NCBI GenBank assembly: GCA_012520935.1
Contig: JAAYNG010000076.1
Location: forward strand, 1-64,000
Direction: 5' to 3'
Source: Tissierellia bacterium
GTDB lineage: Bacteria > Bacillota > Clostridia > Tissierellales > Peptoniphilaceae
Length of the DNA stretch: 64,000 nucleotides
Of the stretch, positions 1-64,000 are shown piece after piece. Position numbers and translations under genes: made by a program. The notes under the pieces are model-generated. The model was not told the DNA's origin and searched no databases. It saw only the letters and a list, made by a program, of their open reading frames with translations. Within the stretch, counting starts at the first letter, position 1; each line of letters begins with the position of its first letter.

Positions 1-129
1 AAACATGACATTTTCCCCATCTTCTGTAAGGGCAGAGTATTCTTCATCATCCATACCAAAAGTCGCAAGTAAAATAAATTCTTTTTCTATTCCTTCATTT
101 TCATCATATAATATTATTTTATCATCCAT
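1..129 (-). CDS. DUF1292 family protein (partial, C-terminus outside window)
   Basis: The first 43 codons of a small acidic protein are visible and the frame runs off the left edge. It starts MDDKIILYDENEGIEKEF and continues with an acidic FGMDDEEYSAL stretch, the look of the DUF1292 (YrzB-like) family that commonly follows ireB and ruvX in Clostridia. The ATG abuts the stop codon of ruvX, and GAGGGAG lies about 8 bases upstream, so it is the last visible gene of the alaS operon. The function of the family is unknown. Confidence 0.8.
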   Translation of the reverse strand, partial: MDDKIILYDENEGIEKEFILLATFGMDDEEYSALTEDGENVMF

Positions 130-552
130 TTAATCACTCCCTCTATTTGTATCTAAATAAGCTTGCAATATAAAAGTTGCTGCGACCTTATCTATATGAT
201 TTTTTCTATTTTCCCTTCTAACACCTTGTTCAATAAGAACTGATTCAGCTGAAACAGTTGTTAGTCTCTCATCTTGAAATACTACAGGAATTTTTGTCCT
301 ATTAGAAATATAATTAGCAAAGGCAACTGTCTTTTCTGACCTTTCACCTACAGTCCCATTCATGTTGATAGGATTTCCTGATACAATCAGTTCAACACCA
401 TAATCATTAATTATTTCCTCAATCCTTTCAACATCTTTCTTTTTACCAATCCTATTAATTGTTTCCAAAGACTGGGCTGTTATCCCTAGTGGATCTGAGA
501 TAGCAACCCCTATCCTTTTATCCCCGATATCTAACCCCAAAATTCTCTTCAT
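130..552 (-). CDS. ruvX: Putative pre-16S rRNA nuclease / Holliday junction resolvase-like RuvX (YqgF)
   Basis: 140 aa, the normal length for YqgF/RuvX, an RNase H-fold nuclease implicated in 16S rRNA 5'-end maturation. It begins MKRILGLDIGDKRIGVAISD, with the first catalytic Asp in GLDIG. The later FQDERLTT segment carries the conserved acidic residue, and NHIDKVAATFILQAYLD ends the domain. It lies 5 bases downstream of ireB and abuts the DUF1292 gene, the usual alaS-ireB-ruvX order. Its ribosome binding site is weak (GGAGC about 12 bases before ATG), so translation may be coupled to ireB. Family assignment is secure; the physiological substrate is not shown here. Confidence 0.93.
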   Translation of the reverse strand: MKRILGLDIGDKRIGVAISDPLGITAQSLETINRIGKKKDVERIEEIINDYGVELIVSGNPINMNGTVGERSEKTVAFANYISNRTKIPVVFQDERLTTVSAESVLIEQGVRRENRKNHIDKVAATFILQAYLDTNRGSD

Positions 553-557
553 ATATA

Positions 558-821
558 CTAGTAAGCTCCAAGATTTTTTAAATAATTAACTAATATCTCT
601 TCCATCAACTCATCTCTCTCAAGTCTTACAATTGTGGAACGAGCATCATTAAAACTAGTGATATAGGTTGGATCCCCAGAAAGTAGATATCCAATAATTT
701 GGTTAATAGGGTCATATCCTTTTTTCATTAGAGAATCATAAACTTCTAAAATAATCTCTTTAGCCGTTTCTTTTTCCTCTTTAGGGAGTGTAAATTTTTG
801 AGTCTTGTCGTTATTCTCCAT
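558..821 (-). CDS. ireB: IreB family regulatory phosphoprotein (UPF0297)
   Basis: 87 aa. Residues such as [20 protein letters not shown] and [14 protein letters not shown] are diagnostic of the IreB/YrzL family. Members are small cytosolic proteins; in Enterococcus, IreB is phosphorylated by the PASTA kinase IreK and affects cephalosporin resistance. A longer frame starts at 839 inside the end of alaS, but AGGAGG sits at the right distance only for the ATG at 821, so that start is chosen. It lies between alaS and ruvX, its usual place. Confidence 0.93.
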
Positions 822-831
822 ATTTATCCTC

Positions 832-3468
832 CTAACCAAGTATTTCTTTTACCATTTCTCTTCCTTGTTTTAAAGCATCGTCAAGTTTAGATGGGTCTTT
901 GCCTCCTGCCTGAGCCATATCCGGCCTACCGCCTCCACCGCCTCCTGCGACTTGTGCTACATTTTTAATAATATTTCCCATGTTAATACCCTTAGTAACT
1001 ACATCTTTAGTTGCCATACCAACAAAAGCTGGCTTATCATTAGCAACAGTGCCTACAATTACTATGCATGACTTACAAATTCCCTTTATCTCATCCCCTA
1101 ATGTCCTAAGATTATCCATATCCATTCCCTCAACCTTAGACACCACTAGCTTTACACCAGAAATCTCTTCCGCTTTTTCAACAAGTTCATCAGCTAAAGA
1201 GCCAGATAATTTACTTTGTAGTTTTTCCAACTCCTTCTCTGTCTTTCTTAATTCTTCATTAAGGTTGTTTACTCTATCTTCAAGTCCTATTCTATTAGTC
1301 TTCAATATTTTTTCAAGAGAATCAAGCATCTCTTCATCCTTTAACAAGTGCTTGTATACAGATTCGCCTGTTATTGCTTCTATTCTTCTTATACCTGAAG
1401 CTACGCTACCTTCAGAAGTAATAAAAAACATACCAATTTCTGAAGTGTTATATACATGGGTTCCACCACATAGTTCTATGGAATAATCACCAATTTTTAA
1501 AACCCTTACATCTTCCTTGTACTTATCTTCAAATAAACCGATAGCCCCCATCTCTTCAGCCTTAGATAATTTAGTTTCAATAGTTTCCACTTTTGTATTT
1601 AGGAATATCTTTTCATTTACAATTTTTTCAATTTCCTTTAGCTCTTCATCTGAAACAGAATCGAAGTGAGTAAAGTCGAATCTCAACCTATCTGGTAAAA
1701 CAATAGAGCCGGCCTGTTTAACATGGCTTCCCATAACCTTTCTTAAAGCCATATGGAGTAAGTGAGTGGCAGTATGGTTTCTTCTTATAGCATTCCTTCT
1801 CCTAGAATCAATTTTAGCAAAGAGTTTGTCTCCTTTGCTAATTTCTCCTTCTCCTACCTTAACAATGTGGAATATCTTATCTTTATTCTTCTTTGTATCT
1901 AAAACATTCGCTGAGACACCATCTTTTGATAGAATTCCTGTGTCGCCAACCTGTCCACCTGATTCGCCATAAAAAGGCGTTTCTTTAAGAATGATTATAC
2001 CTTCTTCTCCCGACTTTAAAGATTTTACTTCCTTATCATCCTTTAATAATAAGATTACTTCTGACTCTTCTTCCTCCAAAGTATATCCAGTAAATAATAC
2101 ATCCTTATCTTCAAGTAGTGAAATATCTAATTTTTGAGTCTCCCAACCACTTTCTATGCCTGTCCTTGCATTCCTTGCCATATTTCTTTGTTCTTCCATT
2201 AATTTTTCAAACTCTTCTTCATTAACAGACATACCTTTTTCTGATAGAATATCAATAGTAAGGTCTTCAGGAAAGCCATAGGTATCATATAATTTAAAAG
2301 CCTTTTCTCCGTCTAATACTTTCTTGCCCTCTTTTTCTAATTCTTCAATATAGGAATCAAGTATTTCTAAACCTGTATTTAAAGTCTCTTTAAACTTATT
2401 TTCTTCCGTTTTTATTATTCTTAGAATATCATTTCTATTGGTTTCTAAATTCTTATATTCAACCTTCCAAGAATCAATAACAACCTCACATACCTTAGAT
2501 AAAAAATCGTCTTCAATACCTAATAATCTTCCATGCCTAGCAGCCCTTCTAATAATCCTTCTTAAAACATACCCCCTTGATTCGTTACCAGGAACAATTC
2601 CATCCGAAACCATAAAGGTCATTGCCCTCACATGGTCTGTAATTACTCTGATAGAAATATCATCCTTTTCATTCTCACCATAATTTTTCCCTGTTACTTC
2701 CTCTATTCTTTCAATAATATCCCTCATTGCTCGGATATCATAAATTGTATCAACTTCTTCAAGAACACAAGTAATCCTTTCAAGTCCCATACCTGTATCT
2801 ATATTAGGGTTTGGAAGAGGATTATAATTACCTTGCTCATCCTTATCAAATTGAGTGAAAACAAGATTCCAGATTTCTATAAACCTATCGCAATCGCAAC
2901 CAGGCTTACAATCAGCATGACCACAACCATATTTCTCTCCCCTATCAAAGAAAATTTCAGAATCTGGTCCCGATGGTCCAACTTCCAACTCCCAGAAATT
3001 ATCTTCCTTCCCTAATCTAATTATTTTTTCTTCAGGCATGCCTATATCATTTAACCATACATCATGTGCTTCGTCATCATCTAAATAAATAGTTGCCCAC
3101 AATCTTTCAGGATCAAACTCCATCCTGTCAACTAAAAATTCCCATGCCCAAGCTATAGCCTCTTTTTTGAAATAATCGCCAAAGGAAAAGTTTCCAAGCA
3201 TTTCAAAAAAAGTAGCATGTCTAGCTGTCCTACCAACATTTTCAATATCTCCAGTCCTAATGCACTTTTGACAAGTTGCCATTCGCTTATACTCTGGTAT
3301 CAATTCACCTGTGAAATATTTTTTTAAAGGAGCCATACCTGCCCCTATAAGTAAAAGAGACTTGTCATTATGGGGAACTAAAGAAAAACTCTCCTCTATT
3401 TTATGTCCTTTACTCTTAAAAAAATCAAGATATTCCCTTCTTATCTCATGTAAGCCTATTTTCTTCAT
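832..3468 (-). CDS. alaS: Alanine--tRNA ligase
   Basis: 878 aa, full length for bacterial AlaRS. It charges tRNA-Ala with alanine and clears mischarged Ser/Gly. The N-terminal class II catalytic core contains the motif 2 region [19 protein letters not shown]. The editing domain carries HTATHLLH (zinc-binding HxxxH), with the partner Cys-His in ELCGGTH. The C-terminal domain ends in a Gly-rich [15 protein letters not shown] motif. An inserted [15 protein letters not shown] cysteine cluster is typical of the class. Start ATG at 3468 follows AAAGGAGTAG. The gene is 11 bases downstream of the permease gene, so it is probably cotranscribed. No T-box leader precedes it. Confidence 0.98.
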
Positions 3469-3479
3469 AATCTACTCCT

Positions 3480-4688
3480 TTATAATTTTCTTTTTTCAAT
3501 AAAAAATTTAATAACTGTATATGCAATAGCTACAGCAGGAACAGCAAATATCATTCCAATAACTCCAAACATTCCACCACCAATTATAATACACATTAGA
3601 ACTACAATTGGATGTAAACCAACCCCATCACTTAACACTTTAGGACCAATAATATTGTTTTCTACCCATTGAATAAGCATAAATACAATCGCTACGATTA
3701 ATGCCTTTAATGGGCTCGCTATAAAGGCAAAAAATACAGCCGGCAAAAATCCAAGAAACGGTCCAATATATGGTATAATATCAGCCACAAATGTCACAAT
3801 ACCAATAATTATTGCAAAATCTATATCCATAATAGTCAAAAATATAGCAGTAGCAACACCAACGAATAAGGCCATTAAAATCCTGCCCTTCATAAAATCA
3901 ACTACTGTTTGATTTATTTGATGAGATAGTTCAGTATATTCATCTATATCCTCCTTAAATTGTTTCGGCATAACATCAATAAATTTCTCTATTAACATAT
4001 CTTTCTCTGATAAAATAAAAAATGTAAAAACAAGTATTAAAAACAGTGAAAAAAACTTTGAAGTTACACCAGAAAAACCTTTCATGACAGAATCGAACCA
4101 CTTGCCGGCATTGTTAAGAATAGATTCATCTGCAAAAAATTTTGAAAAGTCTAAATCAATATTCTTTGCATCCAATCCAAACCTATCTAGTCTATAATTT
4201 ATAGCAAATTCTTCTAAAATATTAGACAACTTGACTAGATAATCATCAAAACTCATTACAAAAATTTTAAATTCACCAACAAATGTAGGCATAACCATCA
4301 AAACCAAAAATATTAAAACCAATAGCATAATTACATATAAGATAATAACTGCTTGGGCTGGTTTCAAACCTTTACTCCTAAACCAGTTAACCATTGGATT
4401 TAAAATTATAGATAAGGCCAAAGAAAAAATAAGTGCACCTGTTACTGCCTTTAATATGGAAAACTTGCTTATTAAAACCATCGCTAATATAATTGGTATT
4501 AGGACTATAATAAGCTTTTTCACCTTTGAGCTATAAATAATTATCCTCTTATTTTCATCAACATGTTTATTCCCAACATTGATTAAATAATATGCAGATA
4601 ATCCCACTAAGGCAGTCAGGGTTATCAAAAAAAATGTCTTTAAAACTTCAAAAAAATCAGAGTTTTTAAAAATCATTAAATCGCCCAA
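3480..4688 (-). CDS. AI-2E family (PerM/YdiK-type) transporter
   Basis: 402 aa integral membrane protein with about eight predicted hydrophobic segments. The C-terminal block contains DIIPYIGPFLGFLPAVFFAF, then ENNIIGPKVLSDGVGLHPI and GGGMFGVIGMIFAVPAVAI, signatures of the AI-2E/PerM family. Some members export autoinducer-2 and others are Na+/H+ antiporters, so the substrate cannot be named. The chosen TTG start is 5-7 bases after GAGGTG; the next ATG (4676) is too far from it. First gene of the alaS operon, with an extended -10 promoter just upstream. A similar permease before alaS is a common Clostridia arrangement. Confidence 0.9.
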   Translation of the reverse strand: MGDLMIFKNSDFFEVLKTFFLITLTALVGLSAYYLINVGNKHVDENKRIIIYSSKVKKLIIVLIPIILAMVLISKFSILKAVTGALIFSLALSIILNPMVNWFRSKGLKPAQAVIILYVIMLLVLIFLVLMVMPTFVGEFKIFVMSFDDYLVKLSNILEEFAINYRLDRFGLDAKNIDLDFSKFFADESILNNAGKWFDSVMKGFSGVTSKFFSLFLILVFTFFILSEKDMLIEKFIDVMPKQFKEDIDEYTELSHQINQTVVDFMKGRILMALFVGVATAIFLTIMDIDFAIIIGIVTFVADIIPYIGPFLGFLPAVFFAFIASPLKALIVAIVFMLIQWVENNIIGPKVLSDGVGLHPIVVLMCIIIGGGMFGVIGMIFAVPAVAIAYTVIKFFIEKRKL

Positions 4689-4711
4689 TTAATCACCTCT
4701 CATAATTATCT

Positions 4712-4717
4712 ATTATA
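4712..4717 (-). promoter_or_regulatory. Extended -10 promoter for permease-alaS operon
   Basis: On the minus strand a perfect TATAAT preceded by TGG (TGnTATAAT extended -10) lies 24 bases before the TTG start of the permease. No good -35 is seen at 16-18 bases, which extended -10 promoters tolerate. Confidence 0.6.
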
Positions 4718-4908
4718 CCACAAATTGCCAATTTATAAATTAAAAGTTGAAAAATATTCTGATCTGTTCACAATATCTACTAAAACAAGAAGTCTGGATC
4801 ATATATTAGCTTTTATATAATTAAATATTATAACATATAACACAATGCATTTTTTACTTAAAAACTTCTTTATTAACTTTATTTATTTCATAGATAGGCA
4901 TTATTAAT

Positions 4909-4937
4909 TTGATTAAGACAAGTTTGTATGATAAGAT
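4909..4937 (+). promoter_or_regulatory. Candidate sigma-A promoter for the AGCS symporter
   Basis: TTGATT, a 17-base spacer and TAAGAT, ending 34 bases before the symporter ATG. The -10 is only a moderate match. The rest of the 283-base divergent gap (4689-4971) is AT-rich and shows no terminator or riboswitch fold that I could recognise. Confidence 0.4.
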
Positions 4938-4971
4938 TATGTTTCATTAATAACAAAAGGAGGTATTTTTT

Positions 4972-6378
4972 ATGGAAATCATTGCTAATTTATTAAACAA
5001 CATTGAATCATTTATGGGAACAGCACTTATTTTCTTATTATTTGGAACAGGCTTATTTTTTTCATTAAAACTTGGCTTTATTCAATTCAGAAAATTTATC
5101 CCATCATTTAAACAAGTATTCGGAGGGATGTTTAGTAAAAAGAATCAAGAGCATGGTTCACTTTCATCTTTTCAAGCTTTAGCTACAGCTATTGCTGCTC
5201 AAATAGGTACAGGAAATGTTGCAGGTGTAGCAAGTGCTATTTTAGCAGGAGGACCTGGTGCAGTATTTTGGATGTGGGTATCAGCTCTACTTGGTATGTC
5301 AACAATATTTGCAGAGGCAGTCCTCGCACAACATTATCGCGACAAAAAAGATGGGGAATTTGTTGGAGGACCGGCTTATTATATTTCTAAAGGAGTAGGC
5401 GGTAATCTCGGAAAATTTCTTGCAGGATTTTTTGCTGTAATGATTACTTTAGCACTTGGAATTATTGGTAATATGGTACAGTCTAATTCTATTGCAGGAG
5501 CAGTAAATGAAGCCTTCGGCTTACCAACTTGGATAATGGGAGTATTCATAGCCATAGCGGCTGCACTAATATTTATAGGTGGAGTTTCTAGAATTGGAAA
5601 ATTTGCCGAAACTGTTGTTCCAGTTATGGCGGTAATTTATTTACTGGCTTCTTTATTTGTAATTATTAAGTTCTCTGGACAATTAATTCCAACACTTGAA
5701 TTAATCATTAAAAGTGCTTTTTCTGGAACTGCTGTAATGGGCGGTATTGTTGGTGCTAGTGTAAAAGAAGCCATGAAACTTGGAGCAAAACGTGGACTCT
5801 TTTCCAACGAAGCAGGTATGGGTTCGACACCACATGCTCACGCAGTTGCTAAAGTTAGACACCCTGCAGAACAAGGACTTGCAGCAATGTGCGGTGTATT
5901 TATAGATACTGTTTTAGTTTGTACATCTACAGCAATGGTAATTTTAGTTACTCAATCTTACTTAGTTGAAAATCCAGCTTCATCAACAGGGTATTTCGAA
6001 GCAGCTATGCTTACACAACAAGCATTCCATATAGCTTTAGGTGGAGTTGGTAAACCTTTCCTCGCTATATGTCTTACATTCTTTGCATTTACTACAGTAG
6101 TTGGATGGTATTATTTTGGAGAATCGAATATAAAGTATTTATTCGGAACAAAAGCTTTACCTATTTACAGAATAATTGTAGTTGCAGCCATAATATTTGG
6201 CTCAATTCAAAAAGTCGCTGTCGTTTGGTTGTTGTCAGATGTTGCTAATGAATTTATGGTTGTTCCAAACTTAATTGCACTTATATTATTATCAGGACAA
6301 GTTAAAAGTATCATGAATGATTATCAAAGACAATTAGATGAAGGAGGAGAAATTAAATATAATTATTTGATAAAATAA
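4972..6378 (+). CDS. Alanine/glycine:cation symporter family protein (AGCS)
   Basis: 468 aa, typical AGCS length with about ten membrane helices. Motifs include ATAIAAQIGTGNVAGVASAI (helix 2 cation/substrate site), the GGPAYYISKGV loop, RGLFSNEAGMGSTPHAHA (the family signature) and FAFTTVVGWYYFGE. It imports small neutral amino acids (alanine, glycine or similar) with Na+ or H+. AAAGGAGG precedes ATG by 9 bases. It stands alone between two terminator/promoter regions and is transcribed against its neighbours. For a peptide/amino-acid fermenter such a carrier is expected; the exact substrate is not readable from sequence. Confidence 0.95.
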   Translation: MEIIANLLNNIESFMGTALIFLLFGTGLFFSLKLGFIQFRKFIPSFKQVFGGMFSKKNQEHGSLSSFQALATAIAAQIGTGNVAGVASAILAGGPGAVFWMWVSALLGMSTIFAEAVLAQHYRDKKDGEFVGGPAYYISKGVGGNLGKFLAGFFAVMITLALGIIGNMVQSNSIAGAVNEAFGLPTWIMGVFIAIAAALIFIGGVSRIGKFAETVVPVMAVIYLLASLFVIIKFSGQLIPTLELIIKSAFSGTAVMGGIVGASVKEAMKLGAKRGLFSNEAGMGSTPHAHAVAKVRHPAEQGLAAMCGVFIDTVLVCTSTAMVILVTQSYLVENPASSTGYFEAAMLTQQAFHIALGGVGKPFLAICLTFFAFTTVVGWYYFGESNIKYLFGTKALPIYRIIVVAAIIFGSIQKVAVVWLLSDVANEFMVVPNLIALILLSGQVKSIMNDYQRQLDEGGEIKYNYLIK

Positions 6379-6430
6379 TATGATTAATTTACAATGTGAT
6401 TAACAAAAAAATTGCTCTGTTTTCATAAGT

Positions 6431-6460
6431 AAAATAGCCTAGGATTTTCTAGGCTATTTT
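6431..6460. terminator. Bidirectional terminator between symporter and leuS
   Basis: AAAATAGCCTAG and its complement CTAGGCTATTTT flank a six-base loop, giving a strong stem with A/T tracts on both sides. It serves the two convergent genes. The leuS stop codon (TAG, 6454-6456) is inside the stem. Confidence 0.85.
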
Positions 6461-8856
6461 ACAATTATATTAAATATTTTTCCCTTTACGTAAATTTCTT
6501 TTACAATGTTATTCCCTTCAAGGTATTTTGAAATCTTATCATCTGCTTTTGCCAACTTTGAAATTTCTTCTTGGCTCGCATCTGCAAAAATAGAAATAGT
6601 AGACCTTAATTTTCCATTTACCTGTATTGGTAACTCTATTACATCGTCTTTAGTCTTTTCTTCATCATATTTAGGCCAGTCAGACTCAAATATATATCCA
6701 TCAAATCCTGCTCTTTCCCATAATTCTTCAGTAATATGAGGGGCAACTGGATTTAATAGTTGAAGAAAAGTCCTGTATTCGGCCCTATAAACTTTTCCAT
6801 TGTCGTTAAATGAATTTAGAGTACTCATCAATGCAGCAATACCAGTATTATACTTTAGGTTTTCAAAATCAAATGAAACCTTTTTTATAACCTTATGCAT
6901 TTCACCAGACAATTCTCCCTCTTCTTCAACTAGGATATCTTGTACTTTCCAAACCCTATCTAAAAACCGTCTAGAACCTCTTACCCCTGTTTCAGACCAA
7001 GGGGCTGCCTTTTCAAAGTCTCCTATAAACATTTCGTAAACCCTTAAAGTATCTGCCCCAAATTCATTAACTATATCGTCTGGGTTAACAACATTCCCTC
7101 TAGACTTTGACATTTTTTCATTATTTTCCCCAAGTATCATTCCGTGGGAAGTCCTCTTTTTATATGGCTCTTTCGTAGGTACAACACCTATATCGTATAA
7201 AAACTTATGCCAGAATCTTGAATATAATAAATGAAGAGTAGTATGCTCCATTCCACCATTGTACCAATCAACAGGTGTAAAATACTCTAAATACTTTTTA
7301 TCTGCAAGAGCTTTATCATTATTTGGGTCTGTATACCTCAAATAATACCAAGAAGAACCTGCCCATTGTGGCATAGTATCTGTTTCTCTTTCTGCTGGCT
7401 TTCCACATTTCGGACATTTTGTTTCCACCCAACCTCGTATCTTTGCTAAAGGAGAATCTCCTGTATCTGTAGGCTCATAATTCTCAACCTCTGGAAGCTT
7501 TAAAGGCAATTCTTCATAAGGAATTGGTACCCAGCCACAATCTTCACAATAAACCAAAGGTATAGGCTCTCCCCAATATCTTTGTCTTGAAAAAACCCAG
7601 TCTCTTAATTTAAAGTTTGTTTTCCTTTCACCAATCCCCTTGTCTTCAAGAAAATCAGAAATTTTTTTCTTAGCTTCTTCAACAGAAAGTCCATCAATAA
7701 AACCAGAGTTTATCATCTTCCCTTCATCTATGTCAGTATAAGCTGATTTTTCAATATTTCCACCAGATACAACCTCTACAATCTTCAACCCGAATTTTTT
7801 AGCAAATTCATAGTCTCTTTGGTCATGTGCAGGTACAGCCATTATTGCACCAGTTCCATATGTCATTAAAACATAATCAGAAACCCAAATTGGAATTTCC
7901 TCATTATTCACTGGGTTAATTGCCTTTAATCCCTTAATTTCATACCCTGTCTTCTCTTTAGATAGCTCCGTCCTATCCAAGTCTGATCTTTTAGAAACTT
8001 CTTCCCTGTATTTAATAATCTCGTCGAAGTTTTCAATTCTATCCATGTATTTTTCAATAAGTGGATGTTCAACTGCTAGAACCATATAAGTAGCACCAAA
8101 CAAAGTATCTGGTCTTGTAGTGAAAACTTTGATTTTTTCATCAGAGTCCTTAATTAAAAAGTCAACTTCTAAACCAATAGACTTTCCTATCCAGTTAATT
8201 TGAGAAGATTTAACCCTTTCAGGGTAATCAACATATTCAAGGTCATCAATAAGTCTTTCGGCATATTCAGTAATCTTCAACATCCATTGGTTCTTGGTCT
8301 TATGAGTTATAGGTTCACCACACCTCTCGCAAGCCCCATCTACAACCTCTTCATTTGCAAGTCCAACCTTACATGAAGGACACCAGTTGACAGGCATCTC
8401 CCTTTTATAAGCTAAACCATTTTCAAATAATTTCAAAAATATCCATTGTGTCCATTTATAGTAATTAGGATCAGTTGTATTAACCTCCCTATCCCAATCA
8501 AATGAATATCCAATAGATTGAAGTTGTTTCTTAAACCTATCAACATTTTTTTCTGTTACTGTTGCTGGATGAATTTTATTTTTTATAGCATAATTTTCTG
8601 TAGGTAAACCAAAAGCATCCCATCCCATTGGGAATAAGACATTGTATCCTTCCATCCTTCTCTTCCTTGCAACTATATCTAGTGCAGTGTAAGGTCTTGG
8701 GTGTCCTACATGTAAACCTTCACCAGATGGATAAGGAAACTCTACTAGGCAATAATAATGAGGTTTATCTGTTTCATAAGAAGTGTAAAAAGCCTTCTTG
8801 TTATCCCAAACTTCTTGCCATTTTTTTTCTATTTTACTCGGATTATACTTTTCCAT
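6454..8856 (-). CDS. leuS: Leucine--tRNA ligase
   Basis: 800 aa, normal for bacterial LeuRS. Class I synthetase with HVGH at residues 49-52 (the HIGH motif) and KMSKS in [17 protein letters not shown] about three quarters along. The CP1 editing insertion contains the conserved TTRPDTLFG and [15 protein letters not shown]. Zinc-type cysteine pairs (CPSCKVG and CERCGEP) are present. It lies 12 bases after asnS, with AAAGGGG before its ATG, and is the last gene of the yajC-leuS run. The stop codon is built into the terminator stem. No T-box leader is present. Confidence 0.98.
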
Positions 8857-8868
8857 TTTTGCCCCTTT

Positions 8869-10272
8869 CTAAAATTCAGCTGAATTTACAGTCCTTGGGA
8901 ATGGTAGGACATCTCTAATATTTTGCATACCTGTTATATACATCAATGCCCTTTCAAATCCCAATCCATAACCAGAGTGAATTGTTCCACCATACCTTCT
9001 TAAATCTAGGTACCAACTATAATCTTCAGGATTGAAACCTATCTCATTTATTCTTTTTTCTAGGTAATCTAATCTTTCTTCCCTCTGGGACCCACCAACA
9101 ATTTCACCAACACCTGGAACAAGCAAATCCATAGCTGCAACTGTCTTGTTATCATCATTCATCCTCATGTAGAAGGCTTTGAAGTCCTTTGGATAATCTA
9201 TTACAAAAACTGGTCCACCTACATATTTTTCTGAAAGATATCTTTCATGTTCTGTCTGTAAATCAAGACCCCATTCTACAGGGAATTTAAAATCCTGATT
9301 GCTCTTTTTCAAAATATCTATAGCTTCTGTATAAGTAATAACCTTATATTCAGAATTTACTACCTTATCAAGTCTTTCTATTAGACCCTTATCTATAAAG
9401 GAATTGAAAAATTCCATTTCAGGTGCTAGCTCATCCAATGAGTATTGAATTATATATTTAAGCATATCCCAAGCTAGGCTCATGTTATCTTCCAAGTCGC
9501 CAAAAGCGATTTCTGGCTCAACCATCCAAAATTCAGCTGCATGTCTTGCAGTATTGGAATCTTCTGCCCTAAAGGTAGGTCCAAAAGTGTAAATATCTCT
9601 AAAAGCATGACAGAAGGCTTCCCCTTGCAATTGACCTGTTACAGTTAGATTAGTTTCTTTACCAAAAAAATCTTGTGAGAAATCTATTTCGCCTGAATCT
9701 GTTAAAGGTGGAGTTTTCATGTCTATAGTTGAAACCCTAAACATTTCCCCTGCACCTTCGCCGTCAAAACCTGTTATAATAGGTGTATGAACATATACAA
9801 ATCCTCTTTCTTGGAAGAACTTGTGAATTGCATAGGATAATACTGACCTTGCCCTAAAAACAGCATTAAAGGTATTAGCCCTTGGTCTAAGATGAGCAAC
9901 TGTCCTCATATATTCAAAACTATGTCTCTTGTTTTGTATTGGATAATTAGTAGTAGATTCACCTTCAATTTCTATAGAACTTGCTTGAACTTCAACCTTT
10001 CCATTGTTCTCAACCAGCTTACCCTTTACAATTAGTGCCGTGCTCAAAGGTAGTTTTTCTAATTCAGAAAAGTTTTCAAATTTTTCTGAATCTATAACAA
10101 TTTGTAGGTTATTAAAATGAGTACCATCATTTAATTCAATAAAGGCAACATTCTTAGAACTCCTTAATTTTCTAACCCATCCAGTTAATACAAGGTCATT
10201 ATTTGCAAAATCCTTTTGATTTTTAAAAATGTCCCTAATCAGTGTAATTTTTCCTGTTTTTCTCTCATACAT
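8869..10272 (-). CDS. asnS: Asparagine--tRNA ligase
   Basis: 467 aa class IIb synthetase. The N-terminal OB-fold anticodon-binding domain ([21 protein letters not shown]) is followed by the catalytic core with [21 protein letters not shown] (motif 2) and [25 protein letters not shown] (motif 3). The sequence is AsnRS- rather than AspRS-like, shown by the AEFWMVEPE context and the [12 protein letters not shown]-terminus. The ribosome binding site GGAGGATAG overlaps the last codons and stop of hemZ. A dedicated AsnRS means Asn-tRNA can be made directly. Confidence 0.97.
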
Positions 10273-10277
10273 AAGTA

Positions 10278-11717
10278 CTATCCTCCTATAATCTCTTTTA
10301 AAAATTCACTTTTTATTTTAATAGAATCGTGAATATTATCTACATATAATTTTAAATCATTAAAATTCCTATAGCTTTCATGCCTATTTTCATCAGGAAA
10401 GAAAAATTTTGATACTCCTCCCATTCCCAATGCAAGAATTGTGGACCTCTCCTCCATCATTTGTATATTGTAAATCGACTCATGACCTTCTTTTGCATAA
10501 CCAATATTTTCTAAATTTCCTAAGATATTTTTCTGCCTATATAGATAATATGCTTTATAACTATTTACTCTGGCAAATAATTTAGAATAATCCATCATCT
10601 CTTGTATTGTTTCAAAACTATACTTTCCATAATTGTCCATATATCTAGCCCCTCTCTTAATAGATAGGGTATGAATAGTAAGATTTTCTGGTGATAGTTT
10701 TTCAATCTCGCTTAATGTATACTTTATATCATCCAGATTTTCATCTTCTAAACCAATTATCAAGTCTGAATTAATAGTTTTAAAATCAAACTTCCTAGCC
10801 ATTTCAAATACATTTTTAATGTCTTTGACTGTATGTAGCCTTCCTATGCTCTTTAAAGTAGCATCGTTCATAGTTTGAGGATTTATGCTTATCCTGTCTA
10901 TGCCATATTCTTTAATTATTTTTAACTTGTCATAAGTTATTGTGTCTGGTCTACCTGCTTCTACTGTATACTCCCTTACAGCTTTTGAAATATTAGACAA
11001 GAGCTTTAAAACTATATCTAATTCTTCTATATTTAATACTGTAGGAGTCCCGCCACCAATGTATATTGTATCAATTTCAAATTCTTTAATTAAATAAAAC
11101 AAAGCTTCAAATTCTTTATATAAGGTTTTTAGAAATATAGATATATTGTTTCTAAGCTCATCAGGAACTTGCGTATTGTAAGAACAATATGCACATTTTG
11201 ACGGGCAGAAAGGAATATGAATGTAAATACTTAGCCTATCTTTTTTTAGAGGATAGACTAAATTTCTCTGTATATTTGTAATATCTATCATTCTTAAAAT
11301 ATTTTCATCTGATATCTCTAAAAATTTTAATCTTGATATAATTTCATTTTCATTCATGCCCTTGTCAAGCAATGAATGAACTATTTTTACAGGTCTTACA
11401 CCTGTAAGCACCCCCCAAGGAAGAAAGCTTGGATCCAGTTCATTTAATAAATATTTTACTGATTTTTTTACCAAAGAAGAATGATAAATTCTTTCATTAC
11501 TCTCAATTGATGAATCTCTTTCGTAATAATGTCTTCTTTCCTGAACTAAATCCTCTTTTTCATATTGCATTATAACCGATTCATCACCAATAAAGAAATT
11601 TAGTTTTAAATCAAACTTAAGACCTTCTTTGTTAATATCTTCTAATGGGTAAAATTGCCTAACTAGATTAAAAATTTCATTATAATACTTTTCTGGCTCT
11701 ACGCAAAGCGAAATCAT
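10278..11717 (-). CDS. hemZ: HemZ-type radical SAM protein (coproporphyrinogen dehydrogenase family)
   Basis: 479 aa. A HemZ-specific N-terminal region (about residues 1-160, with [19 protein letters not shown]) precedes a radical SAM core. The core has [18 protein letters not shown], the CxxxCxxC [4Fe-4S] site, followed by [10 protein letters not shown] and EAGRPDTIT. Family members are annotated as oxygen-independent coproporphyrinogen III dehydrogenases, but many HemN-like proteins are not. No other haem genes are nearby, so the reaction is uncertain. Its ATG overlaps the TGA of the metallo-hydrolase gene by 4 bases and has no clear ribosome binding site, which suggests translational coupling. 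Confidence 0.88.
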
Positions 11718-12337
11718 TTTAAAAACATGTTATGGTTTTTTTCATAACCTATAGAGGTCTTTGGACCATGACCTGGAAAACATTCCATGTCATCTGGTAG
11801 ACTCATTACTATATTCCTTAAAGAGTTCATAATCTCAACTTCATTGCCCCCATATAGGTCTGACCTACCTATTGATTGTCTAAAAAGTGTATCTCCTGTA
11901 AAGGCCCCAACATCAGTAATAAACAATACAGAACCCTTTGTATGCCCAGGCGTTGACACAACCTTTACCTTTATTGTTCCAAAATTTAAGATATCTCCAT
12001 CTTTAAAAGTAAAATCTGGTGAAAACTCTATTGGCCCCATTGCCATTGAACTTGAAAAATTCTTAGATGCATCTTCAAGCAGTTCCACATCATCCTCATG
12101 AATATATACATCAACATTTGTATCTTTTTTTATAAAAGGTACACCTGCTATATGGTCAGCATGTCCATGTGTTAATAATAAAGCCTTAAGATTTAGCTTA
12201 TTATTAATAATATATTCTTCTATATCTCTATGATCTCCACCTAAATCAATAATTATTGCATCCTTTGATTCATCATCAAATACTACATAAGTGTTTGCTG
12301 CATAAATACCAGCTAAAAATTTTACTTGTTTAATCAT
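11714..12337 (-). CDS. MBL-fold metallo-hydrolase (glyoxalase II-like)
   Basis: 207 aa metallo-beta-lactamase fold protein. LLTHGHADHIAGVPFI supplies the HxHxDH di-metal site, STPGHTKGSVLF the third His, FTGDTLFRQSIGRSDL the bridging Asp, and FPGHGP the last His. The compact length and GRSDL motif fit the YcbL/glyoxalase II-like hydrolases common in Firmicutes, which hydrolyse thioesters or related compounds. It follows dtd by 3 bases, its AAGAGGTGA ribosome binding site overlapping the dtd stop, and overlaps hemZ. Substrate unknown. Confidence 0.93.
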   Translation of the reverse strand: MIKQVKFLAGIYAANTYVVFDDESKDAIIIDLGGDHRDIEEYIINNKLNLKALLLTHGHADHIAGVPFIKKDTNVDVYIHEDDVELLEDASKNFSSSMAMGPIEFSPDFTFKDGDILNFGTIKVKVVSTPGHTKGSVLFITDVGAFTGDTLFRQSIGRSDLYGGNEVEIMNSLRNIVMSLPDDMECFPGHGPKTSIGYEKNHNMFLK

Positions 12338-12340
12338 AAT

Positions 12341-12784
12341 TCACCTCTTAGAATCAATTAATATAGTTACTGGTCCATCATTTACTAAGCCTATCTTCAT
12401 ATCAGCTCCAAAAACCCCAGACTCTACCTTTTCCCACCTGTTCTTCATCTCTTCAACAAATTTATTATAATATTCTTCACCGACTTTAGGGTCAGCAGCT
12501 TCAACAAAGCTTGGTCTTCTACCTTTTTTTACATTTCCATAAAGAGTAAACTGAGAAATAATAAGAATTTCTCCATCAATATCCTGTAATGATAAGTTCA
12601 TCTTGCCTTCATTATCTTCAAATATTCTTAAGTTTAAAGTCTTGTCTAACAGGAAATTCATGTCTTCATCGGCGTCATCTTGACCTACACCAAAAAATAC
12701 TAATAAACCTTTCCCTATCTTGGAATGGACTTTACCATCTATGGTACACGAAGCCTCGCTTACTCTTTGAATAACAACTCTCAT
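12341..12784 (-). CDS. dtd: D-aminoacyl-tRNA deacylase
   Basis: 147 aa, standard length. It hydrolyses D-aminoacyl-tRNAs (and Gly-tRNA-Ala), recycling tRNA. The start MRVVIQRVSEASCTIDGK is typical. The active-site block is ILIISQFTLYGNVKKGRRPSF (SQxT plus KGRRPSF), and the cross-subunit Gly-cisPro motif is NDGPVTILID. The place after relA is conserved in many Firmicutes (relA-dtd). GTGAGG precedes the ATG. Confidence 0.97.
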   Translation of the reverse strand: MRVVIQRVSEASCTIDGKVHSKIGKGLLVFFGVGQDDADEDMNFLLDKTLNLRIFEDNEGKMNLSLQDIDGEILIISQFTLYGNVKKGRRPSFVEAADPKVGEEYYNKFVEEMKNRWEKVESGVFGADMKIGLVNDGPVTILIDSKR

Positions 12785-12791
12785 AATAACC

Positions 12792-14939
12792 TCACTTTAA
12801 TCTATATGCATCTAACACTCCATCAACTTGCTTTAATTTTTTTAAGATTTCGCTTAAAGTCTCCTTATTAGGAACTTGCAATGAGAGATTAATAAAAGCA
12901 ACTCCCTCTTTACCTTGTCGTTTTGTTCGTAAAGACAATACTTCTATCCCCTCATTAGAAATTGCTACTGTTACCGCAGCTAATAAACCAATTCTGTCAA
13001 GTGTCCTCAATTGAATCTCTGTGACATAGTCTATTTCTTCCTCTAAATTCCAACTTACAGGAATTAACCTATCTGAATTTTCACTGTTTAACATATTTAT
13101 ACAGTCTGTCCTATGGACAGCTATACCGCTACCTTTTGTAATAAAACCTATTATTTGGTCTCCAGGAACAGGATTGCAACATTTAGCAAAACGGACCTTC
13201 AAATTGTCTGCACCCTTTACAATAACTCCACTTTTTTCTCTTTTTCCCTTTGCCCTATCCTGTTTTGTGAAATCCTTTATTTCTTCCTTTACACCATACT
13301 TTTCTTCGTAACCTGCCTTTAGCTTAGATAAAATTTGGTTAATTGTAATATTCCCATAACCTATAGATGCATAAAGGTCATCAACAGAACTAATACCCAA
13401 ACTTTTTGCATACTTGCTAAGTGTCTCATCATCAACGAATTTTGCATGATCAACACCTAACTTCTTTACTTCCCTTTCAAGTATGTCCTTACCCTTTGTT
13501 AAATTAATTTCTTTCTCTTTAGACTTAAACCACTGTCTTATTTTAGACTTTGCCTGGCTACTTTTTGCAATCTTTAACCAGTCTCGACTTGGTGTTCCTG
13601 TCTTTGAAGTTATTACCTCTACGATATCTCCAGTCTCAAGAATATAGTTCAATGGAACAATTCTTCCATTCACCTTAGCACCAACACATTTATTCCCAAC
13701 TTCTGTGTGTATTCTATAGGCAAAATCAATTGGTGTTGGGTCTTCAGGTAGAACTATAACATCTCCGTTTGGTGTAAATACAAATACTTCATTGGAGAAA
13801 AAATCAACCTTTAAAGCATCAACAAAGTCTGTAGGATCAATAATGTCCGATTGCCATTCTAGTATCTGCCTAACCCATTTAACTTTTTGGTCAAATTCTG
13901 TACTCTTAGACTGGCCTTCTTTATATCTCCAATGGGCTGCAACACCATATTCTGCAGTCCTATGCATATCCCATGTCCTAATTTGAACCTCGAACACCTC
14001 TCCACTTTCACCAATTACAGTTGTATGGATTGATTGGTACATGTTAGATTTAGGCATAGCAATATAGTCTTTAAACCTTCCAGGAATTGGTTTCCATAAG
14101 TTATGAACAACACCTAAAATCTCATAACATTCTTTGACTTCATTTACTATTACCCTCATAGCAGTTAAATCAAATATTTCTTCGAAACTCTTGTTTTGAA
14201 GATTCATCTTCTTATAAATACTGTAAAAATTTTTAGGCCTACCCTTTATATCTGACTCAATCCCCAGCTCTTGTATCTTCATTTCCAAGATAAAAATGAG
14301 TTTAGATATTTCTTGTTCCCTTTCTTCACGCCTCATATTAACTTTTTCTACTATCTCATAATACACTTCAGGATCAAGATATCTTAGGGATAAATCTTCT
14401 AACTCCCATTTAATTTTCCAAATACCAAGCCTATGGGCTAAAGGTGCATAAATCTCTAGTGTCTCCTTGGCTATTTCCTTCTGTCTCTCAGGTCTCTTAT
14501 ATTCAAGAGTTCTCATATTGTGCATCCTATCAGCTAATTTAACAATAATTACCCTAATATCCTTTGCCATAGCTAGAACCATTTTTCTTATGTTTTCTGC
14601 TTGACTATCTTTTTTACTTGCATAATGAAGATTTTTTAATTTCGTTACACCTTCAACTAGCTCTGCTATTTCAGAGCCAAACCTTTCTTTTAATTCGTCA
14701 TATGTATAGGCGGTGTCTTCAATAACATCATGCAAAAGACCAGCACAAATAGTAGCAGTATCCATATTTAACTCTGCCAAAATCATAGCAACACTAATAG
14801 GGTGAACTATATATTTTTCACCCGAATTTCTTACTTGCCCCTCATGGGCTTCATCAGCAACCTTATAAGCTAATTTTATAAGGCCCGTGTCTGCATGTTT
14901 GTTATATTCAAGAACTTTATCAACTAAATCTTCAATCAT
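12792..14939 (-). CDS. relA: Bifunctional (p)ppGpp synthetase/hydrolase (Rel)
   Basis: 715 aa, a long RSH protein of the Firmicute Rel type. Domains in order: an HD hydrolase with an intact AGLLHDVIEDT (H70 D71); a synthetase with GRPKNFYSIYKKM and VGVVHNLWKPIPGRFKDYIAMPKSN-like blocks (about 240-320); a TGS domain starting VFVFTPNGDVIVLPEDP (about 390-450); a conserved Cys/zinc-finger region KCCNPVPGDQIIGF; and a C-terminal ACT domain (about 640-715). Both activities look intact. Start ATG has GGTGG upstream. A 67-base gap separates it from recJ and holds weak promoter-like hexamers only. Confidence 0.97.
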   Translation of the reverse strand: MIEDLVDKVLEYNKHADTGLIKLAYKVADEAHEGQVRNSGEKYIVHPISVAMILAELNMDTATICAGLLHDVIEDTAYTYDELKERFGSEIAELVEGVTKLKNLHYASKKDSQAENIRKMVLAMAKDIRVIIVKLADRMHNMRTLEYKRPERQKEIAKETLEIYAPLAHRLGIWKIKWELEDLSLRYLDPEVYYEIVEKVNMRREEREQEISKLIFILEMKIQELGIESDIKGRPKNFYSIYKKMNLQNKSFEEIFDLTAMRVIVNEVKECYEILGVVHNLWKPIPGRFKDYIAMPKSNMYQSIHTTVIGESGEVFEVQIRTWDMHRTAEYGVAAHWRYKEGQSKSTEFDQKVKWVRQILEWQSDIIDPTDFVDALKVDFFSNEVFVFTPNGDVIVLPEDPTPIDFAYRIHTEVGNKCVGAKVNGRIVPLNYILETGDIVEVITSKTGTPSRDWLKIAKSSQAKSKIRQWFKSKEKEINLTKGKDILEREVKKLGVDHAKFVDDETLSKYAKSLGISSVDDLYASIGYGNITINQILSKLKAGYEEKYGVKEEIKDFTKQDRAKGKREKSGVIVKGADNLKVRFAKCCNPVPGDQIIGFITKGSGIAVHRTDCINMLNSENSDRLIPVSWNLEEEIDYVTEIQLRTLDRIGLLAAVTVAISNEGIEVLSLRTKRQGKEGVAFINLSLQVPNKETLSEILKKLKQVDGVLDAYRLK

Positions 14940-15006
14940 ACTGTACCACCAATTAATTCCATAAATATATTATTATTCTATACCCAAATTAATAACAAAT
15001 AATTAT

Positions 15007-16761
15007 TTATCTAAACCTATATGTTATTATCTCTAATTGTAGCCTTTGATTGCCCATATACCTATTTATAGACGGGTAATACATAAGGTCAATCGTTTGA
15101 TTTTTATTTTTAAACTCAACTGAATCATTAATTATTTCTGCTCCAAGTGTTGCTTTTACAGTTTCTATAAAGTCTTTTGTATTTCTAAACATAATTCCTT
15201 CAATACTGCCATTTTCAGTAAAAAATTCAAACTTTAATACATTTTTATTTTTTCCTATTAAAAAAACCTTTTTAATTTTCACGTTGAGATCTGTAAACAC
15301 AGGCTTCTCGTTTCCGTTCCCAAAAGGTTTCAATCTTTCTATATTATTTGCAACTTCTAAAGTCACCATAGAAATAGGAAATTTAATATCAGCCCAGTAA
15401 GTTTTAACAAAGTCTTCCTCCTCCAAATTGCACTTTAAATTTAGACCTTCTCTTAAAGGTTCAAAATTATTTTCTTCTAAACTAAAGCCTGCTGCCATTG
15501 AATGACCTCCAAACTTTAGCAATAAATCCTTAAAGTCGTTAAGACCCTGATAAATATCATAAGTGTCAATTGAGCGGGCAGATCCTTTCAAACAATTTTC
15601 TGATTTAGTTAAAATAATCGCTGGTCTGTTGTACCTATCTTTTACTCTTCCAGCAATTATACCTATTATACTCTCCTCAACACTGTCCATCTTTACAAGA
15701 ATAATCTTATCTTCATATATTTTATTCTCTTCTATTTTTGAAAAAGCTTCTCTAGCACCCTTTTCTGTATCTGACTTTCTTATTTTATTAAGCTCTATCA
15801 ATTCAGATACTTTTACATCAAGATTATCATTGGATATTAAAAAATCAATGGCTATTTCAGCACTTTTCAACCTTCCTGTTGAATTAAGGACAGGACCAAT
15901 TAAAAATCCTATATCCGATGAATTTATTTCACTATCTTTTTTTCCAAGTCTTTCAAAAAGTTTTAATAGACCTTTGTTTTCTGTATTATTTAAAATCTCG
16001 AGGCCATACTTAACTATAGCCCTGTTTTCTCCCCTTAATTCCATTACATCAGCTACAGTTGCTATAGCAACATACTGTAATAAGTCATAAAAATCATCAT
16101 CTAAACAGCCAAGCATTGTATATACAAACTCCATAAGTTTAAAGGCAACTGTTGCTCCGCATATTTCTTTAAAAGGATATAACGAACCTTTTAACTTTGG
16201 ATTTACTATTGCATCTGCATCTGGAAGTATTTCAATTTCAGGATTTTCTGAATCAAATGGTATTTCATGATGGTCAGTAACAATAACTGACAGTCCCATC
16301 TCTACTGCATAAGATATTTCTTTTACAGCAGAAATTCCATTGTCACATGTAATTATTAAATCGACCCCATCCTCAAGAGCCTCATCTATTAGTCGTTTAT
16401 TTAGACCATAGCCATCCTCTACCCTATGTGGAATGGAATAATCAACCTTTGCTCCAATTCTTTTTAAAGACTTGTACAAAATATAGGTTGACATTATTCC
16501 ATCTACATCATAGTCTCCTATTATCCTAATATGCTCTTCATTCTCTAAAGAGTTTTCAATTATGGAAAAAGCTATTTCTACATCGGGAAGATACTCAGGA
16601 TTATGGAGTAATTTTAAACTTGGATTTAAGAAGTTTTCAACTTCACCATAGTCTAATATTCCTCTATTAGTAATAATTTTCGTTAAATATATTGGTATAT
16701 TCCATTTGTTAGATGTTTTAACAACATCTAACTCATCTTTTCTCATCATCCATTTTTCCAT
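15007..16761 (-). CDS. recJ: Single-stranded-DNA-specific exonuclease RecJ
   Basis: 584 aa, near the common core RecJ length (no long Firmicute C-terminal extension). DHH superfamily: IIGDYDVDGIMSTYIL carries the first Asp pair, LIITCDNGIS the second, VIVTDHHEIPF the DHH motif and LKFGGHSMAAGFSLE the DHHA1 GGH motif. RecJ degrades single-stranded DNA 5'-3' in recombination and mismatch/base repair. It lies 19 bases after secF in the export gene run. The Rel gene follows. Confidence 0.95.
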   Translation of the reverse strand: MEKWMMRKDELDVVKTSNKWNIPIYLTKIITNRGILDYGEVENFLNPSLKLLHNPEYLPDVEIAFSIIENSLENEEHIRIIGDYDVDGIMSTYILYKSLKRIGAKVDYSIPHRVEDGYGLNKRLIDEALEDGVDLIITCDNGISAVKEISYAVEMGLSVIVTDHHEIPFDSENPEIEILPDADAIVNPKLKGSLYPFKEICGATVAFKLMEFVYTMLGCLDDDFYDLLQYVAIATVADVMELRGENRAIVKYGLEILNNTENKGLLKLFERLGKKDSEINSSDIGFLIGPVLNSTGRLKSAEIAIDFLISNDNLDVKVSELIELNKIRKSDTEKGAREAFSKIEENKIYEDKIILVKMDSVEESIIGIIAGRVKDRYNRPAIILTKSENCLKGSARSIDTYDIYQGLNDFKDLLLKFGGHSMAAGFSLEENNFEPLREGLNLKCNLEEEDFVKTYWADIKFPISMVTLEVANNIERLKPFGNGNEKPVFTDLNVKIKKVFLIGKNKNVLKFEFFTENGSIEGIMFRNTKDFIETVKATLGAEIINDSVEFKNKNQTIDLMYYPSINRYMGNQRLQLEIITYRFR

Positions 16762-16780
16762 AAATTATCCAATCTCCAAA

Positions 16781-17644
16781 TTATTTAGCTTCTTCTTTTT
16801 TACTCCTAATCATATACCATAAAGGTGATGCGATAAAAATTGTTGAATAAGTTCCAATAACAACACCTATCATAAGGGGTAATGAAAGTACTCTTACTTC
16901 ATTAACCCCAAAAATATATAATATTACTATCGCCGTCAAAGTTGTCAAAGAAGTATTTATCGTCCTGGCCATAGACTGCTTAACACTTGTGTTAACAATA
17001 TCATAAGTTGTTTTATTAGGATATAATTTTAAATTCTCTCTTATCCTGTCAAAGATTACTATAGTGTCATTTATTGAGTACCCCAGCACTGTTAGTATAG
17101 CTGCAATAAATGAGCTATTTATAGGTATATTAAATATTGAGTAGCTAGCAACCATAAAAATTATATCATGAAATAGTGCAACAATAGCTGCAATTCCATA
17201 ATCTAACTTGAATCTTAAACTTACATAAATCAATATCCCTACAATAGAAATAAGCGTTGCAAGTATAGCCTTATTTCTTATTTCTGAACCCATAGATGCC
17301 TCTATTGTTCTAGATGTAATCATTTCTGATTTTATTCCATAGCTTTCTTCAAACTTTGCCTTTACAACATTTAGCTCTTCAGTTGACAAGTTTTTAGCTG
17401 TTTTTAGTAAAATAGTTGAATTGTTTTCACCAAGTCTATTAATATGCATTTGTGCATCTATATCATCTGTTATTTTTCTTATGTCTTCATCAGAAATAAA
17501 ATTTTCACTAAGTATTTCAAACATTGTTCCTGAAGTGAAGTCTATATCTAAATTTAATCCTCTAACTAATATCAAAGCAAGCCCAATTATAATATAAATA
17601 GTAGAGAAGGCAAAAGATATTTTTCTATATTTTATAAAGTCCAT
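16781..17644 (-). CDS. secF: Protein translocase subunit SecF
   Basis: 287 aa inner-membrane RND-type protein. It begins with a membrane helix (residues about 9-28), then an extracytoplasmic domain starting LDIDFTSGTMFEI. Five further helices follow, with the SecF signature LTVLGYSINDTIVIFDRIRENL. With SecD it forms the proton-motive-force-driven complex that pulls exported proteins through SecYEG. secD lies 9 bases upstream. SecD and SecF are separate here, whereas Bacillus has a fused SecDF. Confidence 0.97.
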   Translation of the reverse strand: MDFIKYRKISFAFSTIYIIIGLALILVRGLNLDIDFTSGTMFEILSENFISDEDIRKITDDIDAQMHINRLGENNSTILLKTAKNLSTEELNVVKAKFEESYGIKSEMITSRTIEASMGSEIRNKAILATLISIVGILIYVSLRFKLDYGIAAIVALFHDIIFMVASYSIFNIPINSSFIAAILTVLGYSINDTIVIFDRIRENLKLYPNKTTYDIVNTSVKQSMARTINTSLTTLTAIVILYIFGVNEVRVLSLPLMIGVVIGTYSTIFIASPLWYMIRSKKEEAK

Positions 17645-17653
17645 ATTTTCCTC

Positions 17654-18916
17654 CTATCTTAAGCCATAAGCTTTATTGCTTGCTTTATCAAATATTGATG
17701 CAAAGAGACGCAAAAGATGCTTAGAAAACAATACTGCTGTTAACATTGAAGCAACAATACCAATAATTAATGTAACTCCGAAACCTCTAATAGGCCCAAC
17801 TCCAAAATACACCAAAACTGCCCCTGCTATAAATGTAGTTACATTGGAGTCTATAATAGTTCTCAATGCAATATTAAATCCAGTATTAATTGAAGTTCTT
17901 ATTGTCTTGCCTTCCCTTAATTCATCTTTTATTCTTTCAAATATTATTACATTTGCATCTACAGCCATTCCTATAGATAATATTAGTGCCGCTATACCTG
18001 GCAAGGTTAGTTTTGCATTAATAATAATCATTGAATAAACAGTTATAAGTACATAAATAATAAGTGCTATTGAAGCTACAATACCCGGTATCCTATAATA
18101 AATTATCATAAAAGCAAATATACATAATAAGGCCAATGCTCCACAAAAAATACTTCTTTCTAAAGCATTCATTCCTAATGTTGGACCAACGACATCTGTG
18201 GTAAGGGTCTTCATCTCAACAGGCAAGGCTCCAGCCCTAATTAAGGTAGCTAGTTTAGTTGCTGATTCCATATCAAAATTGCCAGTAATTATTCCCTTTC
18301 CATCAGGAATAGGAACACTTACATGAGGGGCTGAAATAACATTATTGTCTAACATTATTTTAATAATACCTTTAGTAGGTGCAAGTCTTTCTGTTTCTTC
18401 AAAAAAAACCTTTGTTGCACTATCATTGAACTCTAGAGTAACAACTATATTTTGGCCAATCATCTCTGGATTGTTTTTAATTATTTCAACCCTCGAATCT
18501 TTTACATCCTTTCCAGTTATTATTACTTCTCCTTCTGGGTTAACAAACTGTAATTGAGCAGTTTTTCCAATCATTGCCAAGGCTTCCTCAGCATCTTTTA
18601 AACCTGCCAATTCAATCCTTAACCTGTTTCCGCCCTCTATAACAATGTTCGGTTCAGTAACTCCTAGGCCATCTACCCTATTAGTAATGATTGCCTTTGA
18701 CTGCTCCATAATTTTTTTCAATTCTTCTCCTGTTTTATCTGTTTGAGCCTCTAACAAAACATAAACCCCGCCCTTTAAGTCAAGTCCTAAATCGATGGAC
18801 TCTCCAGCGCTGGGAATTATAAAATTCCCAATGGAGAGTCCTTCGATTGCTATATAGCACACAAGACCGATGACAAGAAGAAGCAAGGTTAAAATAAAAA
18901 TATTCTTACTTTTCAT
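17654..18916 (-). CDS. secD: Protein translocase subunit SecD
   Basis: 420 aa, on the short side for SecD but with all parts. An N-terminal helix (about 6-27) is followed by LGLDLKGGVYVLLEAQ (the DLxGG motif). The P1 domain has KAIITNRVDGLGVTEPNIV. Five C-terminal helices include ALILSIGMAVDANVIIFERI, the D5/GMAVDANV signature. It lies 14 bases after yajC and 9 before secF, a full yajC-secDF export unit. Confidence 0.97.
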   Translation of the reverse strand: MKSKNIFILTLLLLVIGLVCYIAIEGLSIGNFIIPSAGESIDLGLDLKGGVYVLLEAQTDKTGEELKKIMEQSKAIITNRVDGLGVTEPNIVIEGGNRLRIELAGLKDAEEALAMIGKTAQLQFVNPEGEVIITGKDVKDSRVEIIKNNPEMIGQNIVVTLEFNDSATKVFFEETERLAPTKGIIKIMLDNNVISAPHVSVPIPDGKGIITGNFDMESATKLATLIRAGALPVEMKTLTTDVVGPTLGMNALERSIFCGALALLCIFAFMIIYYRIPGIVASIALIIYVLITVYSMIIINAKLTLPGIAALILSIGMAVDANVIIFERIKDELREGKTIRTSINTGFNIALRTIIDSNVTTFIAGAVLVYFGVGPIRGFGVTLIIGIVASMLTAVLFSKHLLRLFASIFDKASNKAYGLR

Positions 18917-18930
18917 CTTTCCTCCTACTA

Positions 18931-19296
18931 TTATTCTGTTTCGGATTCCTCTTGAATTTCTTCTACTACTTCATCAACTTCTTCTTCAATTTCTTTAACT
19001 GCTTTAGAGTTAACTACAGAACTAACTGCCCATTTTGTAAACTTCATTTTAACTTTACTTGGGATTACTTCAATTACAATATAGTCTTCTTTAGCTTGGA
19101 ATACTTTCCCATATATCCCACCAATTGTAATAATTTCATCACCAGCTTTAATGGAGCTTCTCATCTCATTAACTTCTTTTTCCCTCTTTTTTTGCGGTCT
19201 GATAGCCATGAAGTAGAATAGTCCAAGCATTACAAGAATCATAATTATTGACTGCATTCCGCTCCCGGCCGATGCCGCTCCTCCACCTGCAAACAT
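18931..19296 (-). CDS. yajC: Preprotein translocase subunit YajC
   Basis: 121 aa. One membrane helix (about residues 15-33, ending in FYFMAIRPQKKREKE, the YajC signature) is followed by a small cytoplasmic SH3-like domain (GDEIITIGGIYGKV) and an acidic Glu/Val-rich tail. YajC associates with SecDF. Start ATG is 7 bases after GGAGG, and a consensus promoter ends about 28 bases before it, so yajC is first in the export operon. Confidence 0.95.
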   Translation of the reverse strand: MFAGGGAASAGSGMQSIIMILVMLGLFYFMAIRPQKKREKEVNEMRSSIKAGDEIITIGGIYGKVFQAKEDYIVIEVIPSKVKMKFTKWAVSSVVNSKAVKEIEEEVDEVVEEIQEESETE

Positions 19297-19323
19297 CCTA
19301 ACACCTCCTTAGCATACCTAAAA

Positions 19324-19352
19324 ATTATAGCATAAAACAAACTGATTCACAA
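19324..19352 (-). promoter_or_regulatory. Sigma-A promoter for yajC-secDF operon
   Basis: On the minus strand TTGTGA (19347-19352), a 17-base spacer and a perfect TATAAT (19324-19329), 27 bases before the yajC ATG. It lies in the 64-base gap after tgt, which shows no clear terminator, so read-through from the ruvC-tgt unit is possible. Confidence 0.8.
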
Positions 19353-19360
19353 TGATAATT

Positions 19361-20488
<1,128 letters not shown>

Positions 20489-21514
20489 TTATAAAATAAG
20501 CATGGAATCACCAAAACTAAAAAACCTATAATTCTCACTTTTTGCAACTTCATAAGCCTTCAATATTTCTTCCCTATTATAAAATGCGCTCACTAACATC
20601 AAAAGTGTAGACTCAGGAAGGTGAAAATTAGTAATAAGAGAATCCACAATATTAAACTTAAATCCTGGATAAATAAAGATATCTGTTTTCCCACTGCCCG
20701 AAAGAAGCTTTCCGGTCCTCCCAGCTGACTCTAAAGTTCGAGTAGTAGTTGTCCCAACTGAAATAATTCTCCTTCCTTCTTCTTTAGCCTTGTTAATATT
20801 TCTTGCTACCTCTTCAGATATACTATAAAACTCTGAATGCATTTTATGTTTAGTAAAGTCCTCCTCCTTAACAGGTACAAAAGTTCCCATTCCTACATGG
20901 AGGCAAATTTTTTGAATAGAAACACCCTTTGTTTCAATTTTCTTTAATAGTTCATCCGTAAAATGAAGTCCTGCTGTTGGAGCAGCGACTGAACCCTTCT
21001 CCTTTGCGTAAACAGTTTGGTATCTTTCCCTTTCTTCTAATTTTTTTGTTATATATGGAGGTGTTGGCATTTCACCTATTTTTTCTACTTGGTCAAATAG
21101 GTCCCCTTCAAATTCAAATTTTATTCTTCTGCTGCCGTCTGGATTGATACCTACAACCTCACCCTTTAATGTATCTGAAAGCACTATTTCAGTACCAAGC
21201 TTCATTTTCTTACCAGGTTTAACTAAGGTATTCCAAGTACTATCTGATAAAGGTTCAGCAATTAAAACTTCAATAGACTCATCCTTTCCACGCCTATGTC
21301 CATGCATCCGTGCAGGTATTACCCTACTATCATTTAAAACCAATACATCTCCAGCTTCCAAATATTCTAAAATATCTGAAAATTTTCTGTTCTCTATAGA
21401 TTGGCTAACCCTATTAAGGACCATAAGCCGAGATTCGTCTCTTTTCTCAATAGGCTCTTGTGCAATTAACTCACTTGGCAAATCATAGTAATAGTCTGAT
21501 GTTTTATTTTCCAA
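20489..21514 (-). CDS. queA: S-adenosylmethionine:tRNA ribosyltransferase-isomerase
   Basis: 341 aa, full length. QueA adds the epoxycyclopentane ring from SAM to preQ1-tRNA. Typical blocks: YDLPSELIAQEPIEKRDESR at the N-terminus, VAAPTAGLHFTDELL, CLHVGMGTFVPVKEEDFTKH and LITNFHLPESTLLMLVSAF. The gene overlaps the end of the SpoIID-like gene by 11 bases and precedes tgt. Confidence 0.98.
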   Translation of the reverse strand: MENKTSDYYYDLPSELIAQEPIEKRDESRLMVLNRVSQSIENRKFSDILEYLEAGDVLVLNDSRVIPARMHGHRRGKDESIEVLIAEPLSDSTWNTLVKPGKKMKLGTEIVLSDTLKGEVVGINPDGSRRIKFEFEGDLFDQVEKIGEMPTPPYITKKLEERERYQTVYAKEKGSVAAPTAGLHFTDELLKKIETKGVSIQKICLHVGMGTFVPVKEEDFTKHKMHSEFYSISEEVARNINKAKEEGRRIISVGTTTTRTLESAGRTGKLLSGSGKTDIFIYPGFKFNIVDSLITNFHLPESTLLMLVSAFYNREEILKAYEVAKSENYRFFSFGDSMLIL

Positions 21515-22892
21515 TCTCTACACCCTTAAAATAATATTTAAGTATCTCTTCATAATTTGTACCTGCCTCAGCCATAACCCTTGCACCCGCTTGGGGCATA
21601 CCAACTCCGTGCCCATAACCTCTTCCAACTATCTTTATTGTATCACTAACATTATAGGATTCAGAGCCATAAGTAATATTAGATAGTTGACTTATTGTAG
21701 GTTCTTCAATCTTATTCTCGTTTCTATTATGGATTTTAGTCCTCTTTACAAGAACTATTGTCTTTGAGTCTGCTCCACCCATAACAAATTTCTTATCTCC
21801 CCTATCCACTGTTTTTTCAGTTGAAGACATCATAAATATATCATTATCTTGACTGTCCACACTTGGTAAGCTAGTAGTAAAATCACCTTCTGGAATAAAT
21901 CCAACCCTAAACCATGTACTCCTAAACTTCGTTGAACCCAAAGCAGTCCTTAATACTGTTGCCTTTATTTCTGCCTGCCCCTTATCACCTGTAAAAATAA
22001 CACCTTGTACCCCACCACTTGTAGGATTAATATTAAGCTTGATATTATTTATAAAGCCAACATCTTTTTTATTATTTATTAAAACTTTTTGTAAATCAGT
22101 ATTACTCAGATTAAGTTCCCAATTAAAATTTTTAGATGATGCAGAATATGGGTCTTTGACACTTGTTAAATAAGGAAGATTCCCACCCCAAACATCAGCA
22201 GCATTTTCAGTCACGCCTGCACTGGTTGAAAAGAAAATTGTATTAGCAATTTCTCCATTATACCTAGCCACAATTCCTCTAGTATCATCAACAGCTTTGC
22301 TTGTCCTAGGATCTTCTTTTTGGGTCCCAAAGTAAGCCTGACAAGCCGTCGTATCATCCATGTTATAGCCCTTCTTAATCATTTTATTAATATTAGCCAA
22401 TGCAAAACTCCTTGAAGCAACTGCTTGTGCCCTCAAAGCTTCCTCTTGTGAGGAAGGACCTATTTCAGCAGGAACTACCCCCTTTAAATAGTCTTCAAGT
22501 CTAATTCTATTAATAACAACAGGAGAACCTTCAAAGCTTTTAAACTTTATGTATGCCCTGTAACTCATATCGCCAACACTAATAATTCCATCAGCTGATG
22601 ACCTATTTGATAGCATAAAATTCCCATTTACACTATGTAAAAGAAAACCATCATTTGAGGAAATTGTAAAAGCTCCTTGTTTAAAATCTACCTTGATCTT
22701 AGTTTCATTTATATCCCCAAGATATCGTCCGTCTTCACTATAAATTGCAAAGCCTGAACCAGAACTTAAATTAACTGAGTATTTCGACTTAATCGGCCTA
22801 GTAAGACCGATATCTAAGTATTCATCTTCTACAGCATATGAAGCAGTTGATATAAAAATTAAAATAATTAATATCAATAAAGTCCTTTTCAA
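21504..22892 (-). CDS. SpoIID/LytB domain-containing protein
   Basis: 462 aa exported protein. A signal peptide (about residues 1-20, ending ASYA) precedes a stretch typical of the SpoIID N-terminal region. The SpoIID core follows: INRIRLEDYLKGVVPAEIGP, EALRAQAVASRSFALANI, TTACQAYFGTQKED and the C-terminal GRGYGHGVGMPQAGARVMAE. The catalytic Glu of the lytic transglycosylase SpoIID (in the VPAEIG motif) is present. Family members trim peptidoglycan glycan strands or enhance amidases. No sporulation gene is nearby, so a vegetative wall-remodelling role is more likely. It lies between ruvB and queA, overlapping queA. Confidence 0.92.
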   Translation of the reverse strand: MKRTLLILIILIFISTASYAVEDEYLDIGLTRPIKSKYSVNLSSGSGFAIYSEDGRYLGDINETKIKVDFKQGAFTISSNDGFLLHSVNGNFMLSNRSSADGIISVGDMSYRAYIKFKSFEGSPVVINRIRLEDYLKGVVPAEIGPSSQEEALRAQAVASRSFALANINKMIKKGYNMDDTTACQAYFGTQKEDPRTSKAVDDTRGIVARYNGEIANTIFFSTSAGVTENAADVWGGNLPYLTSVKDPYSASSKNFNWELNLSNTDLQKVLINNKKDVGFINNIKLNINPTSGGVQGVIFTGDKGQAEIKATVLRTALGSTKFRSTWFRVGFIPEGDFTTSLPSVDSQDNDIFMMSSTEKTVDRGDKKFVMGGADSKTIVLVKRTKIHNRNENKIEEPTISQLSNITYGSESYNVSDTIKIVGRGYGHGVGMPQAGARVMAEAGTNYEEILKYYFKGVEIGK

Positions 22893-22894
22893 AT

Positions 22895-23929
22895 CTACTC
22901 CTCCTCAAAAAAATTAATATTATTATTCCCAATGTTGTATTCTAAACCTAAATAATCATAAGCCCTTTTAGTTGCAATTCTACCCCTTGATGTCCTTGAG
23001 AGGAAACCTATCTGTATTAGATAAGGTTCATAAACATCTTCTAAAGTAGTCTTTTCCTCACCACATGCAACAGATATCGTATCTAGTCCAACTGGTCCAC
23101 CTGCGAATTGTTCAACAACACAGGAAATTATTTTTCTATCTGTCTTATCTAGGCCCAGTTGGTCAATTTCTAATAATTCCAAACCTTTTTTAGCTACTTT
23201 TGGACTAATCTCCAACTCATTATGAAATTCTTGATAGTCCCTCACCCTTTTTAAAATCCTATTGGCTATTCTTGGCGTACCTCTTGACCTCTTTGCAATC
23301 TCTTTTGCAGCTTTTTTATCAATAGAAACTCCCAAAATTTTTGCAGACCTCATTACAATTTTAGTAAGGCTATCCTCATCATATAAATCTAAATTTAAAA
23401 CTACCCCAAACCTATCTCTCAATGGTTTAGTCAAAAGACCTGCCCTTGTAGTAGCACCTATTAAGGTGAATTTTTCAATTTCTATCCTAATAGAGCGAGC
23501 AGAAGGTCCCTTTCCTACTATCAAGTCTAAAGAATAGTCTTCCATGGCTGGGTATAAGATTTCTTCTACCTGCCTATTTAGCCTGTGTATTTCATCAATA
23601 AAAAGTACATCATTTTTATCAAGATTAGTAAGAATACTTGCTAAGTCTCCTTGTCTTTCTATAGCAGGCCCAGAAGTAATTTTTAAATTTACATTTAACT
23701 CATTAGCAATTATTCCTGCCAAAGTTGTCTTACCTAGTCCTGGCGGTCCATATAGCAAGACATGGTCCAGACTTTCTCCCCTGTCCATAGCAGCCTTAAT
23801 AAAGATAGTTAGCTTTTCCTTAGTTTTTTCTTGACCTATATATTCATTAAGCAGTTTTGGTCTTAGTGATAGTTCTTGGAAGTCTTCATCAGGCCTAATA
23901 TTTCTTCCAACAATTCTTTCATCTTCCAA
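22895..23929 (-). CDS. ruvB: Holliday junction branch migration helicase RuvB
   Basis: 344 aa AAA+ ATPase. Walker A is in [14 protein letters not shown] (about residues 60-73), Walker B is LFIDEIHRL, sensor 1 is [10 protein letters not shown] and the arginine finger region is PLRDRFG. A winged-helix C-terminal domain follows. Hexameric RuvB drives branch migration with RuvA. It comes 10 bases after ruvA in a ruvC-ruvA-ruvB operon. Confidence 0.98.
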
Positions 23930-23939
23930 TTTTCTTCTC

Positions 23940-24536
23940 CTATCTATGTCCCATCATTTTAATTGCTTCTTTTATTGCCTTTTCCACTGTTAATTCTTCT
24001 AAATTTACTTCATTTAATGCCATGTCTATTTCGCCTCTAGAAAAACCTAAGCCTTCTAAGGCAATATATATATCTTTGTTTTTTGAATTTACCGTAGATA
24101 CAAGCTTGTCGCCAATATCTTTTATATCTGCAGTAAAATTTTCTACCTTATCTTTTAGTTCTAAAATGAGCCTTTCAGCTGTTTTTTTACCTATTCCTGG
24201 TGCTTGAGATAGGATAGATGCATCTTCAGTTTTAAGCCCCAGTACAGTTTTTGATAAACCTAAGGAAGATAAGACAGACAGGGCTGTCTTTGGACCAACC
24301 TTAGATACACTAGTTAAAAGTTTAAAAAGCTCTAATTCTTCTTCTGTATAAAAACCATATAAGGTAAAACCATCTTCCTTTACACTTAAAAAAGTCCTAA
24401 TTTCTGCATCTTCACCTTCTTTTACATTGAAGAGGGTTTCATTAGAAGTAAATATTTTATATCCAATTCCATTATTTTCCAAAATTAAAAAATCTTCTTT
24501 TATTCTTATTACTCTTCCATAAATATATTCAATCAA
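23940..24536 (-). CDS. ruvA: Holliday junction branch migration complex subunit RuvA
   Basis: 198 aa. The N-terminal OB fold ([20 protein letters not shown]), two HhH motifs ([20 protein letters not shown] and [19 protein letters not shown]) and a small C-terminal three-helix domain that contacts RuvB are all visible. RuvA tetramers hold the four-way junction for RuvB. It lies between ruvC and ruvB with gaps of 4 and 10 bases. Confidence 0.98.
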
Positions 24537-24540
24537 TTCT

Positions 24541-25035
24541 TCACCTCAGTATAAACTCTTCCTTATGTTTCAAAGAATGAAAATGTGTAATAGCAACTGC
24601 TAATGCATCTGCAGCATCATCTGGTTTTGGAATTTCAGACAAGTTCAATAATATTTTTACCATCTCTTGTATTTGATTTTTTTCTGCCCTTCCATAGCCT
24701 GTAATCGCATTTTTTATCTGTAAGGGAGTGTATTCATAAATCTCTAAGCCATTCATACTTGCCGATAAAATTTCAACACCTCTTGCATGGCCAACTTTTA
24801 TTGCAGTCTTAACATTCTTGTTGAAAAATAATTCCTCAATTGCAACTTCATCAGGCTTATACTTTTTTATTATAAGGTTTAACTCTTCATATAGAAACTT
24901 TAACCTGTCAGGAAAGTCCATAGTTGAAGCTGTTTCAATAACTCCATAATTTGCTGCCTTCATCCTATTCCCTTCAACATCAAGAATAGAATAACCTACG
25001 ATGGCTAGTCCTGGGTCTATACCTAGTATTCTCAT
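24541..25035 (-). CDS. ruvC: Crossover junction endodeoxyribonuclease RuvC
   Basis: 164 aa RNase H-fold resolvase. Asp7 in MRILGIDPGLAIVGY, Glu in VAIEELFF, and the acidic pair in PDDAADALAVAITH form the catalytic site. A frame one codon longer starts with TTG at 25038, but GAGGG is best spaced (7 bases) for the ATG at 25035. Full ruvCAB linkage is seen. A TGGTAAAAT promoter element lies 16-21 bases upstream. Confidence 0.97.
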   Translation of the reverse strand: MRILGIDPGLAIVGYSILDVEGNRMKAANYGVIETASTMDFPDRLKFLYEELNLIIKKYKPDEVAIEELFFNKNVKTAIKVGHARGVEILSASMNGLEIYEYTPLQIKNAITGYGRAEKNQIQEMVKILLNLSEIPKPDDAADALAVAITHFHSLKHKEEFILR

Positions 25036-25050
25036 CAAATCACCCTCACT

Positions 25051-25056
25051 ATTTTA
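25051..25056 (-). promoter_or_regulatory. Candidate extended -10 promoter for ruvC operon
   Basis: TAAAAT preceded by TGG on the minus strand, 16 bases before the ruvC ATG and just after the terminator of the upstream gene, so a promoter is needed here. The -35 match is poor. Confidence 0.5.
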
Positions 25057-25069
25057 CCATACTTCCCAC

Positions 25070-25107
25070 AAAAAATAAAGAAAGACTTCGATAAGTTCGA
25101 AGTCTTA
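25070..25107 (-). terminator. Terminator of the 237-aa gene
   Basis: AAGACTTCGA and TCGAAGTCTT form a 10-bp stem (25082-25106) followed on the minus strand by a T-rich tract. The gene's stop codon (25105-25107) is the first part of the stem. Confidence 0.85.
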
Positions 25108-25818
25108 TGAATATCTAGCCATAACCCTATCTATAAGTCCTTGCCAATATGCTTCTTCATATACTTTTACAGCATTCTTGTACATAGACCTAAATATTCT
25201 CTTATATAATTCATCTATTTCATCACGAGTGACAAGCTCTGGTAAATCACTTATTGAGTAGCCTGTGTCATCATATTTTAAAATTAGCTGTCCAACTTCT
25301 CTACTATTTAGGCTGTAAATCTTTTTCTTGATTAAAGTATTGGAAAAATTCCTAACTATTTCTTTTATATTTTCCGTATTTCTTTCGTCATGTATCAATT
25401 TAGATAACAATTTTTTCTTAAAGTTATCAACTTCTTCATTTTCTAATTCAAAAAATAGACAGTCTTGGTTGTTAGATATTCCTCTAACCATCTTTATTTC
25501 TAATTTATTTGCTTCACTCGTATTGCTATATCCTAAGTTATGAGCAATAATGTTTAAATACACTTCTAATCTATTTATATCCTCACCTATCTCTTTAGAA
25601 ATATAATTTACTATCTCAGTTTTATTTTCTACATCTCTGAAGAAATAGGAAAGTCTTCTCCTAATATTCTTTACCATTTTATAAGAGGGGGATAGGTTTT
25701 TATAATGTCCTTCACTAAGATCCATGTCAAAAATATTATAGACACAATCGTGGTCTTTATTATATAAAAACTTCTCTAACAGCCCTGAATATAAAGCTTC
25801 CTTCTCAATTGCAGACAT
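25105..25818 (-). CDS. Hypothetical protein (237 aa, unrecognised family)
   Basis: I do not recognise this protein. It is predicted soluble, without signal peptide or membrane helix, rich in Asn, Lys, Glu and Ile, and probably mostly alpha-helical. Segments such as YKMVKNIRRRLSYFFRDVEN and TRDEIDELYKRIFRSMYKNA look helical, and two cysteines are scattered without a motif. The gene is real: it has a TTGTAT-16-TATAAT promoter, a GGGAGGG ribosome binding site and its own terminator. It stands alone between the MltG-like gene and ruvC, which suggests independent regulation. Confidence 0.75.
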   Translation of the reverse strand: MSAIEKEALYSGLLEKFLYNKDHDCVYNIFDMDLSEGHYKNLSPSYKMVKNIRRRLSYFFRDVENKTEIVNYISKEIGEDINRLEVYLNIIAHNLGYSNTSEANKLEIKMVRGISNNQDCLFFELENEEVDNFKKKLLSKLIHDERNTENIKEIVRNFSNTLIKKKIYSLNSREVGQLILKYDDTGYSISDLPELVTRDEIDELYKRIFRSMYKNAVKVYEEAYWQGLIDRVMARYS

Positions 25819-25845
25819 ATAATTCCCTCCCTTAGTTGTCTAATC

Positions 25846-25873
25846 ATTATAGCAGAAATTTTTACAAATACAA
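25846..25873 (-). promoter_or_regulatory. Sigma-A promoter for the 237-aa gene
   Basis: TTGTAT (25868-25873), 16-base spacer and perfect TATAAT (25846-25851) on the minus strand, 27 bases before the ATG. The remaining part of the gap (to 25979) is very AT-rich. Confidence 0.75.
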
Positions 25874-25979
25874 TTTAAAAAAATATAATATAATCTTTAA
25901 GGAAACTTAACAATTGTTTACAAATATGAAGATTATAGCCTTTAAAAAATTTTTATTTTTTTAAAATTAAAAATTTTCT

Positions 25980-26675
25980 TTATCTGTAAATGGTTGACAA
26001 AATTGTAATTAACTCATCAACATCTATGTTCTTTTCTACTGTATATCTCCCATATATTAACCTTTTTGTTAGTTTTCTTTCTTGTACTCTTTTATTAAAG
26101 ACACTCGCCTCCACTAGACCCTTTTTTTGTAATAACTTACCTATTTGTTCAGAATTCATACCTCTATCTATATAAAAGGTTACTTTTTCCCCGCTATTAC
26201 TTTCTTCATTTGAAAAACTATTTTCTAACTCTACTTCAAATCCTTCATTAACTTTATTATCCATCATATTAGAAGATTCTTCTTTGCCCTTGTCAATTTC
26301 TGTAGGTTTTCCTTTATTTATGGGTTTTGTTTTTTTATCAACTATATTCTTATTTTCAGAAAATTCATTCTTTGTTTTTTCGTTAAAACTTTCTTCAAAT
26401 ATTTCTTCTGCCCCTTTAACTGTCTCTTGACTTAATGTTTCTTTAGATTCTTCTTTCTCCTCAGTAATTTCTTTTTTTTCTTTTTCCTCCTCTAATAACC
26501 TTTCATTTTTTATTTCTTCTCTTTTTTCTTCTAATAAATTCTCCACAAAAACCACTTGTTTTTCTAACTCATTTATCTTTTCCCTATTTTTAGTCCTTGC
26601 ATCAAAAAAAGCATAAAAAATTAAAATAGCACCGAATATTAACATTATAAAGGCTAGATTTTTTTTACTCATCAT
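25980..26675 (-). CDS. Membrane-anchored protein with MltG/YceG-like LysM segment, no catalytic domain
   Basis: 231 aa. An N-terminal membrane helix (about residues 7-23) is followed by a short coiled coil and a long low-complexity Glu/Lys/Asn-rich linker (about 35-160). The C-terminal 70 residues, from KVTFYIDRGMNSEQIGKLL through GRYTVEKNIDVDELITIL, resemble the N-terminal LysM-like subdomain of the endolytic transglycosylase MltG. The catalytic region of MltG is absent, so enzymatic activity is unlikely; a wall-binding or regulatory role is inference. The ATG overlaps the TGA of the transglutaminase gene; an ATG one codon later is equally possible. Confidence 0.7.
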   Translation of the reverse strand: MMSKKNLAFIMLIFGAILIFYAFFDARTKNREKINELEKQVVFVENLLEEKREEIKNERLLEEEKEKKEITEEKEESKETLSQETVKGAEEIFEESFNEKTKNEFSENKNIVDKKTKPINKGKPTEIDKGKEESSNMMDNKVNEGFEVELENSFSNEESNSGEKVTFYIDRGMNSEQIGKLLQKKGLVEASVFNKRVQERKLTKRLIYGRYTVEKNIDVDELITILSTIYR

Positions 26676-27718
26676 ACACCCCCCAAAATCACTACTACAT
26701 AATCCATCTGTGGATTATAAACATATGAAAATTGATTAATTTCTTTACCTGAAAGCCTTACTGCATCTTTCAAAGCTCCCTTTACAAATTTTTCATCATG
26801 GCTAAAATTAATCATTCTAAAGGAAACTAATTCATTTCCATTTTTTATCGCATTATTTATTATTTTAAAAACATCTTCTTTATTATAGGCAACAAGCCCT
26901 TCATAAAAATAGTAATTATACTTGTCCGAATCGCATACAGGGTAGTTTGACCTGTCCCAAATATGGCTGCTTGATATATCTTTATCCTTTACTAAAAAAT
27001 AAGTATATATTTTACTCTCAATTCCATTATTATATTCTGGATCATCCCATGTCGGATCGATATGGTAAAATTCTTTCTCAATTTCAACAATATTCCATGT
27101 GTGAAGTACTCCATCTGCAGTACCATATACAAGCATGGAATTAATTCCAAATTCATCTAGTATTAACTTTAATGCTTTTGCATATCCATCACAAACAGCT
27201 ACTCCGTTTATTATAGCCCCATAGGCATCATGGGACTCACTAAATAAATGTAGGTTATTTTCATTGATGGAAAAATCATAACTTGTATTTTCTATTATAT
27301 AATCATGGGCTGCCTTAATCCTTCTATAATCATCAGAAAACTCATTAGAAATACCTGCTGCTATTTCCTTAATACTACTTTTCAATAAGTTTCGTTTTTT
27401 ATCAAGTTCATTTTTAGGTATTTCGTATAGAATTTTTAAGCGAAAAGGCCTAAGTTCTGTGCCTTTTAAATAAATAGAAGATGCTGAACTTTTTTGAGCC
27501 CTTTCAACTTCCCTCATAATATCTTTATTATCCATGTAAAAAGCTTCTGGAAAAAGAATAACATTTTCTTTGCCTTCACTTAGGGCATCAGAAACTTTTA
27601 AATAGACATTATTTTCACTTGGAGAATCATTTTTATCTAAGTTCTGAAAAAAAATAAATCCTATTAAAAAAAAACCTATTACTAAGCATGTGATAATTAT
27701 AGTTTTAAATATTTTCAT
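26672..27718 (-). CDS. Transglutaminase-like domain protein, membrane-anchored
   Basis: 348 aa. A hydrophobic N-terminus (about residues 4-24) suggests a signal anchor or signal peptide. The middle contains a transglutaminase/protease-like core: RIKAAHDYIIENTSYDF, GVAVCDGYAKALKLIL (catalytic Cys), VLHTWNIVEI (His) and HIDPTWDDPEY (Asp). Bacterial members are extracytoplasmic, often cysteine proteases or peptide cross-linkers acting at the wall; the substrate is unknown. It overlaps the macrodomain gene by 4 bases (ATGA) and the MltG-like gene likewise, so the three are one translationally coupled unit. Confidence 0.85.
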   Translation of the reverse strand: MKIFKTIIITCLVIGFFLIGFIFFQNLDKNDSPSENNVYLKVSDALSEGKENVILFPEAFYMDNKDIMREVERAQKSSASSIYLKGTELRPFRLKILYEIPKNELDKKRNLLKSSIKEIAAGISNEFSDDYRRIKAAHDYIIENTSYDFSINENNLHLFSESHDAYGAIINGVAVCDGYAKALKLILDEFGINSMLVYGTADGVLHTWNIVEIEKEFYHIDPTWDDPEYNNGIESKIYTYFLVKDKDISSSHIWDRSNYPVCDSDKYNYYFYEGLVAYNKEDVFKIINNAIKNGNELVSFRMINFSHDEKFVKGALKDAVRLSGKEINQFSYVYNPQMDYVVVILGGV

Positions 27719-28242
27719 ATTTGAGATAGTTCATCCTTATATAATTCATATTGTTCATCAGAAAAAACACAGAAAAGAACTTCCACAAGATGTGTAGACT
27801 TAGAAAGAAAATCTAACACTACTTTGGTAGAAATTTCAACTGCTTCTTTCTTTGGAAAACCATAAACTCCAGTTGAAATTGAAGAGAAGGCTATATTGTT
27901 GAGCTTATTCTCTTCTGCAAGCTTTAGCGAAGAAAGGTAGGCTGACTTTAAATCTTCCCTGTCCTTTGCCTTATCAGAAAAAACTGGACCTACAGTATGT
28001 ATTACATACTTAGAAGGTAGCTTGCCTCCTGTAGTAATCTTAGCATCCCCTGTAGCACATCCACCAATCTTTTTGCATTCTTCCAAGATTTCACTTCCAC
28101 CAGCCCTATGAATCGCCCCGTCAACTCCACCACCACCAAGTAATGTGTTATTTGCAGCATTAACTATGGCATCAACCTTTAGTTTTGTAATGTCCTCTTT
28201 AATAACACAAATCTTTTTATTAATTTTTTCAATACAATACAC
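27715..28242 (-). CDS. Macrodomain protein (O-acetyl-ADP-ribose deacetylase family)
   Basis: 175 aa with the YmdB-type macrodomain: DITKLKVDAIVNAANNTLLGGGGVDGAIHR, then GDAKITTGGKLPSKYVIHTVGP and ISTGVYGFPKKEA. These bind ADP-ribose, and the Asn and Asp of the NAANN/GGVDGAIH region are the catalytic positions in deacetylating members. The start is placed at GTG 28242, 8 bases after AGGGGGG. A longer frame to 28320 would be encoded by the rnpB RNA end and its terminator and is rejected. The gene directly follows rnpB and overlaps the transglutaminase gene. Confidence 0.88.
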   Translation of the reverse strand: MYCIEKINKKICVIKEDITKLKVDAIVNAANNTLLGGGGVDGAIHRAGGSEILEECKKIGGCATGDAKITTGGKLPSKYVIHTVGPVFSDKAKDREDLKSAYLSSLKLAEENKLNNIAFSSISTGVYGFPKKEAVEISTKVVLDFLSKSTHLVEVLFCVFSDEQYELYKDELSQI

Positions 28243-28252
28243 ATCTTTCACC

Positions 28253-28281
28253 CCCCTAATTAAAAAGACCCCGGAGGGCCT
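28253..28281 (-). terminator. Terminator after rnpB, upstream of the macrodomain gene
   Basis: On the minus strand GGCCCTCCGGGGTC folds into a short GC-rich hairpin followed by TTTTT. Within a few bases comes the AGGGGGG ribosome binding site of the macrodomain gene, so read-through would feed that gene. Confidence 0.65.
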
Positions 28282-28595
28282 AAGTAAATCTATAATCCGT
28301 GTTCTGTATTCGATGTTCATCTATCTTGGCTTAAAGTTACCATTAAGCTCTAGCGACCTACCTCTGAATATAAGCGGGCAACCTATTCAACTTGGTCTTG
28401 CTCCGAATGGGGTTTACACGAACGCTCAGTTGCCAAAGCGTCAGTGAGCTCTTACCTCACTTTTTCACCCTTACCAATTGGCGGTTATTTTCTGTTGCAC
28501 TTTCCTTGGGGTCGCCCCCACCGGATGTTATCCGGCATTCTGCCCTATGGAGCACGGACTTTCCTCATGTTACCATGCGAACATCTGATTTACTT
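28282..28595 (-). ncRNA. rnpB: RNase P RNA (type A-like)
   Basis: About 314 nt on the minus strand. The ends pair (AAGTAAATC with GATTTACTT, helix P1). Conserved blocks in order: GAGGAAAGTCCGTGCTCC (P4/CR-I region), CCATAGGGCAGAATGCCGG, AGCAAGACCAAGTTGAATAG, GAGGTAGGTCGCTAGAGC, and near the 3' end ATACAGAACACGG (CR-V). This is the catalytic RNA that matures tRNA 5' ends. A near-consensus promoter lies directly upstream and a hairpin terminator downstream. The helix bounds are estimated from the P1 pairing. Confidence 0.95.
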
Positions 28596-28601
28596 AAATA
28601 A

Positions 28602-28630
28602 ATTATAGCATAGAGAGAATTTTAATGCAA
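28602..28630 (-). promoter_or_regulatory. Sigma-A promoter for rnpB
   Basis: TTGCAT (28625-28630), 17-base spacer and perfect TATAAT (28602-28607) on the minus strand; the RNA 5' end follows after 6-7 bases. Confidence 0.92.
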
Positions 28631-28645
28631 GAAGTCATTCATTTC

Positions 28646-28674
28646 TTGTAAGCTGACCTACTTTGTGATATGAT
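28646..28674 (+). promoter_or_regulatory. Sigma-A promoter for the U32-mutS2-argS operon
   Basis: TTGTAA (28646-28651), 17-base spacer and TATGAT (28669-28674) with a TG one base before (extended -10). It is back-to-back with the rnpB promoter; the two -35 boxes are 15 bases apart. An upstream in-frame ATG at 28670 lies inside this -10 box and so cannot be the start. Confidence 0.85.
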
Positions 28675-28693
28675 TTCTGAAAAGGAGTGTACT

Positions 28694-31024
28694 ATGGAAC
28701 TATTATCACCAGCAGGAAGTATGGAAGCCTTAAAAGTTGCTGCATCTAAAGGGGCAGATGCGGTTTATTTTGGTGGAACAAGCTTTAGTGCTAGGGCTTC
28801 AGCAAAAAACTTCTTAGAAGAAGAAACTAAAGAAGCAATTGATTATTTGAAGTTAAGGGGAGTAAAGTCATATATTACAGTCAATACTCTCTATAAGGAT
28901 ACAGAGATAAAAGAAGCTGCCCTCTTTGCACAAAAGGTTTACGAAATGGGGGCGGATGCCTTAATTGTTCAAGACTTAGGACTGGCTTATATATTAAGAA
29001 AGCTTGCTCCTGAAATACCCTTGCATGGAAGTACACAGATGACTATTAATAACTTACAAGGAGCACAGTTTCTAGAAAGATTAGGCTTTAAAAGGGTTGT
29101 TTTGGCAAGGGAGACACCTTTAAGAGAAATAAAAAATATTATCAATAATTCTGATATAGAGATTGAAGTTTTTACTCATGGAGCTTTATGTATTTCCTAT
29201 TCAGGCAACTGTTTAATGTCATCCTTCATTGGTGGTAGGAGTGGCAACAGGGGCAGATGTGCCCAAGCCTGCAGATTACCTTATAGGCATTTAAACAATC
29301 AAGGAGAAGAGCTTGGACAAGGCTACCTATTAAGTCCAAAAGACCTCAACCTTTTAGTATATGTTGATGAATTAAAGGGAATAGGTATTCATTCGTTAAA
29401 AATAGAAGGTCGAATGAAAAGACCTGAATATGTTTCTTTAATAACTGAAAAATATAGGAAGGCTATAGATTTTGGTTCAAAGTCTATTACTAAAAAAGAT
29501 AGTAATGAAGTAACGCAAATATTCAATAGGGGTTTCACTAAAGGTTTATCTATGGGCGACTTTGGCGAAACTTTAATGAGTATTGAAAGACCAGACAATA
29601 GAGGAACCTTGCTTGGTGAGATTTTAAGATTTGGAAAAAAGATAACTGTAAAACTTTTTGAAGACTTAGAGATTGGTGACGGAGTCGAGTATGAGAAAAA
29701 AAATGGCTATGGTGGATTTAAGTCAAATGTATCTGGAAGTAAGGGAGATTTGATAGAAATTACAAGACCTATAGACATTTTAAAAAACTCTAAATTATAT
29801 AAGACTTCTTCAATTTCTTTGTTAAATAAAGCAAATGAGTTTATAAACAAGAAAAGACCAGTAAATATAAAATTTTATGCAAAAGCAAACGAGCCTTCGA
29901 AATTAGAAATATTTCTTATAGATGAAAAAATTACAGCAAAAGTAGTAGGAGATATTGTGGAAGAAGCAATTAATAATCCACTTACAGAAGATAGGATAAA
30001 AGAAAACCTTTCTAAACTTGGAGATACACCATATACATTAAATGATATTGATGTAAAAGTAGAAGGTAATATCTTTTTACCTATTTCTAAGTTGAATGAA
30101 CTGAGAAGAAATGGAATTGAAAAGCTTAATGAAAATATTTTATTTACCGATAGAACAATTAATAAATTAATTCTTCCCAAATTAAAAAATAGAAATAAAA
30201 ACCTATCTAAACTTCATGTAAGCGTGAAAAACGAAAGTCAGCTAAAAGTTTTAAATCCTAACAAGCTAGATAGGTTAATTGTTAATTTCCCGGAAGGGTT
30301 AAATCAATATAATAAATTTAATACCAATAATGTTGAAGTATTTTATGAAATACCTTCAATAATGTATAAGGAAGATTTTGATTTTCTTGAAAAAGAATTG
30401 AGAAATAAAAACTTTGACGGTTTTGTATGTCAAAATCCCGGTGCAATTGTATTTGTAAGAGAAAAGTTCAGTGATAAAAAAATTATTGGTAGCCCAGCAC
30501 TGAACGCAATGAATTCATATAGCTTAAACTTCTTCAAAGAGTACACAGATGAAATTTCTCCTTCTATAGAGTTGACTATAAAGGAGATTGAAGGACTGGA
30601 AACGGAAGAAAATTTGGAATTATTAGCATATGGATACCCCCCACTAATGATTATGGACTACTGTCCTGTTTCAATAAAGAATGAATGCAAAGACAATAAT
30701 AACTGTGATGTTTGTAATGTTGGGAATGGCTACCTTCTAGATAAAAAGGGCTACCGTTTTCCATTTGTTAGAGAAAATAAAAGAACAATTATTTATAATG
30801 GATCACCTATTGTAATGCTTGATAATATTGAAAAGCTTAGAAATCTTTGTGACTCTATAAGGCTATCTTTTACCATAGAAAATAAGCTAATTGAGGAAAT
30901 CCAAGAAGCATATTATGATTATCTAAATAATGATATTGATTATCACGATACTCAAGAAGTTTTAACCGAAATTAAAAGGATAACTGGTGCAACTAATGGT
31001 CACTATTTTAGAGGTATAGAATAA
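28694..31024 (+). CDS. Peptidase U32 family protein with DUF3656 (RlhA-like)
   Basis: 776 aa. The N-terminal U32 domain begins MELLSPAGSMEALKVAASKG and has VFTHGALCISYSGNCLMSSF, GRSGNRGRCAQACRLPYR and SLKIEGRMKRPEYV, the U32 signature with its clustered cysteines. A DUF3656-type region follows, and a C-terminal cysteine-rich MDYCPVSIKNECKDN segment. Related proteins, such as E. coli RlhA, hydroxylate 23S rRNA; others are called collagenase-like proteases, so the activity is not settled. AAGGAG precedes the ATG at 28694 by 6 bases. Its stop overlaps the mutS2 start (TAATG). Confidence 0.88.
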   Translation: MELLSPAGSMEALKVAASKGADAVYFGGTSFSARASAKNFLEEETKEAIDYLKLRGVKSYITVNTLYKDTEIKEAALFAQKVYEMGADALIVQDLGLAYILRKLAPEIPLHGSTQMTINNLQGAQFLERLGFKRVVLARETPLREIKNIINNSDIEIEVFTHGALCISYSGNCLMSSFIGGRSGNRGRCAQACRLPYRHLNNQGEELGQGYLLSPKDLNLLVYVDELKGIGIHSLKIEGRMKRPEYVSLITEKYRKAIDFGSKSITKKDSNEVTQIFNRGFTKGLSMGDFGETLMSIERPDNRGTLLGEILRFGKKITVKLFEDLEIGDGVEYEKKNGYGGFKSNVSGSKGDLIEITRPIDILKNSKLYKTSSISLLNKANEFINKKRPVNIKFYAKANEPSKLEIFLIDEKITAKVVGDIVEEAINNPLTEDRIKENLSKLGDTPYTLNDIDVKVEGNIFLPISKLNELRRNGIEKLNENILFTDRTINKLILPKLKNRNKNLSKLHVSVKNESQLKVLNPNKLDRLIVNFPEGLNQYNKFNTNNVEVFYEIPSIMYKEDFDFLEKELRNKNFDGFVCQNPGAIVFVREKFSDKKIIGSPALNAMNSYSLNFFKEYTDEISPSIELTIKEIEGLETEENLELLAYGYPPLMIMDYCPVSIKNECKDNNNCDVCNVGNGYLLDKKGYRFPFVRENKRTIIYNGSPIVMLDNIEKLRNLCDSIRLSFTIENKLIEEIQEAYYDYLNNDIDYHDTQEVLTEIKRITGATNGHYFRGIE

Positions 31025-33387
31025 TGAATGAAAGAGCATTGAAAACACTTGAATTTAATAAGATATTAGAGATGCTTAAGGGTGAAACTGCATCAAACTT
31101 AGCAAAAAAACTTGTAGAAGACCTTGTGCCTTATGATAACTTAGAAGAAGTAGAAGCTAGACAAGAAGAAACTGAAGAAGCTCTAAAACTACTATTAAAC
31201 AAGGGGGAACCTAACCTTTCTGGTGTAGGAAACATCAAGCCAGAAACAAAAAGAGCTAAGATGGGTGGAGTACTCACTCCAGGAGGTCTATTAAAAGTTT
31301 CAGAATCTCTAAGAACTTCAAGACAAATAAAGAATTATGGAAATGAAGCAGTGGAAGAAAATCAAATTTTCCCTGTAATAGCAGAACTTATTGAAGGTCT
31401 CTATATGAATCCTAGTATTGAAAATGAAATAGCAAATGCTATTATTGGAGAAAATGAACTGTCTGATAATGCCAGCCCAAAACTACGGTCCATAAGGAAA
31501 AGAATTATTAAACAAAACGAAGACATAAGGACAAAAATCAACTCGATAATTAATTCAGCCCAAAACAAGAAACATTTTCAAGATAATATTGTCACAATAA
31601 GGGAAGGTCGCTTCTGTGTACCTGTGAAAAGTGAAAGCAAGGGAGCAATCCCCGGTATTGTCCACGACATGAGTTCTTCTGGACAAACCCTCTTCATAGA
31701 ACCTAGTCAGATAGTCAATATGAATAATGAATTAAGAGAGCTAGAGGTCGAAGAAAGGGCGGAAATAGAAAGAATACTTGCAGAACTATCTGAAATGGTT
31801 GCAGAAAGGGCTGATGAAATTGAAGGAAATCAAGACTTACTTGTGAAATTAGACTTTATCTTTGCTAAGGGTAAGCTTGCTATTAAGATGAATGGAACAA
31901 GACCAAAATTAAACTTTAAAGGTTATATTAACTTAAAAAAAGCTAGACATCCTCTGCTCACAGGTAATGTTGTACCAACCGACATTTATATTGGAGATGA
32001 ATTTACAACTCTTGTAATTACAGGACCAAATACCGGTGGTAAGACTGTAACATTGAAAACTGTTGGCTTATTATCCATTATGACCATGGCAGGTCTACAT
32101 ATTCCTGCTATGGAGTCATCAGAAATGGCAGTATTTAACGAAGTATTTGCAGACATAGGAGACGAGCAAAGCATAGAGCAAAGTTTATCAACCTTCTCTT
32201 CCCACTTGGTGAATATAATAAGTATTATGAAAAACTTAAGAGCAAATAGCCTAGTCCTATTTGACGAACTAGGAGCAGGAACTGACCCTACCGAAGGTGC
32301 TGCCTTAGCTATGGCTATATTAGACTACCTGCTAAAAATTAAGGTAAGAACTATTGCAACAACCCACTACAGCCAGTTAAAGCTCTATGCACTTACTACT
32401 GAAGGTGTAAAAAATGCTTCTGTGGAATTTGATGTGGAAACCTTAAGTCCAACATACAGATTATCTATCGGAGCACCAGGTAAGTCAAATGCCTTTGAAA
32501 TCTCAAAGCGACTTGGACTTTCAGACCATATAATAGAAAATGCTAAAAAACTTATAGACTCAGAAAATATAGAATTTGAAGATGTCCTCTCTGCTTTAGA
32601 AAGAGATAGAAAGCTGGCAGAGGAAAATAGACAAAAGGCAGAAAGAACACAAAGAGAGGTAGACTCCCTCAAGGCTGAACTGGATAAAAAGAAAGATAGA
32701 ATTGATGAAATAAGAGAAAAGGCAATCCAAGAAGCCAAAGAAGAAGCCAGAGATATTGTAAAAGAAGCAAAAAAAGAAACTGATGAGCTTCTAAATTTTA
32801 TAAGAGAACATGCCAATTTAATAGATAGGGAAAAGTTGCGGGAGCTTGAGGAAAAAAGGCTTGGTTTAGCTGAAAGCCTGAATAAAAGAAATCAGTCCCT
32901 CGCAGTCAACCTTAATCCTAAAGTAAATAAGGAACCTCCCAAGGACTTAATTAAGGGTGAAACAGTAAAAGTCTTATCATATGGGCTTGAAGGTAGTGTA
33001 ATATCCCTTCCGGATGAAGATGGAAACCTTATGGTCAAGGTTGGGATTATGAAGGTAAATACTAATATCAATAACCTAGAAAGGGTTGAATCAAGCGAAA
33101 AAAGAACTAGCAAGTTAACAGGGATAAACATCACAAAATCTAAACTAATATCTCCAAAACTTGATTTGAGAGGGATGAATGTAGACGAAGCTATATTAGA
33201 GATAGATAAATATTTAGATGATGCGATTATCTCAGGATTAAAAAGGGTAGAAATCATCCATGGAAAAGGAACAGGCGCCCTTAGAAAGGGTGTGAGGGAA
33301 CATTTAGAAAGTAAAAAAATTGTTAAAAGTGTTGAATTCGGTTCTCTACAAGAAGGTGGAGATGGCGTAAGCATTGTAGAACTATAA
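31024..33387 (+). CDS. mutS2: MutS2 family protein (ATPase with Smr nuclease domain)
   Basis: 787 aa. Clamp/lever region, then an ABC-type ATPase core with Walker A in ITGPNTGGKTVTLKTVG (about residue 333), VFADIGDEQSIEQSLSTFSSH (signature) and LVLFDELGAGTDP (Walker B). A Lys/Glu-rich coiled coil (about 515-620) leads to a C-terminal Smr domain with LDLRGMNVDEAILEID and IIHGKGTGALRKGV. MutS2 suppresses recombination and, in Bacillus, splits collided ribosomes. It lacks the mismatch-recognition domain of MutS. It is coupled to the U32 gene and precedes argS by 12 bases. Confidence 0.97.
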   Translation: MNERALKTLEFNKILEMLKGETASNLAKKLVEDLVPYDNLEEVEARQEETEEALKLLLNKGEPNLSGVGNIKPETKRAKMGGVLTPGGLLKVSESLRTSRQIKNYGNEAVEENQIFPVIAELIEGLYMNPSIENEIANAIIGENELSDNASPKLRSIRKRIIKQNEDIRTKINSIINSAQNKKHFQDNIVTIREGRFCVPVKSESKGAIPGIVHDMSSSGQTLFIEPSQIVNMNNELRELEVEERAEIERILAELSEMVAERADEIEGNQDLLVKLDFIFAKGKLAIKMNGTRPKLNFKGYINLKKARHPLLTGNVVPTDIYIGDEFTTLVITGPNTGGKTVTLKTVGLLSIMTMAGLHIPAMESSEMAVFNEVFADIGDEQSIEQSLSTFSSHLVNIISIMKNLRANSLVLFDELGAGTDPTEGAALAMAILDYLLKIKVRTIATTHYSQLKLYALTTEGVKNASVEFDVETLSPTYRLSIGAPGKSNAFEISKRLGLSDHIIENAKKLIDSENIEFEDVLSALERDRKLAEENRQKAERTQREVDSLKAELDKKKDRIDEIREKAIQEAKEEARDIVKEAKKETDELLNFIREHANLIDREKLRELEEKRLGLAESLNKRNQSLAVNLNPKVNKEPPKDLIKGETVKVLSYGLEGSVISLPDEDGNLMVKVGIMKVNTNINNLERVESSEKRTSKLTGINITKSKLISPKLDLRGMNVDEAILEIDKYLDDAIISGLKRVEIIHGKGTGALRKGVREHLESKKIVKSVEFGSLQEGGDGVSIVEL

Positions 33388-33399
33388 AGAGGTGGAAAA

Positions 33400-35097
33400 A
33401 TGATAGATTTAAGAGAAGAAATAGTAAAGATTCTAAAAAAAGAAATCGATTTGCCTGAAGAAGAAATTAGAGAAGGTGTTGAAGTTCCAAAAGATGAACA
33501 AATGGGAGATTATTCCTTCCCTGTCTTTAAACTTGCTAAAGTTTTCAAAAAAGCTCCTAACTTAATAGCAGAAGAAATAGCAGGAAAATTAGAAAAAGGT
33601 AAATTTTTTGAAAAAATTGAGCCAGTAGCTGCCTATATCAATTTTTTTGTAGACCAAAAATCCCTTACATCCGAAGTCTTAAAAGAAATCTATGATAAAA
33701 AAGAACTATATGGCCATTCAGATTTAGGTAAAGGGAAGACTGTGATAGTAGAGTTTTCTTCTACAAATATAGCCAAACCTTTTCATATTGGTCACCTTCG
33801 TTCAACAGTAATTGGTAACTCACTTTATCACATATATAAGGCTTTAGGATATGATACTATAGCAATCAATCACTTAGGAGACTATGGTACTCAATTTGGA
33901 ATGTTAATTGCTGCCTTTAAAATGTGGGGCAATAAGGAGGAAATAGAAAAAGACCCAATCAATAACTTTTTAGACCTTTATGTAAGATTTAATAAATTGC
34001 AAGAAGAAGACCCAAGTAAAAGAGACTTAGCTAGGGACTGGTTTAAAAAGCTTGAAGATGGTGATGAGGAAGCTGTTGAACTATGGCAATGGATGAAAGA
34101 CCTTTCTTTAAAAGAATTTAATAAAGTTTATGACCTGCTTGGCATAACTTTTGATTCATATAATGGCGAGGCCTTTTATTCTGATAAGATGCCAGCCATC
34201 GTAGAAGAATTAAAAGAAAAAAAATTGCTAAAGTTAGATGACGGGGCACAAATTGTAGACTTGGAAGAATTTGGAATGACCCCATCAATTGTAATTAAAT
34301 CTAACGGCACATCCACATACTTAACAAGGGATTTGGCTGCAGCGAAATATAGAAAGGACACCTATAAATTTTATAAAAATATTTATGTCGTTGGTCAAGA
34401 GCAAAAACTTCACTTCAGACAATGGAAAAAAATTCTTGAACTAATGGGCTACGATTGGGCAAATGATTGTATCCATGTTGACTTTGGTCTAATAAGTACA
34501 GAAGATATGGCTCTATCAACTAGAAAAGGAAATGTATTATTCTTAGAAGATGTATTAAATAAAGCTATAGAAAAAACTAAAGAAATCATTGAACAGAGAA
34601 ATCCAAATTTGGAAAACAAGGACGAAGTTGCAAAAGATGTTGGTATTGGAGCTGTTATCTTTCAGGACTTATTCAATCAAAGAATTAAGGACTATGTCTT
34701 TTCATGGGATAGGACACTTTCCTTTGAAGGAGAAACAGGACCTTATGTCCAATATACTTATGCAAGAATCTCTTCACTCTTAGACAAGGGAAAATTCAAT
34801 GTCGATGATAACTACAATCCTGATTTACTAAACTCATCTGAAGAAAGAGCCTTAGTTAAGTCATTATATGACTTCCCTGAAACTATAATCGATGCTTCAG
34901 AAAAATATGAACCTTTCTTTATATCAAGGCAGCTTATAGAAATCGCAAGAAACTTTAATAAATACTACAACCAAAGTCCAATCCTTGTGGAAGATGAGGA
35001 ATTAAAAAAAGCAAAACTTGCCCTTTGTTACTCTGTTAAAAATGTAATCAAATGCGGACTTGAATTACTTGGAATTAATTCACCAGAAAGAATGTAA
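33400..35097 (+). CDS. argS: Arginine--tRNA ligase
   Basis: 565 aa, typical. It has an N-terminal Add1 domain with a GDYSFPVFKLAK block, then class I motifs: STNIAKPFHIGHLRSTVIGN (HIGH about residue 128) and LSTRKGNVLFLEDVL in the KMSKS position, where many ArgRS lack the second Lys. The C-terminal DALR anticodon-binding domain contains VQYTYARISSLL. AGAGGTGG precedes the ATG. Last gene of the U32-mutS2-argS operon, followed by a strong terminator. Confidence 0.98.
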   Translation: MIDLREEIVKILKKEIDLPEEEIREGVEVPKDEQMGDYSFPVFKLAKVFKKAPNLIAEEIAGKLEKGKFFEKIEPVAAYINFFVDQKSLTSEVLKEIYDKKELYGHSDLGKGKTVIVEFSSTNIAKPFHIGHLRSTVIGNSLYHIYKALGYDTIAINHLGDYGTQFGMLIAAFKMWGNKEEIEKDPINNFLDLYVRFNKLQEEDPSKRDLARDWFKKLEDGDEEAVELWQWMKDLSLKEFNKVYDLLGITFDSYNGEAFYSDKMPAIVEELKEKKLLKLDDGAQIVDLEEFGMTPSIVIKSNGTSTYLTRDLAAAKYRKDTYKFYKNIYVVGQEQKLHFRQWKKILELMGYDWANDCIHVDFGLISTEDMALSTRKGNVLFLEDVLNKAIEKTKEIIEQRNPNLENKDEVAKDVGIGAVIFQDLFNQRIKDYVFSWDRTLSFEGETGPYVQYTYARISSLLDKGKFNVDDNYNPDLLNSSEERALVKSLYDFPETIIDASEKYEPFFISRQLIEIARNFNKYYNQSPILVEDEELKKAKLALCYSVKNVIKCGLELLGINSPERM

Positions 35098-35111
35098 GAT
35101 AAATAATTAAT

Positions 35112-35159
35112 AAAAATTCGGCTAAGTTTAAATTTATTTAAGACTTAGCCGAATTTTTA
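35112..35159. terminator. Bidirectional terminator between argS and CoA-transferase genes
   Basis: AAAAATTCGGCTAAGT and ACTTAGCCGAATTTTT form a long stem around a 15-base AT loop, with T/A runs on both sides, between two convergent operons. Confidence 0.92.
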
Positions 35160-35164
35160 TATTT

Positions 35165-35821
35165 TTATGCTTTCATTTTCTTTAAATCTTCTGCAATAAT
35201 TAATTTGGCTTCTGTTGCTTCTTGTACTTGTTCTACAGTGAACTCTGGGTTGATTTCAATAAGTTTTAATCCATCTTTTGTAACTTTTATAACTCCCATC
35301 TCAGTAACAATTAGGTCTACTTGTTCCTTAGCTGTTAATGGAAGATTACATTCTTTAAGGATCTTATGGTTACCCTTATTTGTATGTTCCATTGCTACGA
35401 TTACTTTCTTAGCTCCTACTACAAGGTCCATTGCTCCACCCATTCCAGGTACCATTTTCCCAGGAATCATCCAGTTAGCAATATTACCTTTTTCGTCAAC
35501 CTGTAAAGAGCCAAGGACAGTAGCATCTACATGACCGCCTCTGATTATTCCAAAGGAAGTACAAGAGTCGAAAAACATTCCACCAGGAAGGATAGTTACT
35601 GGAGCACCACCTGCATTTACAATATGCATATCTTCTTTACCTTCTTCTGGTACTGGACCAAGTCCTAAAAAGCCATTTTCTGATTGTAATATTATTCTCT
35701 TATCTCCAACAAAATTAACTACTAGAGTAGGAAGTCCTATTCCTAGATTCACAACATCTCCATCATTAAGTTCTTCAGCAACCCTCTTTGCAATAAAATT
35801 TTGAATTTGAGCCTTATCCAT
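35165..35821 (-). CDS. 3-oxoacid CoA-transferase subunit B (AtoA/ScoB-type)
   Basis: 218 aa beta subunit of a family I CoA-transferase. The catalytic glutamate is in LQSENGFLGLGP (SENG motif), and GLPTLVVNFV and GGAMDLVVGAKKVIVAMEH are family blocks. It moves CoA between acyl or 3-oxoacyl groups, for example butyryl/acetoacetyl and acetate. The ATG at 35821 overlaps the stop of subunit A (TAATG), with GGAGG 9 bases upstream; an ATG two codons earlier is too close to that site. Exact substrates are not readable. Confidence 0.93.
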   Translation of the reverse strand: MDKAQIQNFIAKRVAEELNDGDVVNLGIGLPTLVVNFVGDKRIILQSENGFLGLGPVPEEGKEDMHIVNAGGAPVTILPGGMFFDSCTSFGIIRGGHVDATVLGSLQVDEKGNIANWMIPGKMVPGMGGAMDLVVGAKKVIVAMEHTNKGNHKILKECNLPLTAKEQVDLIVTEMGVIKVTKDGLKLIEINPEFTVEQVQEATEAKLIIAEDLKKMKA

Positions 35822-36480
35822 TACCATTCCCCTCCTTCAACAATATAGTCTACAAAGATGCCAGGTGTAATAACATCATTTTGGTCAATATCTCCAATTT
35901 CTACTATATGTTCTGCTTCACAAATTACAAGGTCAGCAGCTGAAGCCATTGGAACATTAAAGTTTCTTGTAGAACCTCTATAAGTCATATTCCCCATCTT
36001 ATCAACTTTATATCCAGCTACTAATGCTAAGTCTGCCCTTAAAGGTAATTCTAGAATGTATTCTACACCATTAATAACCTTCTTCTCTTTTCCTTTCTCA
36101 ACCACATCTGAACCAATACCTGTTGGTGTATAAAAACCACCTAAGCCATTACCACCACACCTAATTCTTTCTGCAAGAGTTCCTTGAGGAACTAATTCTA
36201 CAGTTATTTCTCCTGCATTCATTTGGTTTCCTGTTTCCCTATTCATACCAATATGTGTTGCAATAAGATGCTTTATTTGCTTGTTTGCAATCCACTTACC
36301 TACTCCATAATCAATGAAGCCTGTGTCATTACAAATAAGAGTTATATCTTTGACGCCTTTTTTTACAATAGCATCAATAATCTTATGTGGCGAACCACAG
36401 CCCATAAAGCCTCCGACCATGATGGACATGCCGTCTTTCACATGGGACAGCGCCTCATCAATTGTAATTACTTTGTTCAT
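35821..36480 (-). CDS. 3-oxoacid CoA-transferase subunit A (AtoD/ScoA-type)
   Basis: 219 aa alpha subunit. GGFMGCGSPHKIIDAI is the CoA-binding signature; VELVPQGTLAERIRCGGNGLGGFYTPTGIGS and YRGSTRNFNVPMASAADLVICEAE are conserved. GTGAGGAGG lies before the ATG, and a consensus promoter ends about 39 bases upstream. With subunit B it forms a two-gene operon divergent from the hydroxyacyl-CoA dehydrogenase gene, consistent with a butyrate/acetoacetate fermentation branch. Confidence 0.93.
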   Translation of the reverse strand: MNKVITIDEALSHVKDGMSIMVGGFMGCGSPHKIIDAIVKKGVKDITLICNDTGFIDYGVGKWIANKQIKHLIATHIGMNRETGNQMNAGEITVELVPQGTLAERIRCGGNGLGGFYTPTGIGSDVVEKGKEKKVINGVEYILELPLRADLALVAGYKVDKMGNMTYRGSTRNFNVPMASAADLVICEAEHIVEIGDIDQNDVITPGIFVDYIVEGGEW

Positions 36481-36518
36481 ATTAGAACCTCCTCACTTTC
36501 TTTAATTGTTTCAATATA

Positions 36519-36547
36519 AGTATAATGATTAATTTAAAATTTGTCAA
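36519..36547 (-). promoter_or_regulatory. Consensus sigma-A promoter for CoA-transferase operon
   Basis: Perfect TTGACA (36542-36547), 17-base spacer, TATACT (36519-36524) on the minus strand. Confidence 0.9.
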
Positions 36548-36590
36548 ATTTATTTACAGATTTTTTTAATAAAAATACTATTAATTATCC

Positions 36591-36609
36591 AAGTCTACAC
36601 TTTACAAGT
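36591..36609. promoter_or_regulatory. Candidate operator in the divergent control region
   Basis: The pattern AAGT-N4-ACTT-N3-AAGT forms two overlapping inverted repeats directly before the -35 box of the dehydrogenase promoter. Placement suggests a regulator site. No known consensus was matched, so this is inference. Confidence 0.3.
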
Positions 36610-36612
36610 TTA

Positions 36613-36641
36613 TTGACATAAATCCTAATTTGTTCTATAGT
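36613..36641 (+). promoter_or_regulatory. Consensus sigma-A promoter for the dehydrogenase-lipoprotein genes
   Basis: Perfect TTGACA (36613-36618), 17-base spacer, TATAGT (36636-36641), 38 bases before the ATG; a GGGGGAT ribosome binding site follows. Confidence 0.9.
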
Positions 36642-36679
36642 TAAATTAAAATATTAATAAAATAAAAAAGGGGGATAAT

Positions 36680-37612
36680 ATGGATATAAAAAAAATTATT
36701 ATTGCAGGTTCTGGTACTATGGGGTCTTCAATGGGGGCAAGCTTTGCCAAGTATGGTTTTGAAACAACTATCTATGATATTTCCAGCGATGCCATTGAAA
36801 AGGCAAAGTCATTAATTAAGCTTAATCTAGAAACAGAAATCAGCGAAAAAATTATTTCAAAAAAAGAAGCGGAAATACTCTTAAATCGATTAAATTTTTC
36901 TATGGAAAAGGAAGTTTTTAATAATGCCGACCTTGTAGTAGAAGCAATTATAGAAAATATAGATATTAAAAAAGACTTTTGGGCTGAAATTTCAAAAATT
37001 GTCCCGAAACAAACAATACTTACGACCAATACATCAGGACTTTCCATAACAAGAATCCAAGAAGCTGTAATTGAACCAGAAAGATTTGCTGGTTTTCATT
37101 GGATTAATCCACCACATATAATCCCTTTAATAGAAATAATAAAAGGTGAAAAAACAAATGATGAAACCATTGAAAAGATTTATAAGCTTTCTGAATCCAT
37201 AGATAAGAAGCCTGTAATTGTAAATGATGCTCCTGGCTTTGTCTTAAATAGACTTCAGTTTGCTATTTTAAGAGAGGCACTTCATATCGTAGAGAATGGT
37301 ATAAGTACAGTGGAAGGTGTGGATGATGTTATGAAATATGGGCTTGGAGGAAGGTACGCTGCCCTTGGTCCATTTCAAGTTGCTGACCTTGGAGGTCTTG
37401 ATATCTTTTATAATATATCTTCATACTTGTTTAATGACTTAGGCGACGAAAAAGAACCCTTTAGTATCTTAAAAGAATCTTATGAAAAGGGCGAATATGG
37501 AGTTAAAAGTAAAAAAGGATTTTATGATTATAGCAATGGTAAAGATGAAGAAATTATACGATATAGGGATGAAATCCTTACAAAAATTTCTAAAATTCAA
37601 AAAGAAAAATAA
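36680..37612 (+). CDS. 3-hydroxyacyl-CoA dehydrogenase family protein
   Basis: 310 aa NAD-dependent dehydrogenase. The Rossmann motif IIIAGSGTMGSSMGASFAKYG opens the protein; ADLVVEAIIENIDIKKDFW, NTSGLSITRI and GFHWINPPHIIPLIEII (catalytic His and Glu) follow. The C-terminal helical domain has NDAPGFVLNRLQFAILREA and GEYGVKSKKGFYDY. The usual butyrate-pathway enzyme reads GFHFFNP at the catalytic His, whereas this one reads HWINPPH, so the substrate may differ from 3-hydroxybutyryl-CoA. It is divergent from the CoA-transferase genes and 17 bases upstream of a lipoprotein gene. Confidence 0.88.
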   Translation: MDIKKIIIAGSGTMGSSMGASFAKYGFETTIYDISSDAIEKAKSLIKLNLETEISEKIISKKEAEILLNRLNFSMEKEVFNNADLVVEAIIENIDIKKDFWAEISKIVPKQTILTTNTSGLSITRIQEAVIEPERFAGFHWINPPHIIPLIEIIKGEKTNDETIEKIYKLSESIDKKPVIVNDAPGFVLNRLQFAILREALHIVENGISTVEGVDDVMKYGLGGRYAALGPFQVADLGGLDIFYNISSYLFNDLGDEKEPFSILKESYEKGEYGVKSKKGFYDYSNGKDEEIIRYRDEILTKISKIQKEK

Positions 37613-37629
37613 TATTGGGAGGAAATGTC

Positions 37630-38478
37630 ATGAAAATATTAATAATAATCTTATTATTCCTCACTGCATGTAGTAGCGAAAATATTACACCATTAAATGG
37701 AAAATATTCAACTGTAGGGGATGAAATTGGGCCAATGCTCATATTAGAAGAAAATAATAAATTTTCTTTTACTTATATTATAGAAAGAAGCTATCTTCCT
37801 AATGGAAATTTCGAAATTAAAAACGGTGAGCTAATATGCTCTGATAAAACAACGGGTGAAGTAGCAGTATTCAAAATAATCTCCGATAAAAAATTAGAGC
37901 TGGATTTAGATAAGTCTGAACTTATTGAAGGAGCAAAGTTTTTAGATAAGCCAATAGTTGATGGAATGATTCTTGAATTTAAGGGCGAGATTGGAGATAA
38001 AACTAAACATGTTGATAGAAATGTTGAAGATGAAGCATTTATCACAGAGATAATAACAGAACAAGACCTTATGTCCTTAGTTGAGAAAATGTATGGAATA
38101 ATTACTGAAAAAGACCCTGCCCTCATTTCACATACAAATAAGGTCGCCTTTGAATTAATTAATGGGAAAATGAATTATAATATAGACGAAAATAAATCTA
38201 CTTGGGAAGAATTTTTAAAAAAACTCACAGGAAAAGAAGTTTACTTCGGTGGCTATGAAGAAATGTCTAAACTAGGTTTTATAAATGAAAAAGAGCTTTA
38301 CTGGGAAGACGGCTATATTATTACACTTGATGTTGATGATATATCTCAAAATACAATTAACTTCAACTTTACTATTTGGAGGTCTGGAACGGGAGCATAT
38401 TATTTAAACGATTGTAAAGCAATCCTTGAAAATAATGATAAATGGAATATCAAGATAGGTTCTGAGGCAATATCATAA
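37630..38478 (+). CDS. Putative lipoprotein of unknown function
   Basis: 282 aa. It starts MKILIIILLFLTACSSE, a short signal peptide with lipobox LTAC, so Cys14 should be lipidated and the protein held on the outer face of the membrane. Two parts can be seen: residues about 20-110, likely beta-rich (NGKYSTVGDEIGPMLILEEN), and about 130-282, mixed (SLVEKMYGIITEKDPALISH through GTGAYYLNDCKAIL). I do not recognise either. The ATG at 37630 follows GGGAGG; a TTG 15 bases earlier is in the ribosome binding site and is rejected. Probably cotranscribed with the dehydrogenase. Confidence 0.8.
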   Translation: MKILIIILLFLTACSSENITPLNGKYSTVGDEIGPMLILEENNKFSFTYIIERSYLPNGNFEIKNGELICSDKTTGEVAVFKIISDKKLELDLDKSELIEGAKFLDKPIVDGMILEFKGEIGDKTKHVDRNVEDEAFITEIITEQDLMSLVEKMYGIITEKDPALISHTNKVAFELINGKMNYNIDENKSTWEEFLKKLTGKEVYFGGYEEMSKLGFINEKELYWEDGYIITLDVDDISQNTINFNFTIWRSGTGAYYLNDCKAILENNDKWNIKIGSEAIS

Positions 38479-38513
38479 AATCTATATCCAATTAAAGTAA
38501 ATATTACGAAATG

Positions 38514-38537
38514 TTAATATGTTTTTTCATATATTAA
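38514..38537. repeat. AT-rich inverted repeat upstream of peroxiredoxin
   Basis: TTAATATG, a T6 loop, and CATATATTAA (one insertion) form an inverted repeat about 70 bases before the peroxiredoxin ATG. It may be a weak terminator of the lipoprotein gene or an operator. Confidence 0.35.
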
Positions 38538-38607
38538 TGTTTAAGGATGTTAGTATAGGGTAATATATAAATAAGCGATAAAAAAAATGAATTTTAAGGA
38601 GGATTTT

Positions 38608-39294
38608 ATGGAAAATCAAGTACAAGAAAACAAAGTTAACATGCCTTTAATTGGAGAAAGAGCTCCAGAATTTGTAGCGAGCACAACACATGGTGAAATA
38701 AATTTCCCAAAAGATTATGAAGGAAAGTGGATAATATTATTCTCACATCCTGCTGACTTTACGCCAGTTTGTACAACTGAATTTATGACATTTGCAAGTA
38801 TGTTTGATGAGTTTGAAAAACTAAACACTCAATTAATCGGACTTTCAATTGATTCTCTATTTTCACATTTGGCTTGGGTTAATGCTATAAAAGATTACGA
38901 ATGGAATGGATTAAAAAATCTAGAAATTAAATTCCCTGTAATAGACGATATCAGCATGAATGTTGCAAAAAAATATGGTATGCTACATGCTGGTTCTAAT
39001 ACTTCAACAATAAGAGCCGTATTCATCATTGACCCTAAGGGAATAATGAGAGCTATCCTTTACTATCCAGCATCAATGGGAAGAAACTTTGATGAAATTA
39101 AGAGAATGGTTATCGGTCTTCAAAAGAACGATTCTGACGGAGTAGCCCTTCCAGCTAACTGGCAACCAGGAGACGATGTAATACTTCCTGCACCAGGAAC
39201 AACAGATGGCATCAAAGAAAGGGTTAAAGAAGCCAAGGATAATAGCGACTATAACCAAGTTGATTGGTATTTAACATTTAGAAAAGATAAATAA
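38608..39294 (+). CDS. Peroxiredoxin, 1-Cys (Prx6-type)
   Basis: 228 aa thiol peroxidase that reduces H2O2 and organic peroxides. HPADFTPVCTTEF carries the peroxidatic Cys (PxxxTxxC context); RAVFIIDPKGIMRAIL and a long C-terminal extension with DVILPAPGTTDG are typical of the Prx6 group. It is the only cysteine in the protein, so resolution must use an external thiol. AAGGAGG precedes the ATG at 38608; a frame seven codons longer has no ribosome binding site. It is followed by a terminator, so probably monocistronic. Useful to an anaerobe exposed to air. Confidence 0.93.
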   Translation: MENQVQENKVNMPLIGERAPEFVASTTHGEINFPKDYEGKWIILFSHPADFTPVCTTEFMTFASMFDEFEKLNTQLIGLSIDSLFSHLAWVNAIKDYEWNGLKNLEIKFPVIDDISMNVAKKYGMLHAGSNTSTIRAVFIIDPKGIMRAILYYPASMGRNFDEIKRMVIGLQKNDSDGVALPANWQPGDDVILPAPGTTDGIKERVKEAKDNSDYNQVDWYLTFRKDK

Positions 39295-39301
39295 ATTTTT
39301 C

Positions 39302-39329
39302 GAGGTGGAGAAATTCACCTCTTTTTTAT
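39302..39329 (+). terminator. Terminator of the peroxiredoxin gene
   Basis: GAGGTG and CACCTC form a stem with an 8-base loop followed by T6. Confidence 0.85.
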
Positions 39330-39356
39330 TGCCTTTACCTCTAAATATTATATAAT
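39329..39356 (+). promoter_or_regulatory. Sigma-A promoter for tmcAL
   Basis: TTGCCT, 16-base spacer, perfect TATAAT (39351-39356), 16 bases before the tmcAL ATG and directly after the peroxiredoxin terminator. Confidence 0.7.
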
Positions 39357-39372
39357 ATATTCAGGTGATAAA

Positions 39373-40563
39373 ATGAAAATTACAGGAATTATTGCTGAAT
39401 ATAATCCATTTCACAATGGACACAAATACATGATAGATAAATTTAAAGAAAATGGCACTGGTATAGTTGTCATTATAAGTTCTTCATTTGTCCAAAGGGG
39501 TGAACCTGCTATTATCGACAAATGGCTTAGAGCGAGGTCTGCCATTGAAGCTGGAGTTGACCTCGTAATAGAACTCCCATACTATTACTCGGTTGCCCCT
39601 GCAGAAATTTTTGCAGACGGGGCAGTTAAGTTTTTAGATTATATGGGAGTGGATTTTTTATGCTTTGGTTCAGAGGGTGGGAATATTTCCATCCTAAAAA
39701 AACTTGGGGAAATATCGTCAAAAATTGAAAGAAATGATAGTGAAATTTTAAGTCTACTTAAAAATGGCCTTTCTTTTTCGGAAGCAAGAATTGAAGTGAT
39801 AAAAAATAGAGCTTCAGATAATATAGATAAAAAAACACTAGATAATACTTTCGCTGGTTCTAATAATATTTTAGCTATAGAATATATTTCTTCACTTGAA
39901 AAATTAAATTCTAAAATCAAACCTGTAGCAATTAATAGAATTGGCGATGATTATTCCGAATCAGAAATTAAAACAATAAACCCATCTGCAACAGCAATAA
40001 GAAATATGCTTTTAAATGGTAAATTGAAAGAAACCAAGCCGTATCTCCCTATTGAAAGCTATACTTCTTTGCTTGAACATATAGAAATTAATTTAAAATT
40101 CAATTCTTTAAACAGATATGAAGAGTTAATTTTCTACCTGCTAGATAACCTAACAATAAAAGAATTAAATTCTATAAACTTCTCAAACTCAGATGTTATT
40201 AATCGGCTTCTGAAATTTAGAAAAGATTCATCAAATCTTGAAGAATTACTAAACTTGTCTAGGGCAAAGTCTATTTCAGAATCTGAAATTAAAAGATATT
40301 TGTGTAATTTATTAAATAATCTTACCTGGGATAAATTTGAAAAATTAAATAAAGAACAGCCTTCAATAAGGGTTCTCGCCATGAATGAAAATGGAATAAA
40401 AATATTAAAATCTATTAAAGAAAAAAATATCGTTACAAAATTTAAAGATTTTGAAAGCCTGCCCCAACTAATATATGAATCTGTTGCTACAAATAATTAT
40501 TTTTTAACTTTGAATAAAAAAAGAGACTTAGATTATTATTATAGCCCAATTATCATCAACTAA
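39373..40563 (+). CDS. tmcAL: tRNA(Met) cytidine acetate ligase (TmcAL, YlbM)
   Basis: 396 aa, typical. The nucleotidyltransferase fold opens with GIIAEYNPFHNGHKYMIDK (HxGH motif); SSSFVQRGEPAIIDKWLRA, LVIELPYYYSVAPAEIFADG and FAGSNNILAIEY are family blocks. In Bacillus, TmcAL uses ATP and acetate to make N4-acetylcytidine at the wobble base of elongator tRNA-Met. The ribosome binding site is short (AGGTGAT). It stands alone and converges on the coaD operon. Poorly conserved Asn/Lys-rich C-terminal half. Confidence 0.93.
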   Translation: MKITGIIAEYNPFHNGHKYMIDKFKENGTGIVVIISSSFVQRGEPAIIDKWLRARSAIEAGVDLVIELPYYYSVAPAEIFADGAVKFLDYMGVDFLCFGSEGGNISILKKLGEISSKIERNDSEILSLLKNGLSFSEARIEVIKNRASDNIDKKTLDNTFAGSNNILAIEYISSLEKLNSKIKPVAINRIGDDYSESEIKTINPSATAIRNMLLNGKLKETKPYLPIESYTSLLEHIEINLKFNSLNRYEELIFYLLDNLTIKELNSINFSNSDVINRLLKFRKDSSNLEELLNLSRAKSISESEIKRYLCNLLNNLTWDKFEKLNKEQPSIRVLAMNENGIKILKSIKEKNIVTKFKDFESLPQLIYESVATNNYFLTLNKKRDLDYYYSPIIIN

Positions 40564-40583
40564 ACTTTTATTGTCTATACTAA

Positions 40584-40610
40584 AACAAGGGCGACATAAT
40601 CGCCCCCTGT
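40584..40610. terminator. Terminator between tmcAL and the coiled-coil gene
   Basis: GGGCGA and TCGCCC form a GC-rich stem with a 5-base loop, extended by ACA/TGT outside a bulge. On the minus strand TTGTTTT follows. It probably works for both converging units. Confidence 0.65.
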
Positions 40611-40635
40611 CCTATTTATTATTTAATTAAGTAAC

Positions 40636-41091
40636 TTATTTTTGAATTTTTTCAGCTATCTTTTTTAAGTCCATCCTATTTTTTTCAACTAGGTTTCCAA
40701 CACTGGCAAATTTCTCTCCAAAGGCTAAAAAGATATTATCAGCGTATTCATATGCACCTAACATAATTTCAGCAGCCCTATCTTGTGCAGTTTCAATTAT
40801 CTCGGTTGCTTTAGCCTGTGCTTCTCTAGTAATCAAATCTTCTTTCACTAGGTCCTCTGCCTTAAATTCAGCCTCTTTCATTAAGCCCTCAGCATCCTTC
40901 CTAGCCTCTTGAAGAATTCTTTGCTTTTCATCCTTTATCCATTGAGCCTGTTTAATCTCGTCTGGCAGTTTCAATCTAATCTCTGTAATGATTTCTAGTA
41001 GTTCACTCTTGTTAATAAAGACACTCTTACCCATACCCCTAGCATCTTCAATAACATCTTCTAATTCATCTATTAGTCTCATGACTTCCAT
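40636..41091 (-). CDS. Coiled-coil protein (ATP synthase B/H-subunit-like, DivIVA-like)
   Basis: 151 aa, strongly helical and charged. After MEVMRLIDELEDVIEDARGM and a short FINKSELLEIITEIRLKLPD motif comes a long Ala/Glu/Lys coiled coil (about 50-125). Such proteins next to coaD in Clostridia are named ATPase or vacuolar-ATPase subunit H family by similarity of coiled coils only. No membrane helix or ATPase is present, so a V-ATPase role is unlikely; the N-terminal part recalls DivIVA-type scaffolds. GGGAGG precedes the ATG at 41091. Last gene of its operon, 4 bases after coaD. Confidence 0.75.
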   Translation of the reverse strand: MEVMRLIDELEDVIEDARGMGKSVFINKSELLEIITEIRLKLPDEIKQAQWIKDEKQRILQEARKDAEGLMKEAEFKAEDLVKEDLITREAQAKATEIIETAQDRAAEIMLGAYEYADNIFLAFGEKFASVGNLVEKNRMDLKKIAEKIQK

Positions 41092-41095
41092 ACGA

Positions 41096-41572
41096 TTACC
41101 TCCCAAACTTTTTATCTAAAGCTAATTTTACATTACTTGGTACAAACTTAGAGACATCTCCACCAAATGAAGCAACCTCTTTCACAACGCTAGAGCTTAA
41201 AAAAGTAAAATCTCCATCAGCACATAAAAATATAGTATCAACATCTTTCTCTAAGGCATTATTCATTAAGGCCATCTGCATCTCGTATTCAAAGTCTGAA
41301 ACAGCCCTCAAGCCTCTTACAATAACTCCTGCATTAATTTCTTTTGCATAGTCTACAAGCAAACCTTGAAAACTTTCAATCCTTATATTATAAATATGCC
41401 CTATTGCTCCCTTTAAAAACTCCATCCTCTCCTCTAATGTGAATAAAGACTTTTTATTTTGGTTGATTAAAATTGAAACTACTAATGTATCAAATAACTT
41501 TGATGCCCTTTCCATAACATTTATGTGACCATTTGTTATAGGGTCGAAGCTACCCGGATATAGTGCTATCAT
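41096..41572 (-). CDS. coaD: Pantetheine-phosphate adenylyltransferase
   Basis: 158 aa, standard. It makes dephospho-CoA from ATP and 4'-phosphopantetheine, a step of CoA synthesis. LYPGSFDPITNGHINVMERA carries the TxGH-type nucleotidyltransferase motif (NGHI); VRGLRAVSDFEYEMQMALMN and LSSSVVKEVASFGGDVSKFVP are family blocks. It overlaps the end of rsmD by 23 bases, a conserved rsmD-coaD pair. Confidence 0.98.
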   Translation of the reverse strand: MIALYPGSFDPITNGHINVMERASKLFDTLVVSILINQNKKSLFTLEERMEFLKGAIGHIYNIRIESFQGLLVDYAKEINAGVIVRGLRAVSDFEYEMQMALMNNALEKDVDTIFLCADGDFTFLSSSVVKEVASFGGDVSKFVPSNVKLALDKKFGR

Positions 41573-42134
41573 CTTGAACCCCCACTTTATAAAATATAAT
41601 TGACCTTCTTTTCTTATAGTCCCTTCTATCTGCTATATATATGTTTTCATAATCGCCCAAGTCATCGAAATTAGTATCACTCTCTACTATTATTAGCGAA
41701 TCCTCGTTTAAAATGCTCATATCATCAAGCTCTTTTAAAGTGTTCCTTAGTAAATCAAAATCAGCATAGGGTGGGTCTAAATAAAAATAATCAATTTTTA
41801 TCTTGTTTTTCTTAAAATACCTTATCGTTTGACTTATATCTTGGTTTCTTACATCTGCTTGGTCTAAAAATTTTGTATGTTGAAGATTTTCCTTTATTAA
41901 GGACGTCCCCTCTCTTGAAAGTTCTATAAAATATGCAAATCCAGCCCCTCTACTAAGGAACTCAATTCCTATTGCACCAGTGCCAGCAAAACAATCCAAA
42001 ACTACTGACTCCCTTTTAAGTGGGGAAATAATATTAAATATTCTTTCCTTTGTCATATCATCTGTAGGTCTTATGTCCCTTCCTCTAGGCGACTTCAAAC
42101 GAAATCCTCGCCTATCCCCTGAGATTACCCTCAT
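41550..42134 (-). CDS. rsmD: 16S rRNA (guanine(966)-N(2))-methyltransferase RsmD
   Basis: 194 aa Rossmann-fold SAM methyltransferase. MRVISGDRRGFRLKSPRGRDIRPTDD-type opening, LDCFAGTGAIGIEFLSRGA (SAM motif I) and DYFYLDPPYADFDLL (DPPY catalytic motif). It methylates G966 of 16S rRNA in E. coli. It lies 9 bases after recG with GAGGTGATATA before its ATG, and overlaps coaD. Confidence 0.96.
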   Translation of the reverse strand: MRVISGDRRGFRLKSPRGRDIRPTDDMTKERIFNIISPLKRESVVLDCFAGTGAIGIEFLSRGAGFAYFIELSREGTSLIKENLQHTKFLDQADVRNQDISQTIRYFKKNKIKIDYFYLDPPYADFDLLRNTLKELDDMSILNEDSLIIVESDTNFDDLGDYENIYIADRRDYKKRRSIIFYKVGVQDDSTISG

Positions 42135-42143
42135 TATATCACC

Positions 42144-44225
42144 TCAATTAAAAGAAATATTATCTTTTTCGAGTTTTTTCAAAAATTTTCTTACTTCCTT
42201 TTTTAATCTAGAATTTTCTTGTAAATTTAGTTTAGGGTCCTCTTCAAAAATTTCAAGGCATATCTTCTCAACTTCTTTAACTAAGGCCATATCTTCAAAT
42301 AAATTTACAAATCGTAGATCTGGTATCCCATGCTGCCTTGTACCAAAAACATCTCCCATGCCCCTTAACTCAAAATCTTTTTCAGAAATTTTGAAACCAT
42401 CATTGGTAGACTCAAGAATTTTCATCCTTTGATAAGAGATTTCAGACCTATTATCATTTATCAATATGCAAAATGACTCATAATTTCCTCTTCCAACCCG
42501 CCCTCTAAGCTGGTGTAGTTGTGAAAGTCCAAACCTATCTGCATCATAAATTGACATTATATTTGCATTTGGAACATTTACACCAACTTCTATTACTGTA
42601 GTTGAAACTAAAACATCAATCTTTCCATTATAAAAATCCCTAAGCACTTCATCCTTTTCTAGTGCAGTCATCTTTCCATGCAAAAGGGCTAAACTATAAT
42701 CTTTTAATTCGTCTGCCCTTAACTCTTCATAGATAGCTTCAGCAGACCTTAACTTAAAGTCTTCATTTTCTTCTATCATTGGACAGACAATATATACCTG
42801 CCTACCCTCGTCTATATTCTTTCTTATAAACCCATACATTCTTTCAAGAATGGTAGAATTTATCATAAAAGTCTTAATTGGAACTCTACCGGGAGGCAGT
42901 TCATCAATTATTGAAATATCCAAGTCGCCATAAATAATCAAAGCTAATGTTCTTGGGATGGGAGTAGCACTCATTACCAGAACATCTGGATTCATCCCCT
43001 TCATTTCAAGCTTAGACCTTTGAGAAACTCCAAAACGGTGTTGTTCATCTGTCACTATTAAGGCTATACTTTTGAAAAAGACATCCTCTTCAATCAAAGC
43101 ATGGGTCCCAATAACTATATCTATCTCACCACTGACCAGAGAGTCTTTCAAAATATCTTTTTCAGACTTCTTCATAGCACCAGTTAAAAGTGCAATTTTC
43201 ACTTCATTATCTATCTTTAAAAGCTTCAATAATTCATTCAATGAATCAAAATGTTGACTGGCTAAAACCCCAGTTGGCGCTATTAGGGCAGATTGAAATC
43301 CTGCCAGGCTAGCCTTAATCATAGAAATAAAGGCAATAATTGTTTTTCCTGAACCAACATCGCCTTGAACTAGTCGGTTCATCTTCTTCTCAGACTCCAT
43401 ATCTGAAAAGACTTCCTCAATTACTTTATTCTGTGCCCCGGTTAGCTTGAAAGGCAGTTTTTCTATAAGTGAACCCGTTCTGCCGTCATCATTTATTTTA
43501 GTTCCTATCGCTTCATTGTTTGCCCTTTTATAAACAAGTAAAGCTGATTGTAGGACAAGTAATTCTTCAAACTTAAACCTATATATTGCCTCCTCCAAAT
43601 CTTCGTTGGACTTTGGATGGTGAAGTGCAGATATTGCATCTTTTTTAGACTTAAGTAAATACTTTTCAATCAAATATGAAGGAATTGTTTCATCTATATC
43701 TTTTAAATTCCTGTCAAGAGCATTTTTTACAAGCTTAGTAAGAACATTATTGCTTATACCTTTAGTTAACCTATATATAGGGCTAATCTTTCCAATAGTT
43801 CTTGTTGCCCCTTCTTTTTCTACAATAGGAGAAGATATTTGTAATTCCCTACCTATTTTTTTAAACTTCCCAGAGACATTAAGCCTTTCTCCCGGCTTGT
43901 ATTTTCCAACCAAATAGTCTTGATTAAACCAAACCAAATAAAGAATCATATCACCAAGTATAACCCTCTGCTTTATTATACTTAAGCCCCTTCTCGGTCT
44001 AGAGACAACGGCCTGATCTAAAACTTCAACCTTAATAGAAATCCTCTCATCTAACATACCAGTTAAATCATGAGAAAACTTTCTTAGGTCCTGATAGTCT
44101 CTTGGAAAAAAATAAATTAAATCTTCAACCGTTTCAATATCAAGTTTTTTTAAAAGTTTTGCCCTATTTGGACCAATACCTTTAACGTACTGGACATCAT
44201 CAGATATTGAATGGAAATCACTCAA
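42144..44225 (-). CDS. recG: ATP-dependent DNA helicase RecG
   Basis: 693 aa, typical. An N-terminal wedge/OB domain with VQYVKGIGPNRAKLLKKLDI is followed by a superfamily 2 helicase core: LVQGDVGSGKTIIAFISM (Walker A, about residue 283), IVTDEQHRFGVSQRSKL (DEQH box), VMSATPIPRTLALIIYGDLD and LHQLRGRVGRG (motif VI). It remodels stalled forks and Holliday junctions. Its ATG overlaps the end of fakA by 8 bases. No mismatch between length and family. Confidence 0.98.
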   Translation of the reverse strand: MSDFHSISDDVQYVKGIGPNRAKLLKKLDIETVEDLIYFFPRDYQDLRKFSHDLTGMLDERISIKVEVLDQAVVSRPRRGLSIIKQRVILGDMILYLVWFNQDYLVGKYKPGERLNVSGKFKKIGRELQISSPIVEKEGATRTIGKISPIYRLTKGISNNVLTKLVKNALDRNLKDIDETIPSYLIEKYLLKSKKDAISALHHPKSNEDLEEAIYRFKFEELLVLQSALLVYKRANNEAIGTKINDDGRTGSLIEKLPFKLTGAQNKVIEEVFSDMESEKKMNRLVQGDVGSGKTIIAFISMIKASLAGFQSALIAPTGVLASQHFDSLNELLKLLKIDNEVKIALLTGAMKKSEKDILKDSLVSGEIDIVIGTHALIEEDVFFKSIALIVTDEQHRFGVSQRSKLEMKGMNPDVLVMSATPIPRTLALIIYGDLDISIIDELPPGRVPIKTFMINSTILERMYGFIRKNIDEGRQVYIVCPMIEENEDFKLRSAEAIYEELRADELKDYSLALLHGKMTALEKDEVLRDFYNGKIDVLVSTTVIEVGVNVPNANIMSIYDADRFGLSQLHQLRGRVGRGNYESFCILINDNRSEISYQRMKILESTNDGFKISEKDFELRGMGDVFGTRQHGIPDLRFVNLFEDMALVKEVEKICLEIFEEDPKLNLQENSRLKKEVRKFLKKLEKDNISFN

Positions 44226-45837
44226 CTGAAATCAGATAATAGTATATCGGTTGTCCCCCATATATTAATTCAATGTCCATTCCTTCAAAACTTGACTCTA
44301 AATCTTCTCTCAAGGCTTCAGCATCCTCTTCTTTAATGTCTTCTCCATACAAAACAGTAATTAAAGAAGAGTCTTCATCTATCATTTTATTAATCAAATC
44401 CTTTGTAACTGATGAAATATCTTCACCAGAGCCTACAATATCTCCCTGACTGATAGCCATAATGGAATTTTCTTTTATTTCTTTCCCGTTTAAACTCACA
44501 TCTCTTACAGCATAAGTTACCTGACCAGTTTTGACATGGTTAATAGCCTCATTCATGGCTTCTATATTTTCTTCAGGACTTGCATCATATTCAAAGTTCA
44601 AAATTGCAGAAATACCTTGTGGAATAGACTTAGTTTCAATCACATATACATTTTTTTCTGACAACTCTCTAGCCTGATTTGCAGACAAAATAATATTTTT
44701 ATTGTTAGGTAATATAATAATATTATCAGCATTTAGACTTCCTATAGCATTAAGGAAGTCTTCTGTGCTTGGATTCATAGTTTGACCACCCTCAATAATA
44801 TAATCTACACCTAAGTCTTTAAATAAGGTCTTAATCCCATCACCTGCAGACACACTTATTAGAGAATATGGTTTCTTCTCACCATTAGTACCATTTCTCA
44901 TTTCTTCAAGTTCGTCCTTTAGAAGTCTTTCATTATGTTGATATCTCATATTATCAATTTTGATATCAGTTAAAGAACCAATTTTTAAAGCTTGACTTAT
45001 TACAAGGCCTGGGTCGTTTGTATGGACATGGACCTTAATAATCTCATCTGAACCAACAACAACTATACTATCTCCTTGTTTTTCAAGGAAACTTTTAAAC
45101 TTGTTTACATTTTCTTCGCCTGCATTAATCATAAATTCTGTACAATAACCGAATTTAATATCTCCATCCTCTACTACTTCTCTCTTAATAACAGGTTCAG
45201 CATCTATTTCTATATTCGAAATATCTTCACCTTTAAGACCCTTTACAGCACCTTCCAATATTGTTATCAATCCAGCACCACCAGCATCAACAACGCCTGC
45301 TTCCTTTAAAACCGGTAGCATATCTGGAGTCTTATTAAGAACATTCCTGCCCTCTTCCAAAACTTTTTCAACAAAAGAAAGAATGTCTGTTTCGCCTGTT
45401 TGATGTCTCATAGCAAAATCTCCCATCCCTCGAATGACTGTAAGAATTGTACCCTCCGTAGGCTTCATAACAGCCTTATATGCTGTATCTGCAGCATTTC
45501 TAAATGCCTTAGCCAGCATTTTTATTTCAATACTATCCTCATTTTTTAAAGTTTCAGCAAAACCTCTAAATATTTGAGAAAGTATTACCCCCGAATTTCC
45601 CCTTGCCCCCATCAAAGAGCCTTGACTCATCTTCATTAGAATCTTTCCACAAGATTCTTCTTCTGAACTTAGTGCATTTTTAACAGCAGACTTAACAGTC
45701 AAGCTCATATTTGTACCAGTATCTCCATCTGGAACTGGAAAAACATTTAGAGTATTCAACTTCTCTTTATTTTTTTCTAAATTGGCAAGTGCTCCTTTCA
45801 AAGCATCTCTAAGAATTATATGATCAAATGTTTCCAA
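44218..45837 (-). CDS. fakA: DAK2 domain protein / fatty acid kinase FakA (YloV)
   Basis: 539 aa. The N-terminal DhaL ATP-binding domain (LNVFPVPDGDTGTNMSLTVK, with the Mg-binding Asps, and GSLMGARGNSGVILSQIFRG) is followed by a middle and a DegV-like C-terminal part. In Staphylococcus, FakA phosphorylates fatty acids carried by FakB for phospholipid synthesis; no fakB is in the window. The TTG start is 5 bases after GGAGG. The order yloU-fakA is conserved in Firmicutes. Confidence 0.92.
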   Translation of the reverse strand: METFDHIILRDALKGALANLEKNKEKLNTLNVFPVPDGDTGTNMSLTVKSAVKNALSSEEESCGKILMKMSQGSLMGARGNSGVILSQIFRGFAETLKNEDSIEIKMLAKAFRNAADTAYKAVMKPTEGTILTVIRGMGDFAMRHQTGETDILSFVEKVLEEGRNVLNKTPDMLPVLKEAGVVDAGGAGLITILEGAVKGLKGEDISNIEIDAEPVIKREVVEDGDIKFGYCTEFMINAGEENVNKFKSFLEKQGDSIVVVGSDEIIKVHVHTNDPGLVISQALKIGSLTDIKIDNMRYQHNERLLKDELEEMRNGTNGEKKPYSLISVSAGDGIKTLFKDLGVDYIIEGGQTMNPSTEDFLNAIGSLNADNIIILPNNKNIILSANQARELSEKNVYVIETKSIPQGISAILNFEYDASPEENIEAMNEAINHVKTGQVTYAVRDVSLNGKEIKENSIMAISQGDIVGSGEDISSVTKDLINKMIDEDSSLITVLYGEDIKEEDAEALREDLESSFEGMDIELIYGGQPIYYYLISVE

Positions 45838-45849
45838 GATAACCTCCTA

Positions 45850-46203
45850 CTATTTCTCGACTCTAATCCCTTGTACGAGAACATTTACCTTATCTACCTT
45901 TAGTCCAGTTAAATTCTCAACAGAAAACTTAACCTTATCCATGATGTTACTTGCAACTACGGAAATTTTTACACCGAATTCCAATATTACATGAAGGTCT
46001 ATTGTTAAGTTATCATTATCAGAGTTTACATTAACTCCCTTAGACATATAGTCCCATTTTAAAAGTTCAAATAGGCCATCCTTAGCATTTTTAGATGCCA
46101 TTCCAACTATTCCATAACTTTCCATAGCTGATAGGCCTGCAATTGTGGAGATTACATTGTTATCTATTACGATTTTACCTAAATCATTTTCTATTTTTAT
46201 CAT
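45850..46203 (-). CDS. Asp23/Gls24 family envelope stress response protein (YloU)
   Basis: 117 aa small protein of the Asp23/DUF322 family. Blocks: GKIVIDNNVISTIAGLSAMESYGIVG near the start, NLTIDLHVILEFGVKISVVA and VNVLVQGIRVEK at the end. Related proteins sit at the membrane and respond to envelope stress; the YloU subgroup pairs with FakA. GAGGGGGA precedes the ATG, and it is first in the operon behind a clear promoter. Confidence 0.93.
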   Translation of the reverse strand: MIKIENDLGKIVIDNNVISTIAGLSAMESYGIVGMASKNAKDGLFELLKWDYMSKGVNVNSDNDNLTIDLHVILEFGVKISVVASNIMDKVKFSVENLTGLKVDKVNVLVQGIRVEK

Positions 46204-46248
46204 ATCGATCCCCCTCGTCTATCTAAATCAATATTCACACCTTTATAT

Positions 46249-46277
46249 ATTTTACATTAAGTGACAATAGAATTCAA
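46249..46277 (-). promoter_or_regulatory. Sigma-A promoter for the yloU-fakA-recG operon
   Basis: TTGAAT (46272-46277), 17-base spacer and TAAAAT (46249-46254) on the minus strand, 45 bases before the yloU ATG. Confidence 0.7.
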
Positions 46278-46322
46278 CTAATATTTAAAAACGGTCAAAC
46301 ACATGAGACAGGCTCAACTTTC

Positions 46323-46937
46323 CTAGTCTTCATATTCTTCAGTTATAACTCCTATTGCAATTTCAATAGCCCTTACTATATTCTCTAAGGACATGGAAGG
46401 CATATTATTCTTATCTACAACCTGACATGGAATATAAGGCACATGTATAAAACCACCCATAGAATTTGAACTCTCCTTCTCTAACAAGTACAATATTCCA
46501 TACATTAAATGATTACATACAAAAGTACCTGCCGTGTTTGATATAGAGGCAGGGATTCCTTCCTCTTTTATCTTTTCCACAATCTCCTTTATAGGTATGG
46601 TTGCAAAATATGCATTTTTACCGTCCTCAAAAATTTTGCTATCTTCAGGTTGATTCCCATCATTATCTTTAATCCTAGCATCATCAACATTTATTCCAAC
46701 TCGCTCAACAGTTATTGTTGGCCTTCCACCTGCTTGACCAATTGCCAAAACAGCATCCGGTTTTAACTCTTTAATTTTATCTGCAACCAAATCTATTGAC
46801 TTATTAAAAACTGTTGGAACTTTAAGTTTAATTATTTCAGCTTGAAATTTTTCTTGGCTAACAAGTTTAACAGCCTCTAAGGCAGGATTAAGCTTTTCGC
46901 CTTCAAAGGCTTCAAAGCCTGTGAGTAAAATTTTCAT
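46323..46937 (-). CDS. pcp: Pyroglutamyl-peptidase I
   Basis: 204 aa C15 cysteine peptidase that removes N-terminal pyroglutamate from peptides. MKILLTGFEAFEGEKLNPA opens the domain; Glu in VERVGINVDDARI, the catalytic Cys in SNTAGTFVCNHLMYGIL and His in GGFIHVPYIP complete the triad. The ATG at 46937 follows AAAGGATGAG. A longer frame to 47000 would be encoded across a terminator hairpin and is rejected. It comes just after the corrinoid operon, behind that terminator, and fits a peptide-fermenting lifestyle. Confidence 0.95.
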   Translation of the reverse strand: MKILLTGFEAFEGEKLNPALEAVKLVSQEKFQAEIIKLKVPTVFNKSIDLVADKIKELKPDAVLAIGQAGGRPTITVERVGINVDDARIKDNDGNQPEDSKIFEDGKNAYFATIPIKEIVEKIKEEGIPASISNTAGTFVCNHLMYGILYLLEKESSNSMGGFIHVPYIPCQVVDKNNMPSMSLENIVRAIEIAIGVITEEYED

Positions 46938-46956
46938 AATTCTCATCCTTTCATCA

Positions 46957-46987
46957 TAAAAAAATCCATGGAAATGGCTCCATGGAT
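46957..46987 (-). terminator. Terminator of the corrinoid methyltransferase operon
   Basis: ATCCATGGA and TCCATGGAT form a 9-bp stem with a 6-base loop, followed on the minus strand by a T7 tract, 20 bases before the pcp ATG. Confidence 0.88.
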
Positions 46988-47017
46988 AATATATACCCAA
47001 AAAATATTATTAATCAA
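46988..47017 (-). promoter_or_regulatory. Candidate pcp promoter abutting the terminator stem
   Basis: TTGATT (47012-47017) with TATATT at an 18-base spacer (46988-46993) or TATATA at 16 bases. Transcription would start inside the terminator stem. Spacing is good; function is inferred. Confidence 0.4.
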
Positions 47018-48734
47018 ACCTTAAGCATCTTGCAAAGAGCCTTTCATAGTCATCAGTGGCAGATAGCTCCAAATAATTTACTTTTTTCCTTAGAGCTTTC
47101 ATTTCATCCCTAGTTTTCTTTGACAATAAGGCGATCATTGCACCCGAAAGGGAAGAATTACCAACATATTCTATTTTATCTTCAACCTCAAGAGGAAGTA
47201 TCCCGGAACCAACTAAACTTTCTGTTGACAAGTGGGACCCAAACTGACCGGCAATAATTATCTTATCTAGTTCTCCCATTGACAAATGAGCCTTATTCAA
47301 TAGGGCATAAAAGCCTGAAAGGATTGCCCCCTTAGCAAGTTGTATTTGACGAATATCTGATTGTGTTAATAATAGTCTAGGCTCTTTTTGAACAATAAAA
47401 TTTCGCTTTTTACCATCCAACCCTATATGATTTAACCTAAAGTCCCCCTCTTCTATGTCAGCTACTTTAACAAAAGCCCCTCCCCTTTCAACAATACCTG
47501 TCCTAACCAACTCATTCATGGCTGATAATATTCCACTACCACATATACCCTTGCCTTCACGACCACCAATTACTTCTGTTAAAACCTTCTCTTCTCCTAT
47601 CCTAATATTTTCAATAGCGCCCTCTGCTGCCCTCATACCAATACTTATATTCATACCCTCAAGGGCGGGACCTGCAGCACAAGAACAACTTAAAAACTCT
47701 CCATTAGCCAACAAAACTATTTCTCCATTTGTTCCGATATCAATAAAGAGTATGTTGCCATCACTTTCAGCCATAGAAGATACATATATACCGCTTACAA
47801 TATCAGCCCCTATAAAGGATGAAACAGCAGGAATCCCATATAATCTTGCATTATCTAACCTTATTCCAATATTTCTTGCTTCTATTGTAAATGATTCAGT
47901 AAATATTGGTGCATAAGGAGATATACCGATGAAACTTGAATCAAGCCCTAAAAGTGTATGCATCATAGTCGAATTAGCACTAATAACTACATCATATATT
48001 AATTTCCTGTTGATTTTTGTCTTGTCCAACAATTCGTCAATCATTCCATTTAATTGGCATACTAAAACATCTTGTAATTCTTCAATTCCATTTTCATTTT
48101 CAATCAAATAAGTAATCCTAGTTAAAACATCAAAACCGAAGTCTTTTTGACCATTAATATCTGAGACACTTTCTAAAACTCTGCCGGTTAATAAATCTAC
48201 CAAAGACATTACTATAGTTGTCGTACCTATATCAACAGCAAGTCCATAAATATATTCAGAAGTATCGCCTCTCTCTATTCCTATTAATTCTTCGTCGTAA
48301 AAGACACCAGTATATTCATTTGTCTTCCTTGAAATATATTTTAAAAGTTCAATTGGAACTTCGTTTATGTCTAAAGCTTCCTTTATCCTATCTATTACGG
48401 TTGCTTGTTCTCCAATATCTGTCTCTCTTATATTAAATTTTTTCTTTTCTACAGGAGGATTAAATTCAAACCTCCTAGTTGCACCTGTAGTTAAAATCCT
48501 ATGGTCATGGGCTTCTTTTTTAAGCTCTATTTCTATATTCTCTTCTGGAAAAGTTTTACAGGCTAAAACTTCCTTGCCTTTTGTAACATTAAAAAGCTTA
48601 CACTTACCACAGGTCCCCTTGCCTCCACAGGGTGACTCTAGCTTTATCCCATGCGAACGCAATGCTTCTAATAAACTTTGTCCTTTAGAATATTCAATCT
48701 CCCTATCTAAATCTCTTATCTTTATAATTCCCAT
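47010..48734 (-). CDS. Corrinoid reductive activase (RACo/RamA-like, [2Fe-2S] + DUF4445 ASKHA ATPase)
   Basis: 574 aa. The N-terminal plant-type ferredoxin domain has Cys36, Cys42, Cys45 and Cys59 (CGGKGTCGKC), binding one [2Fe-2S]. After a linker comes an ASKHA-fold ATPase: YGLAVDIGTTTIVMSLVDL, GNILFIDIGTNGEIVLLANG and CSCAAGPALEGMNISIGMRA. This matches activators such as RACo that use ATP and an electron to return oxidised Co(II) corrinoid proteins to Co(I). It lacks the C-terminal 4Fe-4S pair of methanogen RamA. Last gene before the operon terminator, 1 base after uroD-like gene 3, with AGAGGGA before its ATG. Confidence 0.93.
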   Translation of the reverse strand: MGIIKIRDLDREIEYSKGQSLLEALRSHGIKLESPCGGKGTCGKCKLFNVTKGKEVLACKTFPEENIEIELKKEAHDHRILTTGATRRFEFNPPVEKKKFNIRETDIGEQATVIDRIKEALDINEVPIELLKYISRKTNEYTGVFYDEELIGIERGDTSEYIYGLAVDIGTTTIVMSLVDLLTGRVLESVSDINGQKDFGFDVLTRITYLIENENGIEELQDVLVCQLNGMIDELLDKTKINRKLIYDVVISANSTMMHTLLGLDSSFIGISPYAPIFTESFTIEARNIGIRLDNARLYGIPAVSSFIGADIVSGIYVSSMAESDGNILFIDIGTNGEIVLLANGEFLSCSCAAGPALEGMNISIGMRAAEGAIENIRIGEEKVLTEVIGGREGKGICGSGILSAMNELVRTGIVERGGAFVKVADIEEGDFRLNHIGLDGKKRNFIVQKEPRLLLTQSDIRQIQLAKGAILSGFYALLNKAHLSMGELDKIIIAGQFGSHLSTESLVGSGILPLEVEDKIEYVGNSSLSGAMIALLSKKTRDEMKALRKKVNYLELSATDDYERLFARCLRFD

Positions 48735-48735
48735 A

Positions 48736-49746
48736 CTATCCCTCTGAAACTGTTTTTAATATTTCTTGAATGTTTTCTATAGGAGACCTCATCCCTAAAC
48801 CACAAGCTGGAGCTATTATATCTGCCCCACTCTTTTGTGAATGCCTTGTAAGTGAGGAAATCTTTTCTGTACCGGCAAACTCTAAACTGTAAGTAGAAAC
48901 ATTCCCCATAATCAAATGATTAGGAAGCGCTTCCTTTGCTTCTTTAATTGACACAATAGCATCAAAGCTTAAGACATCACATCTTAGCTCTCTTAATATA
49001 TTGAAAACCTTTTGCATCCTCCCACATATATGAACTATTGTAGGTATTCCCCTCTCATTTATTTTATCAAGTAGTTCATTCAAATATTTTAAAGCAAACT
49101 CTTCAAAATAGCTGGGTCCTAAAATTTCACCTGTACCACTAGGGTCGGATATTGCAATAATATCTACACCTGCACCAATTTGTGCAATAGTGTAATCAAT
49201 AAGAAATTCTTTTACTCTTTCCATAAATTTATGAGCATTTTCTCTTTTCTTAAGTAGCTCCTTATAAAAAACTGTTGGCTCTACCAAAGAAGTCGCAACG
49301 CTAATAGGACCTGAAACATTACCTATTATCGGGTAGTCTAAATCCCTATCCTTAAGTATTCTTATTGCATCATAAAGAACTCCCGCCCTTCCCTTTAACT
49401 CAAAGTTTGGAATTCTATCGTAATCATCGACCGTATCAAATAAGTATTCCTTCACTCTTGGCTCAATTGCCATGTCGCCCATGTCCACCCTTGCACCCAT
49501 ATTTTCAACTTCCACAGTCATGCAGAAAGGTAACCCAAAATTCTCAAAACAACCAGACTTAACAACTTCATATGCTAGGTCAGCCATCATTTTTGCATCT
49601 GAATGAGCCTCTGGCAAATATATATTAGCCCTATCCATTACACCTTTTGTAATGGAGTTCATCATACCGCCGGGGCAAATACACGGTTGCCTGTCAGAAA
49701 CATGGTTTTTAAAAAGCTCTTCGAATCTCTCTTTAGAAGTTTTCAT
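48736..49746 (-). CDS. UroD-fold (MtaA/CmuA-type) methyltransferase, gene 3
   Basis: 336 aa. UroD-like TIM barrel of the methylcobamide methyltransferase group rather than haem synthesis. TIVHICGRM supplies His239 and Cys241, and IAPACGLGM Cys315, the HxC...C zinc site of MtaA/MtbA enzymes. ISDPSGTGEILGP and DYPIIGNVSGPISVATSLV are family blocks. It starts at ATG 49746, just after the corrinoid-protein stop; a longer frame is rejected because it lies inside that gene. The ribosome binding site is weak (GGCGAG), so coupling is likely. Related to gene 2 of this operon. Substrate unknown. Confidence 0.88.
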   Translation of the reverse strand: MKTSKERFEELFKNHVSDRQPCICPGGMMNSITKGVMDRANIYLPEAHSDAKMMADLAYEVVKSGCFENFGLPFCMTVEVENMGARVDMGDMAIEPRVKEYLFDTVDDYDRIPNFELKGRAGVLYDAIRILKDRDLDYPIIGNVSGPISVATSLVEPTVFYKELLKKRENAHKFMERVKEFLIDYTIAQIGAGVDIIAISDPSGTGEILGPSYFEEFALKYLNELLDKINERGIPTIVHICGRMQKVFNILRELRCDVLSFDAIVSIKEAKEALPNHLIMGNVSTYSLEFAGTEKISSLTRHSQKSGADIIAPACGLGMRSPIENIQEILKTVSEG

Positions 49747-49747
49747 A

Positions 49748-50392
49748 CTAGCTCGCCACATGTTTTTTAACAAGTTGTACAGCTTCAACTGCATTTGAAG
49801 AATAGCCGTCAGCACCTATTTGATCAGAAAACTTTTGTGAAATCGGCCCACCGCCAATAAATACCTTAAAGTTATTCCTAATATTTTTATCTTTCAAAAT
49901 TTCAATAACTCTTTCCATGCCACCCATAGTAGTTGTCATAAGGGTTGACATACAAATAAAGTCGGCTTCCTCTTTAACCGCCCTTTCTACAAATTCGTCT
50001 AATTTTACATCCCTGCCCAAGTCAATCATGTCAAATCCACCGGCTTCAAGCATTATACGAACAAGATTTTTACCTATATCATGGGTATCTCCCTCAACAA
50101 CCCCGATTACACCCCTAACCTTCTTTTCTTCTGAATCCACTGGAATATGAGGTTTTAAAATATCCAAACCTTCATACATAGCATCAGAACATAGTAAAAG
50201 GTCGGTTACAAAGTATTCTTCCTCCTCGTATAAAACTCCTGCCCTGTTCATTCCATCCACAAGTCCTTCCATAATCCCATCAAGGGCAGGATAGCCTTCC
50301 TCTAGGTACTCATTAGCAGCCTCAATTACATCGTCTTCTTCCATTTCAAATACACCATCAGACAACCTCTTTAAATAATCTTTCTTTTCCAT
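49748..50392 (-). CDS. Corrinoid (B12)-binding methyl carrier protein
   Basis: 214 aa, the size of MtaC/MtbC/MttC proteins. A helical cap (about residues 1-90, with ALDGIMEGLVDGMNRAGVLY and EEYFVTDLLLCSDAMYEGL) is followed by a Rossmann B12 domain. Asp102-Thr-His104 in GVVEGDTHDIGKNLV is the DxHxxG motif whose His binds cobalt; CMSTLMTTT and VFIGGGPIS complete the site. It holds the methyl group between methyltransferases. It sits centrally among three UroD-like genes with an activase downstream. GGGGGCGGAG precedes the ATG. Confidence 0.95.
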   Translation of the reverse strand: MEKKDYLKRLSDGVFEMEEDDVIEAANEYLEEGYPALDGIMEGLVDGMNRAGVLYEEEEYFVTDLLLCSDAMYEGLDILKPHIPVDSEEKKVRGVIGVVEGDTHDIGKNLVRIMLEAGGFDMIDLGRDVKLDEFVERAVKEEADFICMSTLMTTTMGGMERVIEILKDKNIRNNFKVFIGGGPISQKFSDQIGADGYSSNAVEAVQLVKKHVAS

Positions 50393-50404
50393 AACTCCGC
50401 CCCC

Positions 50405-51268
50405 TTATAGTAAAATTAATTCCTTTAATTTTCCACTTTTTAATACATAATTAGTATTCTTAATACACATCTCGCCGGCAAACTTATATTCCCCAACATG
50501 TTTTATACATGCCTCACCATAGGTCATTTCTTCTCCTAAGTCAATTTCCCCCCACTTGGCTAGACCTGTCCCAATCAAAGCAAAAGAAGTCTTAGGACAT
50601 AACAATAATGAATTGCCATCACCAATGTCAAGACCTTTTAAAAATAGATAAGTAAAGTTTCTAGCCACATCCTCAGCCATCTTTGGTCCTAAAATATTGA
50701 CGCCGCCAGTGGAGTCAGCATAGGAAAAGAGTCTAACACCTGCCTTCTTGCCCTCCTCGATATATGAACTTAGGTTCCTCTTTAGATAATTAAATATCTT
50801 ATCTATCTTTTCAGGAGTCTTTCTCATGGCTTTAAAAACATACTTTGGGTCTATTAAAGCATTTAAAATAGTAAAGGGACCATTTAACATTAAAATAGGA
50901 TTTTCTCCATCTTCCGCTAAAATTTTTACAGCCTTTAAAGTTTCTCCAATCCTACCCTTTGAAAAATCAATGTCTTGAAGGTTAGAAAGATCATCAATGT
51001 TATCAAAGGCATAAGTTTTCGCCCTCGGACCAGCAATTTCATTTCCTAAATTTATATCTCCACCCATAGCCTCACCCTCAACTGTATGACAAAAAGGAAT
51101 TAAAGAATATTCAACCCCCTTTTCTTCCCTAATACCTTTTGCAATTGACACCATAAATTCACAGGTTTTATAAGCGTCCGGAAACTTTAAATTATATTTT
51201 TTCATAACACTTTCAGGTACTCCGCCGCCATCATCAAAAGTACAATTAAAATCTATTATTTTTCCCAT
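50405..51268 (-). CDS. Short UroD-fold protein with altered metal site, gene 2
   Basis: 287 aa, clearly shorter than its two operon relatives. FCHTVEGEAMGGDINLGNEI and YADSTGGVNILGPKMAEDVA align with GLPFCMTVEVENMG and SDPSGTGEILGP of gene 3, so the two are paralogues. At the zinc site it reads SLLLCPKTS (Leu222, Cys224) where gene 3 has HIC; a second Cys is in GEMCIKN (Cys268), only 44 residues on instead of about 75. The canonical His ligand is missing. It may use another ligand, or be a partner subunit. Start ATG 51268 follows AAAGGGG. Confidence 0.8.
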   Translation of the reverse strand: MGKIIDFNCTFDDGGGVPESVMKKYNLKFPDAYKTCEFMVSIAKGIREEKGVEYSLIPFCHTVEGEAMGGDINLGNEIAGPRAKTYAFDNIDDLSNLQDIDFSKGRIGETLKAVKILAEDGENPILMLNGPFTILNALIDPKYVFKAMRKTPEKIDKIFNYLKRNLSSYIEEGKKAGVRLFSYADSTGGVNILGPKMAEDVARNFTYLFLKGLDIGDGNSLLLCPKTSFALIGTGLAKWGEIDLGEEMTYGEACIKHVGEYKFAGEMCIKNTNYVLKSGKLKELILL

Positions 51269-51269
51269 C

Positions 51270-52145
51270 TTATACCCCTTTTCCAAAGTCTTTTAAATCC
51301 TTGCCGATTAAGCAAAGTCCACCAGCTTCCCCTTTAAAGTCTACTAAAGAATTCTTGCCATTTACATAGTCAAATCTCTTTAAAACTCCATCTATTTCAA
51401 CAAAGCCCTTTCCCCTAATGACTTTTCCAAAGCTTCCAGACTTTAATTTTTTAAGCCAATTCTCCCAAGTTGGCCTAGAGAAAGAAAGTAACATATTAGT
51501 TGACCTGGTACTTAATCCCATAATGCTAGCATCTTCAACATAAGAAGCAAGCTCTTTAGAAAAATCATACCTCCTATTTAATATATCATTCCATTCGTCA
51601 ACAGAATATTCGTTATCATTTGAAACAATTATTTCAGCACTAGGGTTAATCTCCCTTAGTAAATCTTTAATTTTATCTAATTCTTTCTCACTTTCCCCCT
51701 TAGTTAAAATCAGCGTAGAAGCATATTTTATCTGGTCTCTATAAAAGTCTCCAAAAACTTCTATATAGTCTTCAAAGTCTAAGGAATCCACCATAGTAAT
51801 TGGTGCAACAAGTTCAATATTATCTTTAATAATTGGCTTAAGGATATCTAAAATACTTGATAAGCTGCCTACCCCTGTAGGCTCAATAATTAGATTGTCT
51901 GGCTTTACTTCTTCATATATTTTTAAAACAGCCTCTTTGAAATCACCCTTCATTGAACAGCAAACACAACCATTTTTCAACTCTGTAACAGTAAGTTCAT
52001 TTTCCCTTAATACAGAAGAGTCTATGTCCACTTCTCCAAATTCATTTTCTAAAATTGCAATCTTACCCTCAAGGATTTTTACCAATTCTAAAATGAATGT
52101 TGTCTTGCCTGCTCCAAGAAAACCTGAAATAATAAAAATAAGCAT
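51270..52145 (-). CDS. CobW/G3E-family GTPase
   Basis: 291 aa P-loop GTPase. FIISGFLGAGKTTFILEL is the Walker A (residues about 8-16), LKNGCVCCSMKGD the metal-binding CxCC (Cys60, 62, 63), IIEPTGVGS the Walker B/switch and TLILTKGESEKE the base-recognition region (TKxE in place of NKxD). G3E GTPases load metals or cofactors onto enzymes (CobW, YjiA, HypB, MeaB relatives). Here it is inside a corrinoid/zinc methyltransferase operon, 1 base after uroD-like gene 1, so metal or cobamide delivery to these proteins is plausible inference. Confidence 0.9.
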   Translation of the reverse strand: MLIFIISGFLGAGKTTFILELVKILEGKIAILENEFGEVDIDSSVLRENELTVTELKNGCVCCSMKGDFKEAVLKIYEEVKPDNLIIEPTGVGSLSSILDILKPIIKDNIELVAPITMVDSLDFEDYIEVFGDFYRDQIKYASTLILTKGESEKELDKIKDLLREINPSAEIIVSNDNEYSVDEWNDILNRRYDFSKELASYVEDASIMGLSTRSTNMLLSFSRPTWENWLKKLKSGSFGKVIRGKGFVEIDGVLKRFDYVNGKNSLVDFKGEAGGLCLIGKDLKDFGKGV

Positions 52146-52146
52146 T

Positions 52147-53211
52147 TTAACTCCTTAACTTATCTACATCTATTGGATACTTTCCAAACTCTCTACAAGC
52201 TTCATAATAATAAGCAACATTTTCCTTAGGCATACCTAGAGGAACTTGGCAACCACTGGAAACCATATAACCCTTTGGTGAATCATAAGCCTTCAATATG
52301 CATTCTTTTACTGAATTTCTTATAGACTCCCTGTCCCCCCTTTGGAGTACATCAACAGGAGGAACATTTCCAACAATAAGTATATCATTTCCAATTATCC
52401 CCTTAGCTTCAGCCAAGTCCTCCACATTATCTATACTAAAGCTAGCAACACCTGTTTCCACAATATCTTTCCAAATACCCTTGCTATGTCCACAAATATG
52501 GGTAGCTGGTTTCTTACCCAAAGTCTTAAAAATATGTTCAACCAAGTCCTTATAGTAAGGTAATGAAAATTCTAAAAACTGACTCCTGCTAAGTAGGTCT
52601 GTTGAAGTAACAGGGTCAGAAATTGAAGTAGAAAAAACCTCCCTTTTGGCAAGCTCATCAATATATCTTTTGTTAGACTCATTAATAATTTCTAACATCT
52701 GTTTCACTTTATCTGGAGCCTTCCTAGTCCATTTCAAGAAATTTTCAGCACCACAAACATTTACAGCAACAGAAACAGGCCCAGCCATGCCTGCAGATAC
52801 ACCCACCTCTTTACCAACTTTATTCTTAAGCTTTACTAAAGCTTCCAAGACTATCGGAAGCCTCCCATCCTTATTTGGGTCAACAAGCTTTAAATTATCA
52901 ATATCCTCTACCTTTTTAACCACAGGATTAATAACCATGGAAATTGCATCTGGTTTATAATCTAATTCAGAACCCATAGCCTCTGCAATACCTCTAAGAG
53001 TAATGGATAAGTTAGTACCATCAGACTTAAACATCTCATAGGTCTTTATTTCCGTTTCAGACATTATATCTGAATCAAAACTATAATCAACAACACTCAC
53101 ACCATGCAAAGAACAAGCTGTTTCACCAAAGGATAATGTAGCAGGAATTCTGTCTATCGGCTCTCCTTTTGCAAAGGCAGTCATTCTTTCTAAAGAAGTC
53201 ATTTCGCTCAT
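52147..53211 (-). CDS. UroD-fold (MtaA/CmuA-type) methyltransferase, gene 1
   Basis: 354 aa. TSLERMTAFAKGEPIDRIPA is the typical N-terminus of MtaA-like proteins. His238 and Cys240 (THICGHSKG) with Cys321 (SSGCQVPLGMP) give the HxC...C zinc site used to bind a thiol methyl acceptor; SISDPVTSTDLLSR and AGMAGPVSVAVNV are family blocks. First gene of the operon behind an extended -10 promoter; GGAGG is 8 bases before the ATG at 53211. The last step could be methyl transfer to a thiol such as homocysteine, but that is inference; coenzyme M is not expected in this kind of bacterium. Confidence 0.9.
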   Translation of the reverse strand: MSEMTSLERMTAFAKGEPIDRIPATLSFGETACSLHGVSVVDYSFDSDIMSETEIKTYEMFKSDGTNLSITLRGIAEAMGSELDYKPDAISMVINPVVKKVEDIDNLKLVDPNKDGRLPIVLEALVKLKNKVGKEVGVSAGMAGPVSVAVNVCGAENFLKWTRKAPDKVKQMLEIINESNKRYIDELAKREVFSTSISDPVTSTDLLSRSQFLEFSLPYYKDLVEHIFKTLGKKPATHICGHSKGIWKDIVETGVASFSIDNVEDLAEAKGIIGNDILIVGNVPPVDVLQRGDRESIRNSVKECILKAYDSPKGYMVSSGCQVPLGMPKENVAYYYEACREFGKYPIDVDKLRS

Positions 53212-53243
53212 TACACCCACCTCCAACTAATAAATTTATGATA

Positions 53244-53249
53244 ATTATA
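53244..53249 (-). promoter_or_regulatory. Extended -10 promoter for the corrinoid operon
   Basis: TG-T-TATAAT on the minus strand, 32 bases before the ATG of uroD-like gene 1. No good -35. It lies in the 145-base gap after the nrdR terminator; no cobalamin riboswitch fold (B12 box) was recognised there. Confidence 0.55.
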
Positions 53250-53336
53250 ACAGTATTGAATAAATATGATACATTCATAATAAAATATTATAAATTATGG
53301 CTAATATCTTAATTGTACCTATAATTCGCAAAATAA

Positions 53337-53364
53337 AAAAATAGCGACATAAATCGCTATTTTT
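53337..53364 (-). terminator. Terminator after nrdR (end of dcw cluster)
   Basis: AAAAATAGCGA and TCGCTATTTTT pair around a 6-base loop, followed by T-rich sequence on the minus strand. The nrdR stop codon (TAG, 53357-53359) lies inside the stem. Confidence 0.9.
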
Positions 53365-53812
53365 CACCCAACATATTTTTAAGCTCATCCATAAATGAAT
53401 TAACATCTTTAAATTGACGGTAGACAGATGCAAACCTAACATAAGCAACTTCGTCTAAATTTTTAAGTTCTTCCATGACATATTCACCTAATAAAGAAGA
53501 GCTTACCTCCTTCTCGTTTAGGTTATTTAACTTATTTTCAATCCTGTCGACCATATTCTCCATCTTTTCCAATGGAACCGGTCTTTTCTCACAAGCCTTA
53601 ATAATACCATTTAATAGTTTATTCCTATCAAAACTTTCCCTATCTTCGTTCTTTTTTACGACCATAAGAGGGGTCTGTTCAATTCTTTCATAAGTCGTAA
53701 ACCTGCATCCACATTCCATACACTCTCTTCTTCTTCTAATAGAACGATTTTCATCTGTTGGTCTTGAATCCGTTACCTTAGAAGACATCGAAGAGCAATT
53801 AGGACATTTCAT
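53357..53812 (-). CDS. nrdR: Transcriptional repressor NrdR
   Basis: 151 aa. An N-terminal zinc ribbon (Cys3, Cys6, Cys31, Cys34: MKCPNC and CMECGC) is followed by an ATP-cone domain (about 49-139, with [19 protein letters not shown]). NrdR senses ATP/dATP and represses ribonucleotide reductase genes through NrdR boxes. It follows ftsZ by 11 bases with GAGGTGA before its ATG, so it is probably transcribed with ftsZ. No nrd genes are in the window. Confidence 0.97.
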
Positions 53813-53823
53813 CTTTCACCTCG

Positions 53824-54957
53824 TTATTTCTTTCTATTCTTCCTATTTAAGAAATTTAAAAAATCTGGCGGATTTAAAGTATCTAAGTCAGTTTCAAACC
53901 TAATAGCTTCCTGCCTATCCTCTTTCTTTTCTTCAGAAAAGTCTATTGCCTCTAGGGTAGAAACAGATTCTTTCTTCTCTTGGCCCTTATTATATACTAC
54001 ATTATCACTAGAAAAGCCAGTAGCAATAACAGTAATTTTTACAGCATTATCTAAAGACTTGTCTATACCAGCACCAAAAATAACATTGGCTTCCCCACCT
54101 GCTGCTTCCAAAATAATTTTTGCAGCATCATTAACTTCAGCCATTGTTATATCTTCCCCACCTGTAACATTAAGTATAACATCATTGGCACCCATCATAC
54201 TAGTTTCTAATAATGGAGACTTAGTCGCTTGAATAGCAGCTTCAACAGCCCTGTTTTCACCACTAGACACACCAATTCCCATATGAGCAAGACCCTTGTT
54301 TTCCATTGTCGTCCTAACATCCGCAAAGTCTAAGTTAATTAAGTTAGGGAATGAAATAAGGTCAGATATACCTTGAATACCTTGACGCAAAACATCATCA
54401 GCCATATAAAAAGCCTCTAAAACTGTCGTCTTTTTATCTGATATTTCAGAAAGTTTATCATTTGGAATTATAATTAAGGTATCAACAGCCTGTCTTAAAG
54501 CTTCAATACCATCTTCAGCATTCTTTTTTCTCTTTAGACCTTCAAACATAAAAGGCTTAGTAACTACCCCTACTGTAAGTATGCCCATTTCCTTTACAAT
54601 TGCAGCAACAACAGGTGCTGCACCAGTTCCAGTTCCGCCACCCATACCTGCAGTAATAAAAACCATTTCTGTATCATTTAAGTAATCAGCAATTATATTT
54701 CTACTTTCTTCTGCAGCCCTTCTTCCAATATCTGGATTAGCACCTGCACCGAGTCCCTTAGTAAGTTTTTCTCCAATTTGAATCTTATCTTCCGCCTTTG
54801 ATGCATTTAGAGCCTGAGCGTCTGTATTCATAACTACAAATTTTACGCCTTGGACATTTTGGTCAATCATTCTATCAACAGCATTACTTCCACCGCCACC
54901 AACACCTATAACCTTAATATTTGCAAACTGATCTACCCCTATGTCAAAATCATACAT
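53824..54957 (-). CDS. ftsZ: Cell division protein FtsZ
   Basis: 377 aa tubulin homologue that forms the division ring. [20 protein letters not shown] and the tubulin signature [13 protein letters not shown] bind [15 protein letters not shown] is the T7 synergy loop that completes hydrolysis. A variable linker leads to the C-terminal [16 protein letters not shown], which fits the conserved peptide that binds FtsA/SepF-type partners. AGGGGG precedes the ATG. It is preceded by sbp, not by ftsA, which is absent from the cluster. Confidence 0.98.
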
Positions 54958-54994
54958 TCTAATACCCCCTCTTAAACTTATAACATTATATCAT

Positions 54995-55354
54995 TTATTC
55001 CATGTTTTTTGAATTATTATTTCTCAAATTTTGAACAATAATTCTTCTTATCTTTGCAAAGTTGTCAAACAGCCTGCCTCCAAAGGTTACAATTGCTGCA
55101 TAATATAATGGAACACCCAGCTTTTCACCTAAAAAAGCTAAAAAAGCAGCCAACAGAGCATTGAGGAAAAATCCTGATAAAAAGACTACAGTATCAAATT
55201 TATCTTCCATAATAGCCCTCGTACCACCAAAAATTGAATCTAGGCATGCTAAAATACTCACTGAAATATAAAGTGAGTATTGAGGATTATATGTATAGGG
55301 AAAAATATACCCTATAATAATTCCAATTAGTATTCCAATAAGTATTACTAACAT
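54995..55354 (-). CDS. sbp: Small basic protein family (Sbp, DUF1290)
   Basis: 119 aa membrane protein with three or four hydrophobic segments. ILIGILIGIIIGYIFPYTYN opens it; LACLDSIFGGTRAIMEDKFD is the DUF1290 signature. It sits between DUF881 genes and ftsZ, as in Bacillus, where the function is unknown. The ATG at 55354 overlaps the preceding TGA (TGATG) and is 7 bases after GGAGG; a TTG one codon earlier is less well spaced. Confidence 0.9.
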   Translation of the reverse strand: MLVILIGILIGIIIGYIFPYTYNPQYSLYISVSILACLDSIFGGTRAIMEDKFDTVVFLSGFFLNALLAAFLAFLGEKLGVPLYYAAIVTFGGRLFDNFAKIRRIIVQNLRNNNSKNME

Positions 55355-56076
55355 CAACTGTCCTCCTTAATAGGCTTTGCATACTTAAAATTTCTATCTC
55401 CGGAATATGCCTTTATTGTAATTTCGTCTACAACCGAAGCCTCTAGACCTACTATTTCCTTCAAGCTATCACCATAAGTGTTTGGAGCAGTTACAGAAGC
55501 ATATAATTTATTAGGGTCTCCTATTGCCTTAATATAAAAAGGAGTAGCCATTGCAACATCATTAACCCATATAGTTGGCCCACCACACTGAATACCTGAC
55601 TTCGATGTAAGCCTCTCATCATTTACACTAATAGCTTCTGCACCTGCAAGCCTTAAATCATTTATTATTATTTGAATATCTCCATCATGTACAACATCAA
55701 AATTCACATCATACCAGTCTGGTCTTATTATATCATTGTCATACATTTTTATTATTATACCAGGTCCCTTAACATCATAATAACCCAACTCTATCTTTCG
55801 CTCTTCTATCTCAGCTTTATAATTTTTAATTAAATTATCAGAGCCTTTTTTAGAAGCCTCAATTAATTGTTCTAATCTTGCTTTATTTAGATTTTCCATG
55901 TCTAAAAGTGCTTGATTTTCTTGCTTTATTGCACCAAGTTCATTTACAGCATTTTTAATAGTTTCAAAAGTAACATGGGTATATTTTTCTGGCTTACTTT
56001 TAATCTGCATAACTGTACTAAAAGAAACAAAGCCTGCCAATAAGAGTAAAGTAGTCTTCTTTATAATCTTATTCAT
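55354..56076 (-). CDS. DUF881 family protein, second copy (YlxW-like)
   Basis: 240 aa. An N-terminal membrane helix (about residues 8-25), a coiled coil (about 40-90), and the DUF881 domain: YYDVKGPGIIIKMYDND, IQIIINDLRLAGAEAISVND and CGGPTIWVNDVAMATPFYIKAIGD. A domain of unknown function in division-cluster proteins, probably extracytoplasmic. It is 2 bases after the first copy and related to it by duplication. The stop overlaps sbp. Confidence 0.9.
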   Translation of the reverse strand: MNKIIKKTTLLLLAGFVSFSTVMQIKSKPEKYTHVTFETIKNAVNELGAIKQENQALLDMENLNKARLEQLIEASKKGSDNLIKNYKAEIEERKIELGYYDVKGPGIIIKMYDNDIIRPDWYDVNFDVVHDGDIQIIINDLRLAGAEAISVNDERLTSKSGIQCGGPTIWVNDVAMATPFYIKAIGDPNKLYASVTAPNTYGDSLKEIVGLEASVVDEITIKAYSGDRNFKYAKPIKEDS

Positions 56077-56078
56077 AT

Positions 56079-56810
56079 TTACTCCTTCTTTTCGTCAACA
56101 GGTTTGGAATGTTTAAATGTTCTCTGTTTATCAGCTTTTTGTACTACAACCTCATTCTCTTTTGTTATGTTAACATAAAAATTATAATGCCTTAATTCGT
56201 CCACAATACCATTCTTTATATTTAAAGCAGAATTCATATAATCTGAATTGCCAATTACTCTTACTGTAAGTGGAGTATTGGTAGGCTGGCCATTTATCAT
56301 AACATGGCCCCCTGCCCTTTCAATCTCAGTAAAAGATGTAATTCTTTTATCATTTATTGAAATAGCTTCAGCACCTGCTGCATTCAAAGTAGAAATCATT
56401 TTTAATAACAAGTCTGTATTATTTGCAATTCCCAGGCCTTCACCTATTTCAATAATAGCCTTTGGTTCCGTAATATCGATTATTAACCCTTCTCCAGTAA
56501 GGGCAGTGTAACCGGCATAAGACCTATATAACAAAGCATCATTACGAAGAGAATTAACATAAGCGTCATTATTTGCAGCACTCTCTTCATATTCTCTTAT
56601 CTTTTTTTCCAATTCATCATTTGAAGTCTTTAATTGTTGGTTCAAATCCTTTTCTTTTTTTAATTCAACAGCAATTTGTTGTACCCTTTGAGATGGCATT
56701 GTGCTATCACCAAGAGTTGAACTAACAGTCTTAAAAGTAAGCGACAAAATAATACCTAATAAAACTGTCACAGAACCCACAACTATATAACCTTTATTAA
56801 TCTTAATCAT
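56079..56810 (-). CDS. DUF881 family protein, first copy (YlxX-like)
   Basis: 243 aa with the same layout as its neighbour: membrane helix (about 8-27), coiled coil (about 43-75), then DUF881 with ALTGEGLIIDITEPKAI, LLLKMISTLNAAGAEAISINDKRI and AGGHVMINGQPTNTPLTVRVIG. Two tandem copies between ftsQ and sbp are also typical of Bacillus (ylxW/ylxX). The ATG overlaps the end of ftsQ by 8 bases. Function unknown, probably linked to division. Confidence 0.9.
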   Translation of the reverse strand: MIKINKGYIVVGSVTVLLGIILSLTFKTVSSTLGDSTMPSQRVQQIAVELKKEKDLNQQLKTSNDELEKKIREYEESAANNDAYVNSLRNDALLYRSYAGYTALTGEGLIIDITEPKAIIEIGEGLGIANNTDLLLKMISTLNAAGAEAISINDKRITSFTEIERAGGHVMINGQPTNTPLTVRVIGNSDYMNSALNIKNGIVDELRHYNFYVNITKENEVVVQKADKQRTFKHSKPVDEKKE

Positions 56811-57564
56811 TATTATCTACGCCCTTGTCCCTAATGGTCAAAATAGGATACTTTCCCTTTGTCATATCTATTATATCAAACTCAATTCCCCTTGCATTGA
56901 CATCCTTTACAATTTCATCTAAGAGTTTAAACTTATACTCAGAATCATAATAATCTCCAAATAGTATTTCCTTACCATTATTATATTTTATGGTAATTTG
57001 TTCGCCAACTAAAATAATTTCTTTAAAATCTTTTGTATCTAATTTAAAGAAATTATCAAAAAAAATATCTAATTTTCTATCTTTTATGCTTTTCTTTAAT
57101 GATTCACTATCTTCTGGTAAGAAATCTAAGAAACCTATCAGGTCAACAGTTCCAGCCCTCGCCCTATTCTTTTCCAAAATATTCAATTCCGAATCAAGTA
57201 TAAACCTTTGACCTTCAACCTTCAATACAGCCCTTGGTTCCTTTTCAACTATATTTATTTTTATAGTTCTCGGTAATTTTTTCTCAACTTCAACCACACT
57301 TATATAAGGTTCTGTCTGAAGTTCTTTAATAATAACAGATTTTTTTACTTTAAAAAGGTTATCCCCTCTTTTTACATTAGATAAAGATATAATATTATCT
57401 TTGCTCAATAAAGAATTTCCCTCTACTTGAATATCCTTAATATAAAAAAAAGGAGAATGGTTTAAGAGAATAAAAACAATAACGATTTCTATCGCAATAA
57501 TAATCGCCTTAAGAACCATTCGTCTTTTTAAAACGATTTTAAGTTTTGTCTTTCTATTCTCCAT
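56803..57564 (-). CDS. ftsQ: Cell division protein FtsQ/DivIB
   Basis: 253 aa. A basic cytoplasmic N-terminus (MENRKTKLKIVLKRRMV), one membrane helix (about 19-37), then the POTRA domain beginning FFYIKDIQVEGNSLLSKDNI, with VEVEKKLPRTIKINIVEKEPRAVL, and the beta domain. FtsQ/DivIB joins early and late divisome proteins and binds FtsB/FtsL. 2 bases after murG, with AGAGGATA before its ATG. In many Firmicutes murB or murC lies nearby; neither is here. Confidence 0.93.
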   Translation of the reverse strand: MENRKTKLKIVLKRRMVLKAIIIAIEIVIVFILLNHSPFFYIKDIQVEGNSLLSKDNIISLSNVKRGDNLFKVKKSVIIKELQTEPYISVVEVEKKLPRTIKINIVEKEPRAVLKVEGQRFILDSELNILEKNRARAGTVDLIGFLDFLPEDSESLKKSIKDRKLDIFFDNFFKLDTKDFKEIILVGEQITIKYNNGKEILFGDYYDSEYKFKLLDEIVKDVNARGIEFDIIDMTKGKYPILTIRDKGVDNND

Positions 57565-57565
57565 G

Positions 57566-58645
57566 TTATCCTCTCCGGACCAACCTTATTATCTCATAAA
57601 TTTCTTCATTAGCTTTTATATTTGCAAGCTCATAAGCATTCTTACCCATCTTTTTAAGTAAATCATCATTTAAAAACAATGAATTAATTGTATCAGATAA
57701 AAGCTTTCCATTCAAGTCACTTTCAATTATTAATTTTGAAGCTCCACCTCTTTCATATGCCCTTGCATTATATTCTTGATGATTTTCAGCAGTGTAGGCT
57801 TTTGGAACTAAGATACTTGCAACACTAGCAGCAGAAATTTCCGTTAAAGTCATCATACCGGCACTAGCTACAACTAAATCTGCAGCAAGCATAATAGAGG
57901 GAACATCTTCAGTGTAGTCAATTACCCTATACTTTTCTTTATTATAATTACCTAAGGCTGAAACAAAAGAATCATAATGCCTCTTACCTGTGATATGTAT
58001 CAGGAAAACATTATCTAATAAGTCTCCTTTGATTATTTCAATCAAGGCATTGTTTAAACTTTTCTGTCCCCCACTTCCTCCAAAAGATAAAACTAATTTT
58101 CCTTCTTGTTCATATTTTTCCTTATTTGAATCCTGAAAAAAATCTGGTCTTAAAGGATTTCCTGTCTTATAAACATCACCAGTTATTGTTAATCTTCCTA
58201 TTGTTTCATCAAAAGTAACACACACAGCTGAAGCCTTCTTGGCTAAAAATTTATTTGCAAGTCCTGGGTATGCATTTGTTTCAAGTATAATAGTTGGAAT
58301 CTTCTTCCTTTGTGCCATATATAAAACGGGAAAAGATACATATCCTCCCGTTCCTATAAGCATATTGGGTTTAAAATCATTAATAATTTTTTTTGCATCA
58401 GAAAAACCACCAAGCAATTTAAAAAGTGACCTAATAAGCTTGATGCTAATTTTTCTAGGAATATAACTTACCCTGACTGTTTCAAAGTCAAGACCTGACT
58501 GTCTAACTATTCCACCTTCAGGACCAGTTTCAGTTCCAATATATAAAACTTGAGCATCTTCTTCTCTACTTAAAATTTCCTTTGCAATTGAAATTGCCGG
58601 ATATATATGTCCTCCTGTCCCTCCACCACTAACAATGTATTTCAT
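57566..58645 (-). CDS. murG: UDP-N-acetylglucosamine--N-acetylmuramyl-(pentapeptide) pyrophosphoryl-undecaprenol GlcNAc transferase
   Basis: 359 aa GT-B glycosyltransferase that turns lipid I into lipid II on the inner membrane face. MKYIVSGGGTGGHIYPAISIA is the glycine-rich lipid-binding loop; LSFGGSGGQKSLNNAL and the C-terminal VVASAGMMTLTEISAASVASILVP with ENHQEYNA form the UDP-GlcNAc site. The ATG overlaps the ftsW stop by one base (TAATG). Confidence 0.97.
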   Translation of the reverse strand: MKYIVSGGGTGGHIYPAISIAKEILSREEDAQVLYIGTETGPEGGIVRQSGLDFETVRVSYIPRKISIKLIRSLFKLLGGFSDAKKIINDFKPNMLIGTGGYVSFPVLYMAQRKKIPTIILETNAYPGLANKFLAKKASAVCVTFDETIGRLTITGDVYKTGNPLRPDFFQDSNKEKYEQEGKLVLSFGGSGGQKSLNNALIEIIKGDLLDNVFLIHITGKRHYDSFVSALGNYNKEKYRVIDYTEDVPSIMLAADLVVASAGMMTLTEISAASVASILVPKAYTAENHQEYNARAYERGGASKLIIESDLNGKLLSDTINSLFLNDDLLKKMGKNAYELANIKANEEIYEIIRLVRRG

Positions 58646-59775
58646 TAGTCAACCTCTTCCCTATGTTTTGATATATTTAATAGTATACCCGACATGGCCA
58701 TAAAAACAACAAGAGATGTTCCTCCATATGAAATAAATGGGAGAGTAATCCCCTTAGTAGGTAGTGCACTGAGAGCAACTAAAACATGGAGTAGGGATTG
58801 AGAAAATATTAAAAAAGTTATACCTGTAGCCAAATACTTTCCGAAAGGGTCTTTTACATTGTTTGCAATAGAAAAACCTCTAAAAACAAATATCAATAAC
58901 AATGTAATATAAGCAAGAGAACCAATTAACCCCAACTCTTCTCCCAAGATAGAAAAAATAAAATCATTATAACATAAGCTCAAGTAAAAATATTTCTGAA
59001 CACTTTTACCCAAGCCTAAACCAGTAACTCCTCCAGACCCCAGAGCATAAAGTGATTGTACTGCCTGCATTCCTGTTCCTAACCTATCTTCAAAGGGGTT
59101 TCTAAATACCATAAATCTTTTAAACCTATATGGTTCAAAATATATGGCTAAAAAAATAAAAGCAGCTCCACCTATTACTCCTAAAAAAGCATAAGGTAGT
59201 CTTAGACCTCCAATAAATGCAACTACACCAAGAGTTGCAACTATAACTGCAGATGTTCCCAAATCGCTTTGTAAGATAATAAGACCAACAACAATCATTA
59301 TTATAGCAACCAATTGTGCAGTTCTTTTAAAGCTACCAATTTCATTTTTATTATTTGCCAAAAATCCCGACACAGCAACAATAGAAGCTAACTTTAGGGC
59401 ATCTGATGGCATAAATTCAAAACCACCTAGTCTGACCCACCTATAAGCACCCATGTGTTCCTGCCCAAAGGGGCTAAAAATAAGTAAATTCAATATAACT
59501 CCTAAAACAAAAATTGGGATTCTCAACCTTCTCCAAACACGATAATCTATTATGGCACCAAACCACATAAAAACAAGACCAATAACCATGGCCTTCAATT
59601 GATTTTTAAAAAAAACATCGGTTTCTCCGTTTTTTAGAAGACTTTCTGGCCAACTGGCACTATAAACCATTATTAAGCCAAGAGCGATAAGTACAAATAC
59701 CGTAAACAGCAAAATAAAGTCTATCTTCCTTTTTTTCTTCTGCTTACTTTTCTCCTTATTGTTTTTCTCTGCCAT
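58645..59775 (-). CDS. ftsW: Peptidoglycan glycosyltransferase FtsW (SEDS family)
   Basis: 376 aa with ten predicted membrane helices after a basic 20-residue N-terminus. SEDS motifs: SALPTKGITLPFISYGGTSL near the C-terminus, NDFIFSILGEELGLIGS, and QSDLGTSAVIV. FtsW polymerises lipid II at the septum with its class B PBP, here the first gene of the cluster. The stop overlaps murG and the start overlaps murD (both TAATG). Could be called RodA-like, but the dcw location favours FtsW. Confidence 0.95.
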   Translation of the reverse strand: MAEKNNKEKSKQKKKRKIDFILLFTVFVLIALGLIMVYSASWPESLLKNGETDVFFKNQLKAMVIGLVFMWFGAIIDYRVWRRLRIPIFVLGVILNLLIFSPFGQEHMGAYRWVRLGGFEFMPSDALKLASIVAVSGFLANNKNEIGSFKRTAQLVAIIMIVVGLIILQSDLGTSAVIVATLGVVAFIGGLRLPYAFLGVIGGAAFIFLAIYFEPYRFKRFMVFRNPFEDRLGTGMQAVQSLYALGSGGVTGLGLGKSVQKYFYLSLCYNDFIFSILGEELGLIGSLAYITLLLIFVFRGFSIANNVKDPFGKYLATGITFLIFSQSLLHVLVALSALPTKGITLPFISYGGTSLVVFMAMSGILLNISKHREEVD

Positions 59776-61130
59776 TATATCCTCTCCTTTAAGTGTCCAA
59801 CAATGGCTTTAAAGTCTCTCCCCCGTTCTTCAAAATTATTATACATTCCCCAAGAAGCACAAGCTGGAGATAATAGAACATTAGTCCCTGACTCTGACGA
59901 ATAAAAGGCAAGTTTAACAGCCTCTTCCATGTTGTCTACCAATTCAATATTTGTAAAGCTTGACCTTAATGCAGATGCACGCATTTTATCTCTTGTCGCC
60001 CCCATTAATATTAATAAATAGACTTTTTTATGATAATGTTCAGAAAGTTCATCGAAGTTTGCTTCCTTGTCGTATCCCCCACCTATTAATATTATTGGAG
60101 CTTCAACTGCTTCTATTGCCTTAATTGTAGACTCAGGATTTGTACCCTTAGAGTCATTATAGAACTTAACCCCACCTATATCTCTAACAAATTCAATCCT
60201 ATGTTCAACGCCTTTGAAATTTGAAACCGCAACTTTTATTTTTTCTGGCTCAATACCTATAAAATATGTCAACGCAACAGCTGAAAGCACATTTTCCAGA
60301 TTATGACTACCAAGTAATTTTATATCAGAAACATCCATAATTTCTATATTATGTCCATTATTAGAAACAAAGATTTTGCCATTTTGAACAAAAGCCCCAT
60401 CAGAGTTTATTTTTTCTTTAGAAGTCTTTATCAACCTAGCACCATTATTTATTTCCATCTGAGAAAGATATTGGTCATCTATATTTATTACTGTAATATC
60501 CCCTTCTCCTTGATTATTTAAAATCTTCCTTTTTGCATTAGCATATGCTTCGAAACTCCCATGCCAATCTATATGGTCCGGTGTAATATTTGTAATTAAG
60601 GAAGCTTCTGGTTTAAAAGTTGAAGTATGTTCCAATTGAAAAGAACTTGTTTCTATAACAAAATAATCATCCTCTTTGGATTCGAAAATGTAATCTAGCA
60701 TACCAACTCCTATATTGCCAACAAGTTGAGTCTTCTTACCGGCAGTTTTTAAAATTTCTGCAATTAATGATACAACTGTAGTTTTACCATTTGTCCCAGA
60801 AACTGCGATAATATGCTTGGTATTTGAAATTCTGTAAGCGAGTTCAAGATCAGAAACTACTTCAATGCCAAGTTCCTTTGCCTTGTCAAATATTGCTAGT
60901 GAAGGCTTAATGCCTGGACTTTTTAGGAGCAAATCAAACCCTTCCAAATCAATATCATTTTCTCCTAAATGATATTTTAAATTTTCATAAGCTTTAAGTC
61001 CTTCAATTGTTTTTTCTAACTCCTGCTCTGTTCTAGAGTCTAAAATCGTCAAATCCCAACCCAATCTAGAAAGTGCCTTAACAGCTGAAACCCCTGTAAT
61101 ACTTAATCCAAAAATTAAACATTTTTTCAT
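59775..61130 (-). CDS. murD: UDP-N-acetylmuramoyl-L-alanine--D-glutamate ligase
   Basis: 451 aa Mur ligase adding D-Glu to UDP-MurNAc-Ala. MKKCLIFGLSITGVSAVKAL is the UDP-binding start; AVSGTNGKTTVVSLIAEI is the ATP loop; ITPDHIDWHGSFEAYANAKR and FYNDSKGTNPESTIKAIE are ligase signatures. The chosen ATG at 61130 has AAGGGGTG upstream; a frame ten codons longer lies inside mraY. Its stop overlaps ftsW. Confidence 0.97.
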   Translation of the reverse strand: MKKCLIFGLSITGVSAVKALSRLGWDLTILDSRTEQELEKTIEGLKAYENLKYHLGENDIDLEGFDLLLKSPGIKPSLAIFDKAKELGIEVVSDLELAYRISNTKHIIAVSGTNGKTTVVSLIAEILKTAGKKTQLVGNIGVGMLDYIFESKEDDYFVIETSSFQLEHTSTFKPEASLITNITPDHIDWHGSFEAYANAKRKILNNQGEGDITVINIDDQYLSQMEINNGARLIKTSKEKINSDGAFVQNGKIFVSNNGHNIEIMDVSDIKLLGSHNLENVLSAVALTYFIGIEPEKIKVAVSNFKGVEHRIEFVRDIGGVKFYNDSKGTNPESTIKAIEAVEAPIILIGGGYDKEANFDELSEHYHKKVYLLILMGATRDKMRASALRSSFTNIELVDNMEEAVKLAFYSSESGTNVLLSPACASWGMYNNFEERGRDFKAIVGHLKERI

Positions 61131-61134
61131 TTCT

Positions 61135-62091
61135 TCACCCCTTATATCCAATAATGCCAAGAATTGATGTCATGATTTGAATTATTACAAAAAATAATAC
61201 GACCTTCTTTTCATTATCCCATTTTTTTTGAAAATGATAATGAATAGGAGACATTAAAAAAATTCTTTTCTTATGTTTTTTATAATACCAAACCTGTAAA
61301 ATTACTGATAAAGCTTCAAATAAGTATATAAAGCCTGCAATAGGAATAAATAAGGAGCTTTCAGTTAGTAAACAAAGACCTGCAATTGCACCACCTATTG
61401 CCATAGAACCTGTGTCCCCCATAAAGATTTTAGCTGGATACTTGTTATATAATAAAAATCCTAATAAGCCTCCAATTAAAGCTAAAGAAAAAATCACTAC
61501 CTCTCCCAAGCCCTGTTTGTATCCAACATAAGCTGTAAACACAAAAAAGAAGACTGAAACACTTGATGCTAAACCGTCTAATCCATCAAGTAAATTAGCA
61601 CTATTAACTGTTCCAACAATTACAACCATAATAAATGGAGTGAAAAATAAGCCTAAAGATATTTCTCCACCGATAAATGGCAACATTAGGCTATCACTTT
61701 TCTTGAATTGATAGAAGGCTAGTAAAAAAGCAAATGCAAATTGTAAAACTAATTTTTGTTTTTCATTTAAACCCAAATTTCTCTCTTTTTTACCCTTAAT
61801 ATAGTCATCTAAAAAACCTATTATAGAAAAAGAAATCATTGACATGGATAGAAGGAAGAGATTTAACAAGTCTACTTTGTCTTTGAAAAAAATATAATAA
61901 ATACAACTCACAAGGAGGGTAGATATAATAAAAATAAACCCTCCCATTATTGGTGTTCCTTCTTTTTCTAGGTGGACAACTGCGCCAACATTTCTTTCAG
62001 TTTGTCCCATACCAAGCTTTTTTACAACCTTTATTACATAAGGGCCAATTAATGCAGCTATAATAAAAGACACTAATATAGAACTAGCCAT
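61135..62091 (-). CDS. mraY: Phospho-N-acetylmuramoyl-pentapeptide transferase
   Basis: 318 aa, about ten membrane helices. MraY makes lipid I from UDP-MurNAc-pentapeptide and undecaprenyl phosphate. GTPIMGGFIFI, FLDDYIKGKKERNLGLNEKQKL, NSANLLDGLDGLASSVS and the C-terminal MSPIHYHFQKKWDNEKKVV carry the conserved Asp and His residues. The ATG at 62091 is right after CGGAGG; an earlier in-frame start lies before that site and is rejected. murF, usually upstream, is not present. Confidence 0.97.
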   Translation of the reverse strand: MASSILVSFIIAALIGPYVIKVVKKLGMGQTERNVGAVVHLEKEGTPIMGGFIFIISTLLVSCIYYIFFKDKVDLLNLFLLSMSMISFSIIGFLDDYIKGKKERNLGLNEKQKLVLQFAFAFLLAFYQFKKSDSLMLPFIGGEISLGLFFTPFIMVVIVGTVNSANLLDGLDGLASSVSVFFFVFTAYVGYKQGLGEVVIFSLALIGGLLGFLLYNKYPAKIFMGDTGSMAIGGAIAGLCLLTESSLFIPIAGFIYLFEALSVILQVWYYKKHKKRIFLMSPIHYHFQKKWDNEKKVVLFFVIIQIMTSILGIIGYKG

Positions 62092-62114
62092 ATTTCCTCC
62101 GAACAACTTAGAAA

Positions 62115-64000
62115 CTATTCTCCAAGCTCTATTTTAATTTCTACACTTCCATCTATTACACTACCTGCTGCAGGCATTTGAGAAACTACCTTATTTCCTG
62201 AGCCAATACTATAAGAATTTCCTATGGAATCTAAAATCTTTACTGCCTCACTTCTTTTTAAACCAACTAAGTCAGGCATGATTTTTTCTTCTTGACCGCC
62301 GAGTTTTAATATTACTGAAGAATTTTCGTCTATAGGACTTCCCTCTGGTAAAGATTGGGATAAAACAAAATCTGTTTTTGTTGGTTCATCAAACTCACTT
62401 TTAAAAGGAATTTCTAAATTATCTAACATTTTCCCAGCATCTAAAGTCTTCATCCCAACAAGATTAGGCATATTTTTAACTTGATTTTTTTCTTCATTGC
62501 CCACAATACCTAAATATGGAAGAGCCCTATCAAAAATATTATCTAGTAACGCCGCTGCAACAACCCCACCATTTTTATACCTTGTTTTTGGTTCATCAAC
62601 CATTGCAAGAAAAATAATTTTAGGATCTTCTGCAGGAATTGTAGCAATCATTGTTGCAAGTATATGGTCTTCAGAGTATTTTCCATTTGCAAATTTAATA
62701 CTTGTACCAGTTTTACCGCCAATACTATAGCCTACCCTTCGAATTTTTCTTCCGGTACCACTCTCAACCGTCTCCTTCATCATTGAATTTACTGCATCAG
62801 ATGTTTCTTTAGATAAAACCTTCCTTCTAACAAAGGGTTCAGTCTTCTCAACTACTTCATTTTTTTCATTGATTAGGCTATCAACAATATATGGTCTCAT
62901 CAAATCTCCGCCATTAACTATGCATGAAGCTCCGGTTATAAGCTGTATAGGAGTAATTGAGAGTCCATGTCCATAAGAAGTTGTAGCCAAGTTAATCGCT
63001 TTAAACCTATCATAGGATGGAATTAGTCCTTCACTTTCCCCATAAAGGTCTAAACCTGTACTCTCTCCAAAACCAAAGCTGTTTAAATACTTATAGTAAG
63101 TATCTATCCCAATATCAAGTCCCAACCTAATAAAGGTTATATTGCATGACTCCTTAAATCCATACCTTAAAGTAATAAGACCATGAGGGTCATCATAATT
63201 ATAACACCTTAAAGGTGTATCTTTAAAATCAGTAAATATACCGTTGCATAAATACTTACTATTAGTAGTAGCAACTCCTTCTTCCAATCCAATAGCTGCA
63301 GTGAAAACTTTAAAGGTTGACCCTGGCTCATATACATTTGAGATATTATCATTTCTCCAAGTATCATACCAAGCCTTTAATAATTGATCTTGGTCCATCC
63401 CTTCCCTAGCCTCTCTTTCAGCTTCATTTCTAGGCTCTCTTGGATTATTCAAGTCATAATCAGGATATGCAGCCATAGCAAGAATTTTACCTGTTTTTGG
63501 CTCCATGGCAATTATGTGTGTCTTTAAAGCGGAAGTATCTTCATAACTTTTTTTCAATGCTTCTTCACATATCTGTTGAAGTTCCATATCAATTGTAGTC
63601 ACAACCGAAAGACCATCAGAAGATTGATATTCTTTCTTATCTGTAAGAGGTAGAGGATTTCCCTTGTTATCCGTCATAGTAACCATCCTGCCCCTTGTAC
63701 CGGTTAAAAAGTTATTATACCTATTCTCTATGCCTTCAATACCGTTATTGTCAATATCTGTAAAGCCAATTATGTAAGAAGCATTTGAAGCAAATGGATA
63801 GTATCTTTGCCTACCCTCTTCTACTCGAAGCCCTCTTACCTTTAAGTCTTTAAGCTTTTCTGCCTGGTCTTTTTCTATCCATTGGGTAATTTTAAAGTTT
63901 CCTTGTCGATTGATTAGTCTATCATAAAATATTGATTTTTCAAGCCCGGTTATTGTTGATATATCGTCTGCAAGTTTTTCCAAGTCTATTTCATCAGGTA
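62115..64000 (-). CDS. Class B penicillin-binding protein with two PASTA domains (FtsI/SpoVD-like), partial
   Basis: The C-terminal 628 codons are visible; the N-terminus, with its expected membrane helix, lies beyond the right edge. The dimerisation domain is followed by a transpeptidase domain with GSTFKVFTAAIG (SxxK active-site Ser), FKESCNITFIRLG (SxN motif) and SIGGKTGTSIKF (KTG). Two PASTA repeats end the protein (MPNLVGMKTLDAGKML and MPDLVGLKRSEAVKIL). It cross-links septal peptidoglycan with FtsW. PASTA repeats are seen in SpoVD, PBP2x and Firmicute FtsI; without sporulation genes nearby a vegetative FtsI role is favoured. Confidence 0.95.
   Translation of the reverse strand, partial: PDEIDLEKLADDISTITGLEKSIFYDRLINRQGNFKITQWIEKDQAEKLKDLKVRGLRVEEGRQRYYPFASNASYIIGFTDIDNNGIEGIENRYNNFLTGTRGRMVTMTDNKGNPLPLTDKKEYQSSDGLSVVTTIDMELQQICEEALKKSYEDTSALKTHIIAMEPKTGKILAMAAYPDYDLNNPREPRNEAEREAREGMDQDQLLKAWYDTWRNDNISNVYEPGSTFKVFTAAIGLEEGVATTNSKYLCNGIFTDFKDTPLRCYNYDDPHGLITLRYGFKESCNITFIRLGLDIGIDTYYKYLNSFGFGESTGLDLYGESEGLIPSYDRFKAINLATTSYGHGLSITPIQLITGASCIVNGGDLMRPYIVDSLINEKNEVVEKTEPFVRRKVLSKETSDAVNSMMKETVESGTGRKIRRVGYSIGGKTGTSIKFANGKYSEDHILATMIATIPAEDPKIIFLAMVDEPKTRYKNGGVVAAALLDNIFDRALPYLGIVGNEEKNQVKNMPNLVGMKTLDAGKMLDNLEIPFKSEFDEPTKTDFVLSQSLPEGSPIDENSSVILKLGGQEEKIMPDLVGLKRSEAVKILDSIGNSYSIGSGNKVVSQMPAAGSVIDGSVEIKIELGE

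Follow-up and report, generated by a model that had tools for sequence, protein, structure and literature searches.

Corrinoid-dependent methyl transfer to and from selenium or sulfur has been proposed as the chemistry of type 1 mlp gene clusters, which encode at least Mlp2 and Mlp3 and are widespread among anaerobes, in more than 100 genera, mostly Firmicutes (Kountz & Balskus 2023, PMC10418091). In Clostridium ljungdahlii, the cluster runs in the order Mlp1, Mlp2, corrinoid protein (CP), Mlp3 and Ram, and methylcobalamin:selenide activity was reported for its Mlp2 (ClMlp2). The cluster was tied to dimethylselenide use in Methanococcus voltae by the genetics of SdmABC, and roughly 10% of clusters, those in selenium-less hosts with MarHDK-like genes, were assigned to methionine salvage. 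The zinc ligands His-Cys-Cys were described as a soft set of the S/Se type, which several Mlp1 proteins lack, an exception that the preprint allows for Mlp1 (all PMC10418091). In M. maripaludis, the equivalent locus is upregulated under selenium depletion (PMC11097638). Here we compare with these systems a six-gene operon found in a 64,000-nucleotide stretch of a Tissierellia bacterium assembly (the window).

The operon consists of co-directional genes on the minus strand, separated by gaps of 1, 1, 12, 1 and 1 bases. In the order of transcription, its features are:

52147–53226, minus strand: U1, MtaA/CmuA-like UroD-fold methyltransferase in the Mlp2-like position, lineage U1A (URO-D 257 bits; TIGR01463; tree)
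51270–52145, minus strand: CobW/COG0523-type GTPase (cobW 126 bits; GCxCC motif; nearest solved structure YjiA)
50405–51268, minus strand: U2, short UroD-fold protein of 287 amino acids, Mlp1-like by gene order (URO-D 83 bits; alignment; model)
49748–50392, minus strand: corrinoid (methyl carrier) protein (B12-binding and B12-binding_2; TIGR02370 195 bits)
48736–49746, minus strand: U3, methylcobalamin:thiol methyltransferase-like UroD-fold protein, Mlp3-like (PRK06252 372 bits)
47010–48734, minus strand: Ram/RACE corrinoid reductive activase (RACo_C_ter 235 bits; Raco_middle 180 bits)
46964–46987, minus strand: terminator-like hairpin with a T run, after Ram (hairpin scan)

Two starts differ from those listed for the open reading frames. 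For U2 we used the ATG at 51268, set by alignment, and did not adopt the listed TTG at 51286 because it would overlap CobW; for U3, the ATG at 49746 was likewise taken from the alignment, as the listed GTG at 49815 overlaps the carrier gene. With these coordinates, the tight one-directional arrangement with gaps of 1–12 bases described in an earlier, sequence-only reading of this DNA holds, and Pfam and NCBIfam agree with the families it named (URO-D three times, cobW, B12-binding with B12-binding_2, and RACo). That reading had also closed the operon with a terminator. A hairpin followed by a T run is present there (46987–46964), but it is weak evidence by itself, as the scan of the region returned five terminator-like sites when 3.8 were expected. 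No riboswitch or other Rfam element was found near the operon at the gathering threshold.

The way in which type 1 mlp clusters have been defined fits this operon closely. The definition calls for at least two MtaA-like proteins with one corrinoid and one Ram/RACE protein, and the operon encodes three URO-D proteins, a B12-binding protein and a RACo protein; it requires one direction, no divergent gene in between and less than 2 kb between core genes, and here only the 0.9-kb CobW gene separates U1 from U2. No homologue of a tetrahydrofolate methyltransferase may lie within 20 kb, and none does: the only Pterin_bind matches of the genome are on contigs C162 (FolP) and C166 (MetH), with none on C158, the operon's own contig. 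Mlp3 is represented by U3, judged by tree and by position relative to the Clostridium clusters, and U1 is a candidate Mlp2; the His-Cys-Cys set is present in U1 and U3 while U2 has Leu, Cys and Cys, and genes for selenium use occur in the same genome. The operon differs from the described clusters in that its U1 belongs to a sister lineage (U1A), CobW is included and U2 is without the zinc-site His; the gene order is the same apart from the place of U1. On this basis we consider that the operon probably belongs to the type 1 mlp gene clusters and encodes an S/Se-methyltransferase system dependent on a corrinoid carrier, with selenium recovery as its likely purpose. The view of a self-contained corrinoid methyl-transfer operon whose methyltransferase candidates are all UroD-fold stands, and the view of a new, unplaced system is not supported. 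The sequence-only reading had named two outcomes that would speak against novelty, a characterised operon family with a known substrate and a gene order not conserved elsewhere; the first has largely come about, through a described family and a candidate substrate, and the gene set recurs widely.

Within the order, 70 of 249 genomes have a UroD-fold match to U3, which is strong in 34 including the host, and relatives of U3 were found in 414 genome loci overall. Among the best 80 of these 414 loci, its partners recur, with U3 in 77, Ram in 74, U2 in 73, the corrinoid protein in 71, a U1-like protein in 70 and CobW in 26. All six genes are found in Clostridium carboxidivorans P7, as well as in Sporomusa ovata, Tepidibacter mesophilus and C. 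tunisiense, in the order CobW-U2-U1-CP-U3-Ram. As gene content is conserved elsewhere, a chance arrangement can be excluded, and because this order without CobW is that of C. ljungdahlii, we equate U2 with Mlp1, U1 with the Mlp2 position and U3 with Mlp3, a correspondence drawn from gene order. Further genes recur beside related clusters, encoding a DUF1638 protein (L099 12640-13341), a 2-hydroxyglutaryl-CoA dehydratase D-like (HGD-D) protein (L106 10532-11680), and an NlpA lipoprotein with permease transporters (L079 14918-17413). One cluster adjoins a gene for a 244-amino-acid protein (L059 8316-9047) whose match to the URO-D profile is limited to the end of the profile, and which carries an HTCG motif like the zinc site and resembles an ASKHA ATPase at its N-terminus; about six loci have similar open reading frames.

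In a tree of 253 sequences, the U1, U2 and U3 proteins fall apart into separate groups. The best subfamily score of U1 is to TIGR01463 (mtaA_cmuA), at 212 bits under a cut-off of 235, its nearest solved structure is MtaA (4AY7), and it has His-Cys-Cys as zinc ligands, as do all U1 proteins except one. The U1 group contains a lineage of 58 sequences, U1A, that includes the operon's U1 and its paralogue (support 0.975), and 42 remaining sequences, U1B, that are not strictly monophyletic and include the Clostridium protein in the Mlp2 position. U1 and the Clostridium Mlp2-position proteins share one clade (support 0.97) as sister lineages that are about 30% identical, and mean identity is 29% between U1A and U1B, compared to 42–45% within them. 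Because of this low identity, the activity assayed for ClMlp2 may not apply to U1. In the best 80 of the 414 loci, 27 have U1A only, 28 have U1B only, 13 have both and 12 have neither. U1A is a second lineage resembling Mlp2, which clusters of this kind carry either in place of the Clostridium type or beside it. The host genome also carries a fourth MtaA/CmuA-like UroD-fold gene (L127 9952-11016, contig C85), which is 46% identical to U1, belongs to the U1A lineage and stands alone after ribosomal protein genes.

U3 exceeds the curated cut-off of 244 bits for the methylcobalamin:coenzyme M methyltransferase subfamily (PRK06252), its His-Cys-Cys ligands are invariant (78 of 78 U3 proteins), and by tree and by position, after the carrier and before Ram, it is orthologous to the Clostridium cluster protein. 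The carrier has the cobalt-ligand motif GDTHDIG, and carriers 54–75% identical to it occur in 71 of the best 80 of the 414 loci, while Ram combines an N-terminal [2Fe-2S] motif with RACo middle and ASKHA domains. The claim that two of the UroD-fold members keep an HxC...C zinc site thus applies to U1 and U3. In U2, the zinc-site His is replaced by Leu, as in 52 of 74 U2 proteins, and Cys 224 and Cys 268 are invariant in an alignment of 43 sequences. The U2 model has a pLDDT of 92.5 and its closest solved fold is MtaA, a partial match with a TM score of 0.62 on the query. Either U2-type proteins are altered more often than the preprint implies, or the Mlp1 group of the preprint is bounded differently.

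CobW has the conserved residues G59, C60, C62 and C63 of the invariant metal motif GCxCC, and is likely a metal (zinc) chaperone. GTPases of COG0523 that adjoin corrinoid, zinc-using methyltransferases were reported in 2009, M. maripaludis and C. botulinum being among the organisms concerned, and the operon's CobW is a candidate member of subfamily 13, which shares this neighbourhood with corrinoid-dependent zinc-using methyltransferases (Haas 2009, PMC2770081); the main text of the preprint makes no mention of CobW (PMC10418091). Its identity as NCBI's CobW-related selenoprotein was rejected, as it scores 81 bits where the cut-off is 180.

Two further systems are similar. SdmABC, the dimethylselenide system of Methanococcus, has a corrinoid protein and UroD-fold methyltransferases reported as Mlp2-type, a likeness taken from its description, but is archaeal and has coenzyme M as its proposed acceptor (PMC10418091, PMC11097638). 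The methanogen enzymes MtaA, MtbA and MtsA share the UroD fold, the His-Cys-Cys zinc site and action on a methyl-corrinoid protein, whereas the host here is a bacterium and the operon's proteins fall short of the equivalog cut-offs for MtaA and MtbA.

The host carries selD, with an in-frame TGA, together with selA and selB, as well as a glycine reductase operon with an in-frame TGA in grdA; the identification of selA and of the other glycine reductase genes relied on sequence and position rather than on a profile search. Across the other 248 genomes of the order, SelB is above cut-off in 30 of the 33 that are cluster-positive compared to 126 of 215 that are cluster-negative (p = 2e-4), and SelD in 32 of 33 compared to 166 of 215 (p = 0.005), in tests that ignore phylogeny. 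The published association of the cluster with selenium thus holds in the host and in its order. One relative in the same family, G031 (L006), has the cluster with neither SelB nor SelD above cut-off.

We infer from these features a scheme for methyl transfer. Ram, with ATP and its [2Fe-2S] centre, would reduce the carrier cobalt to Co(I); a UroD-fold enzyme with zinc, for which U1 is the best candidate, would move a methyl group from a methyl-selenium or methyl-sulfur compound to the carrier; and a further zinc enzyme, most plausibly U3 (Mlp3), would pass it on to a thiol acceptor. CobW would probably load zinc into the UroD-fold enzymes, and for U2 (Mlp1) the options are a third methyltransferase whose site has changed, or a subunit with an accessory role. 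In a selenoprotein-making host with glycine reductase, the likely purpose would be the recovery of selenium lost to methylation. Demethylation of selenium (or sulfur) compounds is the role that fits best, as the operon agrees with the structural side of the published cluster definition, U1 and U3 keep His-Cys-Cys and the host has selenium genes. Counted against this reading are the roughly 30% identity of U1 to the Clostridium proteins, the operon itself containing no selenium gene, G031 and the incomplete zinc site of U2.

The main rival, to which we give a clearly smaller but real chance, is that the same machinery serves methyl-sulfur metabolism or methionine salvage, with methylthio compounds demethylated and the methyl group returned to a thiol. 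This is the role given to the clusters of selenium-less hosts with MarHDK-like genes (PMC10418091), methionine-type transporters (NlpA lipoprotein and permease) lie near several related clusters, G031, which is near the operon in the U3 tree, has its cluster without selenium genes, and the host too has NifHDK-like genes. However, the selenocysteine machinery of the host is complete and glycine reductase is present, and the host's NifH-, NifD- and NifK-like genes, none at a curated cut-off, directly follow a FecBCD-type ABC transporter (L136 848-7498, contig C7:1-8220) and may be Mar-like or of another type. A NifD-like match below 1e-15 is limited to 7 of the 33 other cluster-positive genomes of the order, G031 not among them, and we rejected these genes as partners of the operon.

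That the operon is instead a methylotrophic system for O-, N- or halo-demethylation with an unrecognised acceptor appears improbable. The best score of U1 is to the MtaA/CmuA subfamily and other UroD-fold proteins use methoxy and methyl-halide compounds (PMC13222342), but the ligands are of the S/Se type, membership in the cluster family points elsewhere and MetH is the only folate-linked acceptor enzyme. The lack of MttB and MtrH-type homologues noted earlier extends to the whole genome assembly, which has no MTTB match and no separate enzyme of the MtrH/AcsE type, with Pterin_bind only in MetH and FolP; a methylamine system and a folate-linked demethylase were dropped for these reasons. Least credible is the methionine-forming route raised by the sequence-only reading, in which the carrier and UroD-fold proteins would methylate homocysteine instead of MetH or MetE: UroD-fold proteins are distantly related to MetE and metE is absent from the host genome, but metF, an activation-like protein for MetH and metH share one neighbourhood on contig C166, so such a route is not needed and was dropped. 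The MetH found there has about 792 amino acids and is without a reactivation domain (L128 4485-8365, contig C166), and a 217-amino-acid protein encoded between metH and metF weakly matches the end of MetH.

A seemingly orphan methyl-transfer operon is now placed in a described and widespread family, and U2 emerges as a conserved protein of the Mlp1 type, short and with part of its zinc site missing. It is possible, though we hold it doubtful, that U1 (U1A) and the His-less U2 family use donors or acceptors other than the selenide tested with ClMlp2, in which case the cluster type would include functionally distinct, uncharacterised S/Se-methyltransferases and U2 would have a variant of the UroD-fold zinc site built on two cysteines. 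The recycling of methyl-selenium by anaerobes, among them gut bacteria, is relevant to selenium cycling.
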